From assembly GCF_000287335.1 (NCBI RefSeq), contig NC_018419.1:620001-684000 (forward strand): a stretch of DNA of 64,000 bases, read 5' to 3'. The DNA comes from a secondary endosymbiont of Ctenarytaina eucalypti (GTDB lineage: Bacteria > Pseudomonadota > Gammaproteobacteria > Enterobacterales > Enterobacteriaceae). Every line of letters starts with the position of its first letter. The stretch's first letter is position 1. A program made the translations under genes and the position numbers. The notes under the pieces are model-generated. The model ran no database searches, was not told the origin of the DNA, and was given only the letters and a program-made list of their open reading frames with translations. This document shows, in pieces, positions 1-64,000 of this stretch.

Positions 1-1458
1 ATCTTGCGTTCCTTGTTTCTTTTATATTCTATAATAAAGAGTTTGTCGTGGAGACATGACTCGCGCATACTTGCTCGTTGCAAAATCGTAGAGCCACTCT
101 AGCCTCTTCTTGTATTGCTTGGTGGCGCTGTAGTCGTTATGGATTTTTATCCTCTAACTTAGAGGCGAAGAGGCACCGTCCCTCACGCTTAAGTGATGTA
201 TTATGTATTAGGTGCGCAAGGAACGAGCCTTGCCTGTCTTCCTTAAAATTTAGCAGCAACATACAGTGATTTTCTACAGGCAAGATTAAGGGCAGGAAAA
301 GGAAGATGCTGTAGTATGGGTATTCACACATACCTACACCCGATAGACAGTCTAATTATTAAGGGATATAAATGGCTATTAAAGATGTCTATTGCATCGA
401 GATGCTCATGTTGATAGAGTTTTGATTCTCTCATTGCGATGAGACCATGACTCTATAAAATGCATGGAAATATTTGGTCAGGATCCGCTGTACTCAGTAA
501 AATTCTTTCAACACGCGGCCACTATGGCAAAGAAAAAATTTACAATCAGCAAAAATAAATAATCTACTTAAAACACACCCCTGAAGCAGCGCGGTGCTTT
601 TGCAGCATCAATGGTTTACTCACCCATCTTGCAGCATGGACAGAGCGCGCTTTTCTTAGATAACGTGTCCGGCCGTTTTTTCTGCTGAAATATACCGATT
701 CCTACGATTACTATCGTAGCAATAATAAACATAAGTGTATAGTATCTCGAAAAGAGCTTTACAGAGTTGCATGGTTTCAATGTTTACAACGATGTACCTA
801 ATACTACAATACCAAGAGTATATTTTGGCTTACTATACTGCAAAAAGAGCATGAATATTATTTATTAATAACTTTAATACGCCGTGCACCCACTCATGAC
901 GTTATGGATAACACTGCACTAAAAAATGTTGGCAAAGAAAAAGAACATCACAGCAGTATGCTGTGAACACATGAAGAGCAGGGCTGAGTCTCTATCTGGC
1001 ACTAAATAGCAAGACACATGAATGAACGCGGCATTGATTTATCGCATAGTAAACCCGCTGGACAATCAGGAAAGTAATTAATACGGGCGCCTATTCTCAG
1101 CGTAACTGTAGATAATGAGAGTCTGAAGAAGACAATCGCGTTTTTTATCCTCTACTCTACTTAGAGTATATAGTATTGTCGGTTTATATTCTAATCGTCA
1201 CTAAGTAGTAGATTTTTAATCCGGCCCCTTTTAATTTTTAAAAGCATCCAGAAGGTTTGCAAGAACCTCTTAATGAATATTTTCATATCAATCAGTTCAG
1301 ATAACATCTGACTGATTTTTCGTCTGGAGACATAGAGAAACGGCAAGTAGCTCTCTACTCCTTTCAAAAATGAAAGACCACCGTCTGATGTGAAAGTTTT
1401 TTGTAGCAAGAATCGGCACGCCTTAGCAGAAATTACACTTATGCCGAGACATGCCACA
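1..1458. other. Gene-free spacer before fabA
   Basis: AT-rich sequence with stops in all frames. Open frames here are short and lack a ribosome site or family resemblance. In E. coli rmf lies next to fabA on the opposite strand; I looked for its small basic protein and could not see it. I take this as eroded former coding DNA. Confidence 0.6.
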
Positions 1459-1977
1459 TTAGAAGATAGTGGCATCTTTAAACAGACCGACCTTCAAATC
1501 ACTGGCAATATAAATGATCCTTCCATCGCATAGGACTTCTCCATCAGCCATGCCCATTAACAGTTTTCGATTAATGATGCGACGAAAATGGATTCGATAG
1601 GTGACTTGTTTCGCACTTGGTAAAATCTGCCCGGTAAATTTTACCTCACCTACCCCAAGCGCGCGACCTCTTCCTTCACCGGACAGCCATCCTAAATAGA
1701 AACCCACCAACTGCCACATAGCATCCAGACCCAAACAGCCGGGCATTACCGGATCTCCGATAAAATGGCAGCCGAAGAACCACATATCCGGGTGAATATC
1801 TAGCTCTGCTTCCACGAAACCTTTATGGTACTTACCCCCATCTTCGTTCATTTTAACTACCCGATCCATCATCAGCATATTCGGTGCCGGCAATTTTGGC
1901 CCCTCTTTTCCGAACAGTTCGCCGCGGCTAGACGCCAAAAGATCTTCTTTAGTATAGAATGAGCGTTTATTTACCAT
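1459..1977 (-). CDS. fabA: 3-hydroxydecanoyl-[ACP] dehydratase/isomerase FabA
   Basis: Dehydrates 3-hydroxyacyl-ACP and isomerises the trans-2-decenoyl product to cis-3, the branch point of anaerobic unsaturated fatty acid synthesis in the cytoplasm. The protein has 172 residues, the same length as E. coli FabA, and is near-identical through the active-site helix [20 protein letters not shown], with catalytic His71 and Asp85 both present. The ATG start has a GAGA-type ribosome site and the first residues (MVNKR) match the family. It lies 65 bp downstream of ycbZ on the same strand, the enterobacterial order. Nothing suggests decay. FabB would be needed to use its product and is not in this window. 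Confidence 0.97.
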
Positions 1978-2042
1978 ATTTCTCTAAACCTTAAATATTG
2001 ATTCCCAATCATTACCCGACATATAGGGCACTAACAATACTC

Positions 2043-3794
2043 TTAGCGATCCTTGAGCCAGTTTAAACAGCGGAGACCCCAAGGAAAACGTTGCCCTTCA
2101 TGCAGATTAATATTGGCTATACGCTTGCGTATCGCCGCGAGCAGGCTAGGATGCTTTTCGTGGTTAAATGGCATGGAAATCAAGATTTCTAATGCCTCAT
2201 CAATAGTTCGAACTGCCCAAAGAGAAAAGTCTCCTGTACGCACTGCCTCGATGACATCGTCATTGAGGCAAAGATGGCGCACATTGGCACTAGGAAGAAT
2301 CACTCCTTGTTTCCCGGTCAGCTCGCGTGCCTGGCAAAGGGAAAAGAAGCCTTCTATTTTCTCGTTGATGCCGCCGATGGCCTGTACGTGGCCAAATTGA
2401 TCCACGGATCCAGTAACAGCCATTTGCTGATTAATAGGTTGATCCGCTAAGGCACTAATCAGTGCTACCCCTGCCGCTAGCGCGGCGCTATCACCGTCTA
2501 CTTCGCCATAAGACTGCTCAAAAACCAGCGAAGCTGAAAAAGGGAACTGTTGCTTAAGATCCAGCGCTGAAATTAAAAATGCCTGCATGATTAGCATGCT
2601 TTTAGCATGAAGATTTCCGCCTAATTCTACTTTGCGCTCAATGTCGTTAATTTCTCCATCACCCCCATGCACAACACAGCTAATACGCAAAGGCGCGCCG
2701 AATGCTAGAGGGTGACCCGGACAATCGAGCACAGACAGCGCATTGACTTGGCCGACGACCTGTCCCTCCGTTGCCACTACGATCTGCCCTTCGGTAATCT
2801 CATATTGCATACGCTCGATGAGATAACTCTCGCGCCACATCCGGTTACGCTTACTCTCGGTAAAAGCCGAGCCGGTTAACTCCTGCTGCGAGCTATGCAA
2901 CGCAGCTTCTTTTAGCCGGCGAATGATCCACTGCGGACACAGCGGTAGCTGGCACTTATCTCCACTGAAGCGAACTGACTGTCGAACTAGCGCTGGCCAT
3001 GCATCAGCGCTTAGTAGCGGTAAGCCCTGGCGCTGCGCAAGCGTGTTTACCCAAGTGCACCATTGGGTCATCTTTTGCGCGTCTGAAGTACGTAATTCGG
3101 ACTCAAATTCCCCATACAACGCCAAACACATCAGCTCGGGCTCCACATTGTTTAAGGCAGCTAACCCTTCACGATCACCGACTACGATAAGCCGTAAGTT
3201 CAGCGGCATCGATGGTACGGATACCGGCAATGGACGGCGTTCATCCGCAGGATGCCAATCAAAGCGCTGCTGTAAGATCATCCGTTTGAGCCGCAGCCAG
3301 AGAAATGGTTGGCTGATTATCGTGCGTGCACCGACGATAAGAACACCGCCGTTGACGCGATGTACTAGACCTGGATGAAGATTGATGGTGTCGTGATAAT
3401 AGCTAAGCGTGCCAAACAGCCGCTCATACTCAACCCAGGCCTCCCAGACGCAGGTGGAGCGAGCAGCAAAATTATCGTCTACATTAATTGCAGGCTGTTC
3501 ACTGACATTCATACCGCTTACGATATAGCGGCTACCGACTGGCTGATCTGACTCTGGCAAAATCTGCTTAACCGTCTCAGAAATGAGCTGAAGATATTCT
3601 TCTTCCTCTTGTGCCATCAGCACCATAAAACGGTTCGGCGAGTGTGCATAGCAAAACCGTGTCAACCCGTCCGTGAGACGGGCTTGAATCGTCTCTAACG
3701 GAGAAGTCAGAGGCGAGAAGGGTTTTTCAAATACCTCCTTGAAACTGGCCAGATCGGGCAGTAAATGTTTCCATGCTAATTTTTTGTTAGTCAC
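2043..3794 (-). CDS. ycbZ: Lon-like ATP-independent protease homologue YcbZ (LonH)
   Basis: 583 residues, matching E. coli YcbZ (586) end to end. The C-terminal part carries a Lon-type Ser-Lys dyad: Ser436 in EVDGDSAALA and Lys479 in GGINEKIEGFF. The N-terminal part is the degenerate ATPase-like region of the LonB/YcbZ family; I see no clean Walker A. The family is a putative cytoplasmic protease of unclear substrate. The start is GTG (protein MTNKKLAW), matching the family start, but no convincing ribosome site precedes it. The gene sits directly upstream of fabA. Survival of a full-length, motif-intact copy amid so much decay suggests selection. Confident of family, not of substrate. Confidence 0.93.
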   Translation of the reverse strand: MTNKKLAWKHLLPDLASFKEVFEKPFSPLTSPLETIQARLTDGLTRFCYAHSPNRFMVLMAQEEEEYLQLISETVKQILPESDQPVGSRYIVSGMNVSEQPAINVDDNFAARSTCVWEAWVEYERLFGTLSYYHDTINLHPGLVHRVNGGVLIVGARTIISQPFLWLRLKRMILQQRFDWHPADERRPLPVSVPSMPLNLRLIVVGDREGLAALNNVEPELMCLALYGEFESELRTSDAQKMTQWCTWVNTLAQRQGLPLLSADAWPALVRQSVRFSGDKCQLPLCPQWIIRRLKEAALHSSQQELTGSAFTESKRNRMWRESYLIERMQYEITEGQIVVATEGQVVGQVNALSVLDCPGHPLAFGAPLRISCVVHGGDGEINDIERKVELGGNLHAKSMLIMQAFLISALDLKQQFPFSASLVFEQSYGEVDGDSAALAAGVALISALADQPINQQMAVTGSVDQFGHVQAIGGINEKIEGFFSLCQARELTGKQGVILPSANVRHLCLNDDVIEAVRTGDFSLWAVRTIDEALEILISMPFNHEKHPSLLAAIRKRIANINLHEGQRFPWGLRCLNWLKDR

Positions 3795-6239
3795 AATGAT
3801 AAATAACGTCGCTGTTCAGGGAACCGCTGATTATACAAGAATAGATATTGCTTCGCCTCGACCTACATAACTACCTTGCAGGGGAAATTTGTACTATAGT
3901 TGAACTAAACACTTCTTTAGTGATTGCATTAACATTACGATAACTAGATGAGTAATAACCGCATATTTTCTTGATCATTTCACGCATGACTCAGAGTGAA
4001 TGAGAAGGGGTTAACAACCATGCATCATTTTTGTTGAAAAATGCATTATATACTTTTGGCTCAAAGAGCCGAAAGATCTTTTCAATATATAATAAAATAT
4101 GATGTCTTATCATGGCATCACACTATACTGCGATGCATGTTTCATGGCGATGCCACTTATCTCGAGTAAGCTATTTTTATAAGGTCTTAGTGCATAACAT
4201 GAAAGTAGAGAGCGCCATTTTTTACTAAACAAATAGTATAAAATATTCTGATTCAATAAAGAAAAGACTCGCATCATTCAGTCTTGTTAGAAAACAACAG
4301 ACCCGAGATGAGCGTAACTGCCATTAAAGATGCGTAGTAAAATAACAGTCTAATGCTTGGTTATTTAACAAACCCTACCTATATCACACAGTTATCTTAT
4401 TCTTCTACTGATAACACCTCAGAAGCCTACGAGAAAAACCTTATGGTGTTTGATTTTTAAAAAATCAATGATTTTACGAGATAAATACAATTCATGTCAT
4501 GACCTGTATTAGAATTCTATCTCTCCATCTGATGAGTGTATTCTTTCGGACGATACGTGATGCACTTGACAGTGAATAATTCAGGATCCGTCAGTAATCA
4601 CGCAAACTACATCATAAGGCTCGGCTAGTATCAGGAACATATTAAGAAAGCAGTCATCTCTTGTCTCTTACAACATCGTCTCTAGCGAGCCATAAGAATA
4701 TTTACGCACCCATGCATTCATTATCTTTCACAATCATTATATTCGACTCATGTTGGAAATGTAACGTAGGAGAGAGCAGTAGTTCCTATGTATTAGCTAT
4801 CTCTACGTCTTCACCAGAGCTGGGAGGTGATAACTCGCACCCTCAAGACAGCTCTGCGCTGTCTGACCGACTCGGTTCAATTGCTGATAGAACGATGAAA
4901 ATATTTTTTTGAACAAAGCGAAATTTAAGTGATTATTAATGCAGCTAATTACATGTGTATTAAAAATTTCAAAAAATAGCATCTATGGAAAAGTTAAGTT
5001 TTCTAATGTTCATTAGAACGACTGATAGCAAAGCACGTAAGAAGCGCAGTTCCCTGACAGAATATTAGAGATGCATCAACTATTTCTGCATAGATAGAAA
5101 AAAGTGCTCTAGGGCATAGCGATAAGATCCGGGACGATATCAGATAGATCAACGTTCACTATGCTAATGATGCAATAGGTGCTCAGCCTTTCGTGAATGC
5201 ATAAGAAGAATTTTTTGACGCATATGTAAACATACGGTACTATTTTGAAGATAAGACGAGTTTTCTTTTCTGAACAAGAGAGTAAAGAAAAGTTATACAC
5301 GCAGACACATGTCGACATGTAGTGCAGTGACCTATCTAGTCACTGTGATAACTCCGGCCTTACATTTTTTGGTGAATACACATAAAGAAACTAATCAAAA
5401 AACATAGAGATAGGAAAGTCATAGACATCAGATACATCTGGAAATAGACATCGGTACTAGATAAAATTTTATTTATGCTATTTGCTCCCATAGCAGTTCT
5501 ATAAAAATACCAAATTGATCTGATGTCATGAAACAACCCCTATAACGTGCGAAAATCCTCGCCTAATAATGCTAACCAGACACATGACTTTTTATGTGAT
5601 GTACTGTTGAGGAAAAATCAAGTTGGTTATGTGCCCACTAGCTGGATATGGCATAGTCGCCAGCTCCATCCGATTGGCCTAGCTAATTAGTTGCAATCAG
5701 CATCTGAGTGGCAGTTATGATACTCGGGGGGGAAACTCGTGCGCTTTCACCGCAACTCACTATCTAACAAGATTGTCTGCTGTCTTATAATAATTCCTGG
5801 CAGTTCACTGAATCTATGTGACTATGATGCACCGAGCAGCTCAGAGAGGGTAAGGATCACGATACGTAATTGGGTTGCGATGTTAGGCATACCGAACACC
5901 TTCGCATCTTGTACAGCATCTCTTCTAGCAGTATGCTTTCACCTAATCTAGTGGATTTCATCAATTCATGCTTACATCACATATCTTTCTTATAACATCT
6001 TTTCCAAAATAAACGATGATATATGACAAGATGATTCAATCGAATATTATAAGCTACCACTAGCGTCAAATCTTAATCACCATCACGGTTACTATATGGT
6101 TAGCTGGCGAAAGATAGAACAAATGAGGAAACAATGCTAACACGCATGCCTAACTTGGCTAACTGAGTTGACATGACAAAACAAAAAACTACCGATAAAT
6201 TCAAAGTTAACGTAAGGTTAGCACTGACTAATTTGACGC
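3795..6239. other. Gene-free spacer between ycbZ and serS
   Basis: About 2.4 kb with stops in every frame. In E. coli matP follows ycbZ divergently and rarA precedes serS; neither protein could be read here. The only clear structure is one arm (4407-4442) of a long inverted repeat, described separately. A TTGACA lies at 6168-6173, but no good -10 sits at normal spacing. Confidence 0.6.
4407..4442 (+). repeat. Left arm of a 36-bp inverted repeat flanking serS
   Basis: This segment equals the reverse complement of 7863-7898 at 35 of 36 positions; the single difference is a C/T at position 4415. Weaker similarity continues about 10 bp past 4442 (ATGGTGTT here, ATGATATT in the other copy, after a 2-nt gap). 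Its centre holds AGAAGCCTACGAGAAAAACC. No open frame is conserved. Confidence 0.9.
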
Positions 6240-6263
6240 GCGGCCCTCGATATAGAGGGCCGC
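6240..6263 (+). other. GC-rich stem-loop upstream of serS
   Basis: GCGGCCCTC (6240-6248), a 6-nt loop GATATA, then GAGGGCCGC (6255-6263): nine perfect GC-rich pairs inside AT-rich DNA, 56 bp before the serS start. No T-run follows, so a standard intrinsic terminator is unlikely. It may be the old terminator of a lost upstream gene or a structure in the serS leader. Confidence 0.7.
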
Positions 6264-6319
6264 GGCCATAGCCTGACAGCGTTCATGTACATTAGATAAC
6301 CATAAAGCACAGGACTAAT

Positions 6320-7675
6320 ATGCTCGATCCTAATCTACTGCGTAACGAGCTCAACGCAGTCGCCGAAAAATTAGCTCGCAGGAACTTTAGACTAGATGTA
6401 ACGACCTTACACCAGCAGGAAAGGTGCCGAAAAGCACTCCAGGTAAAAACCGAAAATCTACAGGCTGAACGCAAGAGTCGCTCCAAGGCAATTGGCATCG
6501 TGAAATCGTACGGGCAAAATATTGACTTGCTTCGCAAGCAGGGCAATCAGCTAAGTGAACGTTTAAGCGCCACCAAGACTGAACTAAACATCCTTCAGGG
6601 AACAATCCGCAACTACATGCTATTGCTGCCCAATATTCCCGCCGACGAGGTTCCCGACGGCTTAAATGAAAATGACAATCGAGAAGTCTCTCGCTGGGGC
6701 GAGCCCCGCCAATACAGCTTTCCCATTCTCGACCACATAGAGTTAGGAAACATAGCTAACGGTCTTGATTTTTCTGCAGCGATGAAGCTAACCGGTGCGC
6801 GCTTTGTCGTAATGCGTGGCCAAATTGCTCGCCTTCACCGCGCGCTAACTCAGTTTATGTTAGATCTACATACTGAAAAGCACGGCTATCTGGAGCATAA
6901 TCTGCCCTGTCTGGTGAATCGGGCCTCACTATATAACACTGGTCAATTACCAAAATTTACCGAGGATCTTTTTTATACGTATCCTCTTAGAAAAGATGTA
7001 AACACTCGAGGCTATGTGCTGATCCCAAGTGCGGAAGTACCACTGATAAACTTGATACGCGACGAGATCTTGGAGGAAGACGCACTGCCGCTTAAAATAA
7101 CCGCTCATACGCCGTGTTTTCGCTCTGAAGCTGGCTCGTACGGGCGTGATACTCGCGGTCTCATTCGCTTGCACCAGTTCGAAAAAGTAGAGCTGGTGCA
7201 GGTGGTCATCCCTGGGGAGTCGATGCAAGCACTAGAGGAGATGACAGGTCATGCCGAAAAGGTGCTACGGTTGCTGCAACTGCCGTACCGAAAAGTGCTT
7301 CTATGTACTGGTGAGATGGGATTCTCATCCTGTAAAACCTACGACTTAGAAGTCTGGCTGCCCGCGCAGAATACTTACCGTGAAATTTCTTCTTGCTCGA
7401 ACGTCGGAGACTTCCAGGCGCGACGCATGAGGGCACGTTACCGTAGCCAACAGGATAAAAAACTACAGCTGGTGCATACACTAAACGGCTCTGGTCTAGC
7501 AGTTGGTCGTACGTTGGTAGCGGTACTAGAAAATTATCAGTTGGCTGATGGTCGTATTAAAATACCCACAGCACTACAGCCGTATATGAACGGTCTGACC
7601 CATATCGACCACAATTATGACAAGCGCAAGGCGCCAATGAAGAGGTCTTGTTTTACGCAGAAGTATGCATGCTAA
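6320..7675 (+). CDS. serS: Seryl-tRNA synthetase, C-terminally extended
   Basis: Charges tRNA-Ser (and tRNA-Sec where present) with serine in the cytoplasm. It has the N-terminal coiled-coil arm (residues about 1-105, [20 protein letters not shown]), class II motif 2 at about 267-287 ([14 protein letters not shown]) and motif 3 at about 391-406 ([11 protein letters not shown]). The family normally ends at NGLEYIG, residue 430 in E. coli. Here NGLTHID is followed by 21 extra, partly basic residues ending QKYAC, so the original stop appears to have mutated to CAC and translation runs to the next TAA. The core looks intact. The ATG start matches the family. Confidence 0.97.
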
Positions 7676-7862
7676 GTGTGTTTCGCAAAAAAATACAGCG
7701 GCTTATATTCGTTAATGCAATCCAAGCATACTACGAACCACATAGTGGTCTACTGTATAATTAAAGAAGAATATAATTCTATTCAAGGCAAGAGGCTATT
7801 AGCAGGAGACGGAAGCACCTATTTTTTATTCAAAAGATATTATCTCTTTCATAATATCATAA

Positions 7863-7898
7863 AAGGTTTTTCTCGTAGGCTTCTGAGGTATTATCAGT
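7863..7898 (-). repeat. Right arm of a 36-bp inverted repeat flanking serS
   Basis: Reverse complement of 4407-4442 with one mismatch. The two arms are 3.4 kb apart and face each other across serS. Two neutral sequences in such eroded DNA should not stay this similar, so either the duplication is recent or something preserves it. Confidence 0.9.
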
Positions 7899-8191
7899 GC
7901 TCGAGCAAACCCTGTTCCAGGTACTGCATCATCTTTCACCATATTTTTACCATAGTTTTGGCAATCAACAAGGGCAGGCCTTGTGCGACAAACTTTTCAA
8001 CCATCTTTCGACGTTTTTCTACAGTGATGCCCTATACTCTTACTAATCATCGGCAGGCTTACAGTGCAAGAATCATTAAAAAAATGGCTACAAACTATGT
8101 CTGAAGATAAAAAATCACGCCCTTAGGATGCTATTCGCAATCAGCAATGACCTAAACATAACTTATTGAGAATTATTGTAGTTCATGAACC

Positions 8192-8237
8192 ACGGAGTAA
8201 CCAGCCCCTAACCCCGATTAGGGTACCCCAGCTCCGT
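8192..8237. other. Nested stem-loop in spacer
   Basis: Outer stem ACGGAG (8192-8197) with CTCCGT (8232-8237); inner stem CCCTAA (8206-8211) with TTAGGG (8218-8223). Both are perfect, nested, and lie in an unusually GC-rich island. It is too short for a tRNA and has no T-run. Function unknown; chance folding is possible. Confidence 0.45.
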
Positions 8238-9404
8238 TCGGTCTCTAACTTTTCTTGCGTACATGCATAATATTAGGAAGCAACCTATATATAGGCTGGT
8301 ATCAGCTTCGGCGCGTGTTGAGTGATGATAAGACTGATTAAATAAATGAATGTTACGCATTAGGATCAGTGTACTAATGAGTCTCTTCAGCGTAATATTA
8401 TGAACTTACACCTCAAAAAAATCACGACATATATAAAATGACAAGCGTTGTCTATTACACATACATAGCAGAACCGAACAATTCTGCATTATTCAATAAA
8501 GTCAATTCTACGTTTCACCGCACAATCCATTTTTTGAATCGATAGCGTGAATGCTTTTATTAAAACATCACGTTGAAACATCACGCACTATTTCGCGCTT
8601 TTTAGTCATGCAAAAAAGACAAGTAAAGAATAATAGGCAGGAGTGATCAAAAGCAACTTTAGCGAGCATGAAGTCGAACGTGTTGAGATATACAACATCA
8701 TTAGCAAACTTTCTACAATTGACATTCTTTCATTGGGCTCTTATAGTCACACCAATAAAACATGGAAAGAAATATCTATCAGTCTTTATGCTACAAATAG
8801 AAAACATTGAATAGCTCAAAAAGGTAACATATCAATTCGTCTAAAGGTTCGTTAGATTTCGTCTAACTCACACACCCTGCACCAAGTACATAATCGGCTC
8901 AGCGCCACTAAGAGCGCGCTGTTGTATGAAACTGTTTTCACGTCTTTACAAGACAAATACTCAAGAAGAATCATAATTTGCGTAAAGAAAAAAGACCACC
9001 TGCTAATAGCAGGCAAGAGATAACGGACGAGATCAGGATGAACCTAAACACTTGCATATTTTAATATGTCAAAAGAATATAAACAGAAAAAGTATGTGAT
9101 AATGCACAGGTTATAATTTAGCTTCATTCTTGATTCGTTACGATGTTGTTGTCCTGTCTCAGACATGAAAATAAGGATGCATAGTTATATATTAACTAAT
9201 CATTGTATTATTTTTCCCTTTTTTTAAAAAAATATACATAGTTTGATGTGAGCCTGAAAGTGCAGGGTATGTGAGCTACAATGTACGGTAGCCGTCAAAG
9301 ATTATTTTCTATTAATAGCTGTTTTCGAAAAAAACAAATAAGCCTGCTATGCCATAAAGCAAGCTTAGTAAGCCATGCTCTACTTTTTGGCAATATAGCC
9401 TTTT

Positions 9405-9530
9405 CTTATCCTGGATAACGTTATGATTTAGCGTTGGAGAGCGCTCGCATCAATAAATCGATAACATCAGCATTCTTTAATGAATCTTAATACCCGATTC
9501 AGAATAAGCAATGATTACAAGTATATTCAA
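9405..9530 (-). pseudogene. aroE: aroE remnant (shikimate dehydrogenase N-terminus)
   Basis: Starting at a TTG that overlaps the tsaC stop codon, the minus strand reads [17 protein letters not shown] followed by a stop. This resembles the AroE start [20 protein letters not shown], sharing I-A-x-S-x-S and I-H in register. Past the stop the same frame continues LMLSIY, stop, then SPTLNHNVIQ, resembling the AroE stretch around HPYGRVLAPINDFIN. tsaC-aroE is the standard enterobacterial order. At least two in-frame stops and a three-residue gap kill it; the rest of the 270-residue protein is unreadable. Confidence 0.6.
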
Positions 9531-10099
9531 CCCTGACGAATCAAGTCGCCGCTCAGTGCATCGCGAATTTCAGAAGGATTATCACGCCCTTCTACGACTT
9601 CGTTGAAGACTGGGAAAGCGACTCCTAATTGGTCATGCACTTCGGCAGTGGTGCGCGCTGGAGGCATGCCGGTCAGATTGGCGCTGGTAGACACCAATGG
9701 CTTACCGAATGCCAGGCAAAGACGGCGGACAGGTTCAAATGCACTATTACGTACCGCTAGTGATGCGTATTGACCCGTCAACCAGTACGGGGCTGTAGGA
9801 TGTGCTGGCATCACCCAAGTGACAGGGCCGGGCCAACGCGAAAAGATGCGCTCCCGTACAGTATTATCTAATGCGCTTTCGTCAATATAATCCGTGAGCT
9901 GGGCATAATGACCCGCAACTAAAATCAACCCTTTTTGCCAAGATCTCCGTTTTAGCTTGAGCAGCGCCTGAACCGCAATTTCGCTGTCCGGATCGCAACC
10001 CAGCCCGAATACGGCTTCTGTCGGATAAGCGATAACCCGCTGCTTGCGCAGCACGGTCAATAAACTTTTTATATCAAGTAAGGTAGATGTATGCTGCAT
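9527..10099 (-). CDS. tsaC: Threonylcarbamoyl-AMP synthase TsaC
   Basis: Makes threonylcarbamoyl-AMP from threonine, bicarbonate and ATP for the universal t6A37 tRNA modification. The 190-residue form starting at the internal ATG ([14 protein letters not shown]) equals E. coli TsaC in length; an upstream in-frame start at 10138 would add 13 residues without family support. YrdC-fold motifs are present: [57 protein letters not shown]. One oddity is the stretch VRNSAFEPV where relatives have VRVTDHPLV. The neighbours yrdD (upstream) and aroE (downstream) are dead, so only the essential member of the cluster survived. Confidence 0.95.
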
Positions 10100-10115
10100 G
10101 ATATTGTTTCTATAC

Positions 10116-10260
10116 CTACCTGTGCTGGCTTTTAGCAAAACAAAACTGCTTTAACGCTACGGGCGGTATTTCTTCATCAAGAGATGGACATGGGCGTATG
10201 ATGAGGTCCCTCACGCGAACTGATTATTGTGGCGTGACTGCAGTCCCGATATTGTGTATT
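10116..10260 (-). pseudogene. yrdD: yrdD remnant (topoisomerase I-like zinc-finger protein, C-terminus)
   Basis: Immediately upstream of tsaC the minus strand has a 35-codon open stretch (10119-10223) ending [20 protein letters not shown] and then SQHR before a stop. It resembles the E. coli YrdD C-terminus, where a CPEC zinc knuckle is followed by GVKHFCASKQC; the CP and FC pairs and the spacing roughly match, but two of the four cysteines are gone. A stop precedes the stretch at 10224-10226. yrdD directly upstream of tsaC is the enterobacterial order. The assignment rests on synteny plus weak similarity. Confidence 0.42.
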
Positions 10261-11556
10261 TTTTTCAGTTTTAAGAATCTCTTCTTGCACAGCTTGATAT
10301 TATTTTCCTTTTTTAATAATGAAGTTAATAAAATTTGATATAAAAATTATTAGATAATAGGTGATAAATACTAGATCTGTACGCTGTACTAAAAAACGCT
10401 TTAGCCCCATATCCGCCATTAAAACATTTAACAAGATAGACTGGGATACTGTTCTGTCAACGGTACTACATTGTTCTAAATAATGAGAAAGATGCTGTAC
10501 AGAGATCTAGGCATTACCTGCATATCTTTTTGATACATGCCAAAACTGCAACCCACGTATATCAAAGATAGACTCATGCCAATTCCTACAGTGATGCTTT
10601 TCTCCGACGCAGACGGGGTGTTGATTAAAATAATGCATGGAGAGCAGGAATACTTAACATGACTATAAACGTTATGAAAGACTACGAGAGATGCCTGAAC
10701 ATTTCATTATGCGGTTAAGTACTTTGGCACAACAAAATCAACGTCGCTATCGCTGCTTGCCTTTGAAGCTACACATTATACTCATATAAACGCAGATGAT
10801 TATACGAAAGCGTTTTCAAGGGGAGTGACTTCCCGTTTCGAGCAAGTCAGCCGCCAGCCATACCCTACTGTCTTGCCCCAGGGATCAAGACTACCGCTCA
10901 AAATTTAATGTTGAGTCCTGTCTTTATTCTTATGGTAATAAGCTATAGAAGGTTGCGGACCTCTTCCAAGAGCGGATCAGTGGCCTCATCATCTCCATCA
11001 ATACAGGAAGATCATAAAGTAACGTGTATCATACATGCTATCAGTTAACACTGCCCTACTTCTTGAGAAGAAGACCGAACTATTTTAGCCCAGCAAAAAA
11101 GCAAAGTATAGCGTAAGTGACATCTTACATTAAAAATACCGTAGATAATACCATCTATTTCCATTTATCTGGCGCCAGTAAGACTGATGTACTGGCGTCT
11201 GCCAGATGTGTCAAACAAACTCCACGACCCGGTCAGTAAAATGCCTCTTGATCCCGCGGCTTACGATGCACATTACTGTTATCATGCTCTATTAAGGAAG
11301 GAAATTAAGCTACTTATTCTGTTGCATTAAAACGTCTAAGTACGAATTATCCTTATTCTGTAGTGTAACTACACACAAGATTATAGGAATAATCAGATTC
11401 AAAACTGGTAGCGTGCAGTGTATAGCGTGATTGCTGTAGCGTACAATCATGAGGTTAGACTAGATGAGAAAACCGCATCCGCGAAACATATAGCGTGTTT
11501 CTAGAAAAAATTTAACATAGAACAGAATAATTCTCTTTTATTTCATAAAGTCTCAC
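10261..11556. other. Gene-free spacer
   Basis: About 1.3 kb with frequent stops. In E. coli smg and smf lie beyond yrdD; I could not read either. No repeats or RNA genes recognised. Confidence 0.6.
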
Positions 11557-11682
11557 GTGGCTGAAAACAAAGATCTCATTAGGCGTAATAATCCATGGAA
11601 CAGCCAGGATACGTTCACCGCACCACGCTGGCTGAAAACGGCTATGTTCTGGTTCAACACACTGCTGAGTGGCCATTGCTAG
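11557..11682 (+). pseudogene. Unidentified ORF fragment upstream of rnb
   Basis: A GTG-started 41-codon frame begins MAENKDLIRRNNPWN, continues TAPRWLKTAMFWFNTLLSG and stops. Its composition (a polar N-terminus, PWN, then the start of a hydrophobic helix) looks like the first 40 residues of an inner-membrane protein cut short by a stop, unlike the low-complexity translations of the surrounding DNA. A competing frame from 11595 overlaps it. I do not recognise the family. It could be a truncated gene or chance. Confidence 0.28.
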
Positions 11683-12063
11683 CTCTACGTGAGTATGAGA
11701 TACAAGCAGCCATGGCGATAGTAATAGTTAAAAATACACTTAACCGAACAATGCTTTTAGAAATGCCGTACATTGTAGGCTTTAGGTTATACCAGCTTTG
11801 CTGGCTACTAAATCCTCCTATACTCTATTAAGTTCAATAAAGCCTGAATATTGCAAAATTGGTTTCTAAAAAAATATTATCGCACTAAGTTAAGGTAAGC
11901 GAACAAGCTGGTTCTGCTCATAAATGAGATTATTTTTGGTGAAAGCAAGCTAAAGAATGCGTTTCCCCTACTTCACATAACCACTAGACTTGCCGCCAAA
12001 GAACGAATCGCGTAAAACTATCTACTGCAACTTAACACACTCTCATCCACTTTTTTGGGCATT
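11683..12063. other. Spacer upstream of rnb
   Basis: About 380 bp. No gene or convincing promoter seen; the stretch just before rnb has no clear Shine-Dalgarno sequence. Confidence 0.55.
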
Positions 12064-13995
12064 ATGTTTCAAAACAATCCGCTGCTTGCACAGCTAAAAA
12101 AGCAACTACATTCTCAGAAACCACGAGTTGAAGGAGTGGTAAAAGGCACAGAAAAAGGATTTGGCTTCCTAGAAGTCGATCCGCAGACAAGTTATTTTAT
12201 TCCACCCTCTTTTATGAAAAAAGTGATGCACGGTGATAAAATCACCGCTGTAATACGAACTCAGAAAGACCGGGAGATTGCGGAGCCAGAAGAACTTATC
12301 GAACCATTTTTGACACGGTTTGTGGGGCGTCTTTATATTAAAGACGATTATATGACCGTCTCACCAGATCACCCGCTGATTGAAGTAATTTTAACGCGGC
12401 CGCAGCACGGCATTGGCCACACTTTCAAAACCGGCGATTGGGCAGTTGCAGAACTACGTCACCACCCACTGAAAGGCGATTACCAGTTTTACGCGGAAAT
12501 CACCGCACTAGTCGCTACTGCAGAGGACCATTTTGCACCCTGGTGGGTTACGCTCGCCCGTTATAATCTTGCGCGCGCTGCACCGGAAATGCCTGAAGGG
12601 CTTGCCATAGAGAAAAGTGGTCTCGCCCGAGACGACCTGACTATGCTAGATTTTATCACCATCGATAGCGCCGCTAGCGAAGACATGGACGACGCCATTT
12701 ATCTAACCAGAACCTCTAACGGTAACTGGGTCATGACAGTTGCCATCGCTGATCCCACCGCGTGGGTGCCGGCCGGCAGTCTGCTGGATCGTATCGCCCG
12801 CGAACGCGCTTTCACTACTTACCTTCCAGGGCTCAATATCCCCATGCTGCCTCGTGAGCTATCCGACGATCTTTGCTCTCTGCGTGCCCATGAACGGCGG
12901 GCGGCGTTGGTGTGCCGTGTTACAGTACAGCAGGATGGAAGCCTATGCGATGATGCGTATTTTTTTACTGCTTGGGTAGAATCTAAAGCCAAACTGGCCT
13001 ATGACCATGTCTCGGACTGGCTAGAAAATACCGGCACATGGCATCCGAACCGTGAGGCTATAAGGGATCAGCTACGCTTGCTATACGAAGTTTGCCAGGC
13101 CCGCAGTGCCTGGCGTCAGCATCACGCCCTAGTGTTCAGGGATCGTCCAGATTATCGCTTTTTAATTGACGAAAAAGGGAATGTAGACGATATCGTCATC
13201 GAGCCACGCCGCATCGCTAACCGCATGATAGAAGAGGCAATGATCACCGCAAACATCTGTGCCGCGCGCATATTACGTGACAGATTAGGCTACGGCCTCT
13301 ACAATGTTCATCATGGTTTTAATCCACTACTAGTAGATCGGGCAGTGGCACTTCTTCGCGCTCATCACATTCATGTCGAAGCAAGTGAACTTTTGACGCT
13401 GGAGGGGTTTTGTGCACTGCGTCGTCGGCTGGATGCCCTACCTACTACTTACCTGAATAGCCGTATTCGCCGTTTTCAAACCTTTGCTGGAATCAGCACG
13501 GCACCTGGAACGCACTTTGGGCTAGGACTAGATGCCTATGCAACCTGGACGTCACCTATTCGTAAATACGGCGATATGCTTAATCACCGCCTTCTAAAAT
13601 CATTAATTGGTGTCGGAGAAGCTGAGCGGCCAGGCGAAGACGATACGCTTCTACTCGCCGAACGCCGCCGAAAAAATCGCATGGCGGAGCGAGATGTAGG
13701 AGATTGGCTCTACGCCCGCTTCCTGCAGCCGAAAGCAGGAAGCGGGCGCCGATTTTCGGCGGAGATAGTCGATATCCTGCGGGGCGGCATGCGAGTACGT
13801 CTGTTAGATAACGGCGCGGGGGCTTTTATTCCCTCACACTTTATTCATAACGTACGTGATGAACTTGTCTTCCGCCAAGACACTGGCACTATACAGGTAA
13901 AAGGGCGAGAACGCTACCGTCAGGGCGACACCCTTGACGTCACCCTCACCGAGGTAAAAATGGAAAATCGCTCGGTCATTGCCCGCCCGGCATAA
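12064..13995 (+). CDS. rnb: Exoribonuclease II
   Basis: Processive 3'-5' hydrolysis of single-stranded RNA. From the ATG at 12064 ([17 protein letters not shown]) the protein is 643 residues, against 644 in E. coli; a TTG three codons upstream lacks support. The order is N-terminal cold-shock domains ([16 protein letters not shown]), the RNB catalytic domain with the metal-binding acidic cluster [11 protein letters not shown] near residue 200, the conserved [16 protein letters not shown], and a C-terminal S1 domain ending [11 protein letters not shown]. No frameshift or stop. It stands alone between spacers of 380 and 750 bp, whereas relatives have other genes beside it. Confidence 0.97.
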
Positions 13996-14751
13996 ACTGA
14001 ATCATTATTCTTTACGCGTAAGGATCCATGTTGTGGATGCTCCTCTGGTTTCTCTTATGCGCGTTATTGAAAAATACAGTAGCACTTCCTTCGAAGTTTC
14101 ATGCAATACCAGCATCCAGAATCATTTGTTGCAATATCAGCGATAGTTGATTTATCTCTCTTTGAACCCCTGAATAATGACAATAGAACTGGATTTTTTT
14201 TAAACACCGCTTACAGCTGTAGCATTGGTCAACGAATATCAAGTCATTTTTACATTGCAATTCCTTGAAATTACATCAAGGACGGCAAATAACTGCAATC
14301 GCTTCTAGAGCCTATTCTTAAAATCATAGAGCATAATCAACGAATTGGAAGCAGGGTCAAAAACCTCTCTGCTATCCTGAGTCAAAGACGGATATACCGA
14401 GTACAATGTAGGCATGCTGTTATTGATTTTATCCAGGATGCTTGGTGTGCTCTAGTAAGCCAGCATAAGCTAGATGATACCCAGAATCACGCTTTCTTTC
14501 TCGAAGTAGAAAGGTTGTATTATTATCTGCTGTAGAATATCGGCGTCCCACCCCGCTCAAACTTGCATGATTCGCTATTACATCATAAGCGCTGTATGTT
14601 ATTATGCAGGTAATATAATCATCTAATGCTTCAGTAAAATAGTATATGTTATCCGGTTCTTTGGATGACACTCTGAAAGAACGGCGTAGTAGTAACGCCC
14701 CGAGCGAACTCAAATACTGACTTCTGTCGCCGTCATGAAGAACAGTAGAGA
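13996..14751. other. Gene-free spacer between rnb and grxA
   Basis: About 750 bp. A 94-codon minus-strand frame (14429-14713) has no ribosome site or family resemblance and is not accepted. Nothing else recognised. Confidence 0.55.
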
Positions 14752-15003
14752 TTATAATATTGCTTTAATATAAGCCTCAAAATCAGTGTAGCCGCCAATA
14801 TGGATCTGATCTACAACAATTTGAGGCACTGTTTTCACTGGCTTGCCTATCATTTTCGAAAGATCAGCCTTGGAGAGGCCTTCAGCGTAGATATCAACAT
14901 AACTATAAGTGAAATTATCTAGCTCTGCAGTTAGTTTTTCAGCTAACTTTTTAGCGCTTACGCAATAAGAACAGCCCGGACGACCGAAAATTACTGCAAG
15001 CAT
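14752..15003 (-). CDS. grxA: Glutaredoxin 1
   Basis: Glutathione-dependent dithiol-disulfide oxidoreductase that reduces ribonucleotide reductase and other substrates. From the ATG at 15003 (MLAVIFGRPGCSYCVSAKKL) it has 83 residues, like E. coli Grx1 (85). The start is supported by AGGAG seven bases upstream; a longer frame from 15042 is not. The active site is CSYC instead of the usual CPYC: both cysteines stay, the proline is replaced by serine. The conserved TVPQI cis-proline loop and GGYTDF glutathione-binding segment are present. Confidence 0.95.
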   Translation of the reverse strand: MLAVIFGRPGCSYCVSAKKLAEKLTAELDNFTYSYVDIYAEGLSKADLSKMIGKPVKTVPQIVVDQIHIGGYTDFEAYIKAIL

Positions 15004-17787
15004 AACTACTCCTAATGATATACATGAATATTGCAACAGCAACCACGGTAGGTGCTACTTTTTTAGCAATTAATTATCCTGCTACCAAAAAAGGCAGGCA
15101 GGGGAAGTGAGCGGATCATTACATCGCCATAGTGAATCTTTAGTATCGAATGTACGGGGGGAACTCCTTCAGTCTATTTATTTTCACCCCCCAGAGAGGC
15201 TGGCCTCATTTTTTCTCACCTACACGGGACAATGTGGGTGGGGTAATGTCTCGCCAAAATCGACGCTTGTCTGATCACAGTCTAATAGCAACCTTTTGAG
15301 GAACTTTGTTACACAAAGCTAACGGTTTATAACGAATGAACATATTCGCATAATTAGTGTGGCAAGATACGGTCCGCGCGCTTCATTCTTAACAGGTTCA
15401 TTTAATGTAAGGCGTTCGGTGATGATTTCCATCACCGAATCTATCGGCACATCATAGTTGAAAAAACTCAAATCATAGCCTCTCAGTATAGTAACACAGT
15501 CTCGAGCTATTTTAGTTAGTCCTTTATAAGCATTGAGTTGCTTGTTTATGTATCTGGTCTATTGCAGTCAATGCAGTTATTTGTGACTACAGGGTTACTT
15601 GCATAGTCAGGAATAGCGCATATTATGAACCTATGAAGAGTCGAGATCAGCGGTGTACTATTCTTCTTCAAATTGAATCTTGACGAAAGTCTATAATATG
15701 TCACCTCAGTGGGTTAAGTCTGTTACTGCTGTTTTCGTAGAATTTCTGTATACAATCCAGCAGGCCCGATACATTATTAATATTTCTTTTCTATTAATAT
15801 CTTTTAATAATATCACATGTCTTTTTTATTTACTAGCATATTTTTGTGTGATATAGTTAACTATTTTATAAATACTGCGCATAAACTCCCTATTTTGCCT
15901 TCGAAAAAATTTCAAGTCTGTGCTATATCATCATATAAAATAGCTACTTCCACGGTTGTCTAACTTTCTTATGCTAATATTCAGTATTTTTTGTCGTCCT
16001 TTTGCTAAGAAAAACTGATTTGAAACTTTTATTAGTAGAGCCACACACCTTAGACATTGCGCTCATGACTGTCTATAACGCTCCGGGCAACCAGTGAAGC
16101 GCTGTGTGATAATCAGCCACCTGCTAATATTTTTATTTTGAGTAAAACGGTGATTAGCCAAACCGTTCTATGCAGAAATAGCAGCATTCTTTAATCTAAA
16201 ACTGTAAGATAGTTTCAATGCTTGAGGACTATTTTTTAGGTTGTTAACTTTAATATTTTTAACCGATAAATGCGATTTTTTTTGAAAATGCAGATAGTGG
16301 GCTAGCTAAAAAATTTTCTTAAATTTTATTGTGTTGAATCACATTATTCGGAAAAATTGACTTTGATCAGATATGTCAATATTGTTGAATATATAATTTC
16401 TTAGCTCTTCACTACTATACACGCTTCAATGAAAGTTATATTTTCCAGCGTCTGGGGGTTGTAATAAACCCTCAGAGACAAAACACCATCAGTTCCAGTA
16501 ATATATTTTGGCCAGTAATAAATGATTTTTCGAAAAACCTTAGTAAATTGCAATGCCACTAATGCCTCACTCACTGATTTGTGATATTAAAGCGTCACTA
16601 TATCAAGGTTTATATTTCATCTAGCGTTATTAAATAATAATAATGTTATAGTTTAAGATTGTTCAATCAACTTATTCGTACAACGCTTGCTCAACTGTCG
16701 TGAACACATTAAGTCAGATATTGCTGAACAAAAAAAGAAACTTTTCTCAGAAAACGGTGGCGATATCAGTTTTGATTAAAGAAAACGAACCGTGTTTTTG
16801 ATGATATAAAAGGTATGCATTTTTTCGCTAAGAGCCTCATAGCGATTCGTTAGCTTACGTATTCGACTTGACAAATCTGCCGCTAAGATACCGGAACTCT
16901 GCTTTACGTAGCAAGCGACGACCAAAAAAAGTACATATCAGCATGCAGCTTCCAAAGACAATGAAAGCATTCGTTGAGTCCTTGATAGAAGCGACCTAAA
17001 ATTTTTGGTACAGGAGTACAAAGAGCATAATATCAGCATCTCGAAAATCGCAGCATATGATATAAACGATATCCAGTAATCAAACCGCGCACCTATGACA
17101 TGATCTAGTGCTTGCTAATTATCTTATGGGTAGTACCGCTACTACATAAGCCGCATTGGCTTTAATAAAGCATGTTCAAGAACACATTTATGACGTATCG
17201 GCTGAGCAAGCTTAAAAACACATTAATTACTACGTTCATGGTTCATAGGGGAACAAGAGAAAGTTTCCAACCCCTACCCCGTTTCAGAGTGCTTAAGATC
17301 ATCCAAACACCTTTGCTGTAAAGGTGAAAATGCTATTGACAATCAAGCCCTAATCGCTATTGCATGATACTTGAAAATAAGAAATAGGCCATCATGAGCC
17401 CTAACATAACTGAAAGAGAGCTTTTTCGGTTCAAAACACTTCTCTGTAATCATAGCAGTCAGCATTACTATGAGGCACTGCCTAGGGGCGGTCATCTTAA
17501 AAGTTACAACCCTTAACCGCATTATAGGCTATGAGATATATGATACCTACTACCCGAACCACCTCACAATAGCTTTTTGGACGCGAAACCTTGTATAAAA
17601 ACTTCGGCATGTGCACTAAAGCTGGTGTTAAATTTAAAGAGCTACATTAGCTCCCTAAGCTAACGGCATACAATCTATTTCTTCAACCGCTGTGGTGATA
17701 TCATGATCCAGATGCAATTATTCAGTCTTATCTATGAGCTAGGCTTAAAGAAAAACATGTACGCTACAATAGAAGGGCATATCGTTG
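15004..17787. other. Gene-free spacer between grxA and rsmD
   Basis: 2.8 kb of eroded, locally very AT-rich DNA. A 40-codon frame at 17394-17516 has reasonable composition, but I recognise no family. One copy of a short direct repeat (17553-17574) lies here. In E. coli ftsYEX lies divergently beside rsmD; I could not see an FtsY start. Confidence 0.55.
17553..17574 (+). repeat. Short dispersed repeat, copy 1
   Basis: The sequence from CCCGAACCAC to CACAATAGCT recurs at 61453-61474 with 21 of 22 positions identical. A 12-nt core (CCTCACAATAGC) recurs at 23459-23470. All three are direct copies in non-coding DNA. Possibly an eroded mobile-element end or gene family, but I cannot name it. Confidence 0.5.
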
Positions 17788-18423
17788 ATGGGACCTGTAG
17801 TCTTTTGCGCTTTGATGCATCATAAGAAAGTTATATCAAACACCAACAGCCCCCGATCAGCCGGTCACATTCGTATCATCGGCGGGTGCTGGCGAGGTCG
17901 TAAATTGCCAGTACCCAATAGAAGTGGCCTCAGACCGACGAGTGATCGCATACGGGAAACGTTGTTCAACTGGCTAGAGCCCGTCATCCAGAAAGCGCAT
18001 TGTCTGGATTGTTTTGCTGGAAGCGGGGCGTTGGGTCTGGAAGCTCTATCACGTGGTGCTGCTAGCCTCACCCTGCTTGAGCAGGATCGATCGGTCAGCT
18101 CGCTGCTCGTCAGGAATCTACGGGTATTAAAAGCGCAGCAAGCTCGGGTCGTCACTACCAATAGTCTACGCTGGCTTGCGCAGACGGGAAATACGTTTAA
18201 TCTGGTCTTTATCGATCCGCCATTTAGGCAATGCCTGATAAACAAGACGGTAGATGTACTAGAACAATACCGGAGATTGTCTAACGGTGCCTGGATTTAC
18301 ATTGAAACCGAAATAGAAGCACTGACCCTTCAGATGCCCGCCCACTGGGCGTTACATCGGGGAAAAGTTACCGGTCAAGTAGCATATCGGCTCTACATTC
18401 GCCATCCTACAAAGATTTTTTGA
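17788..18423 (+). CDS. rsmD: 16S rRNA (guanine966-N2)-methyltransferase RsmD
   Basis: SAM-dependent methylation of G966 in 16S rRNA of the 30S subunit. Rossmann motif I is LDCFAGSGALGLEALSRGAA and the catalytic motif IV is FIDPPF. The conserved N-terminal HIRIIGGCWRGRKLPVP and C-terminal GQVAYRLY are present. The 211 residues exceed E. coli's 198, mostly by a longer N-terminus. AAGGG at 17773-17777 supports initiation at the ATG at 17788 or the TTG just before; the ATG at 17815 fits family length better but has no ribosome site. Confidence 0.94.
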   Translation: MGPVVFCALMHHKKVISNTNSPRSAGHIRIIGGCWRGRKLPVPNRSGLRPTSDRIRETLFNWLEPVIQKAHCLDCFAGSGALGLEALSRGAASLTLLEQDRSVSSLLVRNLRVLKAQQARVVTTNSLRWLAQTGNTFNLVFIDPPFRQCLINKTVDVLEQYRRLSNGAWIYIETEIEALTLQMPAHWALHRGKVTGQVAYRLYIRHPTKIF

Positions 18424-19060
18424 ATTATATAGTATCATGCTGTTTTATTCTGTCATTTGAATAAAATTTGCTTTTATATCAGGTGTGCTATTTTTGCATA
18501 TAGTCTACTTGCATGATTTTACGTTTCAGAGAACAATAGATTTCTTGAACCGAAAGAACAATGCTTATTAATTCAACCTCATCATTATGGTCCTATTGAT
18601 TCTCGTCTATAAACAGGGCGCTGAAACAAGAATTATTGATAGCGATATAGCTATAATATATCGTTTCCATAAGAGGAAGCGGTATAATTCATCTAGCGCC
18701 GATTTCAGCAAGCAGATTCTCGACGAGAATCTCCACCAATATCGTTAAATGGCAAAACATAAAAATAACCCCCCTGATGTAGGTACTATCATCTTTTTTC
18801 ATAGACATGATCAAAGCTTGTGGGTGTTCAAAAAAAATTGCGCAACACCATTTTCTTCTAGTCGTTCCGGGTAAGTATGATTTCGGCACGCTATTTACAT
18901 GGCTCCTTCCTCCTTGCTACAGTAAGGTTCTTGTATCGTCTGGCGCCGCACTGAGCCGGATGTGACTAATCGACCGTCGCGCATTTTTCTTAAGCCGTGC
19001 AGGCAACCCTAACGTTCAGTCTATTGTCTATAGAGGGGCGATAACGTTTATTCCCCATCC
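18424..19060. other. Spacer between rsmD and yhgN
   Basis: About 640 bp between convergent genes. A GC-richer patch at about 18900-19060 shows no readable family in either strand. No terminator with a T-run seen for either gene. Confidence 0.5.
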
Positions 19061-19654
19061 CTAGGCGCAGAGATAGGCTCGGACACCGTCTAAGAACATC
19101 TGCGTCGCGATCATGACCAATAATAAGCCCATGATCCGCTCAAGCGCGCTCACTCCTTTGCTCCCAAGCAACCGCAAAAAAATGTTTGACATTATTAAGA
19201 TCACAAAAGAAAGTAGCCATGCAATTAGTAAAGACAAAACTAAATAGTTGATTTTCTCTGGATACTGATGCGATAGCAACATTATCGCCGCGAGGATTGA
19301 AGGTCCGGCAACTAACGGAATTGCGAGAGGCACCAAAAACGGTTCTTCCCCCATCGGCTGGCCGGTACAGTTGCCTTCTTGGGCAGGAAAAATCATTTTG
19401 ATAGCGATTAGAAAGAGAATAATTCCGCCGGAAATAGATACCATTTCAGTGCGTAGGCTGAGAAAAGATAAAATGTGTTCTCCTGCAAAAAGAAAAACCA
19501 GCATGAAAAGCAGCGCTATAAGCATTTCCCTGATGATAATAATACGCTGTCGCTTCGGTTCGAGATGTTTGAGCACCGACATGAATATAGGCAAGTTGCC
19601 TAAGGGATCCATAATTAAAAATAACAAAACAGTGACCGATATCATTTCACTCAT
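19061..19654 (-). CDS. yhgN: MarC/UPF0056-family inner membrane protein YhgN
   Basis: 197 residues, the same length as E. coli YhgN, with about six hydrophobic segments expected to span the inner membrane. Family landmarks are MDPLGNLPIFMSVLKHLEPK near the N-terminus, SISGGIILFLIAIKMIFP in the middle, VPLAIPLVAGPSILA, and ALERIMGLLLVMIATQMFLDG at the C-terminus. Function in the family is not established. The ATG has a GAGGGA ribosome site. It is divergent from asd with 223 bp between, and yhgN beside asd is the enterobacterial arrangement. Confidence 0.95.
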   Translation of the reverse strand: MSEMISVTVLLFLIMDPLGNLPIFMSVLKHLEPKRQRIIIIREMLIALLFMLVFLFAGEHILSFLSLRTEMVSISGGIILFLIAIKMIFPAQEGNCTGQPMGEEPFLVPLAIPLVAGPSILAAIMLLSHQYPEKINYLVLSLLIAWLLSFVILIMSNIFLRLLGSKGVSALERIMGLLLVMIATQMFLDGVRAYLCA

Positions 19655-19877
19655 TATTCCCTCATTACCTCGACGTCATCAGCGTCAAAGACTTAGTAAC
19701 GGCAAGCGCCCAATATCAGCGCTGCTGCTGAAAAAACTTCATATAGAATAATATCACTTGCGGCATTGCTGCTACATTTTATATGGTGGTTAGTAGCGTA
19801 TTCTACTGACGTGACAATATTCAGTATAAGAGTACGGAAAATGGTTTGTCACCCCCCCTACGGCAGGACAGCTAACG

Positions 19878-21002
19878 ATGAAAAAAGTTGGTTTTATTGG
19901 ATGGCGCGGTATGGTTGGTTCAGTGCTGATACAGCGCATGACCGAAGAGTGCGATTTTGACGGCATCCGCGCGATATTTTTTTCTACCTCTCAACATGGT
20001 CATCCGGCGCCAGCCATAACCAGCCAGAAAAGTGTACTGCAAGATGCCTGGGATCTTGACGCGCTCAGCGTGCTGGATATTATTGTCACTTGTCAGGGAA
20101 GTAAGTACACCAACAAAATTTATCCGCGCCTTCGTGAAATAGGCTGGAAGGGATATTGGATTGATGCGGCATCATCGCTACGTATGAGAGATGATACAAT
20201 TATTATCCTCGATCCCGTCAACCAGGCAGTGATTCAGCGAGGCCTGGACCGTGGTATTAAGACGTTTGTCGGCGGCAACTGCACCGTTAGCCTCATGCTA
20301 ATGTCTCTGGGAGGGTTATTCGCTCGGGATGTAGTTGAATGGGCTTTGGTTGCCACTTATCAGGCGGCATCTGGTGGCGGCGCACATCACATGCGTGAAC
20401 TCCTATTACAAATGGGAGACCTGTACAATGCAGTAGCCGAACCGATAAAAAACCCGGCTTCAACCATGCTAGAGATCGAACGGCAGGTTACCGATCTAAG
20501 TCGTAGCGGCAATCTGCCGACAGATCATTTAGGTGTGCCACTAGCTGGTAGCCTGATACCTTGGATAGATCAGCAGCTTGAAAATGGCCAGAGCCGAGAG
20601 GAATGGAAAGGGCAGGCGGAAACCAATAAAATTCTTAACACCCGTCAGACAATACCGATAGACGGTTTGTGTGTACGCATCGGCGCCCTACGCTGCCATA
20701 GCCAGGCCTTTACGCTAAAGCTAAAGAAAGACTTTCCGATAGCGGAAATTGAACACTTACTCGAAACACATAATGATTGGGTGACCGTCGTCCCTAATGA
20801 TCGTGAACTATCGATGAAGGAATTGACGCCGTCAGCAGTAACCGGGACGCTGAAAACTCCAGTCGGTCGGTTACGAAAATTGAATATAGGGCCAGAATAT
20901 CTTTCGGCATTTACAGTAGGCGACCAGCTATTGTGGGGCGCTGCTGAACCCTTGCGCCGCATGCTGCGACAGATATCTCATGAGTCTTTCGAGCAACATT
21001 GA
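19878..21002 (+). CDS. asd: Aspartate-semialdehyde dehydrogenase
   Basis: NADPH-dependent reduction of aspartyl phosphate to aspartate semialdehyde, feeding lysine/diaminopimelate, threonine and methionine; DAP for peptidoglycan is the likely reason for retention. The N-terminal nucleotide-binding loop reads [12 protein letters not shown], the catalytic cysteine lies in [15 protein letters not shown], and the substrate-binding stretch is [20 protein letters not shown]. 374 residues against 367 in E. coli; the C-terminus carries a few extra residues ([10 protein letters not shown]). The ATG follows a CAGGA ribosome site. Confidence 0.97.
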
Positions 21003-24000
21003 TATTTGTTTCAATTTCTAAATTTTTTGAGTTAGGGCGAATCTTTTTTCACAATTTATTTTTTATATAGAAGAGCATACTTTATCAATCTCAGTCACGA
21101 CTGTTAATTAAAAAACTCAACATAAAAAGCAGATACTTCCTGCCAATTTGTATATGCTGCGCTTCTTTGGTGCGATCGGTTGCACCACCAACCAATCTCA
21201 TAATTGATTGAATCATAACCCGACGATCAAACCAGCAATAGCATTTCTAGCATCATACACCTGAGAACACAGCGAAAAATCTAACCTACAAAGGGTTTTC
21301 GCCAAAACTTTCCAGGTGGGAGTATTCGTTATAGGCCTATTTTATCAAGTTTTCGCGCCATTAAATTAATAGAATAAAATGCGCTAAGGATATTGTGTGG
21401 CCACTCAAGCTACTGCGTTATAAAATGATCCGGCTTTTTGGCAAAACAACCATAGCGGCTAGCCTTTCCAACCCCTACGCGCCGATCACTCTTCAGCTCA
21501 AGAGCACATGTCTGGCGATAATCTACTAAATCGCACTTATAGTACCCAGTAAGATGAGTTGCGATAGCGCGCGTAATTTTTTACGTTTGACCGTCACATG
21601 GCTTGAGTAGAGCATTAACGTTTTAATAGTAACCCTTCTGCGGGTCATTAGAGTTATGAATAAATTAGAGTGTATGACGAGTTATTAGAAGCTAGCAGAG
21701 CTATTTTGAAACGATACGCATAGTCTGCATCATTCCTAACAACGTTATTTGATTAAGACTTGTGAGAATTTCTATGGCCTATGTCTACTGTCTTATCGTA
21801 GGTAGGAAAAATCCGATAAGCACCGAGATATGTTTCAACTAAAATATAGCTGCTTCAGAAAATATGCCGCGCTACTAAACCGACTACTTTTTCTCTAGGC
21901 AGCAGGACCTCTCGCCAGAGGCGGACTTCTAAAAGTGTTGTTACGCTTATAATCTAGAGGTTAACAAATATTAAAGACTCTGGTGAGAGAAGGCTGAAGA
22001 AGCGTCTTGCATTTTCTTTCTCAATAAAGGTGGTGATGCTAATGTGTATCGTCAGTAATATCAACCAAGGTTTATCTACGTTTCTGGTGGGCTTGCTGTA
22101 TTAAACTAGGTAAAATCTCAAAATGAGCAACACTGCTATGCAATCAATCAGTTATAGATACTTTCATCTTTCATTCGCGTTATTGAATGCAGTGATTGCA
22201 TACTGATTGTTTAGTGCACTACCTCCTCCCTACAATATAACATCATGGAGGCGGCTGTATGAGAAAAGATACATCTAAAACGAAAATAATGTTTTACTAA
22301 ACATTAACAATAGAACGGCATGACTTGATGTGATTCAAGAAAAATTCTTAGTAGCACTACCCACTGCTGCATGTAGATTAGCTCTGCGCTGCTTTTCCCA
22401 ACACGATGCGCCGGGCTATTCTAAAACCCCTTTGCTAAAAAAATTACAGCCAAATGCTAGCTATGACATACATAGAGAATGTTAGAGGGATCGCTTTTAT
22501 GCTAATAGTTAATTATTAACCATATTTTTCGCATAAAGTAAAAATTTTAGTATAAGAATGTTAGTCGAAACACTATACATAGATGTAAAAAATCGAGTTA
22601 ACAAGGGCGTTACTTCTCTCATCGAGTGAACAATGAAACTATTTTATTTTTACTCTCGTGGTAACAACCCTCTATAACATAGACAGATCATTACCTGCGC
22701 CTTCTAAGAGACGTTCCGCTGTCTATGAAACTCTCCCTGATGTACCTATTCATGCTTTAAGAGCACTTGAATATTTTCCTGCCTTTTTAGCGGTACCTGG
22801 TGAATCACCACTGTAAACTTTTTCTGCACCTATAGAGACTTTATGTTGAAAGAAATTGTGGTATGTAGAACCAATAATACCCTAAAGTTTCTTCTATTCC
22901 ACGCAGCGTATAAAATCGTTAATACACGGTATATATTATCTATTAACTCATTTCTAGTGCATCTTTTTAGGTTTTTATGAACGAGAATCGCAAGTGCGAC
23001 GGGATACAATTCACTTCGCTAATTCGCAGCATCGCAGGACTGTTGATGAAAAAGCTTTTCAGAATTTAATATGCTAAACCTACCGGGAAATCCGGGAAAA
23101 GAAGGCTATTGGCGCTGATCATAAACGTCACCGCGACGAGGTACTATTAAGACAGTAAATCAGGCCGATAACATCTTCCGCGCCGGGATATAGCAAATAT
23201 TTTAACTAGCCTCTATACTATAAGCTTCAAGTGCTCTTTTATAAATCAGCATCTAAGTCGCCCTAAGCAGACCCGAAAAAAGCTAATTAGCTATTAGCAA
23301 CACTTTCTATATGAAACAACTATATTCTGGTGCACTATACTTGTAGGTAATCATAGTAGCTTTCCTGATAATCATGCGTAAGTAGGCGCAGCGATAGAAA
23401 CTAGTTCACAACTTTACCAACATGAATATATTAGGTATACTAAATATTCTTTACATAGCCTCACAATAGCATGACTATCTGCCACCTACTCAGAAAGTTT
23501 CATGTATTTAAAAAACCTAAGGCAACTTAATTCTGGTAATATGAACTGCTATTCGTAGTGGCTAGACTGCTCGATACCTATTAAGGGCTGCATGATCTTG
23601 CAAGGCGCAATAACCGAAACCGAGCATGAAAAAATAGGCGAAAGAATACAGATATCTTGAATATCTGGTGGAAGGTGGCCATACACGGTCATGTAAACAG
23701 TCTTCTTGCGCCAAAAAATACAGGATCAAAATAAGATAAAATGATCACTTAAAGCGATCTAGAGATCTTGCCTACCTTGCGTAACCTGCATCACTATTAC
23801 TTCTAGAGCACCATAAAAGAGAAAAAACAGTGATTTCCAGCATTGTTTAAAATGGAGGCAGCTTATGGAACATGTCGCCAAGGTTATGAAGAAAGAGTAA
23901 CCATAGGTCAACGACTGCATAGCACCGTAGCTTGTTATTCAAAAGTATCTTTCTTGAATAACAGAGGATCATATCCGCCCGTAACGCAGTTGTAGTAGGC

Positions 24001-24168
24001 TCTTCTTCCCCCCCTTCACCTGTCTTGTTTGCTCATAGCATCTCACCGTATCATTTGATATGATAAAGAAATATCAGTTTACTAACGCAACATCATGACA
24101 TCGACTAATGTAATATATTTGTTTGAAAAAGTTATTCTTAAATATCTTTTTACTTCTTTATCAATTAG
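21003..24168. other. Longest gene-free spacer (3.2 kb)
   Basis: No open frame above about 60 codons. The downstream neighbours of asd and of ispB in E. coli (gnt/glg genes and sfsB) cannot be read here. A 12-nt core of the dispersed repeat lies at 23459-23470. No tRNA, rRNA or mobile element recognised. Confidence 0.6.
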
Positions 24169-25140
24169 TTAAGAATCTCTCTGCACCGCAAAATAGGCAA
24201 GTCCCTCTAGCGCATCTCGATAGGGGGAAGGCGAAAGGCAGGATAAACAGGCGATAGCCTTTTCCACTTCCTGTTTTGCGCACAAGCGCGTGTATTCAAG
24301 AGAATCGCAGTGGTACATCGCTTCCAACACCATCTGCATATGGCGGCGCCCATTCCCTTGCTCGATCGCCTGGCGGATCAGCGCCGCCTGTTCCGGCGTA
24401 CCGTTATGCATAGCGTGCAGTAATGGTAGCGTTGGCTTACCTTCATTTAGATCATCACCAGTATTCTTGCCCAATTTTGTTTTATCTGCGCAGTAATCTA
24501 GTAGATCATCGGTAAGTTGAAAGGCGGTGCCTAGATAACGCCCGTAATCACGCAGTGAAGCTTCCTGGAGGGCGCGTGCTCCGGCAAGAATAGCAGAGGA
24601 TTGCGAAGCAACCTCGAACAATCGTGCGGTTTTGCTATAGATAACCCGCATATAACTATCGATAGTAATATCCGGATCATTGCAGTTCATTAATTGCAGG
24701 ACTTCACCTTCAGCGATCATGTTAACCGCCTCTGACATCAGCGTCAGTACCCGAAGAGATTTTAGCTTAGTCATCATTTGAAAAGCACGAGTATATAGGA
24801 AATCACCAACCAACACACTTGCAGCGTTGCCAAATGCCGCATTCGCTGTCGCTTTTCCGCGACGCATGTACGATGCGTCTACGACGTCGTCATGCAATAA
24901 AGTTGCGGTATGAATAGATTCAATCAGCGCGGCAACGGTGACATGCCTCTTTCCCTGATAGTGCAGCGCACGTGCCGCCAGCAAGGCGATCATAGGACGG
25001 ATGCGCTTGCCACCCCCGCTGATAATGTAGCGGCCGAGCTGATTAATCAGGGCGACCTCTGAGTTTAGCTGCTTGTGAATTGCCGTATTGACTTCCGCCA
25101 TATCTTGCGCGGTTAGTTCAGTAATTTGTTTAATATTCAT
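24169..25140 (-). CDS. ispB: Octaprenyl diphosphate synthase
   Basis: Elongates farnesyl diphosphate to the C40 side chain of ubiquinone and menaquinone. All-trans polyprenyl synthase signatures: first aspartate-rich motif LLHDDVVDAS followed by MRRGKATAN, second motif FQLTDDLLDY, the IPP-binding GGGKRIRPM near residue 45, and KTARLFEVAS. 323 residues, as in E. coli. The residues after the first DDxxD are ASY where E. coli has ESD; the motif itself is intact. It is divergent from rplU across 432 bp, as in relatives. With ispE in the same window it supports a kept isoprenoid/quinone route. Confidence 0.97.
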   Translation of the reverse strand: MNIKQITELTAQDMAEVNTAIHKQLNSEVALINQLGRYIISGGGKRIRPMIALLAARALHYQGKRHVTVAALIESIHTATLLHDDVVDASYMRRGKATANAAFGNAASVLVGDFLYTRAFQMMTKLKSLRVLTLMSEAVNMIAEGEVLQLMNCNDPDITIDSYMRVIYSKTARLFEVASQSSAILAGARALQEASLRDYGRYLGTAFQLTDDLLDYCADKTKLGKNTGDDLNEGKPTLPLLHAMHNGTPEQAALIRQAIEQGNGRRHMQMVLEAMYHCDSLEYTRLCAKQEVEKAIACLSCLSPSPYRDALEGLAYFAVQRDS

Positions 25141-25470
25141 TATATTCTATCAGTTTGTCCGCATACCGTCATTATAATGCCGCACACAAAAAACTGGATG
25201 GCGGAAAGAGTCTGTTCATTTTAATTAAAAAAATAAAATAGAAGCAAAGATGACAACACTGAGCCTTTATGGAGTTTATAATATAAAAATATTTTATATC
25301 ATGGCGTCAGTACACCAATCGCTCCCTGTTACATTAAAGTATGAGTTCAAGCCTCATGAAAATAGTTCAGTCGAAATGAAAAGTATTTTCTAATAAAATA
25401 AAATAGCAGAACAGGATGATGCTCTATCATGAAAAAAAAGATTTTTCCACTTCTTTTATATGTTCCATAG
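25141..25470. other. Divergent ispB/rplU intergenic region
   Basis: Very AT-rich. Apart from the rplU promoter downstream I see no defined site. A tRNA T-arm-like stem at 25341-25357 has no matching D or anticodon arm. Confidence 0.5.
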
Positions 25471-25499
25471 TTGTTTTTAATTATATTTTTGCGTATAAT
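25471..25499 (+). promoter_or_regulatory. Sigma-70 promoter for rplU-rpmA
   Basis: TTGTTT (25471-25476), 17 bp, then consensus TATAAT (25494-25499). The start site would be near 25506, giving a leader of about 67 nt before the rplU ATG. Spacing and -10 are ideal; the -35 matches at three key positions. Confidence 0.6.
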
Positions 25500-25572
25500 A
25501 AAATTAATTATTTTTTTATTTAGATCATGCCCAAGAAAGTTTAATGTTGAAGACGTAGATAGTGGAGTGTTT

Positions 25573-25884
25573 ATGTACGCGGTTTTCCAAAGTGGCGGTA
25601 AACAACACCGGGTCAGCGAAGGTCAAACCATCCGCCTTGAAAAGCTAGGCGTCACGACAGGTGAAACGGTTGAATTTAAAAAAGTTTTAATGATTGCTAA
25701 TGGTGAAAATGTTCAAATTGGAACTCCTTTTGTCAATGGCAGTAAGATCACAGCAGAAATTCTAGCCCATGGTCGAGGTGATAAAATAATGATTGTGAAA
25801 TTTCGGCGCCGAAAACACTTCCGAAAACATCAAGGTCACCGTCAGTGGTTCACTGACGCTAAAATTACCAGTATAGGCGCTTAA
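25573..25884 (+). CDS. rplU: 50S ribosomal protein L21
   Basis: 103 residues, identical in length to E. coli L21, starting [19 protein letters not shown]. The upstream in-frame TTG at 25471 overlaps the promoter -35 and would add 34 hydrophobic residues, so I reject it. The conserved C-terminal [17 protein letters not shown] rRNA-binding stretch is present. L21 binds 23S rRNA domain I near L20. First gene of an rplU-rpmA operon with a 15-bp gap. Confidence 0.98.
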
Positions 25885-25899
25885 CACGAGAGCTTACTC

Positions 25900-26157
25900 A
25901 TGGCACATAAAAAAGCGGCCGGCTCTACACGTAACGGTCGCGACTCAGAAAGTAAACGCCTAGGCGTTAAACGCTTCGGGGGGGAAGCTGTCCATGCCGG
26001 CGTTATCATCGTCCGACAGCGTGGAACTAAGTTCCATCCCGGGAAAAATGTAGGATGCGGTAAAGATCACACGCTATTCGCTTTAAAAGCGGGCAAAATT
26101 CAGTTTGCAGTGAAAGGCCAGAAAAAGCGTAAAGTGATTAGTATTGTTGCTGAATAA
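25900..26157 (+). CDS. rpmA: 50S ribosomal protein L27
   Basis: 85 residues starting [19 protein letters not shown]; the flexible N-terminal tail that reaches the peptidyl-transferase centre is intact. The core [20 protein letters not shown] and [14 protein letters not shown] match the family throughout. It is 15 bp behind rplU and probably co-transcribed. Followed by a 7-bp stem-loop and the dead yhbE. Confidence 0.98.
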
Positions 26158-26162
26158 AGTGT

Positions 26163-26184
26163 TGCGCTCTGACGCCCGAGCGCA
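26163..26184 (+). terminator. Stem-loop after rpmA
   Basis: TGCGCTC (26163-26169), 8-nt loop, GAGCGCA (26178-26184), starting 6 bp after the rpmA stop. No T-run follows, so it would be a weak or decayed intrinsic terminator, or a 3'-end protecting hairpin. Confidence 0.45.
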
Positions 26185-26226
26185 CCCTAGATTCTCATTC
26201 AGGAATGATTAACTTTTGGTTGCTTT

Positions 26227-27090
26227 ATGCGCGGTTTTATCATAAACAACATTCAGCAGACGAGCATCGGCGTTGCGCTAGCCTTGAGTACCGCCATCTT
26301 CTGCCTTTCGCGGGTATCTCCCGTTGCAATACAGCATATTCTCTTGACCACGAGGAGTGTTTTAAACACCCGGGGTCGGGTGCTCATTTTTAATAATCAG
26401 TTAGTAGTTTTCTACATCTTTTCTGCTGCCCTCACTGCCCGAGGACTACTCGCGGTAATACCCGTTTGAATGAACGTTGTATGTTTCATCATACCTCCTC
26501 TATACAACATTTGAATCCAAAAGCATAGCAGAAGAGCTGCTAAATAGCACCGATGGCATAATTCTTCTGAAGACGCTCATCACGAAAAGCGCATGCAAAT
26601 TATTCAGCTACTTACGCAATCACGTTAAAATATGATCCGTTACTGTATACAACATGTAAAGTGCACAAAATTATTACCCACCTTCTCGCTGCAAGCCTAT
26701 TCCAAATTTTGGACTGCAACATGGCAATGAAATAAATAAAGTATGGGGAGGGAAAACGTTATCTTTCGGCGCAATGCATAACATCAGCTCAGGGGTTTAA
26801 CAAAACCTTTAGAGCATTTTACCTTCCTAATGTATCCGTGTCCTATTTTCAAGGGAATAGAGTCCTCTAGCGAAAGGCATGCCCCGCTAGCAACTAGTGC
26901 ACATGAGCTTTATAATTCCTCTAAGGCACTTCTTTTTCCCTGATGATTCTAAATTCTTCGCGCGGGCGCTCTCGCCTCCAGCAAAAGCATCCGCACCAGC
27001 CGACTTGATAGGCTATAGCAGCTGTACTAGTGTAAGCGTAATATTTACCGTCAGTCGCTGCTCGTAACGAAAGCTATACAGAAGAGCTCC
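26227..27090 (+). pseudogene. yhbE: yhbE remnant (EamA-family inner membrane transporter)
   Basis: Between rpmA and obgE, exactly where E. coli has yhbE, the plus strand reads QQTSIGVALALSTAIFCLSR, resembling the YhbE start KQQAGIGILLALTTAICWGA, and then VVFYIFSAALTARGLLAVIP, resembling IVFYRFLMASIGLGAILAV. The frame ends at 26467-26469. Near the 3' end LIGYSSCTSV (about 27000-27050) may match the YhbE C-terminal LLGYLGAFVV. Length of the gap fits a 320-residue gene. Multiple stops make it non-functional. N-terminal assignment is fairly secure, the C-terminal one tentative. Confidence 0.68.
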
Positions 27091-27126
27091 TGGGCTTGAT
27101 ACTTCAACATCCCTGAAAACAAGTAA

Positions 27127-28233
<1,107 letters not shown>

Positions 28234-28238
28234 CGCTC

Positions 28239-28265
28239 GAAGAGGGTGAAGAGGGTGAAGAGGGT
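28239..28265 (+). repeat. Three tandem 9-bp repeats after obgE
   Basis: GAAGAGGGT occurs three times in tandem, followed by a partial GAAG. In frame 3 it encodes EEG-EEG-EEG within the detached acidic tail. Length variation by slippage here would stay in multiples of three residues. Confidence 0.85.
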
Positions 28266-28307
28266 GAAGATAACGCAGATAAAGATAGCATAAAAACAAT
28301 CAATTAG

Positions 28308-29637
28308 CACTAAGCATGATTTGCTCTTTTACTATCGCCCCGCCGAAAGCCACAAAACTATCCAAACGGGAACAGGCTCTTAGGAAGCGCTCATCGAATA
28401 TGATGAGCCTTCGCCTTCTTCGTTGTGGCTAGCTAATCGCATATTGCATACTTATAATATATCTTTTTAGATCGTCAAAGACATTCTATTTTAGAACTCA
28501 TGCGCTTCTATTATTGCAGCAGCTAGCAAAAATCAGTCGTTCTAAATGCAATGCTCTTTCCTATTTTTGACTCAGATTTGCTAATATTGATTTCAGGATT
28601 TGAAGGCGATTTTTATTTATGATTGTCTGAAATTTTCACAATAAATTATAGAAAACATGAGCGATTCACTTTGTTGATTGTAGTGTAGATAATACAGCTC
28701 GATCTCACGATGATTTTCATCACACTAAGCGGGGCTTAAGAGCCCTATTACCAGGTGTATTTCCCTTCATAACACATCATCATGATAACATACGCATCAT
28801 AATCGCTACCAACCGATACTTACATGAGTGTTTAATCGGCTTATGTTATTAAATACCTCTAAACCTTTTCAGCAGTTATACTGCTTTGTGAGCAATAGGT
28901 ACAATAAACAGTAATTTTATAGTATATTTATTCGATACAGGTAATTAACGCAAAACTATAAAATCCTTAGCGACACGATAAAGGCCTATTTAATCATTAT
29001 CTCGGTATTGAGAATGCTATTTAAGCAAAAAAATAATCACATCAGATCCTCTAAAAGATCTTTCCTTCGTTCATATAGGAATTACTCACGCCTTCATCCT
29101 TGTTAGAAAACGGATTAAGCGTAAGCATGCTAATCATGTGTGTCATAGGCTATGGTTTATTAAACCAATATTTAATAAACTAACGTAAATAATTAGAAAA
29201 GATTTTTATTAAAACATCATGTGAGCAACGAACATAAACACTCCTTATGGCAGCCGTAGCGGGATACGCAATATTAGCGTGGCCCCGCGATATAGCCGCT
29301 TGTTTAGGCATCGAGGAGGCCTCTGAAAAGCAATAATAATATCTAGGAAACAGGATAGTATAGGTTGCCTTGTATACTTGCTCTGCAGCTGCAACTCGGG
29401 GGTTCAGTTCAACATGCTTCTGCTGATTATTTGAGTCGAAGTGACTATAATACACAGATAGGTGAGGTGATCGACATTCTTGAAGTTCTACAACCACCGG
29501 ATCATGCTGTAATGAACGTCTAACAGGCCATTTTCATCTCCTAAACAATTGTTTTTCTATTTGTCACCTTGTTATACACTCTAATTTTTTTAATAAATTT
29601 ATCCGATCATTTCGTAAATACTCACGGTAAATCTTGC
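28308..29637. other. Gene-free spacer between obgE and prfC
   Basis: 1.3 kb between convergent genes. A 105-codon minus-strand frame (29180-29497) lacks a ribosome site and any family I recognise. osmY is expected near prfC in E. coli and could not be read. Confidence 0.55.
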
Positions 29638-31224
29638 TTAATGTTCACGCGTTTTATGGAACTGAATGTCTGGATAGCGTTCACGGGTCCGCTTCAAATT
29701 AACTACGCTAGGTGCGATATATGAGAGATGCTTACCTCCGTCGAGCGCTAAATTGAGTTCATTTTTTCGCTTGAACGCTGCTAGCTTTTTAGCATCTACG
29801 CATGTCACCCAGCAGGCGGCGAAAACGTTTGCTGGCTCATACAAAGCGTCAACGTTATATTCACTTTTCAATCGAGCCACAACCACTTCAAACTGCAGCA
29901 CGCCAACAGCTCCAACGATAAGATCGTTATTGGCCAACGGTCGAAAGACCTGCACTGCCCCTTCTTCTGAGAGTTGCACTAGCCCTTTAAGCAATGACTT
30001 TTGCTTCAGCGGATCACGCAGACGGATACGACGGAATAATTCTGGAGCAAAATTAGGAATACCGGTAAATTTCAGCTCTTCACCTTGGGTAAAAGTATCA
30101 CCAATCTGAATTGTACCGTGGTTATGTAAGCCAATAATATCACCGGCGTATGCTTCTTCAATACGGGAGCGGTCGCCTGCCATAAAAGTTAGCGCATCAG
30201 CGATAAAAGCTTTACCGGTACGCGCCTGGTATAATTTCATGCTTTTCTCATAACGGCCGGATACAATGCGTAAAAACGCCACTCGGTCCCGGTGCCGTGG
30301 ATCCATATTTGCCTGGATCTTGAACACAAATCCGGTAAAGTTTTCCTCTCCAGCGTGCACTAGCCGAACGTCAGTCTGACGAGGCATGGGGGGTGGACCC
30401 CAAGCCACTAAACCATCTAACATATGATCAACGCCAAAGTTACCTAGCGCAGTACCAAAAAATACTGGCGTCAACTTGCCCGCTAAAAAAGCTTGCATGT
30501 CAAATGGATGCGAGACTCCCTGAATGAGTTTTAGTTCTTCACGTAACTGAAAGGCTAGATCATCGCTCAGCGCTCGATTCAGCTCGTGGTTATTTAGATC
30601 TTTTATAACCCGTATTTTCTGGATAGAATGACCTTGACCGCTCTGATACAAGTAGGTCTCATTTTTGAGAAGATGATAAAGGCCCTTGAATAGTTTTCCA
30701 CAACCGATAGGCCACGTAATCGGTGCGCAAGCAATACGCAGCTCAGCTTCCACTTGATCAATCAGTTCCATTGGATCGCGTATATCTCGATCCAATTTAT
30801 TCATAAAGGTCAAGATGGGTGTATCTCTCTGACGGGTGACTGCCATTAGGTTACGGGTCCGCTCTTCAACTCCTTTGGCCGCATCAATCACCATCAAACA
30901 ACAGTCCACCGCAGTTAGAGTGCGATAGGTATCTTCAGAGAAATCTTCATGACCCGGCGTATCCAGTAGATTGACTAGCGCTTGACGGTAAGGGAATTGC
31001 ATGACGGATGTGGTAATAGAAATACCACGCTGCTTTTCTATTGCCATCCAGTCAGACGTGGCGTGCTGTTTAGAACCTCGTCCCTTAATAGTACCAGCGT
31101 TTTTAAGCACATTTCCGAAAAGAAGCACTTTTTCAGTGATTGTTGTTTTACCGGCATCAGGGTGTGAGATCATCGCAAAAGTAAGTCGTGTTGCAATTTT
31201 GTCAATGTAGAGATCGTTCTTCAT
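29638..31224 (-). CDS. prfC: Peptide chain release factor 3 (RF3)
   Basis: GTPase that recycles RF1/RF2 from the ribosome after termination. 528 residues, against 529 in E. coli. G1 is [18 protein letters not shown] near residue 20, G3 [16 protein letters not shown]4 NKLDRD; domain II ([18 protein letters not shown]) and the C-terminal domain ([20 protein letters not shown]) follow in order. The ATG has only a weak GAG ribosome site, and a GC-rich hairpin sits 17 bp upstream. rimI lies 121 bp upstream on the same strand; yjjG, between them in E. coli, has been deleted. Confidence 0.97.
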
Positions 31225-31240
31225 GGTCGCTTGCTCGATA

Positions 31241-31259
31241 AGCGCGCGGCCCGCGCGCT
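31241..31259 (-). other. All-GC hairpin just upstream of prfC
   Basis: AGCGCGCG (31241-31248), 3-nt loop GCC, CGCGCGCT (31252-31259): eight pairs, seven of them G-C, ending 17 bp before the prfC start. Very stable; it could hinder or pause initiation on prfC or be a relic of the deleted yjjG. Confidence 0.75.
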
Positions 31260-31312
31260 ACAGGATGCTATCTCAGTGAGCTTTTCGGGTTGTACATTCT
31301 ACATACTGAGAG

Positions 31313-31333
31313 TGGGTGATGGAGCGTCACCCA
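31313..31333 (-). terminator. Stem-loop directly after rimI
   Basis: TGGGTGA (31313-31319), 7-nt loop, TCACCCA (31327-31333), 12 bp past the rimI stop on the minus strand. There is no U-run, so termination is uncertain. It may mark the junction of the yjjG deletion. Confidence 0.45.
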
Positions 31334-31345
31334 TCCAGCCGAACG

Positions 31346-31789
31346 TCACCCCAGCGGTAACGCTATAATCAAAGCGTTCATGCGGCCCTCTGTTAATGGG
31401 TAGTAATGGTGGCGGATCGAGACTTCATTAAACCCCCGACTGTGATACAGGGCGAGAGCAGTTGCATTAGACTCACGTACTTCCAGCCATAGTGTCAAGA
31501 CTTTCCGCTGTGTCAGTTCGGTGATCAAATGATCGAGCAGCGCGCTTCCATGTCCCAATCGCTGGTAATGAGGATGAACTGCAATATTAAAAAGAGACGC
31601 CTCATCTAGTACAGTCTGTGTGATCGCGAACGCTACGATGCGATCTCCTACGCACCGTTTAAAATTTAAATAGTTTCTTCCCTGATTTTCGGAAAAGGTC
31701 TTTTCACTCCAGGGAAGTTCGTGGCTAAGCTGTTCAATATTCCAAGCTTCGCTCATGTCATCAGGTAATAGCGGTACGATGGTATTCAT
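31346..31789 (-). CDS. rimI: Ribosomal protein S18-alanine N-acetyltransferase RimI
   Basis: GNAT-fold enzyme acetylating the N-terminal alanine of S18. From the ATG at 31789 (MNTIVPLLPDDMSEAWNIEQ) it has 147 residues, against 148 in E. coli. Landmarks: LPWSEKTFSENQGRNYLNF, ASLFNIAVHPHYQRLGHGSALL (acetyl-CoA loop QxxGxG with the last G in HGSALL), LWLEVRESNATALALY and the C-terminal NEVSIRHHYYP. The frame is open to 31897, but those extra residues come from holD read in another frame. It overlaps the 3' end of holD by 29 bp, as expected of this operon. Confidence 0.95.
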   Translation of the reverse strand: MNTIVPLLPDDMSEAWNIEQLSHELPWSEKTFSENQGRNYLNFKRCVGDRIVAFAITQTVLDEASLFNIAVHPHYQRLGHGSALLDHLITELTQRKVLTLWLEVRESNATALALYHSRGFNEVSIRHHYYPLTEGRMNALIIALPLG

Positions 31790-32171
31790 AATTGCTGATC
31801 CGACTCCATAGCTCGCGCTTTGCGACAGCATCTGCTGAAAGCACCGATAGGGGTGGTGTATGGAAAGAGATTCCATCGAAATCAAGCTCGGCCTCAAGAC
31901 CTAGCCACCAGAAATAATAACGGACACTGTCCGACAAATACCTCGCCTGCAGGGGCGTGAGCCAATAGAGCTGTTCTGGAATCAGAGCCATGCTGCGTGC
32001 CACATCGATCACCAGGGGATGATCAAGAGGCGGTGGTGTTTCAGCTATTATCAATAAACGGACATGACCGGGTAAGGTCAGAGCAACACCCCTTTGCAGT
32101 AACTCTGGACGCCGGAGCGTCCATTGCGTAATTCCTAGTTGCTGTAAAAGCCAATCTCGCCTGATCATCAT
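31761..32171 (-). CDS. holD: DNA polymerase III psi subunit
   Basis: Psi (HolD) links the clamp-loader through chi to single-strand binding protein. 136 residues, against 137 in E. coli; the N-terminal MMIRRDWLLQQLGITQWTLRRP is nearly the family consensus that contacts the clamp loader, and HVRLLIIAETPPPLDHPLV follows. The C-terminal half is more divergent, normal for the family. The holD-rimI pair with a 29-bp overlap matches enterobacteria. rsmC, divergent in E. coli, is not readable upstream. Survival of an accessory replisome subunit is notable in a reduced genome. Confidence 0.92.
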   Translation of the reverse strand: MMIRRDWLLQQLGITQWTLRRPELLQRGVALTLPGHVRLLIIAETPPPLDHPLVIDVARSMALIPEQLYWLTPLQARYLSDSVRYYFWWLGLEAELDFDGISFHTPPLSVLSADAVAKRELWSRISNYEYHRTAIT

Positions 32172-33504
32172 TGCTTATCCTATCGACATGATCTAGATTT
32201 TACGATTTTATACTAACAAACTCATTGCCCTAAAAGGAATCAATAACTGCCCTCTCTGAGAAAATGACTTTTGACGCTGACTGCGTTGAAACGATCAACA
32301 TTTAGGTAATTATTGCGACTTTATAGCGCGGGAAAGTGTCAACTCACTCACTAGACTACTTATAAGACCGCCATCAATAAGCATGTCACCTGGACAGTAG
32401 AAGTATCAACGAGAAAGTTAGCGATGCCCTCTGCTATAGAGAGATGAAGTATCTCTTAGCATGCCTGGGTATCCCCGGATTCTCTTCTCATGTCAAGTCA
32501 TTAAAATAGTGCTGATAATGCAACAGATGTTTATTTTTTTAGAGGGGGTCTACAGAGCTTCTTTGATGACGGTTTCCAACTGATACATCTCCCCCTAAAG
32601 AGATCAGATGAGCTGTTGCTCAGTCAGTGCTCAAAGAGCGTATATATTAAAAAACTTCAATACGCCGTGACAGAACTGATGTGAATATTGATCTCACCCT
32701 CTTTACAGTCTTTGTTAGAAGAACGTCAAGAGTCTGACAGCGTGCTGTCAAGAAATATAGACTATTATGTAAGAACTGTTTTTGAAAAAAAGAGTTTGTG
32801 ACGATGTCAGTAGTATATATAATTTCTCTGCGATATAAATAGTGTTTGCTGTCCCTATAGCGTTATAGGGCTTAGCACTTTAATTATTGACGGTGCCTGA
32901 GGAAGGATGTCTGCTGCATCATGCTGAAGCAGACTCAGATGACCACTTAGTATTATGTTGAACTAAAAAATAATCATTTTACAGCCCGGGAAGTTACTGT
33001 ATCGTGCTTAATAGTATTACGACCGCGTAAACATGCTGTTGCCAACCGTTTAATTATTCTTATGATGTTAAATCAGACAATCACCATGAGAGCGAGATAA
33101 GCAGATGTATCTGATGGCTTAACAGAGCGCGATGATAGTAATCTTTATTTTACGCCCTGCTAGCGGTGTATGCTTCAGCTAACTCTACTACACTCCGCGG
33201 TTTTAGTTATTCTTTTTCTTCTCTGTTAGAAGGCCGTAAATACTGCACAAATCATAGCTGATTTCGATAACGCTACGGCTGAATCTGTGAATCCAACCAG
33301 AGGTTAAAACACATAATGTTTTTTATGATTAATAAACGATATGCAGCGCATGAGTTGCTCGATGCTCATAAGACAAGCCACTATACACACTCTTCATTTA
33401 ACATTTTTAAAAAAAGTAAATTACTCAACTATTCTGATTGGCATCATAGGGCCCTCATTTCGTCTATGCCAGATTTTCATGCAGGCTAATTCTGCACATC
33501 ATCA
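32172..33504. other. Gene-free spacer between holD and tusA
   Basis: 1.3 kb with stops in all frames. No homologue of rsmC or any RNA gene visible. Confidence 0.55.
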
Positions 33505-33747
33505 TTACTTTTTTCGTAATAAATAGAGATGCGGTAGCTTGTCTATCGTCTGCCCTAACAATACATGTTTCATAAAGCGACAAAAGCTAGGAATATCACG
33601 GCTAGTAGCTGGATCATCGACGATAATCAACAAAGTACGCCCGTTTTCCATATGGCGAACAGCTTTACGTAGCATCATAAGCGGTTCAGGGCACCGAAGT
33701 CCTCGAACGTCCAGAATTTGATCCGAAAAAGAAAAAGTATCAGGCAT
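33505..33747 (-). CDS. tusA: Sulfur carrier protein TusA
   Basis: First carrier of persulfide sulfur from IscS in the relay (TusA, TusBCD, TusE, MnmA) that makes 2-thiouridine at tRNA position 34. 80 residues, against 81 in E. coli. The active cysteine is Cys19 in [38 protein letters not shown] and the C-terminal PHLYLLRKK match the family. The ATG start and length agree with relatives. It stands alone between large spacers. Confidence 0.96.
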
Positions 33748-35842
33748 ACGTAAATCCCATATAAATATTTAAATCCTTGGTCTTCGAGTATCTCGAAACG
33801 TTACACACAATGTGCCTAAATAAAATCCATAAACTGATTAAAATCGAAAAAATTTAATCGAGTACAATACTTTTATTTAGAAAATTAAAACGCTGTAGAT
33901 CTTTTTTCTTTCTGATCCTTTTACACATATAGCAACCGTATTAAAAAAAACACGTTATGATATCGGCTCCGGAAAAGGATTGAGATCTGGGTCCTCAACT
34001 CATAAGACTAAAGATCGAAAAAACGCACACCCGAGACAAGCAGCAGGCTCTACGAGCACTTATAAGCCCATAAGCCTCTCTCTCTTCGCCCTCAAACTAA
34101 TCAGTTCATCATATTGCGCGCCTTAACCTTTATCTAGAAAATACTATTCTATCTTCTGTTAAATTTTTAGGGTGTGACTGCGGCGTTGATGATCGTAATT
34201 GGCAATTGTGTCTCATATCATGATCTAATCATGAATGATTGCTGATTTTTTAAAAATAAATCGCTGTATGGCTAAGTCCTCTTATATAAGCGCTATGTTA
34301 TTGAATGCAGTATATGTATGATGTATTTTTCAATAGAAAAGCGTTGTGATGCGCCGCGAACGTATGTCAAGATTCCTAATAGACTGCATCTATTGAAGTC
34401 TATTAATCATCTTCTTAACTACTTCCAGACCGCTGTCGCATCGACTCCGAGAGCTCCGAAGAAGTTTTTTAACCGGAACATAGATGTTATCGGCCCGTGA
34501 GCGTTAATGATCACGTCATGTCTTATGGTAGGTATTTATTATAGCATGGTAGACACACTTTATTGTTAAAGTCACGTATAGCATCAGCGGGCTGTCCGAT
34601 GGGACTTATTTATTAAATCCCAGTAGAATAGAGCGCATGTATTAGCACCACTGCTATACGGTACATCTTCATAGTTAATGTAATATGACACCCTGAAATC
34701 TACTGCTAAATTTTAGATTTAACGATACTCTACATCCGTATACAAAATTACTGCATGACGTTTTGTTCTGCTTCATTAAATAAAAACCCGAGGCTGCTTT
34801 TATCAAGCAAAAAAGAGGTCATGCTCCTGCATATTAATATTTTATCTTTATCTTCAATGTGTTAGAGCTCTTTCTGAAAAAATTACCCGGGCTTCTGAGA
34901 AGAAGCTTCATAAGTTACAGTTCGCGTCAACAGAGTCATGTCACATTCACCGTAACAGAACAAATACCTATTTGATCATCAGCACTATAGTGATGGGGCT
35001 TGTCTGCGTAGATCGGCAGTAGTCGGCGAGAGCGTCTAAGAGAAATTGTTTCTATTCATATAGCAATAACGGAAGCATCTAGTTATGCCTCTAGAGCACC
35101 CTGATGCTCGAAAACTATGTTGTTAATAATTATGGTGTAATTGGAAAATTTAATTCTCCATAAGGATTAGTTGTAGAAAAGTAGATCTTCAACTGAAGAA
35201 ATAGTTAACCAAATTTTTAATGTTTTATTTAATACCGCACTCTAGCATGAGAACGTCTTGGTTGTGTAGGCTGATAATGCTTATTATATACGTTATTTTT
35301 AATCATTTTTATTAAGGGAGAAAATTAATCTAATTATTTCTTTACTAGGGCATGTTAGCCAACCCTTGTGATTCGGTTAATAATTAGCATGTTTTCGGCA
35401 GTCATCATACCAAAAAAAATTAACTTCACCGAGTGACGGTATTATAAATACCGCATATCGTCTACATCACGTCAAAATAGCAGCACTAGCATGTAACTCG
35501 TTAAAATTTTTAGTATTTTCAAAAATAGTCATTTTATGACACATGCATCCATTACCGTACTGCAATATTAAAAATAAATATTTATTTTCAAAAAAACTTT
35601 CTGCTGTGTTTACAGTAATGATATCAACAAGGACATGCATACTCAACCTAGGCTGCAATCGGAGAAATTTATACTATGCAGCTGTCTTTCATAGCGCATA
35701 GAAAATTGTTTATGATATGCTAAATAAGCCGTCAAATAGCACAATACATTGCTGCATTGTGATGACGCACTAAAAAAAATTTATATCTTTCGCCTCAGCA
35801 TCCGGTCACTAGACACATAGACTATTTACAACGGCACTTACA
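33748..35842. other. Gene-free spacer between tusA and the glycosyltransferase
   Basis: 2.1 kb, AT-rich, no open frame with family resemblance. No RNA genes recognised. Confidence 0.55.
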
Positions 35843-36940
35843 ATGCGTGTATTAATGATAATAGATGGGTTACCCGGCGGCGGTGCAGAGAAATCGGTAG
35901 TAACACTAGCAGAAGGGTTAGTTGCCCAGGGGCATCGGGTGTCAATTTTTTCGCTACAAACCGCATGCGACTACACGCTACCAGAAGTCATTGAATACCA
36001 GATTATCGCTGATTTCGCCTGCAGTCCCTGGCGAAAATTGACAGAGCTATCGCGTCGAGCTCGAGCTTTGGATCAGGCAGTGCTTGCGTCGCAACAGCGC
36101 GATGGCGAGTTTGATCTTGTTGTTTCCCATCTACATAAAACCGACCGTATCGTGGTACGTAGCCGCGCTTTGCAGCCGGAGCGCATCTGGCTTTGCCTCC
36201 ATACGATATTTTCTTTAGGTTATTTAAGCCAACGAAAAGGTTTTTTTTACTGGCTAAAACGGCATAAAATTGCTGCTCTTTACCAAAAGCGTAATATTAT
36301 CGCCGTTTCACATGGCGTTTTAAACGATATGCGTCGGAACTTCAAAGTGAAGCCAAGCCAAGCCAAGGTGATTTACAATCCCTTCGATGTAGCGGCTATC
36401 CGGCAACTGGCAGAAGCTACTTGTGACTTAGCTGGTCAGAATTACCTTATTCACGTTGGTCGCTTTGAGCCCAATAAACGCCAGGATCGATTGCTGGAAG
36501 CCTACGCAATAAGCGGTCTTCAGGCACCTTTAGTAATTCTTGGGAAAGGCAGCAAGTTTATGCTGCACACACTTAAAGCCTTAGCTAAAGCACTAGACAT
36601 TACTGATCGAGTGCTTTTCAAGACATTTACTACCAACCCTTATCCCTACATCCGTCACGCCCGTATGCTAATCTTGAGTTCCGATAGCGAAGGTTTTGGT
36701 AATGTGCTAGTAGAGGCACTGATCTGTAACACACCGGTGGTCAGCACCCGCTGTCCCTTCGGTCCAGAGGAAATTCTGGTTGGCGAACTTTCGTCGGGAT
36801 TAGCGGATTTGTGTGCTACTTCTCTGGCAAACACTATGCGGAAAATTTATAGAAAGCCGCCCGTGATTTCATATTTTCATCTACAACCCTATGAGATCGC
36901 CACGATTTCCCGGAAATATATCGCCTTAGTGAAAAAATAA
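35843..36940 (+). CDS. Family-4 glycosyltransferase (probable LPS core)
   Basis: 365 residues with GT-B fold features: N-terminal MIIDGLPGGGAEKSVVTLAE (glycine-rich acceptor loop), and a C-terminal GT4 domain starting about residue 205 with YLIHVGRFEPNKRQDRLLEA, LVILGKGS, and the EX7E-type SSDSEGFGNVLVEAL that binds the nucleotide-sugar phosphates. Such enzymes in enterobacteria build lipopolysaccharide core (WabH/WaaG-like) or capsule. No neighbouring LPS gene survives here to fix the acceptor, so the sugar and linkage are unknown. The protein appears full length. No clear ribosome site before the ATG. Confidence 0.85.
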   Translation: MRVLMIIDGLPGGGAEKSVVTLAEGLVAQGHRVSIFSLQTACDYTLPEVIEYQIIADFACSPWRKLTELSRRARALDQAVLASQQRDGEFDLVVSHLHKTDRIVVRSRALQPERIWLCLHTIFSLGYLSQRKGFFYWLKRHKIAALYQKRNIIAVSHGVLNDMRRNFKVKPSQAKVIYNPFDVAAIRQLAEATCDLAGQNYLIHVGRFEPNKRQDRLLEAYAISGLQAPLVILGKGSKFMLHTLKALAKALDITDRVLFKTFTTNPYPYIRHARMLILSSDSEGFGNVLVEALICNTPVVSTRCPFGPEEILVGELSSGLADLCATSLANTMRKIYRKPPVISYFHLQPYEIATISRKYIALVKK

Positions 36941-37450
36941 GCCCTGACCCTAGGTGAAGGGGCCTAGCTATTTTTGAATTCTCTCGATTTTTATTAGATA
37001 TTACTTACAGTAATACTATAAGCTGAATCCTATGATGCTAATTTCACATCCTAATAGTTTATTTCGGATATGGCGTGAGGGAAAACCTTCAGCCTCTGGA
37101 GCGACCTGCTCTTTTGTAGACTACGACCTAGTGCATTTTGATCAACAAAACCTCTTTAATGCACGTGCCCTGCCGGCCTTGAGGGAAGATACTTAAAAAA
37201 ATACAACAAAGATATATAGGCAGATGGTATGTTCAACAGAAAGTGTGGTATCAAAATGTTTTGTTGCAAAAATAATGCATACGCTGATCCTGCTGCAGCG
37301 AGGTTTCTAATGTCAGCATACTTCCGTATAATGAGCATAAGAATAGCTCTTCGTAGAAATCAACGCGTCAGAAACGCTGATTTTTCTAAATAACCGCTAT
37401 CGAAAAAAAGAAACCATGAAAATTACTACCGCCCTTGCTTCATCTAGTCC
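36941..37450. other. Spacer between glycosyltransferase and gapA
   Basis: 510 bp between convergent genes. At 37357-37383 a 9-bp imperfect stem (AAATCAACG / CGCTGATTT) is followed by a short T-run on the plus strand and could terminate plus-strand transcription. A decayed yeaD might be expected after gapA but I could not read it. Confidence 0.45.
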
Positions 37451-40222
<2,772 letters not shown>

Positions 40223-40615
40223 ATGGACGCTAAAAAAAAGATACATACTCTAGCGCAATATATTTTAGATAAACATGAATCTACTGAAGTGCGCCTGACG
40301 AAAATGACTTTACGCGCTCGCCCCGGAGTACCTGATTTCCAGTTTGCAATTGAGCGCGCTGAGAGCAGGATATTTCTTAAGGGAACTGAGTTAATTTTGC
40401 AGTTATCTTTTAATGGTTATCGTGTTGTTCTGCTCGATACGTATCATTATGGATGCGCTGTCTATATAGCTACCTTTTCGGTCACAGAGTTAGAAATTAA
40501 AAAAATTCAGAACGCTCTTGGGGGAAAGATTGAAGAATGCATAGAAGACCCTGGCGATCTGATCGATGGCATCATGATGCCAGAACGACGACGATTATTG
40601 GGCGCTAATGGTTGA
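40223..40615 (+). CDS. Unrecognised small cytoplasmic protein
   Basis: 130 residues from the ATG at 40223 (MDAKKKIHTLAQYILDKHES); an in-frame GTG at 40190 would add 11. GGGGAT about 15 bp upstream is a distant, weak ribosome site. There is no signal peptide or membrane span; the balanced charged content and predicted beta-rich middle (RIFLKGTELILQLSFNGYRV, VVLLDTYHYGCAVYIATFSV) look like a real soluble protein, unlike spacer translations. Roughly acidic C-terminal half (EECIEDPGDLIDG). I do not recognise a family. It has survived in a region where everything around has eroded, so it is either under selection or only recently inactivated. Confidence 0.6.
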   Translation: MDAKKKIHTLAQYILDKHESTEVRLTKMTLRARPGVPDFQFAIERAESRIFLKGTELILQLSFNGYRVVLLDTYHYGCAVYIATFSVTELEIKKIQNALGGKIEECIEDPGDLIDGIMMPERRRLLGANG

Positions 40616-41937
40616 ATATGGTTTTGTTTAAAAAGATTTGATGCATGCGTTCAGTCAGCTAGTAAACCAAGATCTATATGTTTAAAAAAATAAAACTATA
40701 TTGATTATATAATATGGCCTGAATTAAATGTTGCATTTAATTTTTAATTGCCTTGTCTCAGCACAGATTCTATCTTCTATGCGTCCCTTCCGGGAGTACT
40801 GTACCGAGATATAAACGGGGCTCTTTCGCCTCCTAACAACATCATCTGATGCAGTGAGCCCCCCTCTGCGCTTCGTACGGAGACACCCTAAGAATGATAC
40901 CCTCAAAAAGCTTTTAACTAGAACATAACCGTTTTTATAGATTAGCTTCTCATAATTCAATCTCTTTCCCCCAGGTGTCATAACTACCGCACCGATGTTA
41001 ATATTCATCCTTGCGGTGAGACTCCCATAGAAGGGGTGTGCTAATCTTGGCTAGTCCCCTGCAGCGGCATCAGAGGCTTGCATCTCTTCAATACTTCCAC
41101 ATCAGCGCCATTTCCTCATGCTTCTCTGATTATCTAATGGGTCGTCTTCTGTATTAAGGACAGTACGGTATCTGTATCAGTTAGTGCTTTGCTGAAATCA
41201 ATTCGCATATATAATGTTATATGTTATGATAAAAGCGATTAGACGCCGATGACCCCCTCGCTAGGGTTGTTGATACTCGCATACCAGACTTGCTATGCAT
41301 CTTTACCAAATACTGTCATTATGATTCTATCCAGACATCAAGGATGTTCTTGCGCCGCAAGTTAACATTCTTATTCTGATAAGAACTTCTTTTCTACTTG
41401 TATGAACAAGTCATAGTTGAGCCAACGTAAGGGCAGTTTCATTAAGTTTAAGATGAATCGAAGTATCTCTATACATACCCTCATCAAGTGACTAAATCCT
41501 AATTTTTTCATCAGTAGGCTAGTGATCGCAGTTTTAGAACGATATTGTTGGCTATACAATAGCATTTTACAAAGAGCTCTACACTATCACTAGTATCACG
41601 CGCTTCTGAAGCGCTTTTTTAGTAAACCAGACAGTAATTATATGAAACTAATATTCATTCAACATTTCAGGCTTTTTCTGAAGAAAAGTAGCGGTTTTAT
41701 CACGCTTGTGCAATATATTCTTGTTGAGAATTGCTCTATGAGCTGCATATTTACGAAAAGAGACGGCAGAGAGGAGAGCTTAATATTCATGATACACACC
41801 ACCCCCGGATGTATTGAATTTAAGATGACCTCTACCGGGCCTAGCAAGCTCATTTACCTCAAATTATTAACATGAAGATTATCATAAAAGAGATAGTTAT
41901 GGAGATAAGTCGGGGTTATCCAGATGGCATCATTTAG
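40616..41937. other. Gene-free spacer before ychF
   Basis: 1.3 kb; several 60-90 codon frames on both strands have no ribosome sites or family resemblance. Nothing recognised. Confidence 0.55.
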
Positions 41938-43029
41938 TCATACATTAAATAAAAAATTCAGCACATCGCCGTCTTTGATCACATACTCTTTTCCTTCGAA
42001 GCGAATTTTACCTGCCTCTTTAGCTCCTGCCGCTCCCTTATAAGTCATAAAATCGGCAAAGGCAATGGTCTGAGCACGAATAAAGCCTTTTTCAAAATCA
42101 GTGTGAATTTTACCGGCGGCCTGCGCTGCGGTAGTGCCTGCTGGAATGGTCCAAGCCCGCACTTCTTTCGCCCCCGCAGTAAAAAAAGTTTGCAAATTCA
42201 ACAATTCATATCCAGCGCGAATGACTCCGTTTAAGCCTTGGTCTGCAAAACCTAGCTCCCCCATGAAGATCGTGCGCTCTTCTTCGTCAAGCTCGGCGAT
42301 ATCGGACTCAAGTGAGGCGCAGACCACGATCACAACCGAGCCCGTCTTCGACGCAATAGCGCGTACCGCATCTAGATAAGGGTTATTGTCAAAGCCATTT
42401 TCATGCACATTTGCTATATACATAGTCGGTTTGAGTGTTAGAAAACTCAGATTGCAGATAGCATTTTTCTCATTAATCGACAAATCTAGCGTTCGTAACA
42501 TGCCGGCATTGCTTAGATGGGTAAGGCACTTTTCCAGCACTGATAGTGCCAGAGCAGAACCCTTTTTCCCGCCCGTGACACGTTTTTTTATTCGGTGTAT
42601 GGCACGTTCGCACGTGTCTAAATCTGATAAAACTAGCTCGGTGTTAATGATGTCGATGTCTTCCGCGGGATCAACTATTCCTGATACATGCATAATATTT
42701 TCGTTTTCAAAGCAGCGAACAACATGGCTGATGGCCTGGGTTTCACGGATGTTGGTCAAAAACTGGTTGCCTAATCCCGCCCCTTTTGAGGAGCCTTTCA
42801 ACAGACCGGCGATATCAACAAATTCTATGCTTGTCGGCACGATACGCTCTGGCTTAACGATTTCTGCCAGCTGTTTGATGCGTGGCTCAAACATCGGAAC
42901 TACACCTACATTGGGCTCAATAGTGCAAAATGGAAAGTTCCCCACCTCGCTACCCGCTTTCGTCAGCGCATTAAACAGGGTAGATTTTCCTACGTTAGGT
43001 AACCCAACAATGCCGCATTTAAACCCCAT
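41938..43029 (-). CDS. ychF: Ribosome-binding ATPase YchF
   Basis: Obg-related P-loop ATPase (OLA1 family) that binds ribosomes and is linked to oxidative-stress response. 363 residues, as in E. coli. G1 is [21 protein letters not shown]3 [20 protein letters not shown], and the noncanonical G4 region that favours ATP includes [10 protein letters not shown]. The helical coiled-coil insert (about 130-200) and the C-terminal TGS domain with [20 protein letters not shown] are intact. It follows pth at 115 bp, the enterobacterial order. Confidence 0.97.
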
Positions 43030-43143
43030 ATTTATTTCGCCTTAAATTACTATATTTTTATTTAGTTACGTGCTATTCTTAGCATAAGATTATTATAAGA
43101 TGTTAGCTTCTACAGCACTGCATTATTACTCAATTCTTAAAGT

Positions 43144-43728
43144 TTAACAGGGCTTGTAGGCATGCAGGCGGTTCATAACCTTTGCGGTGTCATGGGTAAT
43201 CAGAGCTTCTGTACAGCGTACCGCCTCATCGAGAGCGCTATCAATCAACTCCACTTCCCCCTCTGGGGGCGTTCCAAGCACAAAGCTTACAACTTTTTTT
43301 TTGTCTCCGGGGTGGCCAATGCCGATCCGGAGACGCTGGAATGCCTGATTATTACCCAGACGGGTCACGATGTCTTTCAGGCCATTGTGTCCACCATGAC
43401 CGCCCCCGAGCTTCAGCCAAACATTTCCGGGCAACAAATTCAGGTCATCATGAGCCACCAGCATTTCTTCAGGCATAATCTGATAAAAGGCGGCTATCGC
43501 CACTACCGCTTTTCCTGTAAGATTCATAAAAGTCGTCGGAATCAGCAGGCGAACATCGTTACCGTTTATGGCTAGGCGGCTAGTGTAGCCGTAGAATTTT
43601 CTTTCTTCTTTTAAGGTTTTCTGATAGCGCTCTACCAGCAACTCAACATACCAAGCGCCGGCATTATGGCGGGTATTGGCATATTCAGTGCCAGGATTGC
43701 CTAGGCCTACAATTAATTTTATCGTCAC
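43144..43728 (-). CDS. pth: Peptidyl-tRNA hydrolase
   Basis: Releases tRNA from drop-off peptidyl-tRNA. The family start corresponds to the GTG at 43728 (protein [20 protein letters not shown]), preceded by GAGGGA; the open frame runs 20 codons further to 43788 without family support. 194 residues, as in E. coli. Active-site residues: Asn in GNPG, His in NTRHNAGAW, Asp in LVAHDDLNL, and Asn in [21 protein letters not shown] matches as well. Upstream neighbour in relatives is dauA, here lost. Confidence 0.96.
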
Positions 43729-44535
43729 GTCTTTCCCTCGTCTGGCTGTGTGTATGTTCATGTAATCTGCCAAGATCGGGTATGTCAAATCAATGATAGA
43801 CCGGCAGAGGTGCGGCTCTTACCAATACATTATATTTTTAAATAACATCTGCTCATCAATATCACATTGAAAAATCGGAATATCCTCTGACAGCCAAAAG
43901 AATAGGAGGGTTTTAGGCGATTCAGATACTATTCATCATCCAAAGCATCTGTCATACGGAAAATGCTTTGACAGTTCGTTAGCATCTCACTTACCTCTAC
44001 ATCCTCTTCATGTAGAAGCCGATAAAAAAGATGTTGTTAAGTGATGTGAATAGTATTGAGACTTTTCCTAACAGGAAGTAGTGTTCGCCTGATATAAAAT
44101 CCAGAATATTCGACACACAGTTACGCGCAGCCCCGCTTGATTACATAAAAGATGATCAGAAATTCTTTCTAATATCATTGAAGTAGTGCAAAACATCGTG
44201 AGATAAAGTAATGACCCCAAGAGCAAAACTGTCTTTACAGAAAATGCAGAAGATCTCACATACGACTGAAAGCGGTGATGCTCGTTGCCGATAAATATCT
44301 CGAACAGAGAGATCATGCTGATAGTTCTTAGTATCAGGATATCAATATTTAATGATCTTCCCTAAATCCATACAACAGATCATCACGCGCATCAGCTGCG
44401 TTCTGGAAATCTTTTATTTATAGCGTTATTATCAGCTTAATTGCAACGATAAGCATTGAGGACGAAAGCTGAGACAGGTGATCGTGATACTCCAGCTTTC
44501 ATAGTACCCGCCGAAAACACAAGAACTCACAGCTA
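43729..44535. other. Eroded dauA/ychH interval between pth and prs
   Basis: In E. coli this position holds ychH and the SulP transporter dauA (about 1.7 kb). Here about 0.8 kb remains, AT-rich, with no readable DauA or YchH segment. A hydrophobic 82-codon minus frame (44068-44316) does not match either. Confidence 0.5.
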
Positions 44536-44835
44536 CTATAACTCTATTTTATAAAAAGAGAGCCGCAGGCTAACGCTAACGGGCACCACGACGCTTGCCG
44601 TCGTTCTCACCTTACCTGAACGGACGATTTGGCTGTCTTTTATACGCCGACTAGCGGTGAGTTGACCGACCACCCCCAGGCAACTTGATCCGGATAGGTC
44701 AAGGTCGGGCGAATCTAACCGCCAGGGAGCTAAAATCCGTCTGTACGTTATCAACACACACTGTACGTGGCTTTTATTAAGCCCCGAACTACAAACTTGA
44801 CGCCTCCACACGGAATCACATCGCGCCGCGATCAC
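44536..44835 (-). other. GC-rich unexplained block directly after prs
   Basis: This 300-bp block is clearly GC-richer than the spacer beyond it and stays open for 99 codons on the minus strand from a GTG abutting the prs stop. The translation (IAARCDSVWRRQVCSSG...) resembles no family I know and is not accepted as protein. It contains several short stems, including ACGACG-CTTGC-CGTCGT at 44588-44604 and CTTGA/TCAAG around 44680-44705. Options: prs 3'-UTR structure, an RNA gene, or recently decayed coding DNA. Confidence 0.4.
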
Positions 44836-45846
<1,011 letters not shown>

Positions 45847-45889
45847 TTAGCGACAAGCAGAACAATGCATCAGAGCGCCGGCAGGCGGC

Positions 45890-46747
45890 TCATTTTGCCA
45901 TTAACAATGCATGGTGGAGAGGAGAAATGTTAACACCTCGAGCTACGAAACCACACATCCATTCCGGCGCCAGCGATAAAACCTGGCGGGCGGCACTCTC
46001 GGTATCGAATTCGGCAAATACACAAGAGCCTGTTCCGGTCAATCGCGACGGCGCGTATTTTAACAGCCATGCAAGGTGCCGTTCAACCAAAGAAAAAGAT
46101 TTCCTTACAATCGGTTCACAATCATTCTGAAAGGGAAGCGCTATAAGCTCGGCAAGCGAGCGTTTTTCCGCGTCTCTTCGTAGCTCAGGATCACCGAAAA
46201 TACGCGGGGTGGCAATACTAATCGGTGGCACGCAAACAAGATACCATTTTTCCGCCGGAAAAGCAGGCGTGAGCTGATCGCCGACGCCTTCGGCGAACGC
46301 CGCCTGGCCGTGTACGAATACGGGCACATCGCTACTAAGAGTCATACCCAGGCGCGCCAGGGTAGGCGTAGTCAAAGCGCAGCCCCACTGAAAATTGAGA
46401 GCCACTAGAACTGTGGCAGCGTCGGAAGATCCCCCGCCGAGCCCTCCGCCCATCGGGAGAACTTTATCTAGGAAAATATCTGCTCCAGGCGACGATGAAT
46501 CATCAACTGCCCAGCAGTAGCGCTGCAACAGCTGGGCAGCGCGCACGATAAGATTGTCCTCTTCCGCGACGCCTTCGAGCTGATTCAATAGGCGAATGCG
46601 GCCGCCGACGGTCGGAGTGATGCTCAGTGTGTCGCCATAATCGAGAAATTGCACAAGTGTTTGTAGCATGTGGTAGCCATCGGCACGGCATCCGGTAATA
46701 TACAAAAACAGGTTCAGCTTAGCCGGGGCTGGCCAGGAGTATTGCAT
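45890..46747 (-). CDS. ispE: 4-diphosphocytidyl-2-C-methyl-D-erythritol kinase
   Basis: GHMP kinase phosphorylating CDP-methylerythritol in the MEP isoprenoid pathway. 285 residues. N-terminal [21 protein letters not shown], glycine-rich GHMP motif [17 protein letters not shown] near residue 100, and C-terminal [15 protein letters not shown] (GTGSCVF motif) are intact. The ATG shares one base with the lolB stop (TAATG), implying translational coupling. The lolB-ispE-prs order is enterobacterial. Confidence 0.97.
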
Positions 46748-47370
46748 TACAAGCTCCAGCTATCTATTTTGAATTGGATGCGATTTTCGCCCTGGCATAA
46801 TTCTAAATGCGATGGAAGGACCAGCGGGGTATTACTGTGATAGCCTTGGTAAGTCACGACCCAATGCTGATTGTTGTGCCTATAATTCACCTGATGTAGA
46901 TGGCCTAGGGAATCGAGCATAAAATCAAGTGCATCACCAGGCAGGCCGAGCATCCAATGACGTAGATTGTCAAAAGGGATAGATATACCAGTTAGTTTTT
47001 GGAACATGATTTCTAGGTCACCGCTACTAACGTAGCGTGTCCCGTGATTATTGACGAGCTGCGCCATGCCCTTCTTAACACTCAATTCCATTTCCGTATT
47101 GCCGAGCGGATTAATCAGAAGTACTTGGTAGCTATCATCGCTGATCTGGTACCAGTAAAAACGTGCACAAACTTTTTCCCCCTTGGAAAAATAAGCAAAA
47201 ACACCGCGTATCTGGTAATTGGTGAGTCTGGAGACTGCCTTCTGATGGCTTCGCCAATCGGGTAATGCATGGCTTTTATACGAGCCTGAAAAAATATGCA
47301 CGCTACAGGAAGCCAACAGAAGACTGGCTAGCGGCAGAAAACGGAAGACGGCGTAATGACGCTCTAGCAT
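46747..47370 (-). CDS. lolB: Outer-membrane lipoprotein receptor LolB
   Basis: Receives lipoproteins from LolA and inserts them in the outer membrane. 207 residues, as in E. coli. The signal peptide with lipobox LLLASC places the lipid-modified cysteine at about residue 22; a mature open-barrel domain follows ([39 protein letters not shown]). The N-terminus is [17 protein letters not shown]. First gene of the lolB-ispE-prs run. Its presence implies an outer membrane with lipoproteins is still maintained. Confidence 0.95.
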
Positions 47371-49287
47371 GACTGAAGAACCCCTGTGGTATGAGATGGT
47401 GATTTTTGGGCATAGACTATGCTGCCATCGCTACTACATCTACTTGACGAGCGTCATAGTTCATTATTAGCTATAGTAGGATTGTCTCTAACTAAGCGCA
47501 TGAGCAGCTTGCTATTTTTTTACAATTAGACTCGGACTGTAAAAGGAAATACCGAGTTTTCCCGGTTTTTTAGCTGCAGTGATAGCATTTATCTTCGTTT
47601 TGTAGACCCCACAGAGAACCTGAAAGCTTGCTGATTGAAATATATCGTATTCTGTCGCAATCCATACAATCATTAATTCCTACAATATCAGAGGACACAA
47701 TTAAACCGCCTAAGCCAATGGCTACACGAGATAATACTCATGTCCCAATAAGCCCTTATAGCAGTATGGCAAGATTTTGCATGGTTTAAAAAAATCTGGG
47801 TCAATCACTCATGTCAGTAAGTGTTAATATTTTTCTAATTATTTTAATCTCTCTGTTCACGTGCTGATTAAATCAATAGATCATCGCCAGCCTTAAGATA
47901 TTCTTTATGAAGAAGCATAAGACATTGGTAGCGTAGCACGAAAAATGCAAGGCGTTAGCGCTCTATAACGCTAGACAGCGTTACGCATGTACTTATCTTT
48001 TCTGATTACATGGATCGCACAAGAATACTACTGACGCAAATATTTTCCCGGACTTGATAGAGCCAACCTACTAACACAGACCGGCATCAATAGCTGATGG
48101 CGCTTATCATACAGATTGCTATCATAATATTCTATTGAGGAATAACGTGAAACCACGTATCTAGGCCATTCGGAGAGACTCAATATTAACCTGCTCTGAC
48201 GATAAGCGTTACGGCATAAAGCATACTTAGCATCTCAAAAGAGCCTGTGCGTCCTGAAAAGAAAATGGGCTATACTAGCACATAGTAATTAACCGGTTAT
48301 GTTGCGGTTTAAAATATCTCTGGGTAGTTAGCATTCATTTGCGTGACCATGGTGTAAAGTGAGGAGAACTATGGAAATAGTCAAATCGCTTCTTGGGCCT
48401 TATGATGCAACGAATAACGAAAACATCTGCATGATATAATAATAGCTTAGATAAGGAATTCTTCTTAATAAGATTCGTTTTTCATACACGCCTCGCCAAC
48501 GAAATGAAACCGGATCCCCATTACATAAAGGACGCTTCATGCAAAAAAAATCATCTTCACATATTTATCCGCATAATATCAATTCTTGATATAGTCCGCT
48601 CTTAAAATCGCAGAACATAATCCCTTAACATAACTCACCGCATCATTCAGACTGTTATTAGCCTTAATAACCTTAATTAATTTTGGGTATATTTAAAAAT
48701 TTTCATCCGTTGCTGATAAATAGTTTTCCGCTCTTTTTATATTTATTGAAAAATAAATCATAATGCTTTTCTGGTATACACACTCAGAGCTGTTTTTTAA
48801 AAAAACTGCAAATCATGAGGAAATAGCAAATGCATTTTTTGACATTCCGTTATAATTTCGGCACTCATAATGGCAGTACCGTTACTAGGGAAAAGTGCTT
48901 TTATTTTATGCGTCTACGTTACGGCATGCTAACCTCATTTTCAACAGCAACGCTCTACGCCTCATCACAGGCGCTATTCATATTTCTTGATGCTTGCAGT
49001 GATTCACTCTGAAGGAAGAGAAAGATTTTGATGCTACAATTATCTATAAAAATCACACATTGGTAACTTAGAAGAGTCAAGATGTGATATTGTTTTCCTT
49101 TTTAATAAACATATGTTATTGCTCATAACTTAACATCATTAAGCATTTTTTTAAAAAAACAGCAACAATACATGACAACATTTTTGGATGGTATATGACC
49201 ATTCACAACTATCATTTAATCTGAGTCTCGAACGCGCGACAGCGACTATCGGCAGAAAGTCGGTTCTAATTGCATAAGAGAAGTGAT
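47371..49287. other. Spacer with possible hemA trace
   Basis: 1.9 kb where relatives carry hemA and prfA divergently from lolB. At about 47405-47460 the plus strand reads FLGIDYAAIA then stops, faintly like the HemA start LALGINHKTAPVSLRE, and the DNA there also aligns loosely. Beyond that nothing is readable. A 60-codon frame at 48830-49012 has a GAGG ribosome site but no family. AT-rich elsewhere. Confidence 0.4.
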
Positions 49288-51393
49288 ATGTACATTAACC
49301 TCCATGGGCGCTCATGCCCAGCCTTGGTACCGCGCGCAATATCGCTGTTGATGTTATTTGCCTGGAGCGTTTCTACTAGCATTCGCGCCACAGCTATACT
49401 CTCAGCCGTAAGCGTCGTCTCTTTGGCACAAGCGTCCATCGCAGCAACCGAGAACGATACCCCCGCCGACACTTCCGAGGAAGATGTAATCACTGTGACC
49501 GCCCCCAGTGAATCCCCTCTGACCTCTGGAATGACGCCTAGAATGCAGCGCCAGCCCCTTCCCGCCAGCGACAGCGCTGATTATCTCAAATACACTCCCG
49601 GCTTTACCCTGGTTCGTAATGGCGGCACTAATGGCGATCCAGTATTCCGTGGTATGTTTGGTTCCCGACTTCGTATGTTAGTAGAAGGCGGCGAAGTGCT
49701 TGGGGCTTGCTCGTCACGTATGGATCCGCCCAGCGCCTATATTTCACCGGAAAATTTTGACATCGTTTCGTTAACTAAAGGACCCCAAACCGTACTATGG
49801 GGACCGGGTGCCTCTGCCGGCACCTTACGTTTCGAAAGGGTGCCTCCACACTTTGATCATCCGGGAATAATGGCGCACGCCGCCGTTCTAGCTGGCTCAA
49901 ATAATCGGCTAGATCAGAATATTGATGGGGCTTTAGGGAATACATTAGGCTATCTCCACTTAATGGGCAATATTGCTCATGCAGATGATTACAAAGATGG
50001 TGCAGGGCGGCGGCTATCTTCCGGGTGGAATAAATGGAACAGCGATGTAGCGGCCGGTTTTAGACTGACACCCGACACCTTGATCGAGCTGACGGCAGGG
50101 AAAGGTGACGGCAATGCCCGTTATGCTGCACGAGGAATGGACGGGACTCGCTTCGCCCGGGAAAGTATTGGCTTACGCTTTGCGCAACATGCATTAAGCC
50201 AACTGTGGAACAGCGTCGAAATACGGGGCTGGTATCATTACACCGATCACGTCATGGATAATTATGCCCGACGGAACCTGCAGAACCTGCTGTATCAGGG
50301 CGGGAGCGAGTCGCCCACATCTTCTTGGGCGCCCATACGTAACCACGTCGACCGTTTGATGCTCGGCGGCCGAGGTATTAGCATCTGGCAATGGCAGGAT
50401 GTGCAATTGCAGGGTGGAGTGGACTTACAGGTTAACCGCCATAGGTTGCAGATTAGCAGCCAATGGCAAGAGGATGCGCAATTTCAGGATAGCGGGCTTT
50501 TTACCGAAGTGAGCTGGCATTTCAGGCCAACACACGCCTTGATAAGCGGCATGCGTCTTGAACATACAGGAGTCCAGTGTCATGGCGCACAAGGGTCGGA
50601 GTGGCGCCGTGAAATCTATCCCTCCACCTTTTTTCGATTAGAACAACAAGTCGAGACGCTACCGTTAATGGCCTATGCCGGCGTAGGGTTAACTGAAAGA
50701 TTCCCTGACTACTGGGAACTAATCACGCCTAAGGCCGGCCGGGGCACCGGCCATGATTCATTTTGTCGCCTAAAACGCGAGAAAACCATGCAGCTTGATT
50801 TCGGCGCACATTTACAGCTAGCACCGCTAGACGCCTGGGGCTCCGCCTATATCGGCCAAGTGCGAGATTTTATCTTGTTCCGATACGGCACTTTACATCC
50901 GAACACAACCCGAGCGGATAATATCACCGCTCTCATTCATGGCGGAGAGGCGGGTATTGCTTATCATTTTCAAGATCAATGGCAGCTTGATAGCAGCCTC
51001 GTTTGGGCCTTCGGGGAAAATCAAGCTACGCACCAGCCACTACCGCAGATCCCGCCGTTTGAAGGACGGCTATCGCTAACCTGCGCAGTGGGGGAATGGA
51101 GCGGCACTGCCATGTGGCGACTGGTAGCGGCGCAACACCGCATTGCGCTTAACGAAGGCAATGTAGTGGGGAGAGATTTTCTCCGTAGTGCCGGCTTTGG
51201 CATTCTATCGGCCCACATGGCTTGGAAAACAGCCCCTAATATTACAATTAGCGCCGGGGTAGACAATCTTTTTAACAAACGCTATAGCGAACACCTGAAT
51301 TTAGCGGGAAACCACAGTTTTGGCTATGCTTCTGATGCGCCCCTAATGGAGCCTGGTCGCACAATCTGGGCGAGAGCTAGCGTAACGTTCTAA
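49288..51393 (+). CDS. TonB-dependent receptor, copper-receptor (OprC-like) family
   Basis: A 701-residue outer-membrane 22-strand barrel with plug. ATG at 49288 (MYINLHGRSCPALVPRAIS) with AGAGAAG upstream; an in-frame TTG at 49270 would add six residues. A long hydrophobic signal region (about residues 15-50) ends ASIA. The TonB-box-like EEDVITVTAP precedes the plug (SADYLKYTPGFTLVRNGGTN, VFRGMFGSRLRMLVEGGEV, GPQTVLWGPGASAGTLRFER). The C-terminal ISAGVDNLFNKRYSEHLN and terminal phenylalanine are typical. The plug resembles TonB-dependent copper receptors. Substrate is inferred. TonB-ExbBD are not in the window. No stop or frameshift. Confidence 0.88.
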   Translation: MYINLHGRSCPALVPRAISLLMLFAWSVSTSIRATAILSAVSVVSLAQASIAATENDTPADTSEEDVITVTAPSESPLTSGMTPRMQRQPLPASDSADYLKYTPGFTLVRNGGTNGDPVFRGMFGSRLRMLVEGGEVLGACSSRMDPPSAYISPENFDIVSLTKGPQTVLWGPGASAGTLRFERVPPHFDHPGIMAHAAVLAGSNNRLDQNIDGALGNTLGYLHLMGNIAHADDYKDGAGRRLSSGWNKWNSDVAAGFRLTPDTLIELTAGKGDGNARYAARGMDGTRFARESIGLRFAQHALSQLWNSVEIRGWYHYTDHVMDNYARRNLQNLLYQGGSESPTSSWAPIRNHVDRLMLGGRGISIWQWQDVQLQGGVDLQVNRHRLQISSQWQEDAQFQDSGLFTEVSWHFRPTHALISGMRLEHTGVQCHGAQGSEWRREIYPSTFFRLEQQVETLPLMAYAGVGLTERFPDYWELITPKAGRGTGHDSFCRLKREKTMQLDFGAHLQLAPLDAWGSAYIGQVRDFILFRYGTLHPNTTRADNITALIHGGEAGIAYHFQDQWQLDSSLVWAFGENQATHQPLPQIPPFEGRLSLTCAVGEWSGTAMWRLVAAQHRIALNEGNVVGRDFLRSAGFGILSAHMAWKTAPNITISAGVDNLFNKRYSEHLNLAGNHSFGYASDAPLMEPGRTIWARASVTF

Positions 51394-53035
51394 ATCTAGA
51401 AGAGGAATGTCTCTGCTGTGAATGTAGGCGGATAAAACGCTTTTGTATAGTCTACCTTTACCTCCTAATTTAAGAAGGGAGAACTGATTCTTTGTTCTTG
51501 AAACATATATACTAATCGCGCTGTAGACTCATATACCCTCTAAGAATATTATCATTGCTGCTTTTAAAAAAAAACTTTACTACTTGCATGTTCAGTTCTA
51601 GCACGTCCATGCAAGTTATAGCACTCTAATGCGATGGGGAACATTTACTGACTATATAGTGGCATTGTATTGAACAAGACTGCCTCAGCAGGCATACGTT
51701 AGTGACGTAATAATTATGTTGACCATACTCCACAATACCAACAATGTTCAAAGGGGCTTTATATCCAAGACTTTTCTGTTGCATCAATGCAGGGTTTTTT
51801 ATATGCTCGTGATGATTAATAGGGCCTGTTTTTCATGAAAAACCCTTATTTCGTTACTACGAACACCCTTCTGACTGAAGAACAAAAAATAAACACTCAG
51901 AAAACTTTATCCGACCAGCCGTAAACATTACGTCCGAAATCGGATACAGTGTATTCTTTTATAAACCGCAGGATCCATGTTAAAAAAATGATTACTCGTG
52001 CTCCGCTTCTGAACGAAGCGACGATATGTTGTTACCCCATGACTCGTGAAATTATAATACACCTATGCCTAAGATCACGACTCTAAAGCATGATGTTACT
52101 AAGGTAAAGCCGCTTCAAGCATCATATGTTTGACGAATAATGTTTTTGCTCCACCCTGCCCTGATTAAGCAGGTTGCTAAATCGCATATTCCGATACAGA
52201 GTTCTTAGGATTACTCAGTACTTATACCGTAACGATTGCAGTTACAGAAAAGCAATAGGTTTCCTACATATCATCCGGTCAAGAAACAGAGCGGATATTT
52301 TTGGAAAACGAGACCAAACTAAACATAGTTAGTTAATATAACATTATCCTTTTCATCTAGACATATGCATATTACATAGAAGACAGTAAACGTCTTTCCG
52401 ATGCTCTTCTAAGCAACAATCAAACAGCGGCAACTGCAAGAGCTGTATTCATTAGATGCTTATGGGAGGTATAAACCTGATCGAGATGAAAAGAATCATT
52501 TACTAAAACGCAATAGCAGAAAATGCTATTCTGCTATTGCTTAATAGGCAACATTAAAACTCAACACGCAGCGTTATCACCCTTTCATACATTAATCATC
52601 CTTGATCTGAAAGCTTCTAGTGAAATCGGTATAGAAGGCATTATCAAGATCATGTCGATAAATGCAAAGCGTGAGGGTGTAAGCTCCATCTGCAAGCGGA
52701 GAGCACAAAAAATGAACATTTATACTGATCTGTATCAAAAAAATAATTTTATCATATTATTATTCTTTAATTTTAATAAATTATTTTTTTAAAAAAATCC
52801 GGGTAGTGTTATAGCTCATGACGCTTACGCGATCCCCAAAAGGAATTCGTAATCATAAGCATCCTCGTGGCTAACTCATCCGCGCTAGCCTTTTGACTAA
52901 AACCTCATACCCCTCCAAATTATATTAGAGATGCTTTACCAAAAGGTAATTACCAAAAAAACCAATGAATTAAGGATCGGTTTTATATATATTTAAAAAT
53001 CGCAAAAAGTATAGCTAAAAAATTTAGCAAGCATC
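51394..53035. other. Gene-free spacer upstream of purH
   Basis: 1.6 kb, AT-rich. An 89-codon frame at 52523-52792 is low-complexity and lacks family resemblance. Control sites for purHD lie at its right edge. Confidence 0.55.
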
Positions 53036-53057
53036 GTGCAATCGTTGTCGCTATAAT
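53036..53057 (+). promoter_or_regulatory. Degenerate PurR-like operator plus TATAAT
   Basis: GTGCAATCGTTGTCGC (53036-53051) matches the PurR operator ACGCAAACGTTTTCGT at 11 of 16 positions including the GCAA and CGTT halves. It abuts a perfect TATAAT at 53052-53057, with no good -35 visible. In E. coli purHD carries such an operator. It may be a decayed but still recognisable control region. Confidence 0.45.
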
Positions 53058-53127
53058 TCAGGAAGACTTTTCTGCTCCGGATCGCGTATGTTTATGAATG
53101 AAAACGCTAATTCAGCGTTGACTTAGT

Positions 53128-53157
53128 TTGACAATTAACGTTATTACTATTTATATT
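53128..53157 (+). promoter_or_regulatory. Strong sigma-70 promoter for purHD
   Basis: TTGACA (53128-53133), 18 bp, TATATT (53152-53157). The start would be near 53164, only about 8 nt before the purH ATG, overlapping the AAGGG ribosome site. Either the transcript is nearly leaderless or a start further upstream is used. Confidence 0.55.
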
Positions 53158-53171
53158 AAGGGTCCTGTGCC

Positions 53172-54758
53172 ATGAAACGAGCACGTCCTGTCCGCCGCGC
53201 GCTGCTCAGTGTCTCCGACAAATCAGGTATTCTTGAATTCGCTCAGTCCTTAGTGCAGCGGGGTGTCGAGCTCCTTGCTACCAGCGGTACCGCCAGCCTG
53301 CTTAACACGGCGAGACTTCCGGTGACCGAAGTGTCCGATTATACTGGCTTTCCCGAAATAATGGGCGGCCGTGTCAAAACTCTGCATCCTAAAGTGCATG
53401 GAGGCATCATGGGACGACGTGAGATGGATGATGTCGTGATGCGCGAGCATCATATTGCACCGATTGACATGGTAGTTGTTAACTTTTATCCCTTTTCAGC
53501 CACAGTGCAGCGGAGAGAGTGTAGCCGAGAAGAGGCGGTAAATAATATTGATATCGGTGGAATTGCTATGGTGCGTGCTGCGGCCAAGAACTTTGATGTT
53601 GTCACTGTGATCGATAGTGCTGACTATCCTATAGTTCTTGCAGAAATGGATCTCTACTGCGGCTCGCTCAGCCTGGAAACCCGTTTCAACCTCGCTATCA
53701 AAGCCTTTGAGCACACTGCCGCCTATGACAGTGAGATCGCTAACTATTTCGGGAGCCAGGTACCAACCTATCATGGCGATGCTCATCAGCCTGCTGGTTT
53801 ATTCCCCCGGACCCTGAATCTTAACTTCATTAAGAAACAAGACATGCGCTACGGCGAAAATAGCCACCAACTTGCAGCGTTTTATACTGACTCAGAAACG
53901 CGTGAAGCATCAGTAGCGACTGCACGGCAGTTGCAGGGGAAAGCACTTTCCTATAATAATATTGCCGATACTGATGCAGCTCTTGAATGTGTTAAGACCT
54001 TCACCGAAGCCACATGTGTCATTGTTAAGCACGCCAATCCCTGTGGTGTGGCTACCCACGATAGCCAAATGGTAGCATATGATCACGCTTACCAGACTGA
54101 TCCTGCCTCATCTTTCGGTGGTATTATTGCGTTCAACCGAGTTCTTGACGCCGATACTGCTAATGCAATCGTGAGACGCCAATTTGTGGAGGTTGTTATT
54201 GCTCCGGATATTAACAATGACGCCCTGGCGTTGCTCGCCGGAAAACAAAACGTTCGGGTGCTCGTTTATGGCAGCTGGCAACAGCAGGTGCCGGGATTAG
54301 ATTTCAAGCGGGTTAACGGCGGACTTTTAGTGCAAGAACGTGATGTAGCTATAGTAGCCCTAAAAAATTTAGAAGTAGTTACGCAACGCCAACCAACCAA
54401 GTCAGAAATGCGCGATGCAATTTTCTGCTGGAAGGTAGTAAAATTTGTCAAATCCAATGGGATTGTTTATTCCCGAGAGCAGCGCACCATCGGTATCGGC
54501 GCCGGGCAAATGAGTCGCATTGACTCGGCAAACATCGCTGGAATGAAGGCGGCGAATGCAGGTCTAGATGTCAAGGGAGCGGCCATGGCCTCTGATGCCT
54601 TCTTCCCGTTTCGTGATTCTGTTGATGCCGCGGGCATGCTAGGCGTGCGCTGTGTAATACAGCCCGGCGGATCGATACGCGACCACGAAGTCATTTCTGC
54701 CGCAAATGAACATGATATCGCCATGATTTTCACCCATATTCGTCATTTTCGCCACTAA
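53172..54758 (+). CDS. purH: Bifunctional AICAR transformylase/IMP cyclohydrolase
   Basis: Last two steps to IMP. 528 residues, against 529 in E. coli. N-terminal IMP cyclohydrolase ([36 protein letters not shown]) and C-terminal transformylase with the catalytic Lys-His in [12 protein letters not shown] (residues 286-287) and [13 protein letters not shown]. One conserved position is changed: [10 protein letters not shown], where E. coli has [10 protein letters not shown] (Gly65). ATG follows AAGGG. purD follows after 19 bp, an operon. Confidence 0.97.
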
Positions 54759-54777
54759 GTATAGGAGTGATATCGCC

Positions 54778-56070
54778 ATCAACATTTTGATTATCGGCAA
54801 CGGCGGACGCGAACACGCCCTGGCCTGGAAAGCCGCACAATCGAAGTTTGCTGACAACGTATACGTGGCGCCCGGGAATGCCGGTACCGCGCTCGAGCCG
54901 GCTCTGAAAAATGTAGATATCGTTTCAACTGATATTCTATCATTACTGGCCTTTGCTCAAGCACAACAGGTAGGACTGACGATCGTTGGACCAGAAGCAC
55001 CAATGGTGGCGGGAGTCGTAGATGCTTTTCGCACCGCAGGCCTACGAATTTTCGGCGCAACGCGGGCGGCAGCACAATTAGAAAGTTCTAAAGCTTTTAG
55101 CAAAGAGTTTTTCGCTCGCAACAATATTCCCACCGCACGCTATGCCAGCTTTACCCAGATAGCCCCGGCACTGGACCATGTGCGGCGGTGGGGCGCGCCA
55201 ATTGTTATTAAAGCCGACGGGCTGGCCTCGGGGAAAGGCGTGATTGTAGCAATGACAATTAATGAAGCGGAATCTGCCGTGCATGATATGTTGTCCGGCA
55301 ACGCTTTTTTTGATGCGGCGAACCGCATTATCATTGAAGAACACCTGCAGGGTGAAGAAGCCAGTTTTATTGTTATGGTAGACGGTGAGCATGCACTCCC
55401 CATGGCCACTAGTCAGGACCATAAATGCGTTGGCGAAGGGGATACCGGACCCAATACAGGTGGCATGGGAGCCTATTCACCAGCGCCGATTGTAAGTGAT
55501 GTGGTGCATCGCAGGGTTATGGAAAAGATTATTTTTCCAACGGTAAAGGGAATGGCAGCAGAGGGCAACGTATATACAGGGTTCCTGTATGCCGGATTAA
55601 TGATCGGCCCTGAAGGTCACCCGAAAGTACTTGAGTTTAACTGCCGCTGCGGGGATCCGGAAAGCCAACCGATCATGTTGCGTATGCGTTCTGACCTGGT
55701 CGCCCACTGCTTGGCTGCTATCGAAGGCCGTTTACATGAGGAAACTTTAGAGTGGGATGAAAGGGCGGCATTGGGGGTGGTCTTAGCGGCAGAAGGTTAT
55801 CCCGGTAACTACCGTATGGGAGATGAAATTAGCGGTCTTCCGAAAGATGAGGTAGAAGGAGAAAAAATATTTCACTCTGGCACACGCCTGCACCGGGATA
55901 AGGTATTAACCTGGGGAGGACGCGTACTCTGTGTCACGGCACTGGGATCGACAGTGATCGACGCGCAGGCGCGAGCCTACCGCACAGCCAAGCTTCTTTA
56001 TTGGCATAATTGTTTTTTCCGCCGAGATATCGGCTATCGCGCTATTCGCTTGCGCACCTTAAACCCTTAG
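54778..56070 (+). CDS. purD: Phosphoribosylamine-glycine ligase, noncanonical start
   Basis: ATP-dependent joining of glycine to phosphoribosylamine, step 2 of purine synthesis. ATP-grasp protein of about 430 residues: [83 protein letters not shown]. The family begins [18 protein letters not shown]; here the equivalent codon is ATC (54778), placed 10 nt after a good AGGAG (54763-54767). The first canonical start is TTG at 54787, three codons later and too far from AGGAG for normal spacing. Either ATC initiates weakly, or TTG does and the first beta strand is clipped. Otherwise intact. Confidence 0.93.
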
Positions 56071-56105
56071 CAGGCAGGATCGGTCCTGCTTTCCCTCCCT
56101 GCCTG
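56071..56105 (+). terminator. Alternative stem-loops after purD
   Basis: Immediately past the purD stop: GCAGGA-TCGG-TCCTGC (56074-56089) followed by TTTCCC, and a mutually exclusive longer pairing CAGGCAGG (56071-56078) with CCTGCCTG (56098-56105). Probable terminator of purHD, though the T-run is short. Confidence 0.55.
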
Positions 56106-56341
56106 TAATAGCGCCAAGGAATAAAGCGATACGGGAATAGCAAAATCGCGCTTACCATCAGATATTCTGATTGTACTAGCTTGCTATCTATCATTCCTGA
56201 TGTTTAAATCAGTCTAAGGGCGCATCTCATATTAAAACACTCTCTGACGCTACTTACATAGAATAATAGTTTTTATGACTTTAGTCATACTGATGCAACC
56301 CAGCCACCGCAGCAACCTTCTTTTTCATAAAATCTTACCAC

Positions 56342-56545
56342 CTATAGAGCGTTTACTCCCGCTTCCGGATGATTTTCGGAACTGATGCGTGAGTGCATCG
56401 CTGAAATTTGATACAATTTATTAATGCTAGCTGCCATAGTATAATGATAAGCATCTTTCGACGGTTCTGAGTCAGCACAGGTATGCGATATCTTATAAAG
56501 GATTTTCATATGCTCAAAAAATATATTTTGATCCTCAATATGCAT
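56342..56545 (-). CDS. Hypothetical 67-residue ORF with consensus ribosome site
   Basis: ATG at 56545 begins MHIEDQNIFFEHMKILYKIS, a 67-residue, mainly helical, soluble-looking sequence with no signal or membrane span. AGGAGG (56555-56560 on the minus strand) lies 9 nt upstream, the best Shine-Dalgarno in the local spacer. No family recognised. The good ribosome site argues for expression; the lack of homology and spacer setting argue against. Could also be the start of a decayed larger gene. Confidence 0.35.
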   Translation of the reverse strand: MHIEDQNIFFEHMKILYKISHTCADSEPSKDAYHYTMAASINKLYQISAMHSRISSENHPEAGVNAL

Positions 56546-57565
56546 TGTAAATCTCCTCCTGATGGGAGCCCTCGAACTCAAGCAAATCCAGGATCAGAAC
56601 AGATACTCCCTCCATCGACGCTACGATCTCACACTAGTTCTGCTGTATAGCACCTGTACATACATTGATAATAAAATCCCTAGAAACTAAGTTCTACACA
56701 TCGTAATCATGTAGGTAAAATCAGCTACCTAACGCTGATTAGGTTGAACTACTATGACCTCCTAGCTCAACTAGGACTCTCTCACAACCAAAGCCTTATC
56801 ATTATACACAGCGCTTATACTTTCAGCCAGGCTAATACCGACGAGTGCCCTCTCGATTATTAGACCCTCTAGTTTTTATTACTCTACTTTAGGACCTAAA
56901 TGCTGCGGATGCAGTCAGACTGCTTGTACGCTAACAAGGCCTTTTTTTGAAAAAAGATTTCATACTGTCAGTTAAGTGACATGATTACTCTCTTCAACGT
57001 ACGCATATAGCCTGCGACGTTATGACAACAGATTCCACGTATAATCATCACATGCATTTTCTACTAACACTGTATAGCAGGATACTATCCTCCTCCATGA
57101 TTTAATAAAACGTGTTGCTGGGGAAATATGTCATTCCTAAAATACCTAGGATCGATCCCATATTTTTGCATCAGCGCTACCGTTAACGACACGATTACTT
57201 ACAATCATCATAACTCTCCGCCTGAAAGCAATATTCTGACACCTATATGCTAGCATTTCGTTATTATAACGCAATGCCTGGTTATCAGACGCTAGATCCT
57301 GGCGGTGCTAACGTTTGTTGGTATTAAGGATGCCTGAGACTATCCGAAGCGAGTCATGTTGCTTAATATATAGGCGCAATATCTCGAGAATGCAGGCAAT
57401 ATTTATGCTAAAAGTAGACGAAATTACCTTTTACTTTAGCGCATACTCACTCTCAGTCCCCAGTACGCCACGCAGTGCCCAGTCTTGCTTTACTAAAGCG
57501 TATCATGTTATTGTTTTCATGATGGATCTGCAATATTGGAGTAAATTATCTAATTTAGAAAAGCC
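56546..57565. other. Gene-free spacer between purD side and queA
   Basis: 1 kb, AT-rich. An 85-codon plus frame (57315-57572) lies against the queA 3' end and is not supported. In E. coli tgt follows queA; no tgt trace read. Confidence 0.5.
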
Positions 57566-58612
57566 CTATTGAGCGGGATGCTTGGTAATAAACATGGCAT
57601 CTCCATAGCTGAAAAAGCGGTACGCTTTCTCGACTGCTACACGATATCCCTGCAAGGTATGCTTATAGCCAGCAAAAGCTGCTACGAGCATGATAAGGGT
57701 AGACTCAGGCAGATGGAAATTAGTAATAATCGCATCAATAACGAGAAAATAATAACCAGGATAAATAAAAATGCGCGTATCGCCAAAAAATGGCTCTAGT
57801 CTTCCCCCTCCCCCGACGGCTGCGCTCTCAAGTGAACGTACGGAGGTGGTGCCGACCGCCACGACTCGATTACCTCGCGACTTGCATGCCAACACTGCAT
57901 CGACTACCTCCTGCGGTACTTCAGCATACTCCGCGTGCATCTGATGCTGTTCGATTTGATCCACCCGTACCGGCTGGTAGGTGCCAGACCCGATATGCAG
58001 GGTGATACATGTCATTTCAACCCCCTTTAGGCGTAAAGCTGATAACAGCGGCTCATCGAAATGTAGGCCTGCAGTAGGAGCTGCTACCGCACCTGGCGTT
58101 TCAGCGTACACAGTCTGATAAAGCTCACGATCGACGTTATTATCCGGCCTGTCGATATAGGGCGGCAAAGGAATATGACCATGATCATTCAGTAAAGTCA
58201 GAAAATTATCGGGAGAATTACAACGCAGTTCAAAAAATGACTCGTGACGCGCTACTATAGTAACGGGAATTCGGTCATCATCACCTAATAGCAGCACGGT
58301 GCCGGTTTTTGATGCCCTAGACGCGCGTATGTGGGCAAGTACCCGCTGATTATCAAGCACGCGCTCTACCAGAACTTCAATTTTTCCACCGCTAACTTTA
58401 TTGCCGAATAAACGGGCCGGGATCACACGGGTATTATTAAATACTAGTAAATCACCACACGCTAATTTATCCAGAAGATCGGTAAAGACCCCATGCACCA
58501 GCGTACCTGTCTTGGCATCCAAAGACAGCAGCCGGCAAGCGCTGCGTTGCGCCCGCGGATAGCGGGCGATCAGATTTTTGGGTAGTGTAAAAGAGAAATC
58601 GGCAGTGCGCAT
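57566..58612 (-). CDS. queA: S-adenosylmethionine:tRNA ribosyltransferase-isomerase QueA
   Basis: Converts preQ1 at tRNA position 34 to epoxyqueuosine using the SAM ribosyl moiety. 348 residues, slightly shorter than E. coli (356) because the last eight or so residues are missing (ends MFITKHPAQ). N-terminal [69 protein letters not shown] and the [20 protein letters not shown] stretch are present. The expected downstream tgt is absent in this window; QueA is useless without Tgt, so Tgt should be elsewhere or this gene is on its way out. Confidence 0.96.
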
Positions 58613-59359
58613 GAAAAATCACTTCAGGATAAAAATTTAGATTATTCTATGGCTATGCGTTCCGTTCTGCAAGAATTAGACAATGTGGCATAGCGTGTTC
58701 GATAAATATCAACCGGCATGTTTATATAGGTCAGCTTTGTGTGTATAGATTAACATTTTTAAGAGGTTAGCAGCTAACAGAGCTACTGTTTTAACAATGT
58801 GAACACGGTGGCAACCTTACTAACAGCGCACTTCAGTCTATCCGCTAGCTTAATGTAGTAGAGTCGCATACCCTGATCTACGCATCAGGGTCACCTATAT
58901 GCGGATTCATCGCCAAGCAGTGTTTTAAACCAGAGCATGGCGGTTTTAGCTAGTCAGCGCTGGCCATCATCGATTGCCATTTTCACGGCAACATAGATCT
59001 TTCTCAGATGCGGGCGCTCAACTATGTTGTTCCGATTATATGTATAGAAAATATTACATACGCGTGTGAGAGCCCAATTGATGTTCTTCGACATAAAATG
59101 TAGGGTGAGTATTATTCATGAGGAGATGGGTAAGGTAACTACGCGTCAATATACGTATGATATTATATAATGCGGGGGGCCTTTAATCGCTTACTGGACG
59201 CAGGATAGTTTATCTATCTGAGCACCTAGCTCTCTATTAGTTTAACCATTAGGTCGACGCAGTCCTGTCCAGAAGGATATGCTCGCGTAAGGCAACCACG
59301 TTGTATAGACGATACATAGACTAGATGTATCTAGACCGAGTCGGAATCAAAAGAGGCAT
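58613..59359. other. Spacer between queA and slyX
   Basis: 750 bp with no open frame of note; acpH (beside queA) and slyD (beside slyX) are the expected neighbours and neither is readable. Confidence 0.5.
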
Positions 59360-59587
59360 ATGATTACGCATTTAGCGCTGGAAAAATATCTAGACTTATT
59401 AGAAAGACGAGCGCTTTCCGGGGCAACGCGATTGAAGAACTACATCAAAGGCTACTTAACCTACCAGCGCGACATTAATCGGCTGAAGTCACACTTATGG
59501 TTGCTCACCGAGCAGTTGGCAGCACAACGCTCTTCCCTTATAGCTTCCTTTCCTTATCGCCGCCCTGAGAGAACCCCTCATTTCTGA
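59360..59587 (+). CDS. slyX: SlyX family protein
   Basis: 75 residues, against 72 in E. coli SlyX, an uncharacterised small coiled-coil protein. The ends align well: LALEKYLDLLERRALSG with LALEARLAELESRLAFQ, RLKSHLWLLTEQLAAQRSS with KLRDHLRLLTEKLKASQPS, and the C-terminal TPHF with PPHY. The middle is divergent. Mostly helical with coiled-coil heptads. AGAGG precedes the ATG at short spacing. A hairpin overlaps the stop codon. Function in the family unknown. Confidence 0.8.
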   Translation: MITHLALEKYLDLLERRALSGATRLKNYIKGYLTYQRDINRLKSHLWLLTEQLAAQRSSLIASFPYRRPERTPHF

Positions 59588-59590
59588 GGG
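59575..59590 (+). terminator. Stem-loop overlapping the slyX stop
   Basis: CCCTCA (59575-59580), TTTC, TGAGGG (59585-59590); the right arm includes the TGA stop. No T-run follows. Possibly a 3'-end hairpin. Confidence 0.4.
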
Positions 59591-61688
59591 ACCAGGAACC
59601 TTTAAGGCTCACGTTTAGCAGCAACTGAAACCGTTCATTCTTCTTCCCATGAAGATGTCTATTCTCATTACTAAAGACATAACCAGAAGCATGTCTATAA
59701 ATATGTCTTTCGCAATCGCTTGACTAATGGATATTATGTCCAAAGATAGAAGCTAAGGTACTCTCCGGGAATTATATACTGTTGTTATAGTCAGCCATGA
59801 CCTGATCTCGCGCCAGCGCTTGATGTTATGATTACAGTTGCTAGGTTTTGATCAGTGTTCCTACGGAAAATAAATGCCGGCCTCATGGTACTCTACCCCT
59901 TATCAGAATATCCTTAAAAAAGCTAAATTAGATTTTCTATATCGGGACTGCAAATATCGTTGGCTGCAACACTCAGATGAGAGCTATCACCTTGACCGTA
60001 ATTCTTACATACTTAGTTCAACCTAAAATCATCTATCTTTCAATATATTAAGAAGATTATTTCTACATCACGAGTGATGCATTACATAACACACCTTCTT
60101 TCTCGAATGTATTCAATAAGTTCTTTGGAGCATGGTTATGATCTCTCACGGCCTAGCACTTATTAGAGCTGCTCTCTTTGAACGTCGCTTTGAGCACTTT
60201 AACATCAGCTATGAGTAATGATAATGCATACCGCTAACATCACGCATTTTTGGGTCCAAAGGGTGTCAGATAAATTACGCTAAAATAGCATTTTTGATAA
60301 CCTTCATGAACCTCTTTACAGTTTCTACACTCCTCACTATCACTGATTTCCACAGAAAGATAAGTTTCATCCCAGCTCTTAAGAAACTTTAGGTAGAGCG
60401 GAAAAGTTTTACTCCATGTTATGACCAGTGATAAGCTGAAGTTATTGGCCGATATAATTAAAGAGCTAATAAAAGTACGCCCTTCATCAATGTAAGATGA
60501 ATAATGCCTGATATATCACAGTCTATATTATAAGCGTAATAGGTCTAGTGTGACTATCATCTAACGCAACCCTCGGAAAGATTATGCACAAACAGTTTAT
60601 TTGGCGCTAGAAGTGCCGCATGAAAATACTGTTGAGTAAAGCAGGCTCTGGTTTAGTGTACTAAAAAAGCAGGTTACGTATTTAAAAACGATGCCTCTGT
60701 GGTGAAAGACCCATAAACAGTAGTTTCTAGGCGCTATTGAATACATGGTAGTAGTTTGTGATGAGTTAACAGTAAACTAGCTTTATTATAACGTCATGAA
60801 AACGATTTCAGAGATTACTGATAGCGCCCCTCCAATGCAGCTCTTTGAATATGACTATCTCACCTCTCCTGCTTGCGTATCATAGTCAAGCAAGATACGG
60901 TATGCTACACAGTGTTTGTTAAAGAAAATTACCTTATGTTTTTTATTATGACGGTTTTAGCATAAAACGCTCATCACCTTACATTCTCCGATTTCTCACA
61001 CAGTCTTAATCAGATAATTGCATATTGAAAAATAAAGCGATTAAATACAGAGTAATAATAAATTTTATTGATAAATGGTCTCTGCACAACAGTCATGATA
61101 TTCAAGAAAAGCAAGCAAGTGACTAGAGGAGTTCGCTCGCTGAAGTGTTAATACTATGGTTAAAATTGCTAGATGCTTATCTGAGTCTATTTTATTATTA
61201 TCGTTTTTCTGGAATCAACAGATACTGTTCTGTTGGTTTAGCGATCCGCGTCCACCATGTAAGATCAAATGATACGGTAAGATTTTAAGAAAAAGTACCT
61301 ATAACGTATATAGACTTTTCTACCAGACGCTAATAATAGCACAGCATGATTCGCTATCTTTCAACACACCTCCTTAAATGTGCTAGTGGCAACACGATAG
61401 CAATAGTTCAAGCGCTAAACTTGCGTACTTTGCGAGGAAAAACGAAAACCCGCCCGAACCACATCACAATAGCTGTTCTAGCAGTTAAACCCTGACAACT
61501 TTTCATTAATTTACTAAAATAAACAGCAAAAAAGCTACTGAATTAGCTTGGTAAGCCTAAGCGCTATAACGCTCCGAACACACCATGCTCCTGTACAGTG
61601 AGCATCAGAGGATACAGTATGATACGCATCAAAATGATAATATCATCTAATAAAGTTATGTATTTTAAGCCGCTCTGTACATAACACG
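59591..61688. other. Gene-free spacer between slyX and efp
   Basis: 2.1 kb, AT-rich, stops in all frames. Contains the second copy of a short dispersed repeat (61453-61474). No ecnA/ecnB or sugE trace after efp. Confidence 0.55.
61453..61474 (+). repeat. Short dispersed repeat, copy 2
   Basis: Matches 17553-17574 at 21 of 22 positions (A for C at one site). About 90 bp further, CTATAACGCTCCG (around 61564) also recurs near 16075. Nature unknown. Confidence 0.5.
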
Positions 61689-62255
61689 TTATTTAACCCG
61701 GGAGACATATACGCCGGAGCGCGTGTTGACTTTGATGACTTCACCGTTTTGCACGAAGAGCGGCACTTTGACCACAGCGCCGGTGGTTAGTGTAGCGGGC
61801 TTTCCACCGGCGCCCGCCGTATCCCCTTTGAGGCCGGGATCTGTTTTAATGATTTCTAATTCCACAAAATTAGGTGGTGTCACGGCGATCGGCTGGCCAT
61901 TCCACAAAGTTAGTACGCACTCTGCCTGCTCTACTAGCCATTTAGCGTTTTCGCCAATCGTTTTGGCATCAGCAGCCAGCTGTTCAAAGTTTTCATGATT
62001 CATGAAATGCCAAAACTCACCATCGTTATATAGGGCGGTCAGGTTCACATCCATAACATCGGCGGATTCTACCGCATCACCGGCTTTAAAGGTTTTTTCC
62101 AAAACTTTACCAGAAATCAATTTTCGAAGACGGACTCGGTTGAACGCCTGACCTTTCCCAGGTTTCACGAATGCATTATCAATGATCACGCAAGGCTCCC
62201 TATCAAGCATGATTTTGAGACCGGCACGGAATTCATTGATACTATAAAATACCAT
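61689..62255 (-). CDS. efp: Elongation factor P
   Basis: Relieves ribosome stalling at polyproline. 188 residues, as in E. coli. The modified lysine is Lys34 in [13 protein letters not shown], fully conserved, consistent with beta-lysylation by EpmA/EpmB. The three beta-barrel domains are all present, ending [15 protein letters not shown]-type ([16 protein letters not shown]). ATG preceded by AGAGGA. Divergent from epmB with only 29 bp between. Confidence 0.98.
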
Positions 62256-62284
62256 GATAGTCCTCTTAAAGATAAACGGGGGTC

Positions 62285-63325
62285 ATGCAGCCAAAAATGG
62301 AACATACTATAATTAGCAATGTACCTGATAGAGCCGAATGGTTAGATCAACTTGCCTATGTCATAACCGATCCCGTGCAACTCTTAGAGCTGCTTGGACT
62401 TGGGCAACACCGCACTCTACGTGAAGGCGCCAAAGCCCGGCGCCTATTCCCCCTGCGCGTACCACGAGCTTTTGCGGCGCGCATGGTACCGGGCGACCCG
62501 GACGATCCACTATTGCGACAGGTCATTACAACACGTGACGAATTCTATTCAGTACCAGGATTCAGCACCGATCCGCTAGACGAGCAGCACAGCGCGGTGC
62601 CTGGACTACTGCATAAGTACCACAACCGTGCGTTAATGCTGGTAAAAACCGGCTGCGCGGTCAATTGCCGCTACTGTTTTCGTCGCCACTTTCCCTATAA
62701 AGAAAATCATGGTAATAAAACGAATTGGCTGAGCGCCGTGGCCTATATCCGGCAGCATCCTGAGCTACATGAGATCATTCTTTCCGGGGGAGATCCGTTA
62801 ATGGCTCAAGATCATGAACTGGAGAAGCTGATTTGTTTGCTAGAAGACATTCCCCACCTGACTACTCTACGTATTCACAGTAGGCTTCTAATCGTCATCC
62901 CAGCACGTATTACCGCAAAACTCTGCAAGCGGCTAGCTGACTGCCACCTAAAAGTTATTATAGTGACTCACATAAACCACCCCAATGAAATCGATGTCAC
63001 CGTGTGCGATAGTATGGCACGATTACACGATGCACGGGTTACATTACTCAACCAAAGCGTACTGCTGCGCGGCGTAAACGATAATGCTGATACACTAGCC
63101 CTTCTCAGTGAAACTCTTTTTTCCGCTGGCATTTTACCTTACTACCTGCATGTACTGGATAGAGTAGATCAGGCTGCACATTTTATTGTCGAGGATACGC
63201 AAGCACGGGAAATTATGCGGCGGCTGCTAGTCAAAGTACCCGGCTATCTCGTACCGCGGCTCGTACGAGAAATTGGAGGCGAGAAAAGTAAAATACCGCT
63301 GGATCTTGGACTTCGGCAACGTTAA
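62285..63325 (+). CDS. epmB: EF-P beta-lysylation protein EpmB
   Basis: Radical-SAM lysine 2,3-aminomutase-like enzyme producing (R)-beta-lysine for EF-P Lys34. 346 residues, against 342 in E. coli. Radical-SAM CxxxCxxC cysteines 124, 128 and 131 in CAVNCRYCFRRHFPY; EIILSGGDPLMAQDHELEKL, HSRLLIVIPARIT and MPYYLHVLD-like LPYYLHVLDRVDQAAHF (PLP region) follow. Start is the ATG at 62285 or 62297. The partner ligase EpmA is not in the window. Divergent from its substrate gene efp, as in E. coli. Confidence 0.96.
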   Translation: MQPKMEHTIISNVPDRAEWLDQLAYVITDPVQLLELLGLGQHRTLREGAKARRLFPLRVPRAFAARMVPGDPDDPLLRQVITTRDEFYSVPGFSTDPLDEQHSAVPGLLHKYHNRALMLVKTGCAVNCRYCFRRHFPYKENHGNKTNWLSAVAYIRQHPELHEIILSGGDPLMAQDHELEKLICLLEDIPHLTTLRIHSRLLIVIPARITAKLCKRLADCHLKVIIVTHINHPNEIDVTVCDSMARLHDARVTLLNQSVLLRGVNDNADTLALLSETLFSAGILPYYLHVLDRVDQAAHFIVEDTQAREIMRRLLVKVPGYLVPRLVREIGGEKSKIPLDLGLRQR

Positions 63326-64000
63326 TAGCATGAAGTCCCTATAAGGAACCCGCTAGTGCTTAAGCTCTTACCGGATAGAAAGACTCCACCTCGGGGGCCC
63401 GGTAGAGCAAAGCGCCCGCATCTTACAGCTTGCCGAAGATGGCGCGCGCTCCCCCCCGTAGCTGTCTAGCTCGTGCGCAAGGACGAGCATATTAGCAGGA
63501 GGTAATAACGGTATAAGGTTGCGACTCAGATATATTCATAATACACTTTGAGTGTGATGCAGTATCATACAAAATATTGAATTTTTGTTTCCTCGTTTTA
63601 GTCAGGTCACTTAGGAGGTCGCTGCAATAATCATGCGCTATCTGCCAATCAACATGACATTCTTAATACTACACTAGCTAATCCTCCCTCTCTGTTATCG
63701 CTATTGCAGCGCTTCGTTAGATATAGGTGCTGTTGAATACGCTAGTATACATCATGAGTTAGTCGCCAGAAAATGACCTTGTTAACACTACGAAGACGGT
63801 GTTAACCAAACCCTAACAGGGCGCACGCTAGTTACATGAGTTGGACATTGCCATCAAACCTCATCGACGCACGTATCCCGGTGATACAGATATCGAGGAC
63901 CACTCAGAAATATTTTATAATTAAAACAGTTTAATATAGCAACGGAACGCAAGGTTCAGTCATCGGTCCCGTGTCCTGTTAGACTGCTCTATTACACCAC
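63326..64000. other. Structured, GC-rich spacer after epmB
   Basis: 63364-63490 is GC-rich with two hairpins: GCTCTTACCGG (63364-63374) with CCGGTAGAGC (63099+300 to 63408, i.e. 63399-63408), one base bulged, and GCTCGT (63469-63474) with ACGAGC (63483-63488). Then AT-rich DNA to the window end. groEL and yjeI would be expected further on; not seen. No tRNA confirmed at the edge. Confidence 0.45.

Follow-up and report, generated by a model that had tools for sequence, protein, structure and literature searches.

A near-perfect 36-bp inverted repeat around serS in an endosymbiont of Ctenarytaina eucalypti, possibly the trace of a recent template switch

Invertible segments of the fim and hin types are flanked by short inverted repeats, some tens of base pairs long. 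Other events that leave inverted duplicates are described in several organisms. Inverted template switches are reported from Escherichia coli, with microhomology of 3 to 30 bp at the junctions in the portion of the study drawn on here (PMC3161906), and the cited section of a yeast study describes both template switching and the homogenisation of inverted-repeat arms (PMC8604942). In Drosophila, inverted duplications at inversion breakpoints are attributed to staggered breaks in the part of the source used here (PMC3355041). DNA duplication associated with inversion is treated, in the excerpts consulted, for Helicobacter and Thermus (PMC8963470, PMC6933940), PMC6933940 in turn citing Furuta 2011. 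A search of the literature on inversions, symbionts and RecA-independent inverted duplication yielded these mechanisms and not the serS case, and absence in print is not claimed.

The inverted repeat and its setting

The window analysed is a stretch of 64,000 nucleotides, positions 620001-684000 of the single 1,441,139-base contig of the endosymbiont. An initial annotation had reported a 36-bp inverted repeat, identical at 35 of 36 positions, bracketing serS. Both arms are found to the base at 4407-4442 and 7863-7898, each 36 nt long and 35/36 identical in inverted orientation, with 3420 nt between them and the serS frame (6320-7675) enclosed. The features of the region are listed below in window coordinates, with reference to G004, a Sodalis-like genome that has a 4.7-Mb chromosome.

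2043-3794, minus strand: Lon-like protease gene, the left neighbour, which we take to be lonB/ycbZ; the left synteny block is marked by this gene together with its 5' flank, which runs to 3864
4407-4442, plus strand: left arm of the inverted repeat (36 bp), 35/36 identical to the reverse complement of the right arm
4443-6180, no strand: non-coding, eroded DNA between the left arm and the serS upstream stretch, presumably the side facing rarA in G004; no clear relic of 12 neighbour proteins, native-like strand skew
6181-6317, plus strand: stretch upstream of serS still alignable to G004 (G004:C1:3061536-3061671, 75% identity)
6320-7675, plus strand: serS, seryl-tRNA synthetase, an open frame of 451 aa enclosed by the arms, 80% identical to G004 over residues 1-445
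7676-7862, no strand: eroded DNA between serS and the right arm; the alignment to the downstream side of G004 serS reaches about 7711
7863-7898, minus strand: right arm of the inverted repeat (36 bp), the sole other genomic match to the left arm
8643-8988, plus strand: relic presumed to be metJ, on the right the nearest ancestral gene beyond the arm that can be clearly recognised, 66% DNA identity to G004:C1:4556701-4557050

The sole mismatch between the arms lies at 4415, a C, where the right arm read on the minus strand has a T (position 7890). Both edges of each arm are abrupt, the match stopping sharply on either side of the 36 bp, and the arms are embedded in unlike flanks. Weak similarity had been said to continue past the arms, a claim that does not hold: gapped alignments of the inner and outer flanks (45, 60, 100 and 200 bases) score no better than shuffles, the fraction of shuffles equalling or exceeding the observed score being 0.25 to 0.98. 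No microhomology at the arm junctions was seen by eye in the sequence, nor any target duplication at the arm edges, where an eroded one could be missed. No other inverted repeat listed for the 64-kb window is as strong as this pair. An analytic estimate based on base composition puts the expected number of such inverted pairs at about 4e-8 for the 1.44-Mb genome and 3e-10 for spacings within 5 kb, and a chance origin is rejected at this genome-wide expectation.

The closest relatives of serS are found in Candidatus Sodalis sp. SoCistrobi (81%), G004 (80%) and Candidatus Sodalis endolongispinus (79%), and the genome looks Sodalis-allied. Such neighbours, like the reduction and erosion of the genome, point to an insect symbiont. 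Matches at E 1e-100 or better occur in 389 of the 392 family genomes; among those listed, none but that of the genome itself is above 80%. No sister genome was seen, the best other serS match among those listed being 80% in the family genomes and 81% in the search that gave the two Candidatus Sodalis matches. To note, in many relatives the part that matches the 451-residue SerS stops near residue 430 or runs into a stop codon further on (one TAA in G004, for example); the usual stop codon appears to have been lost and about 20 residues added.

The DNA around the arms had been described as eroded past recognition, which is essentially right. Of 48 frameshift-tolerant comparisons (12 ancestral neighbour proteins, two regions, both strands, with 12 shuffles per test), a single one was clear, metJ at 8763-8992 (score 120 against a shuffle maximum of 40), and this relic lies outside the arms, to the right; it lacks an open frame of normal length. 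Two narrow passes, the C-terminal part of ftsK (43 against a shuffle maximum of 40) and, in the right-hand region, matP (38 against 36), exceed the shuffle maximum by 2-3 points, about the chance yield of 48 tests. Genes are islands in this genome, about 53% of its middle 224 kb lying outside open frames of 120 aa or more, and the window holds no tRNA genes. Promoter-like sites number 13, against 9.5 (sd 2.9) in shuffles, and terminator-like sites 3, against 2.7 (sd 2.0); nothing is made of these counts.

Copies, other repeats and recombination machinery

The genome holds two copies of the repeat in all, as found both with a 91-base query and with a 26-mer at up to 3 mismatches. In a family sample of 198 genomes, the 36-mer at up to 3 mismatches occurs in one, its own; it is absent from the 197 others, a sample that includes no close relative. 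With two copies here and none in the 197 others, the repeat is therefore neither an IS end of a common kind nor a site shared across the family. This argues against two ideas raised in the initial annotation: a mobile-element end pair, for which the copy search returned only the two arms in 1.44 Mb, with no target duplication at their edges by eye, and a protein-binding site kept by selection. A selection of 13 serS loci was taken from some 10 genomes of relatives, three of them represented twice; none of the 13 carries an inverted repeat that reaches 40 bits, and none gave a match to fabA or lonB. A virus or plasmid origin was also discarded: the 26-mer is absent from IMG/VR, and the 56 records returned by a plasmid search with 151 bases around the left arm are weak (best E 0.1 among 20 matches listed) and read as chance. 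An RNA element was rejected as well, since Rfam gives no match at gathering score over the window and two sub-threshold matches only near the region (E 2.1 and 2.4).

A census of repeats compared 704 kb (48.9% of the genome) with itself; pairs with a member outside this sample are invisible to it. Five pairs exceed 50 bits, the serS pair scoring 63.9. A direct pair (71.9 bits, 87.5%) reads by eye as tRNA genes, and a 63-bp inverted pair (337754-337816 / 438526-438588; 87%, 61.9 bits) has its members 100 kb apart. A second clean inverted repeat lies at 480862-480893 / 480987-481018 (31/32, 93-bp spacer, 56.0 bits), beyond a 131-aa frame taken for rplQ; its 157 nt, in DNA without a recognisable gene, fold at -70.1 kcal/mol. 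The last, a 30-bp direct pair (832653 / 832947, 52.0 bits), is read by eye as repeated lipoyl-domain coding sequence, and no other direct pair in the 704 kb reaches both 30 bp and 95% identity.

The genome has no match to RecA (PF00154), which is matched in 14 of 14 control genomes, and none to serine recombinases (PF00239), matched in 10 of the 14. Tyrosine recombinases (PF00589), found in all 14 controls, are represented by one short match with two stops (226811-226957), and XerC/XerD also seem to be lost. Homologous flipping, RecA-driven conversion and site-specific inversion by these two recombinase classes are consequently poorly supplied at present. Gene conversion, which had been suggested as maintaining the arms, is disfavoured in its RecA-driven form by the missing RecA match. 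RecA may have been lost only after the copying event considered below.

Gene order and strand skew

Window positions 1471-3864 (fabA-lonB) match G004:C1:2999380-3001773, positions 6181-7607 (serS) match G004 at 3.060-3.062 Mb and the glutaredoxin gene at 14770-15042 matches it at 3.095 Mb, all three on its minus strand, while the metJ relic (8643-8988) matches at 4.557 Mb. The alignment to G004 breaks in two gaps, 3864-6181 and 7607-8643, with one arm in each. Breaks are found everywhere: window 1-20000 has eight G004 matches at eight places, and contig positions 605001-620000 have five matches at four places. Since nearly every gene block lies at a different place in G004, arms in alignment gaps are expected by chance. 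The lonB-serS distance is about 60 kb in G004 and about 437 kb in a further genome, G034. Gene order is ambiguous on whether the serS segment was turned. To note, gene blocks are shuffled relative to G004 in a genome of which the sampled half is poor in repeats. Elsewhere in the window, a relic at 11628-11767 matches six places in G034 (71-72%); the one inspected is the end of a 323-aa frame, read as a transposase.

The flanks do not single out either arm as the original. Loose-score DNA alignment of the eroded stretches to G004 gives long alignments, as it does for AT-rich control stretches, and was not trusted. A hint from it, that the left arm might be the 3' end of matP, was dropped: 3865-4406 and 3865-4470 are at shuffle level (164 and 144 of 200 shuffles as good, respectively). 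All comparisons with candidate ancestral places are at shuffle level save two on the right side, where against G004 DNA downstream of serS 10 of 200 shuffles are as good for 7676-7862 and 18 of 200 for 7899-8300, values that are marginal with several stretches tested. If they were true, the right arm would sit inside native serS-downstream DNA; nothing is drawn from this.

The 1925 nt of non-coding DNA between the arms have a TA skew of -0.062 and a GC skew of -0.015, compared with means of about -0.02 and -0.05 in non-coding control pieces; taken by itself, the G-C component is a weaker native signal than is typical. With a discriminant score on pieces of equal size, 13 of 60 native controls fall at or below the segment and none of 60 reversed pieces reaches it; with nearer controls, the figures are 5 of 28 and 0 of 28. 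The log likelihood ratio of native over reversed is 4.3 nats for the 60 controls and 3.0 nats for the 28, values obtained from one 1.9-kb segment and control pieces that vary widely. The 187 nt right of serS included in the skew set overlap a 142-aa frame, and the control mask would have excluded such DNA. As the arms differ at only one position in 36, and are on that count probably recent, a turned segment should still show a turned skew. The native-like skew speaks against a recent flip and favours a flipped 36-bp copy with the segment unturned. It is given more weight here than gene order and is not called proof.

Origin of the repeat

Our tentative preference, put at slightly under an even chance, is that the arms are one 36-bp stretch and a recent ectopic inverted copy of it, which an error of replication or repair, independent of RecA, placed in neutral DNA undergoing decay. 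The growing strand would have left its template for the complementary strand some 3.4 kb off, been extended by 36 bases there and returned. The serS segment would not have been turned; few genes remain in the region, and serS would owe its place between the arms to being one of them. Both the template switch and its independence of RecA are presumed, and the arms probably do nothing. Near-identical short inverted arms with abrupt ends, the feature that the template-switch model calls for, are present; the repeat is far beyond chance and exists in two copies only, homologous and site-specific routes are poorly supplied, the skew inside is native-like, and a second clean inverted pair was found in the 704 kb, where the only comparable direct pair is read as coding sequence. 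Against this reading, the skew comes from one 1.9-kb segment with a weak G-C component, neither arm is singled out as the original, the microhomology known from E. coli junctions is not seen here by eye, two inverted pairs are too few for a recurrent process, and the by-hand gene-order argument favours an inversion scar. The initial annotation held that arms so alike must be recent or maintained. Its logic is sound; the single difference in 36, taken from sequence, suggests recency, while maintenance is opposed by the two copies, the 197 genomes without one and the missing recombinase and RecA support.

Somewhat unlikely, though the strongest competitor to a copied stretch, is the scar of a 3.4-kb inversion, in which staggered breaks at one end were filled in, 36 bp were duplicated in inverted form at both ends and serS was turned round. 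The mechanism is documented in the parts of the sources cited (PMC3355041; PMC8963470), and inverted duplicates are present on both sides of the enclosed segment, as breakpoint duplication needs. The arms lie in the two G004 gaps, which breaks everywhere make an expected coincidence. Turning serS back would leave the lonB-serS junction explicable by one larger inversion, by hand reasoning on the roughly 60-kb distance in G004; the same two genes are some 437 kb apart in G034, however, and with serS, lonB and the glutaredoxin gene all on one G004 strand there is no call for a flip of serS alone. The skew inside is native-like, and none of the 60 or 28 reversed pieces reaches the segment. Of the inversion site proposed initially, a scar survives as a candidate, yet with the skew against a recent flip; a switch is improbable, with no serine-recombinase match and a stop-bearing tyrosine-recombinase match.

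A maintained element, that is two binding or recombination sites (of an invertible segment or a regulator) kept alike by selection or conversion, is improbable. It would account for the high arm identity amid otherwise eroded DNA, and back-and-forth flipping would leave almost no skew, a state that the measured values do not strongly contradict. It is opposed by the occurrence of two copies only, with none in the 197 other genomes or at the 13 serS loci, by the lack of any Rfam match at gathering score and, within the families searched, by the recombinase and RecA results. We consider it equally improbable that the arms descend from an imperfect inverted repeat of greater age, such as the remains of an ancestral one, and were homogenised only recently, when they annealed to each other or when synthesis switched template from one to the other. 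Such homogenisation is documented in the cited part of PMC8604942, and the relic at 11628-11767 shows that a multicopy transposase gene has left remains in window DNA; against this, similarity past the 36 bp is not significant in either direction, and 3.4 kb would be far for such a process. Least probable is an assembly or chimeric-read artefact. The assembly is a single contig, but the arms differ at one base and have unlike flanks, and a false copy would usually be perfect and longer.

A wider proposal is doubtful: that a RecA-less symbiont still makes short inverted copies and small inversions by a RecA-independent process that leaves near-perfect footprints of 30-40 bp, the serS and rplQ-side pairs being two recent events. 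Were it true, the mechanism behind the shuffled gene order of such genomes could be caught at work. Taken alone, the repeat is real, clean and isolated, apparently a neutral scar that ordinary mutation of known kinds would explain. Should the reading as a recent inverted copy hold, the arms would record a recent episode of copying or rearrangement without RecA. In the stretch compared, the gene order of this genome differs from that of a Sodalis-like genome at nearly every block, and its sampled half contains few other repeats; traces of this sort could reveal how genes change places once homologous recombination is gone.

Compared with invertible segments of the fim or hin kind, the locus likewise has an inverted repeat of tens of base pairs flanking a segment, but there is no serine recombinase, the tyrosine recombinase match bears stops and what the arms enclose is a housekeeping gene that keeps upstream DNA of its own. 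With the breakpoint duplications of Drosophila, Helicobacter and Thermus, as far as the cited portions describe them, it shares single-copy DNA repeated in inverted form on both sides of a segment, whereas its arms are just 36 bp long and the skew inside is native-like. It differs from the template-switch inverted copies and quasipalindrome mutations of E. coli and yeast in the 3420 bp that separate its 36-bp arms, in the lack of microhomology seen by eye and in a RecA independence that is assumed; with these systems, in the parts of the sources cited (PMC3161906, PMC8604942, PMC7202029), it has in common near-perfect inverted arms of the kind that a switch of template strand produces.
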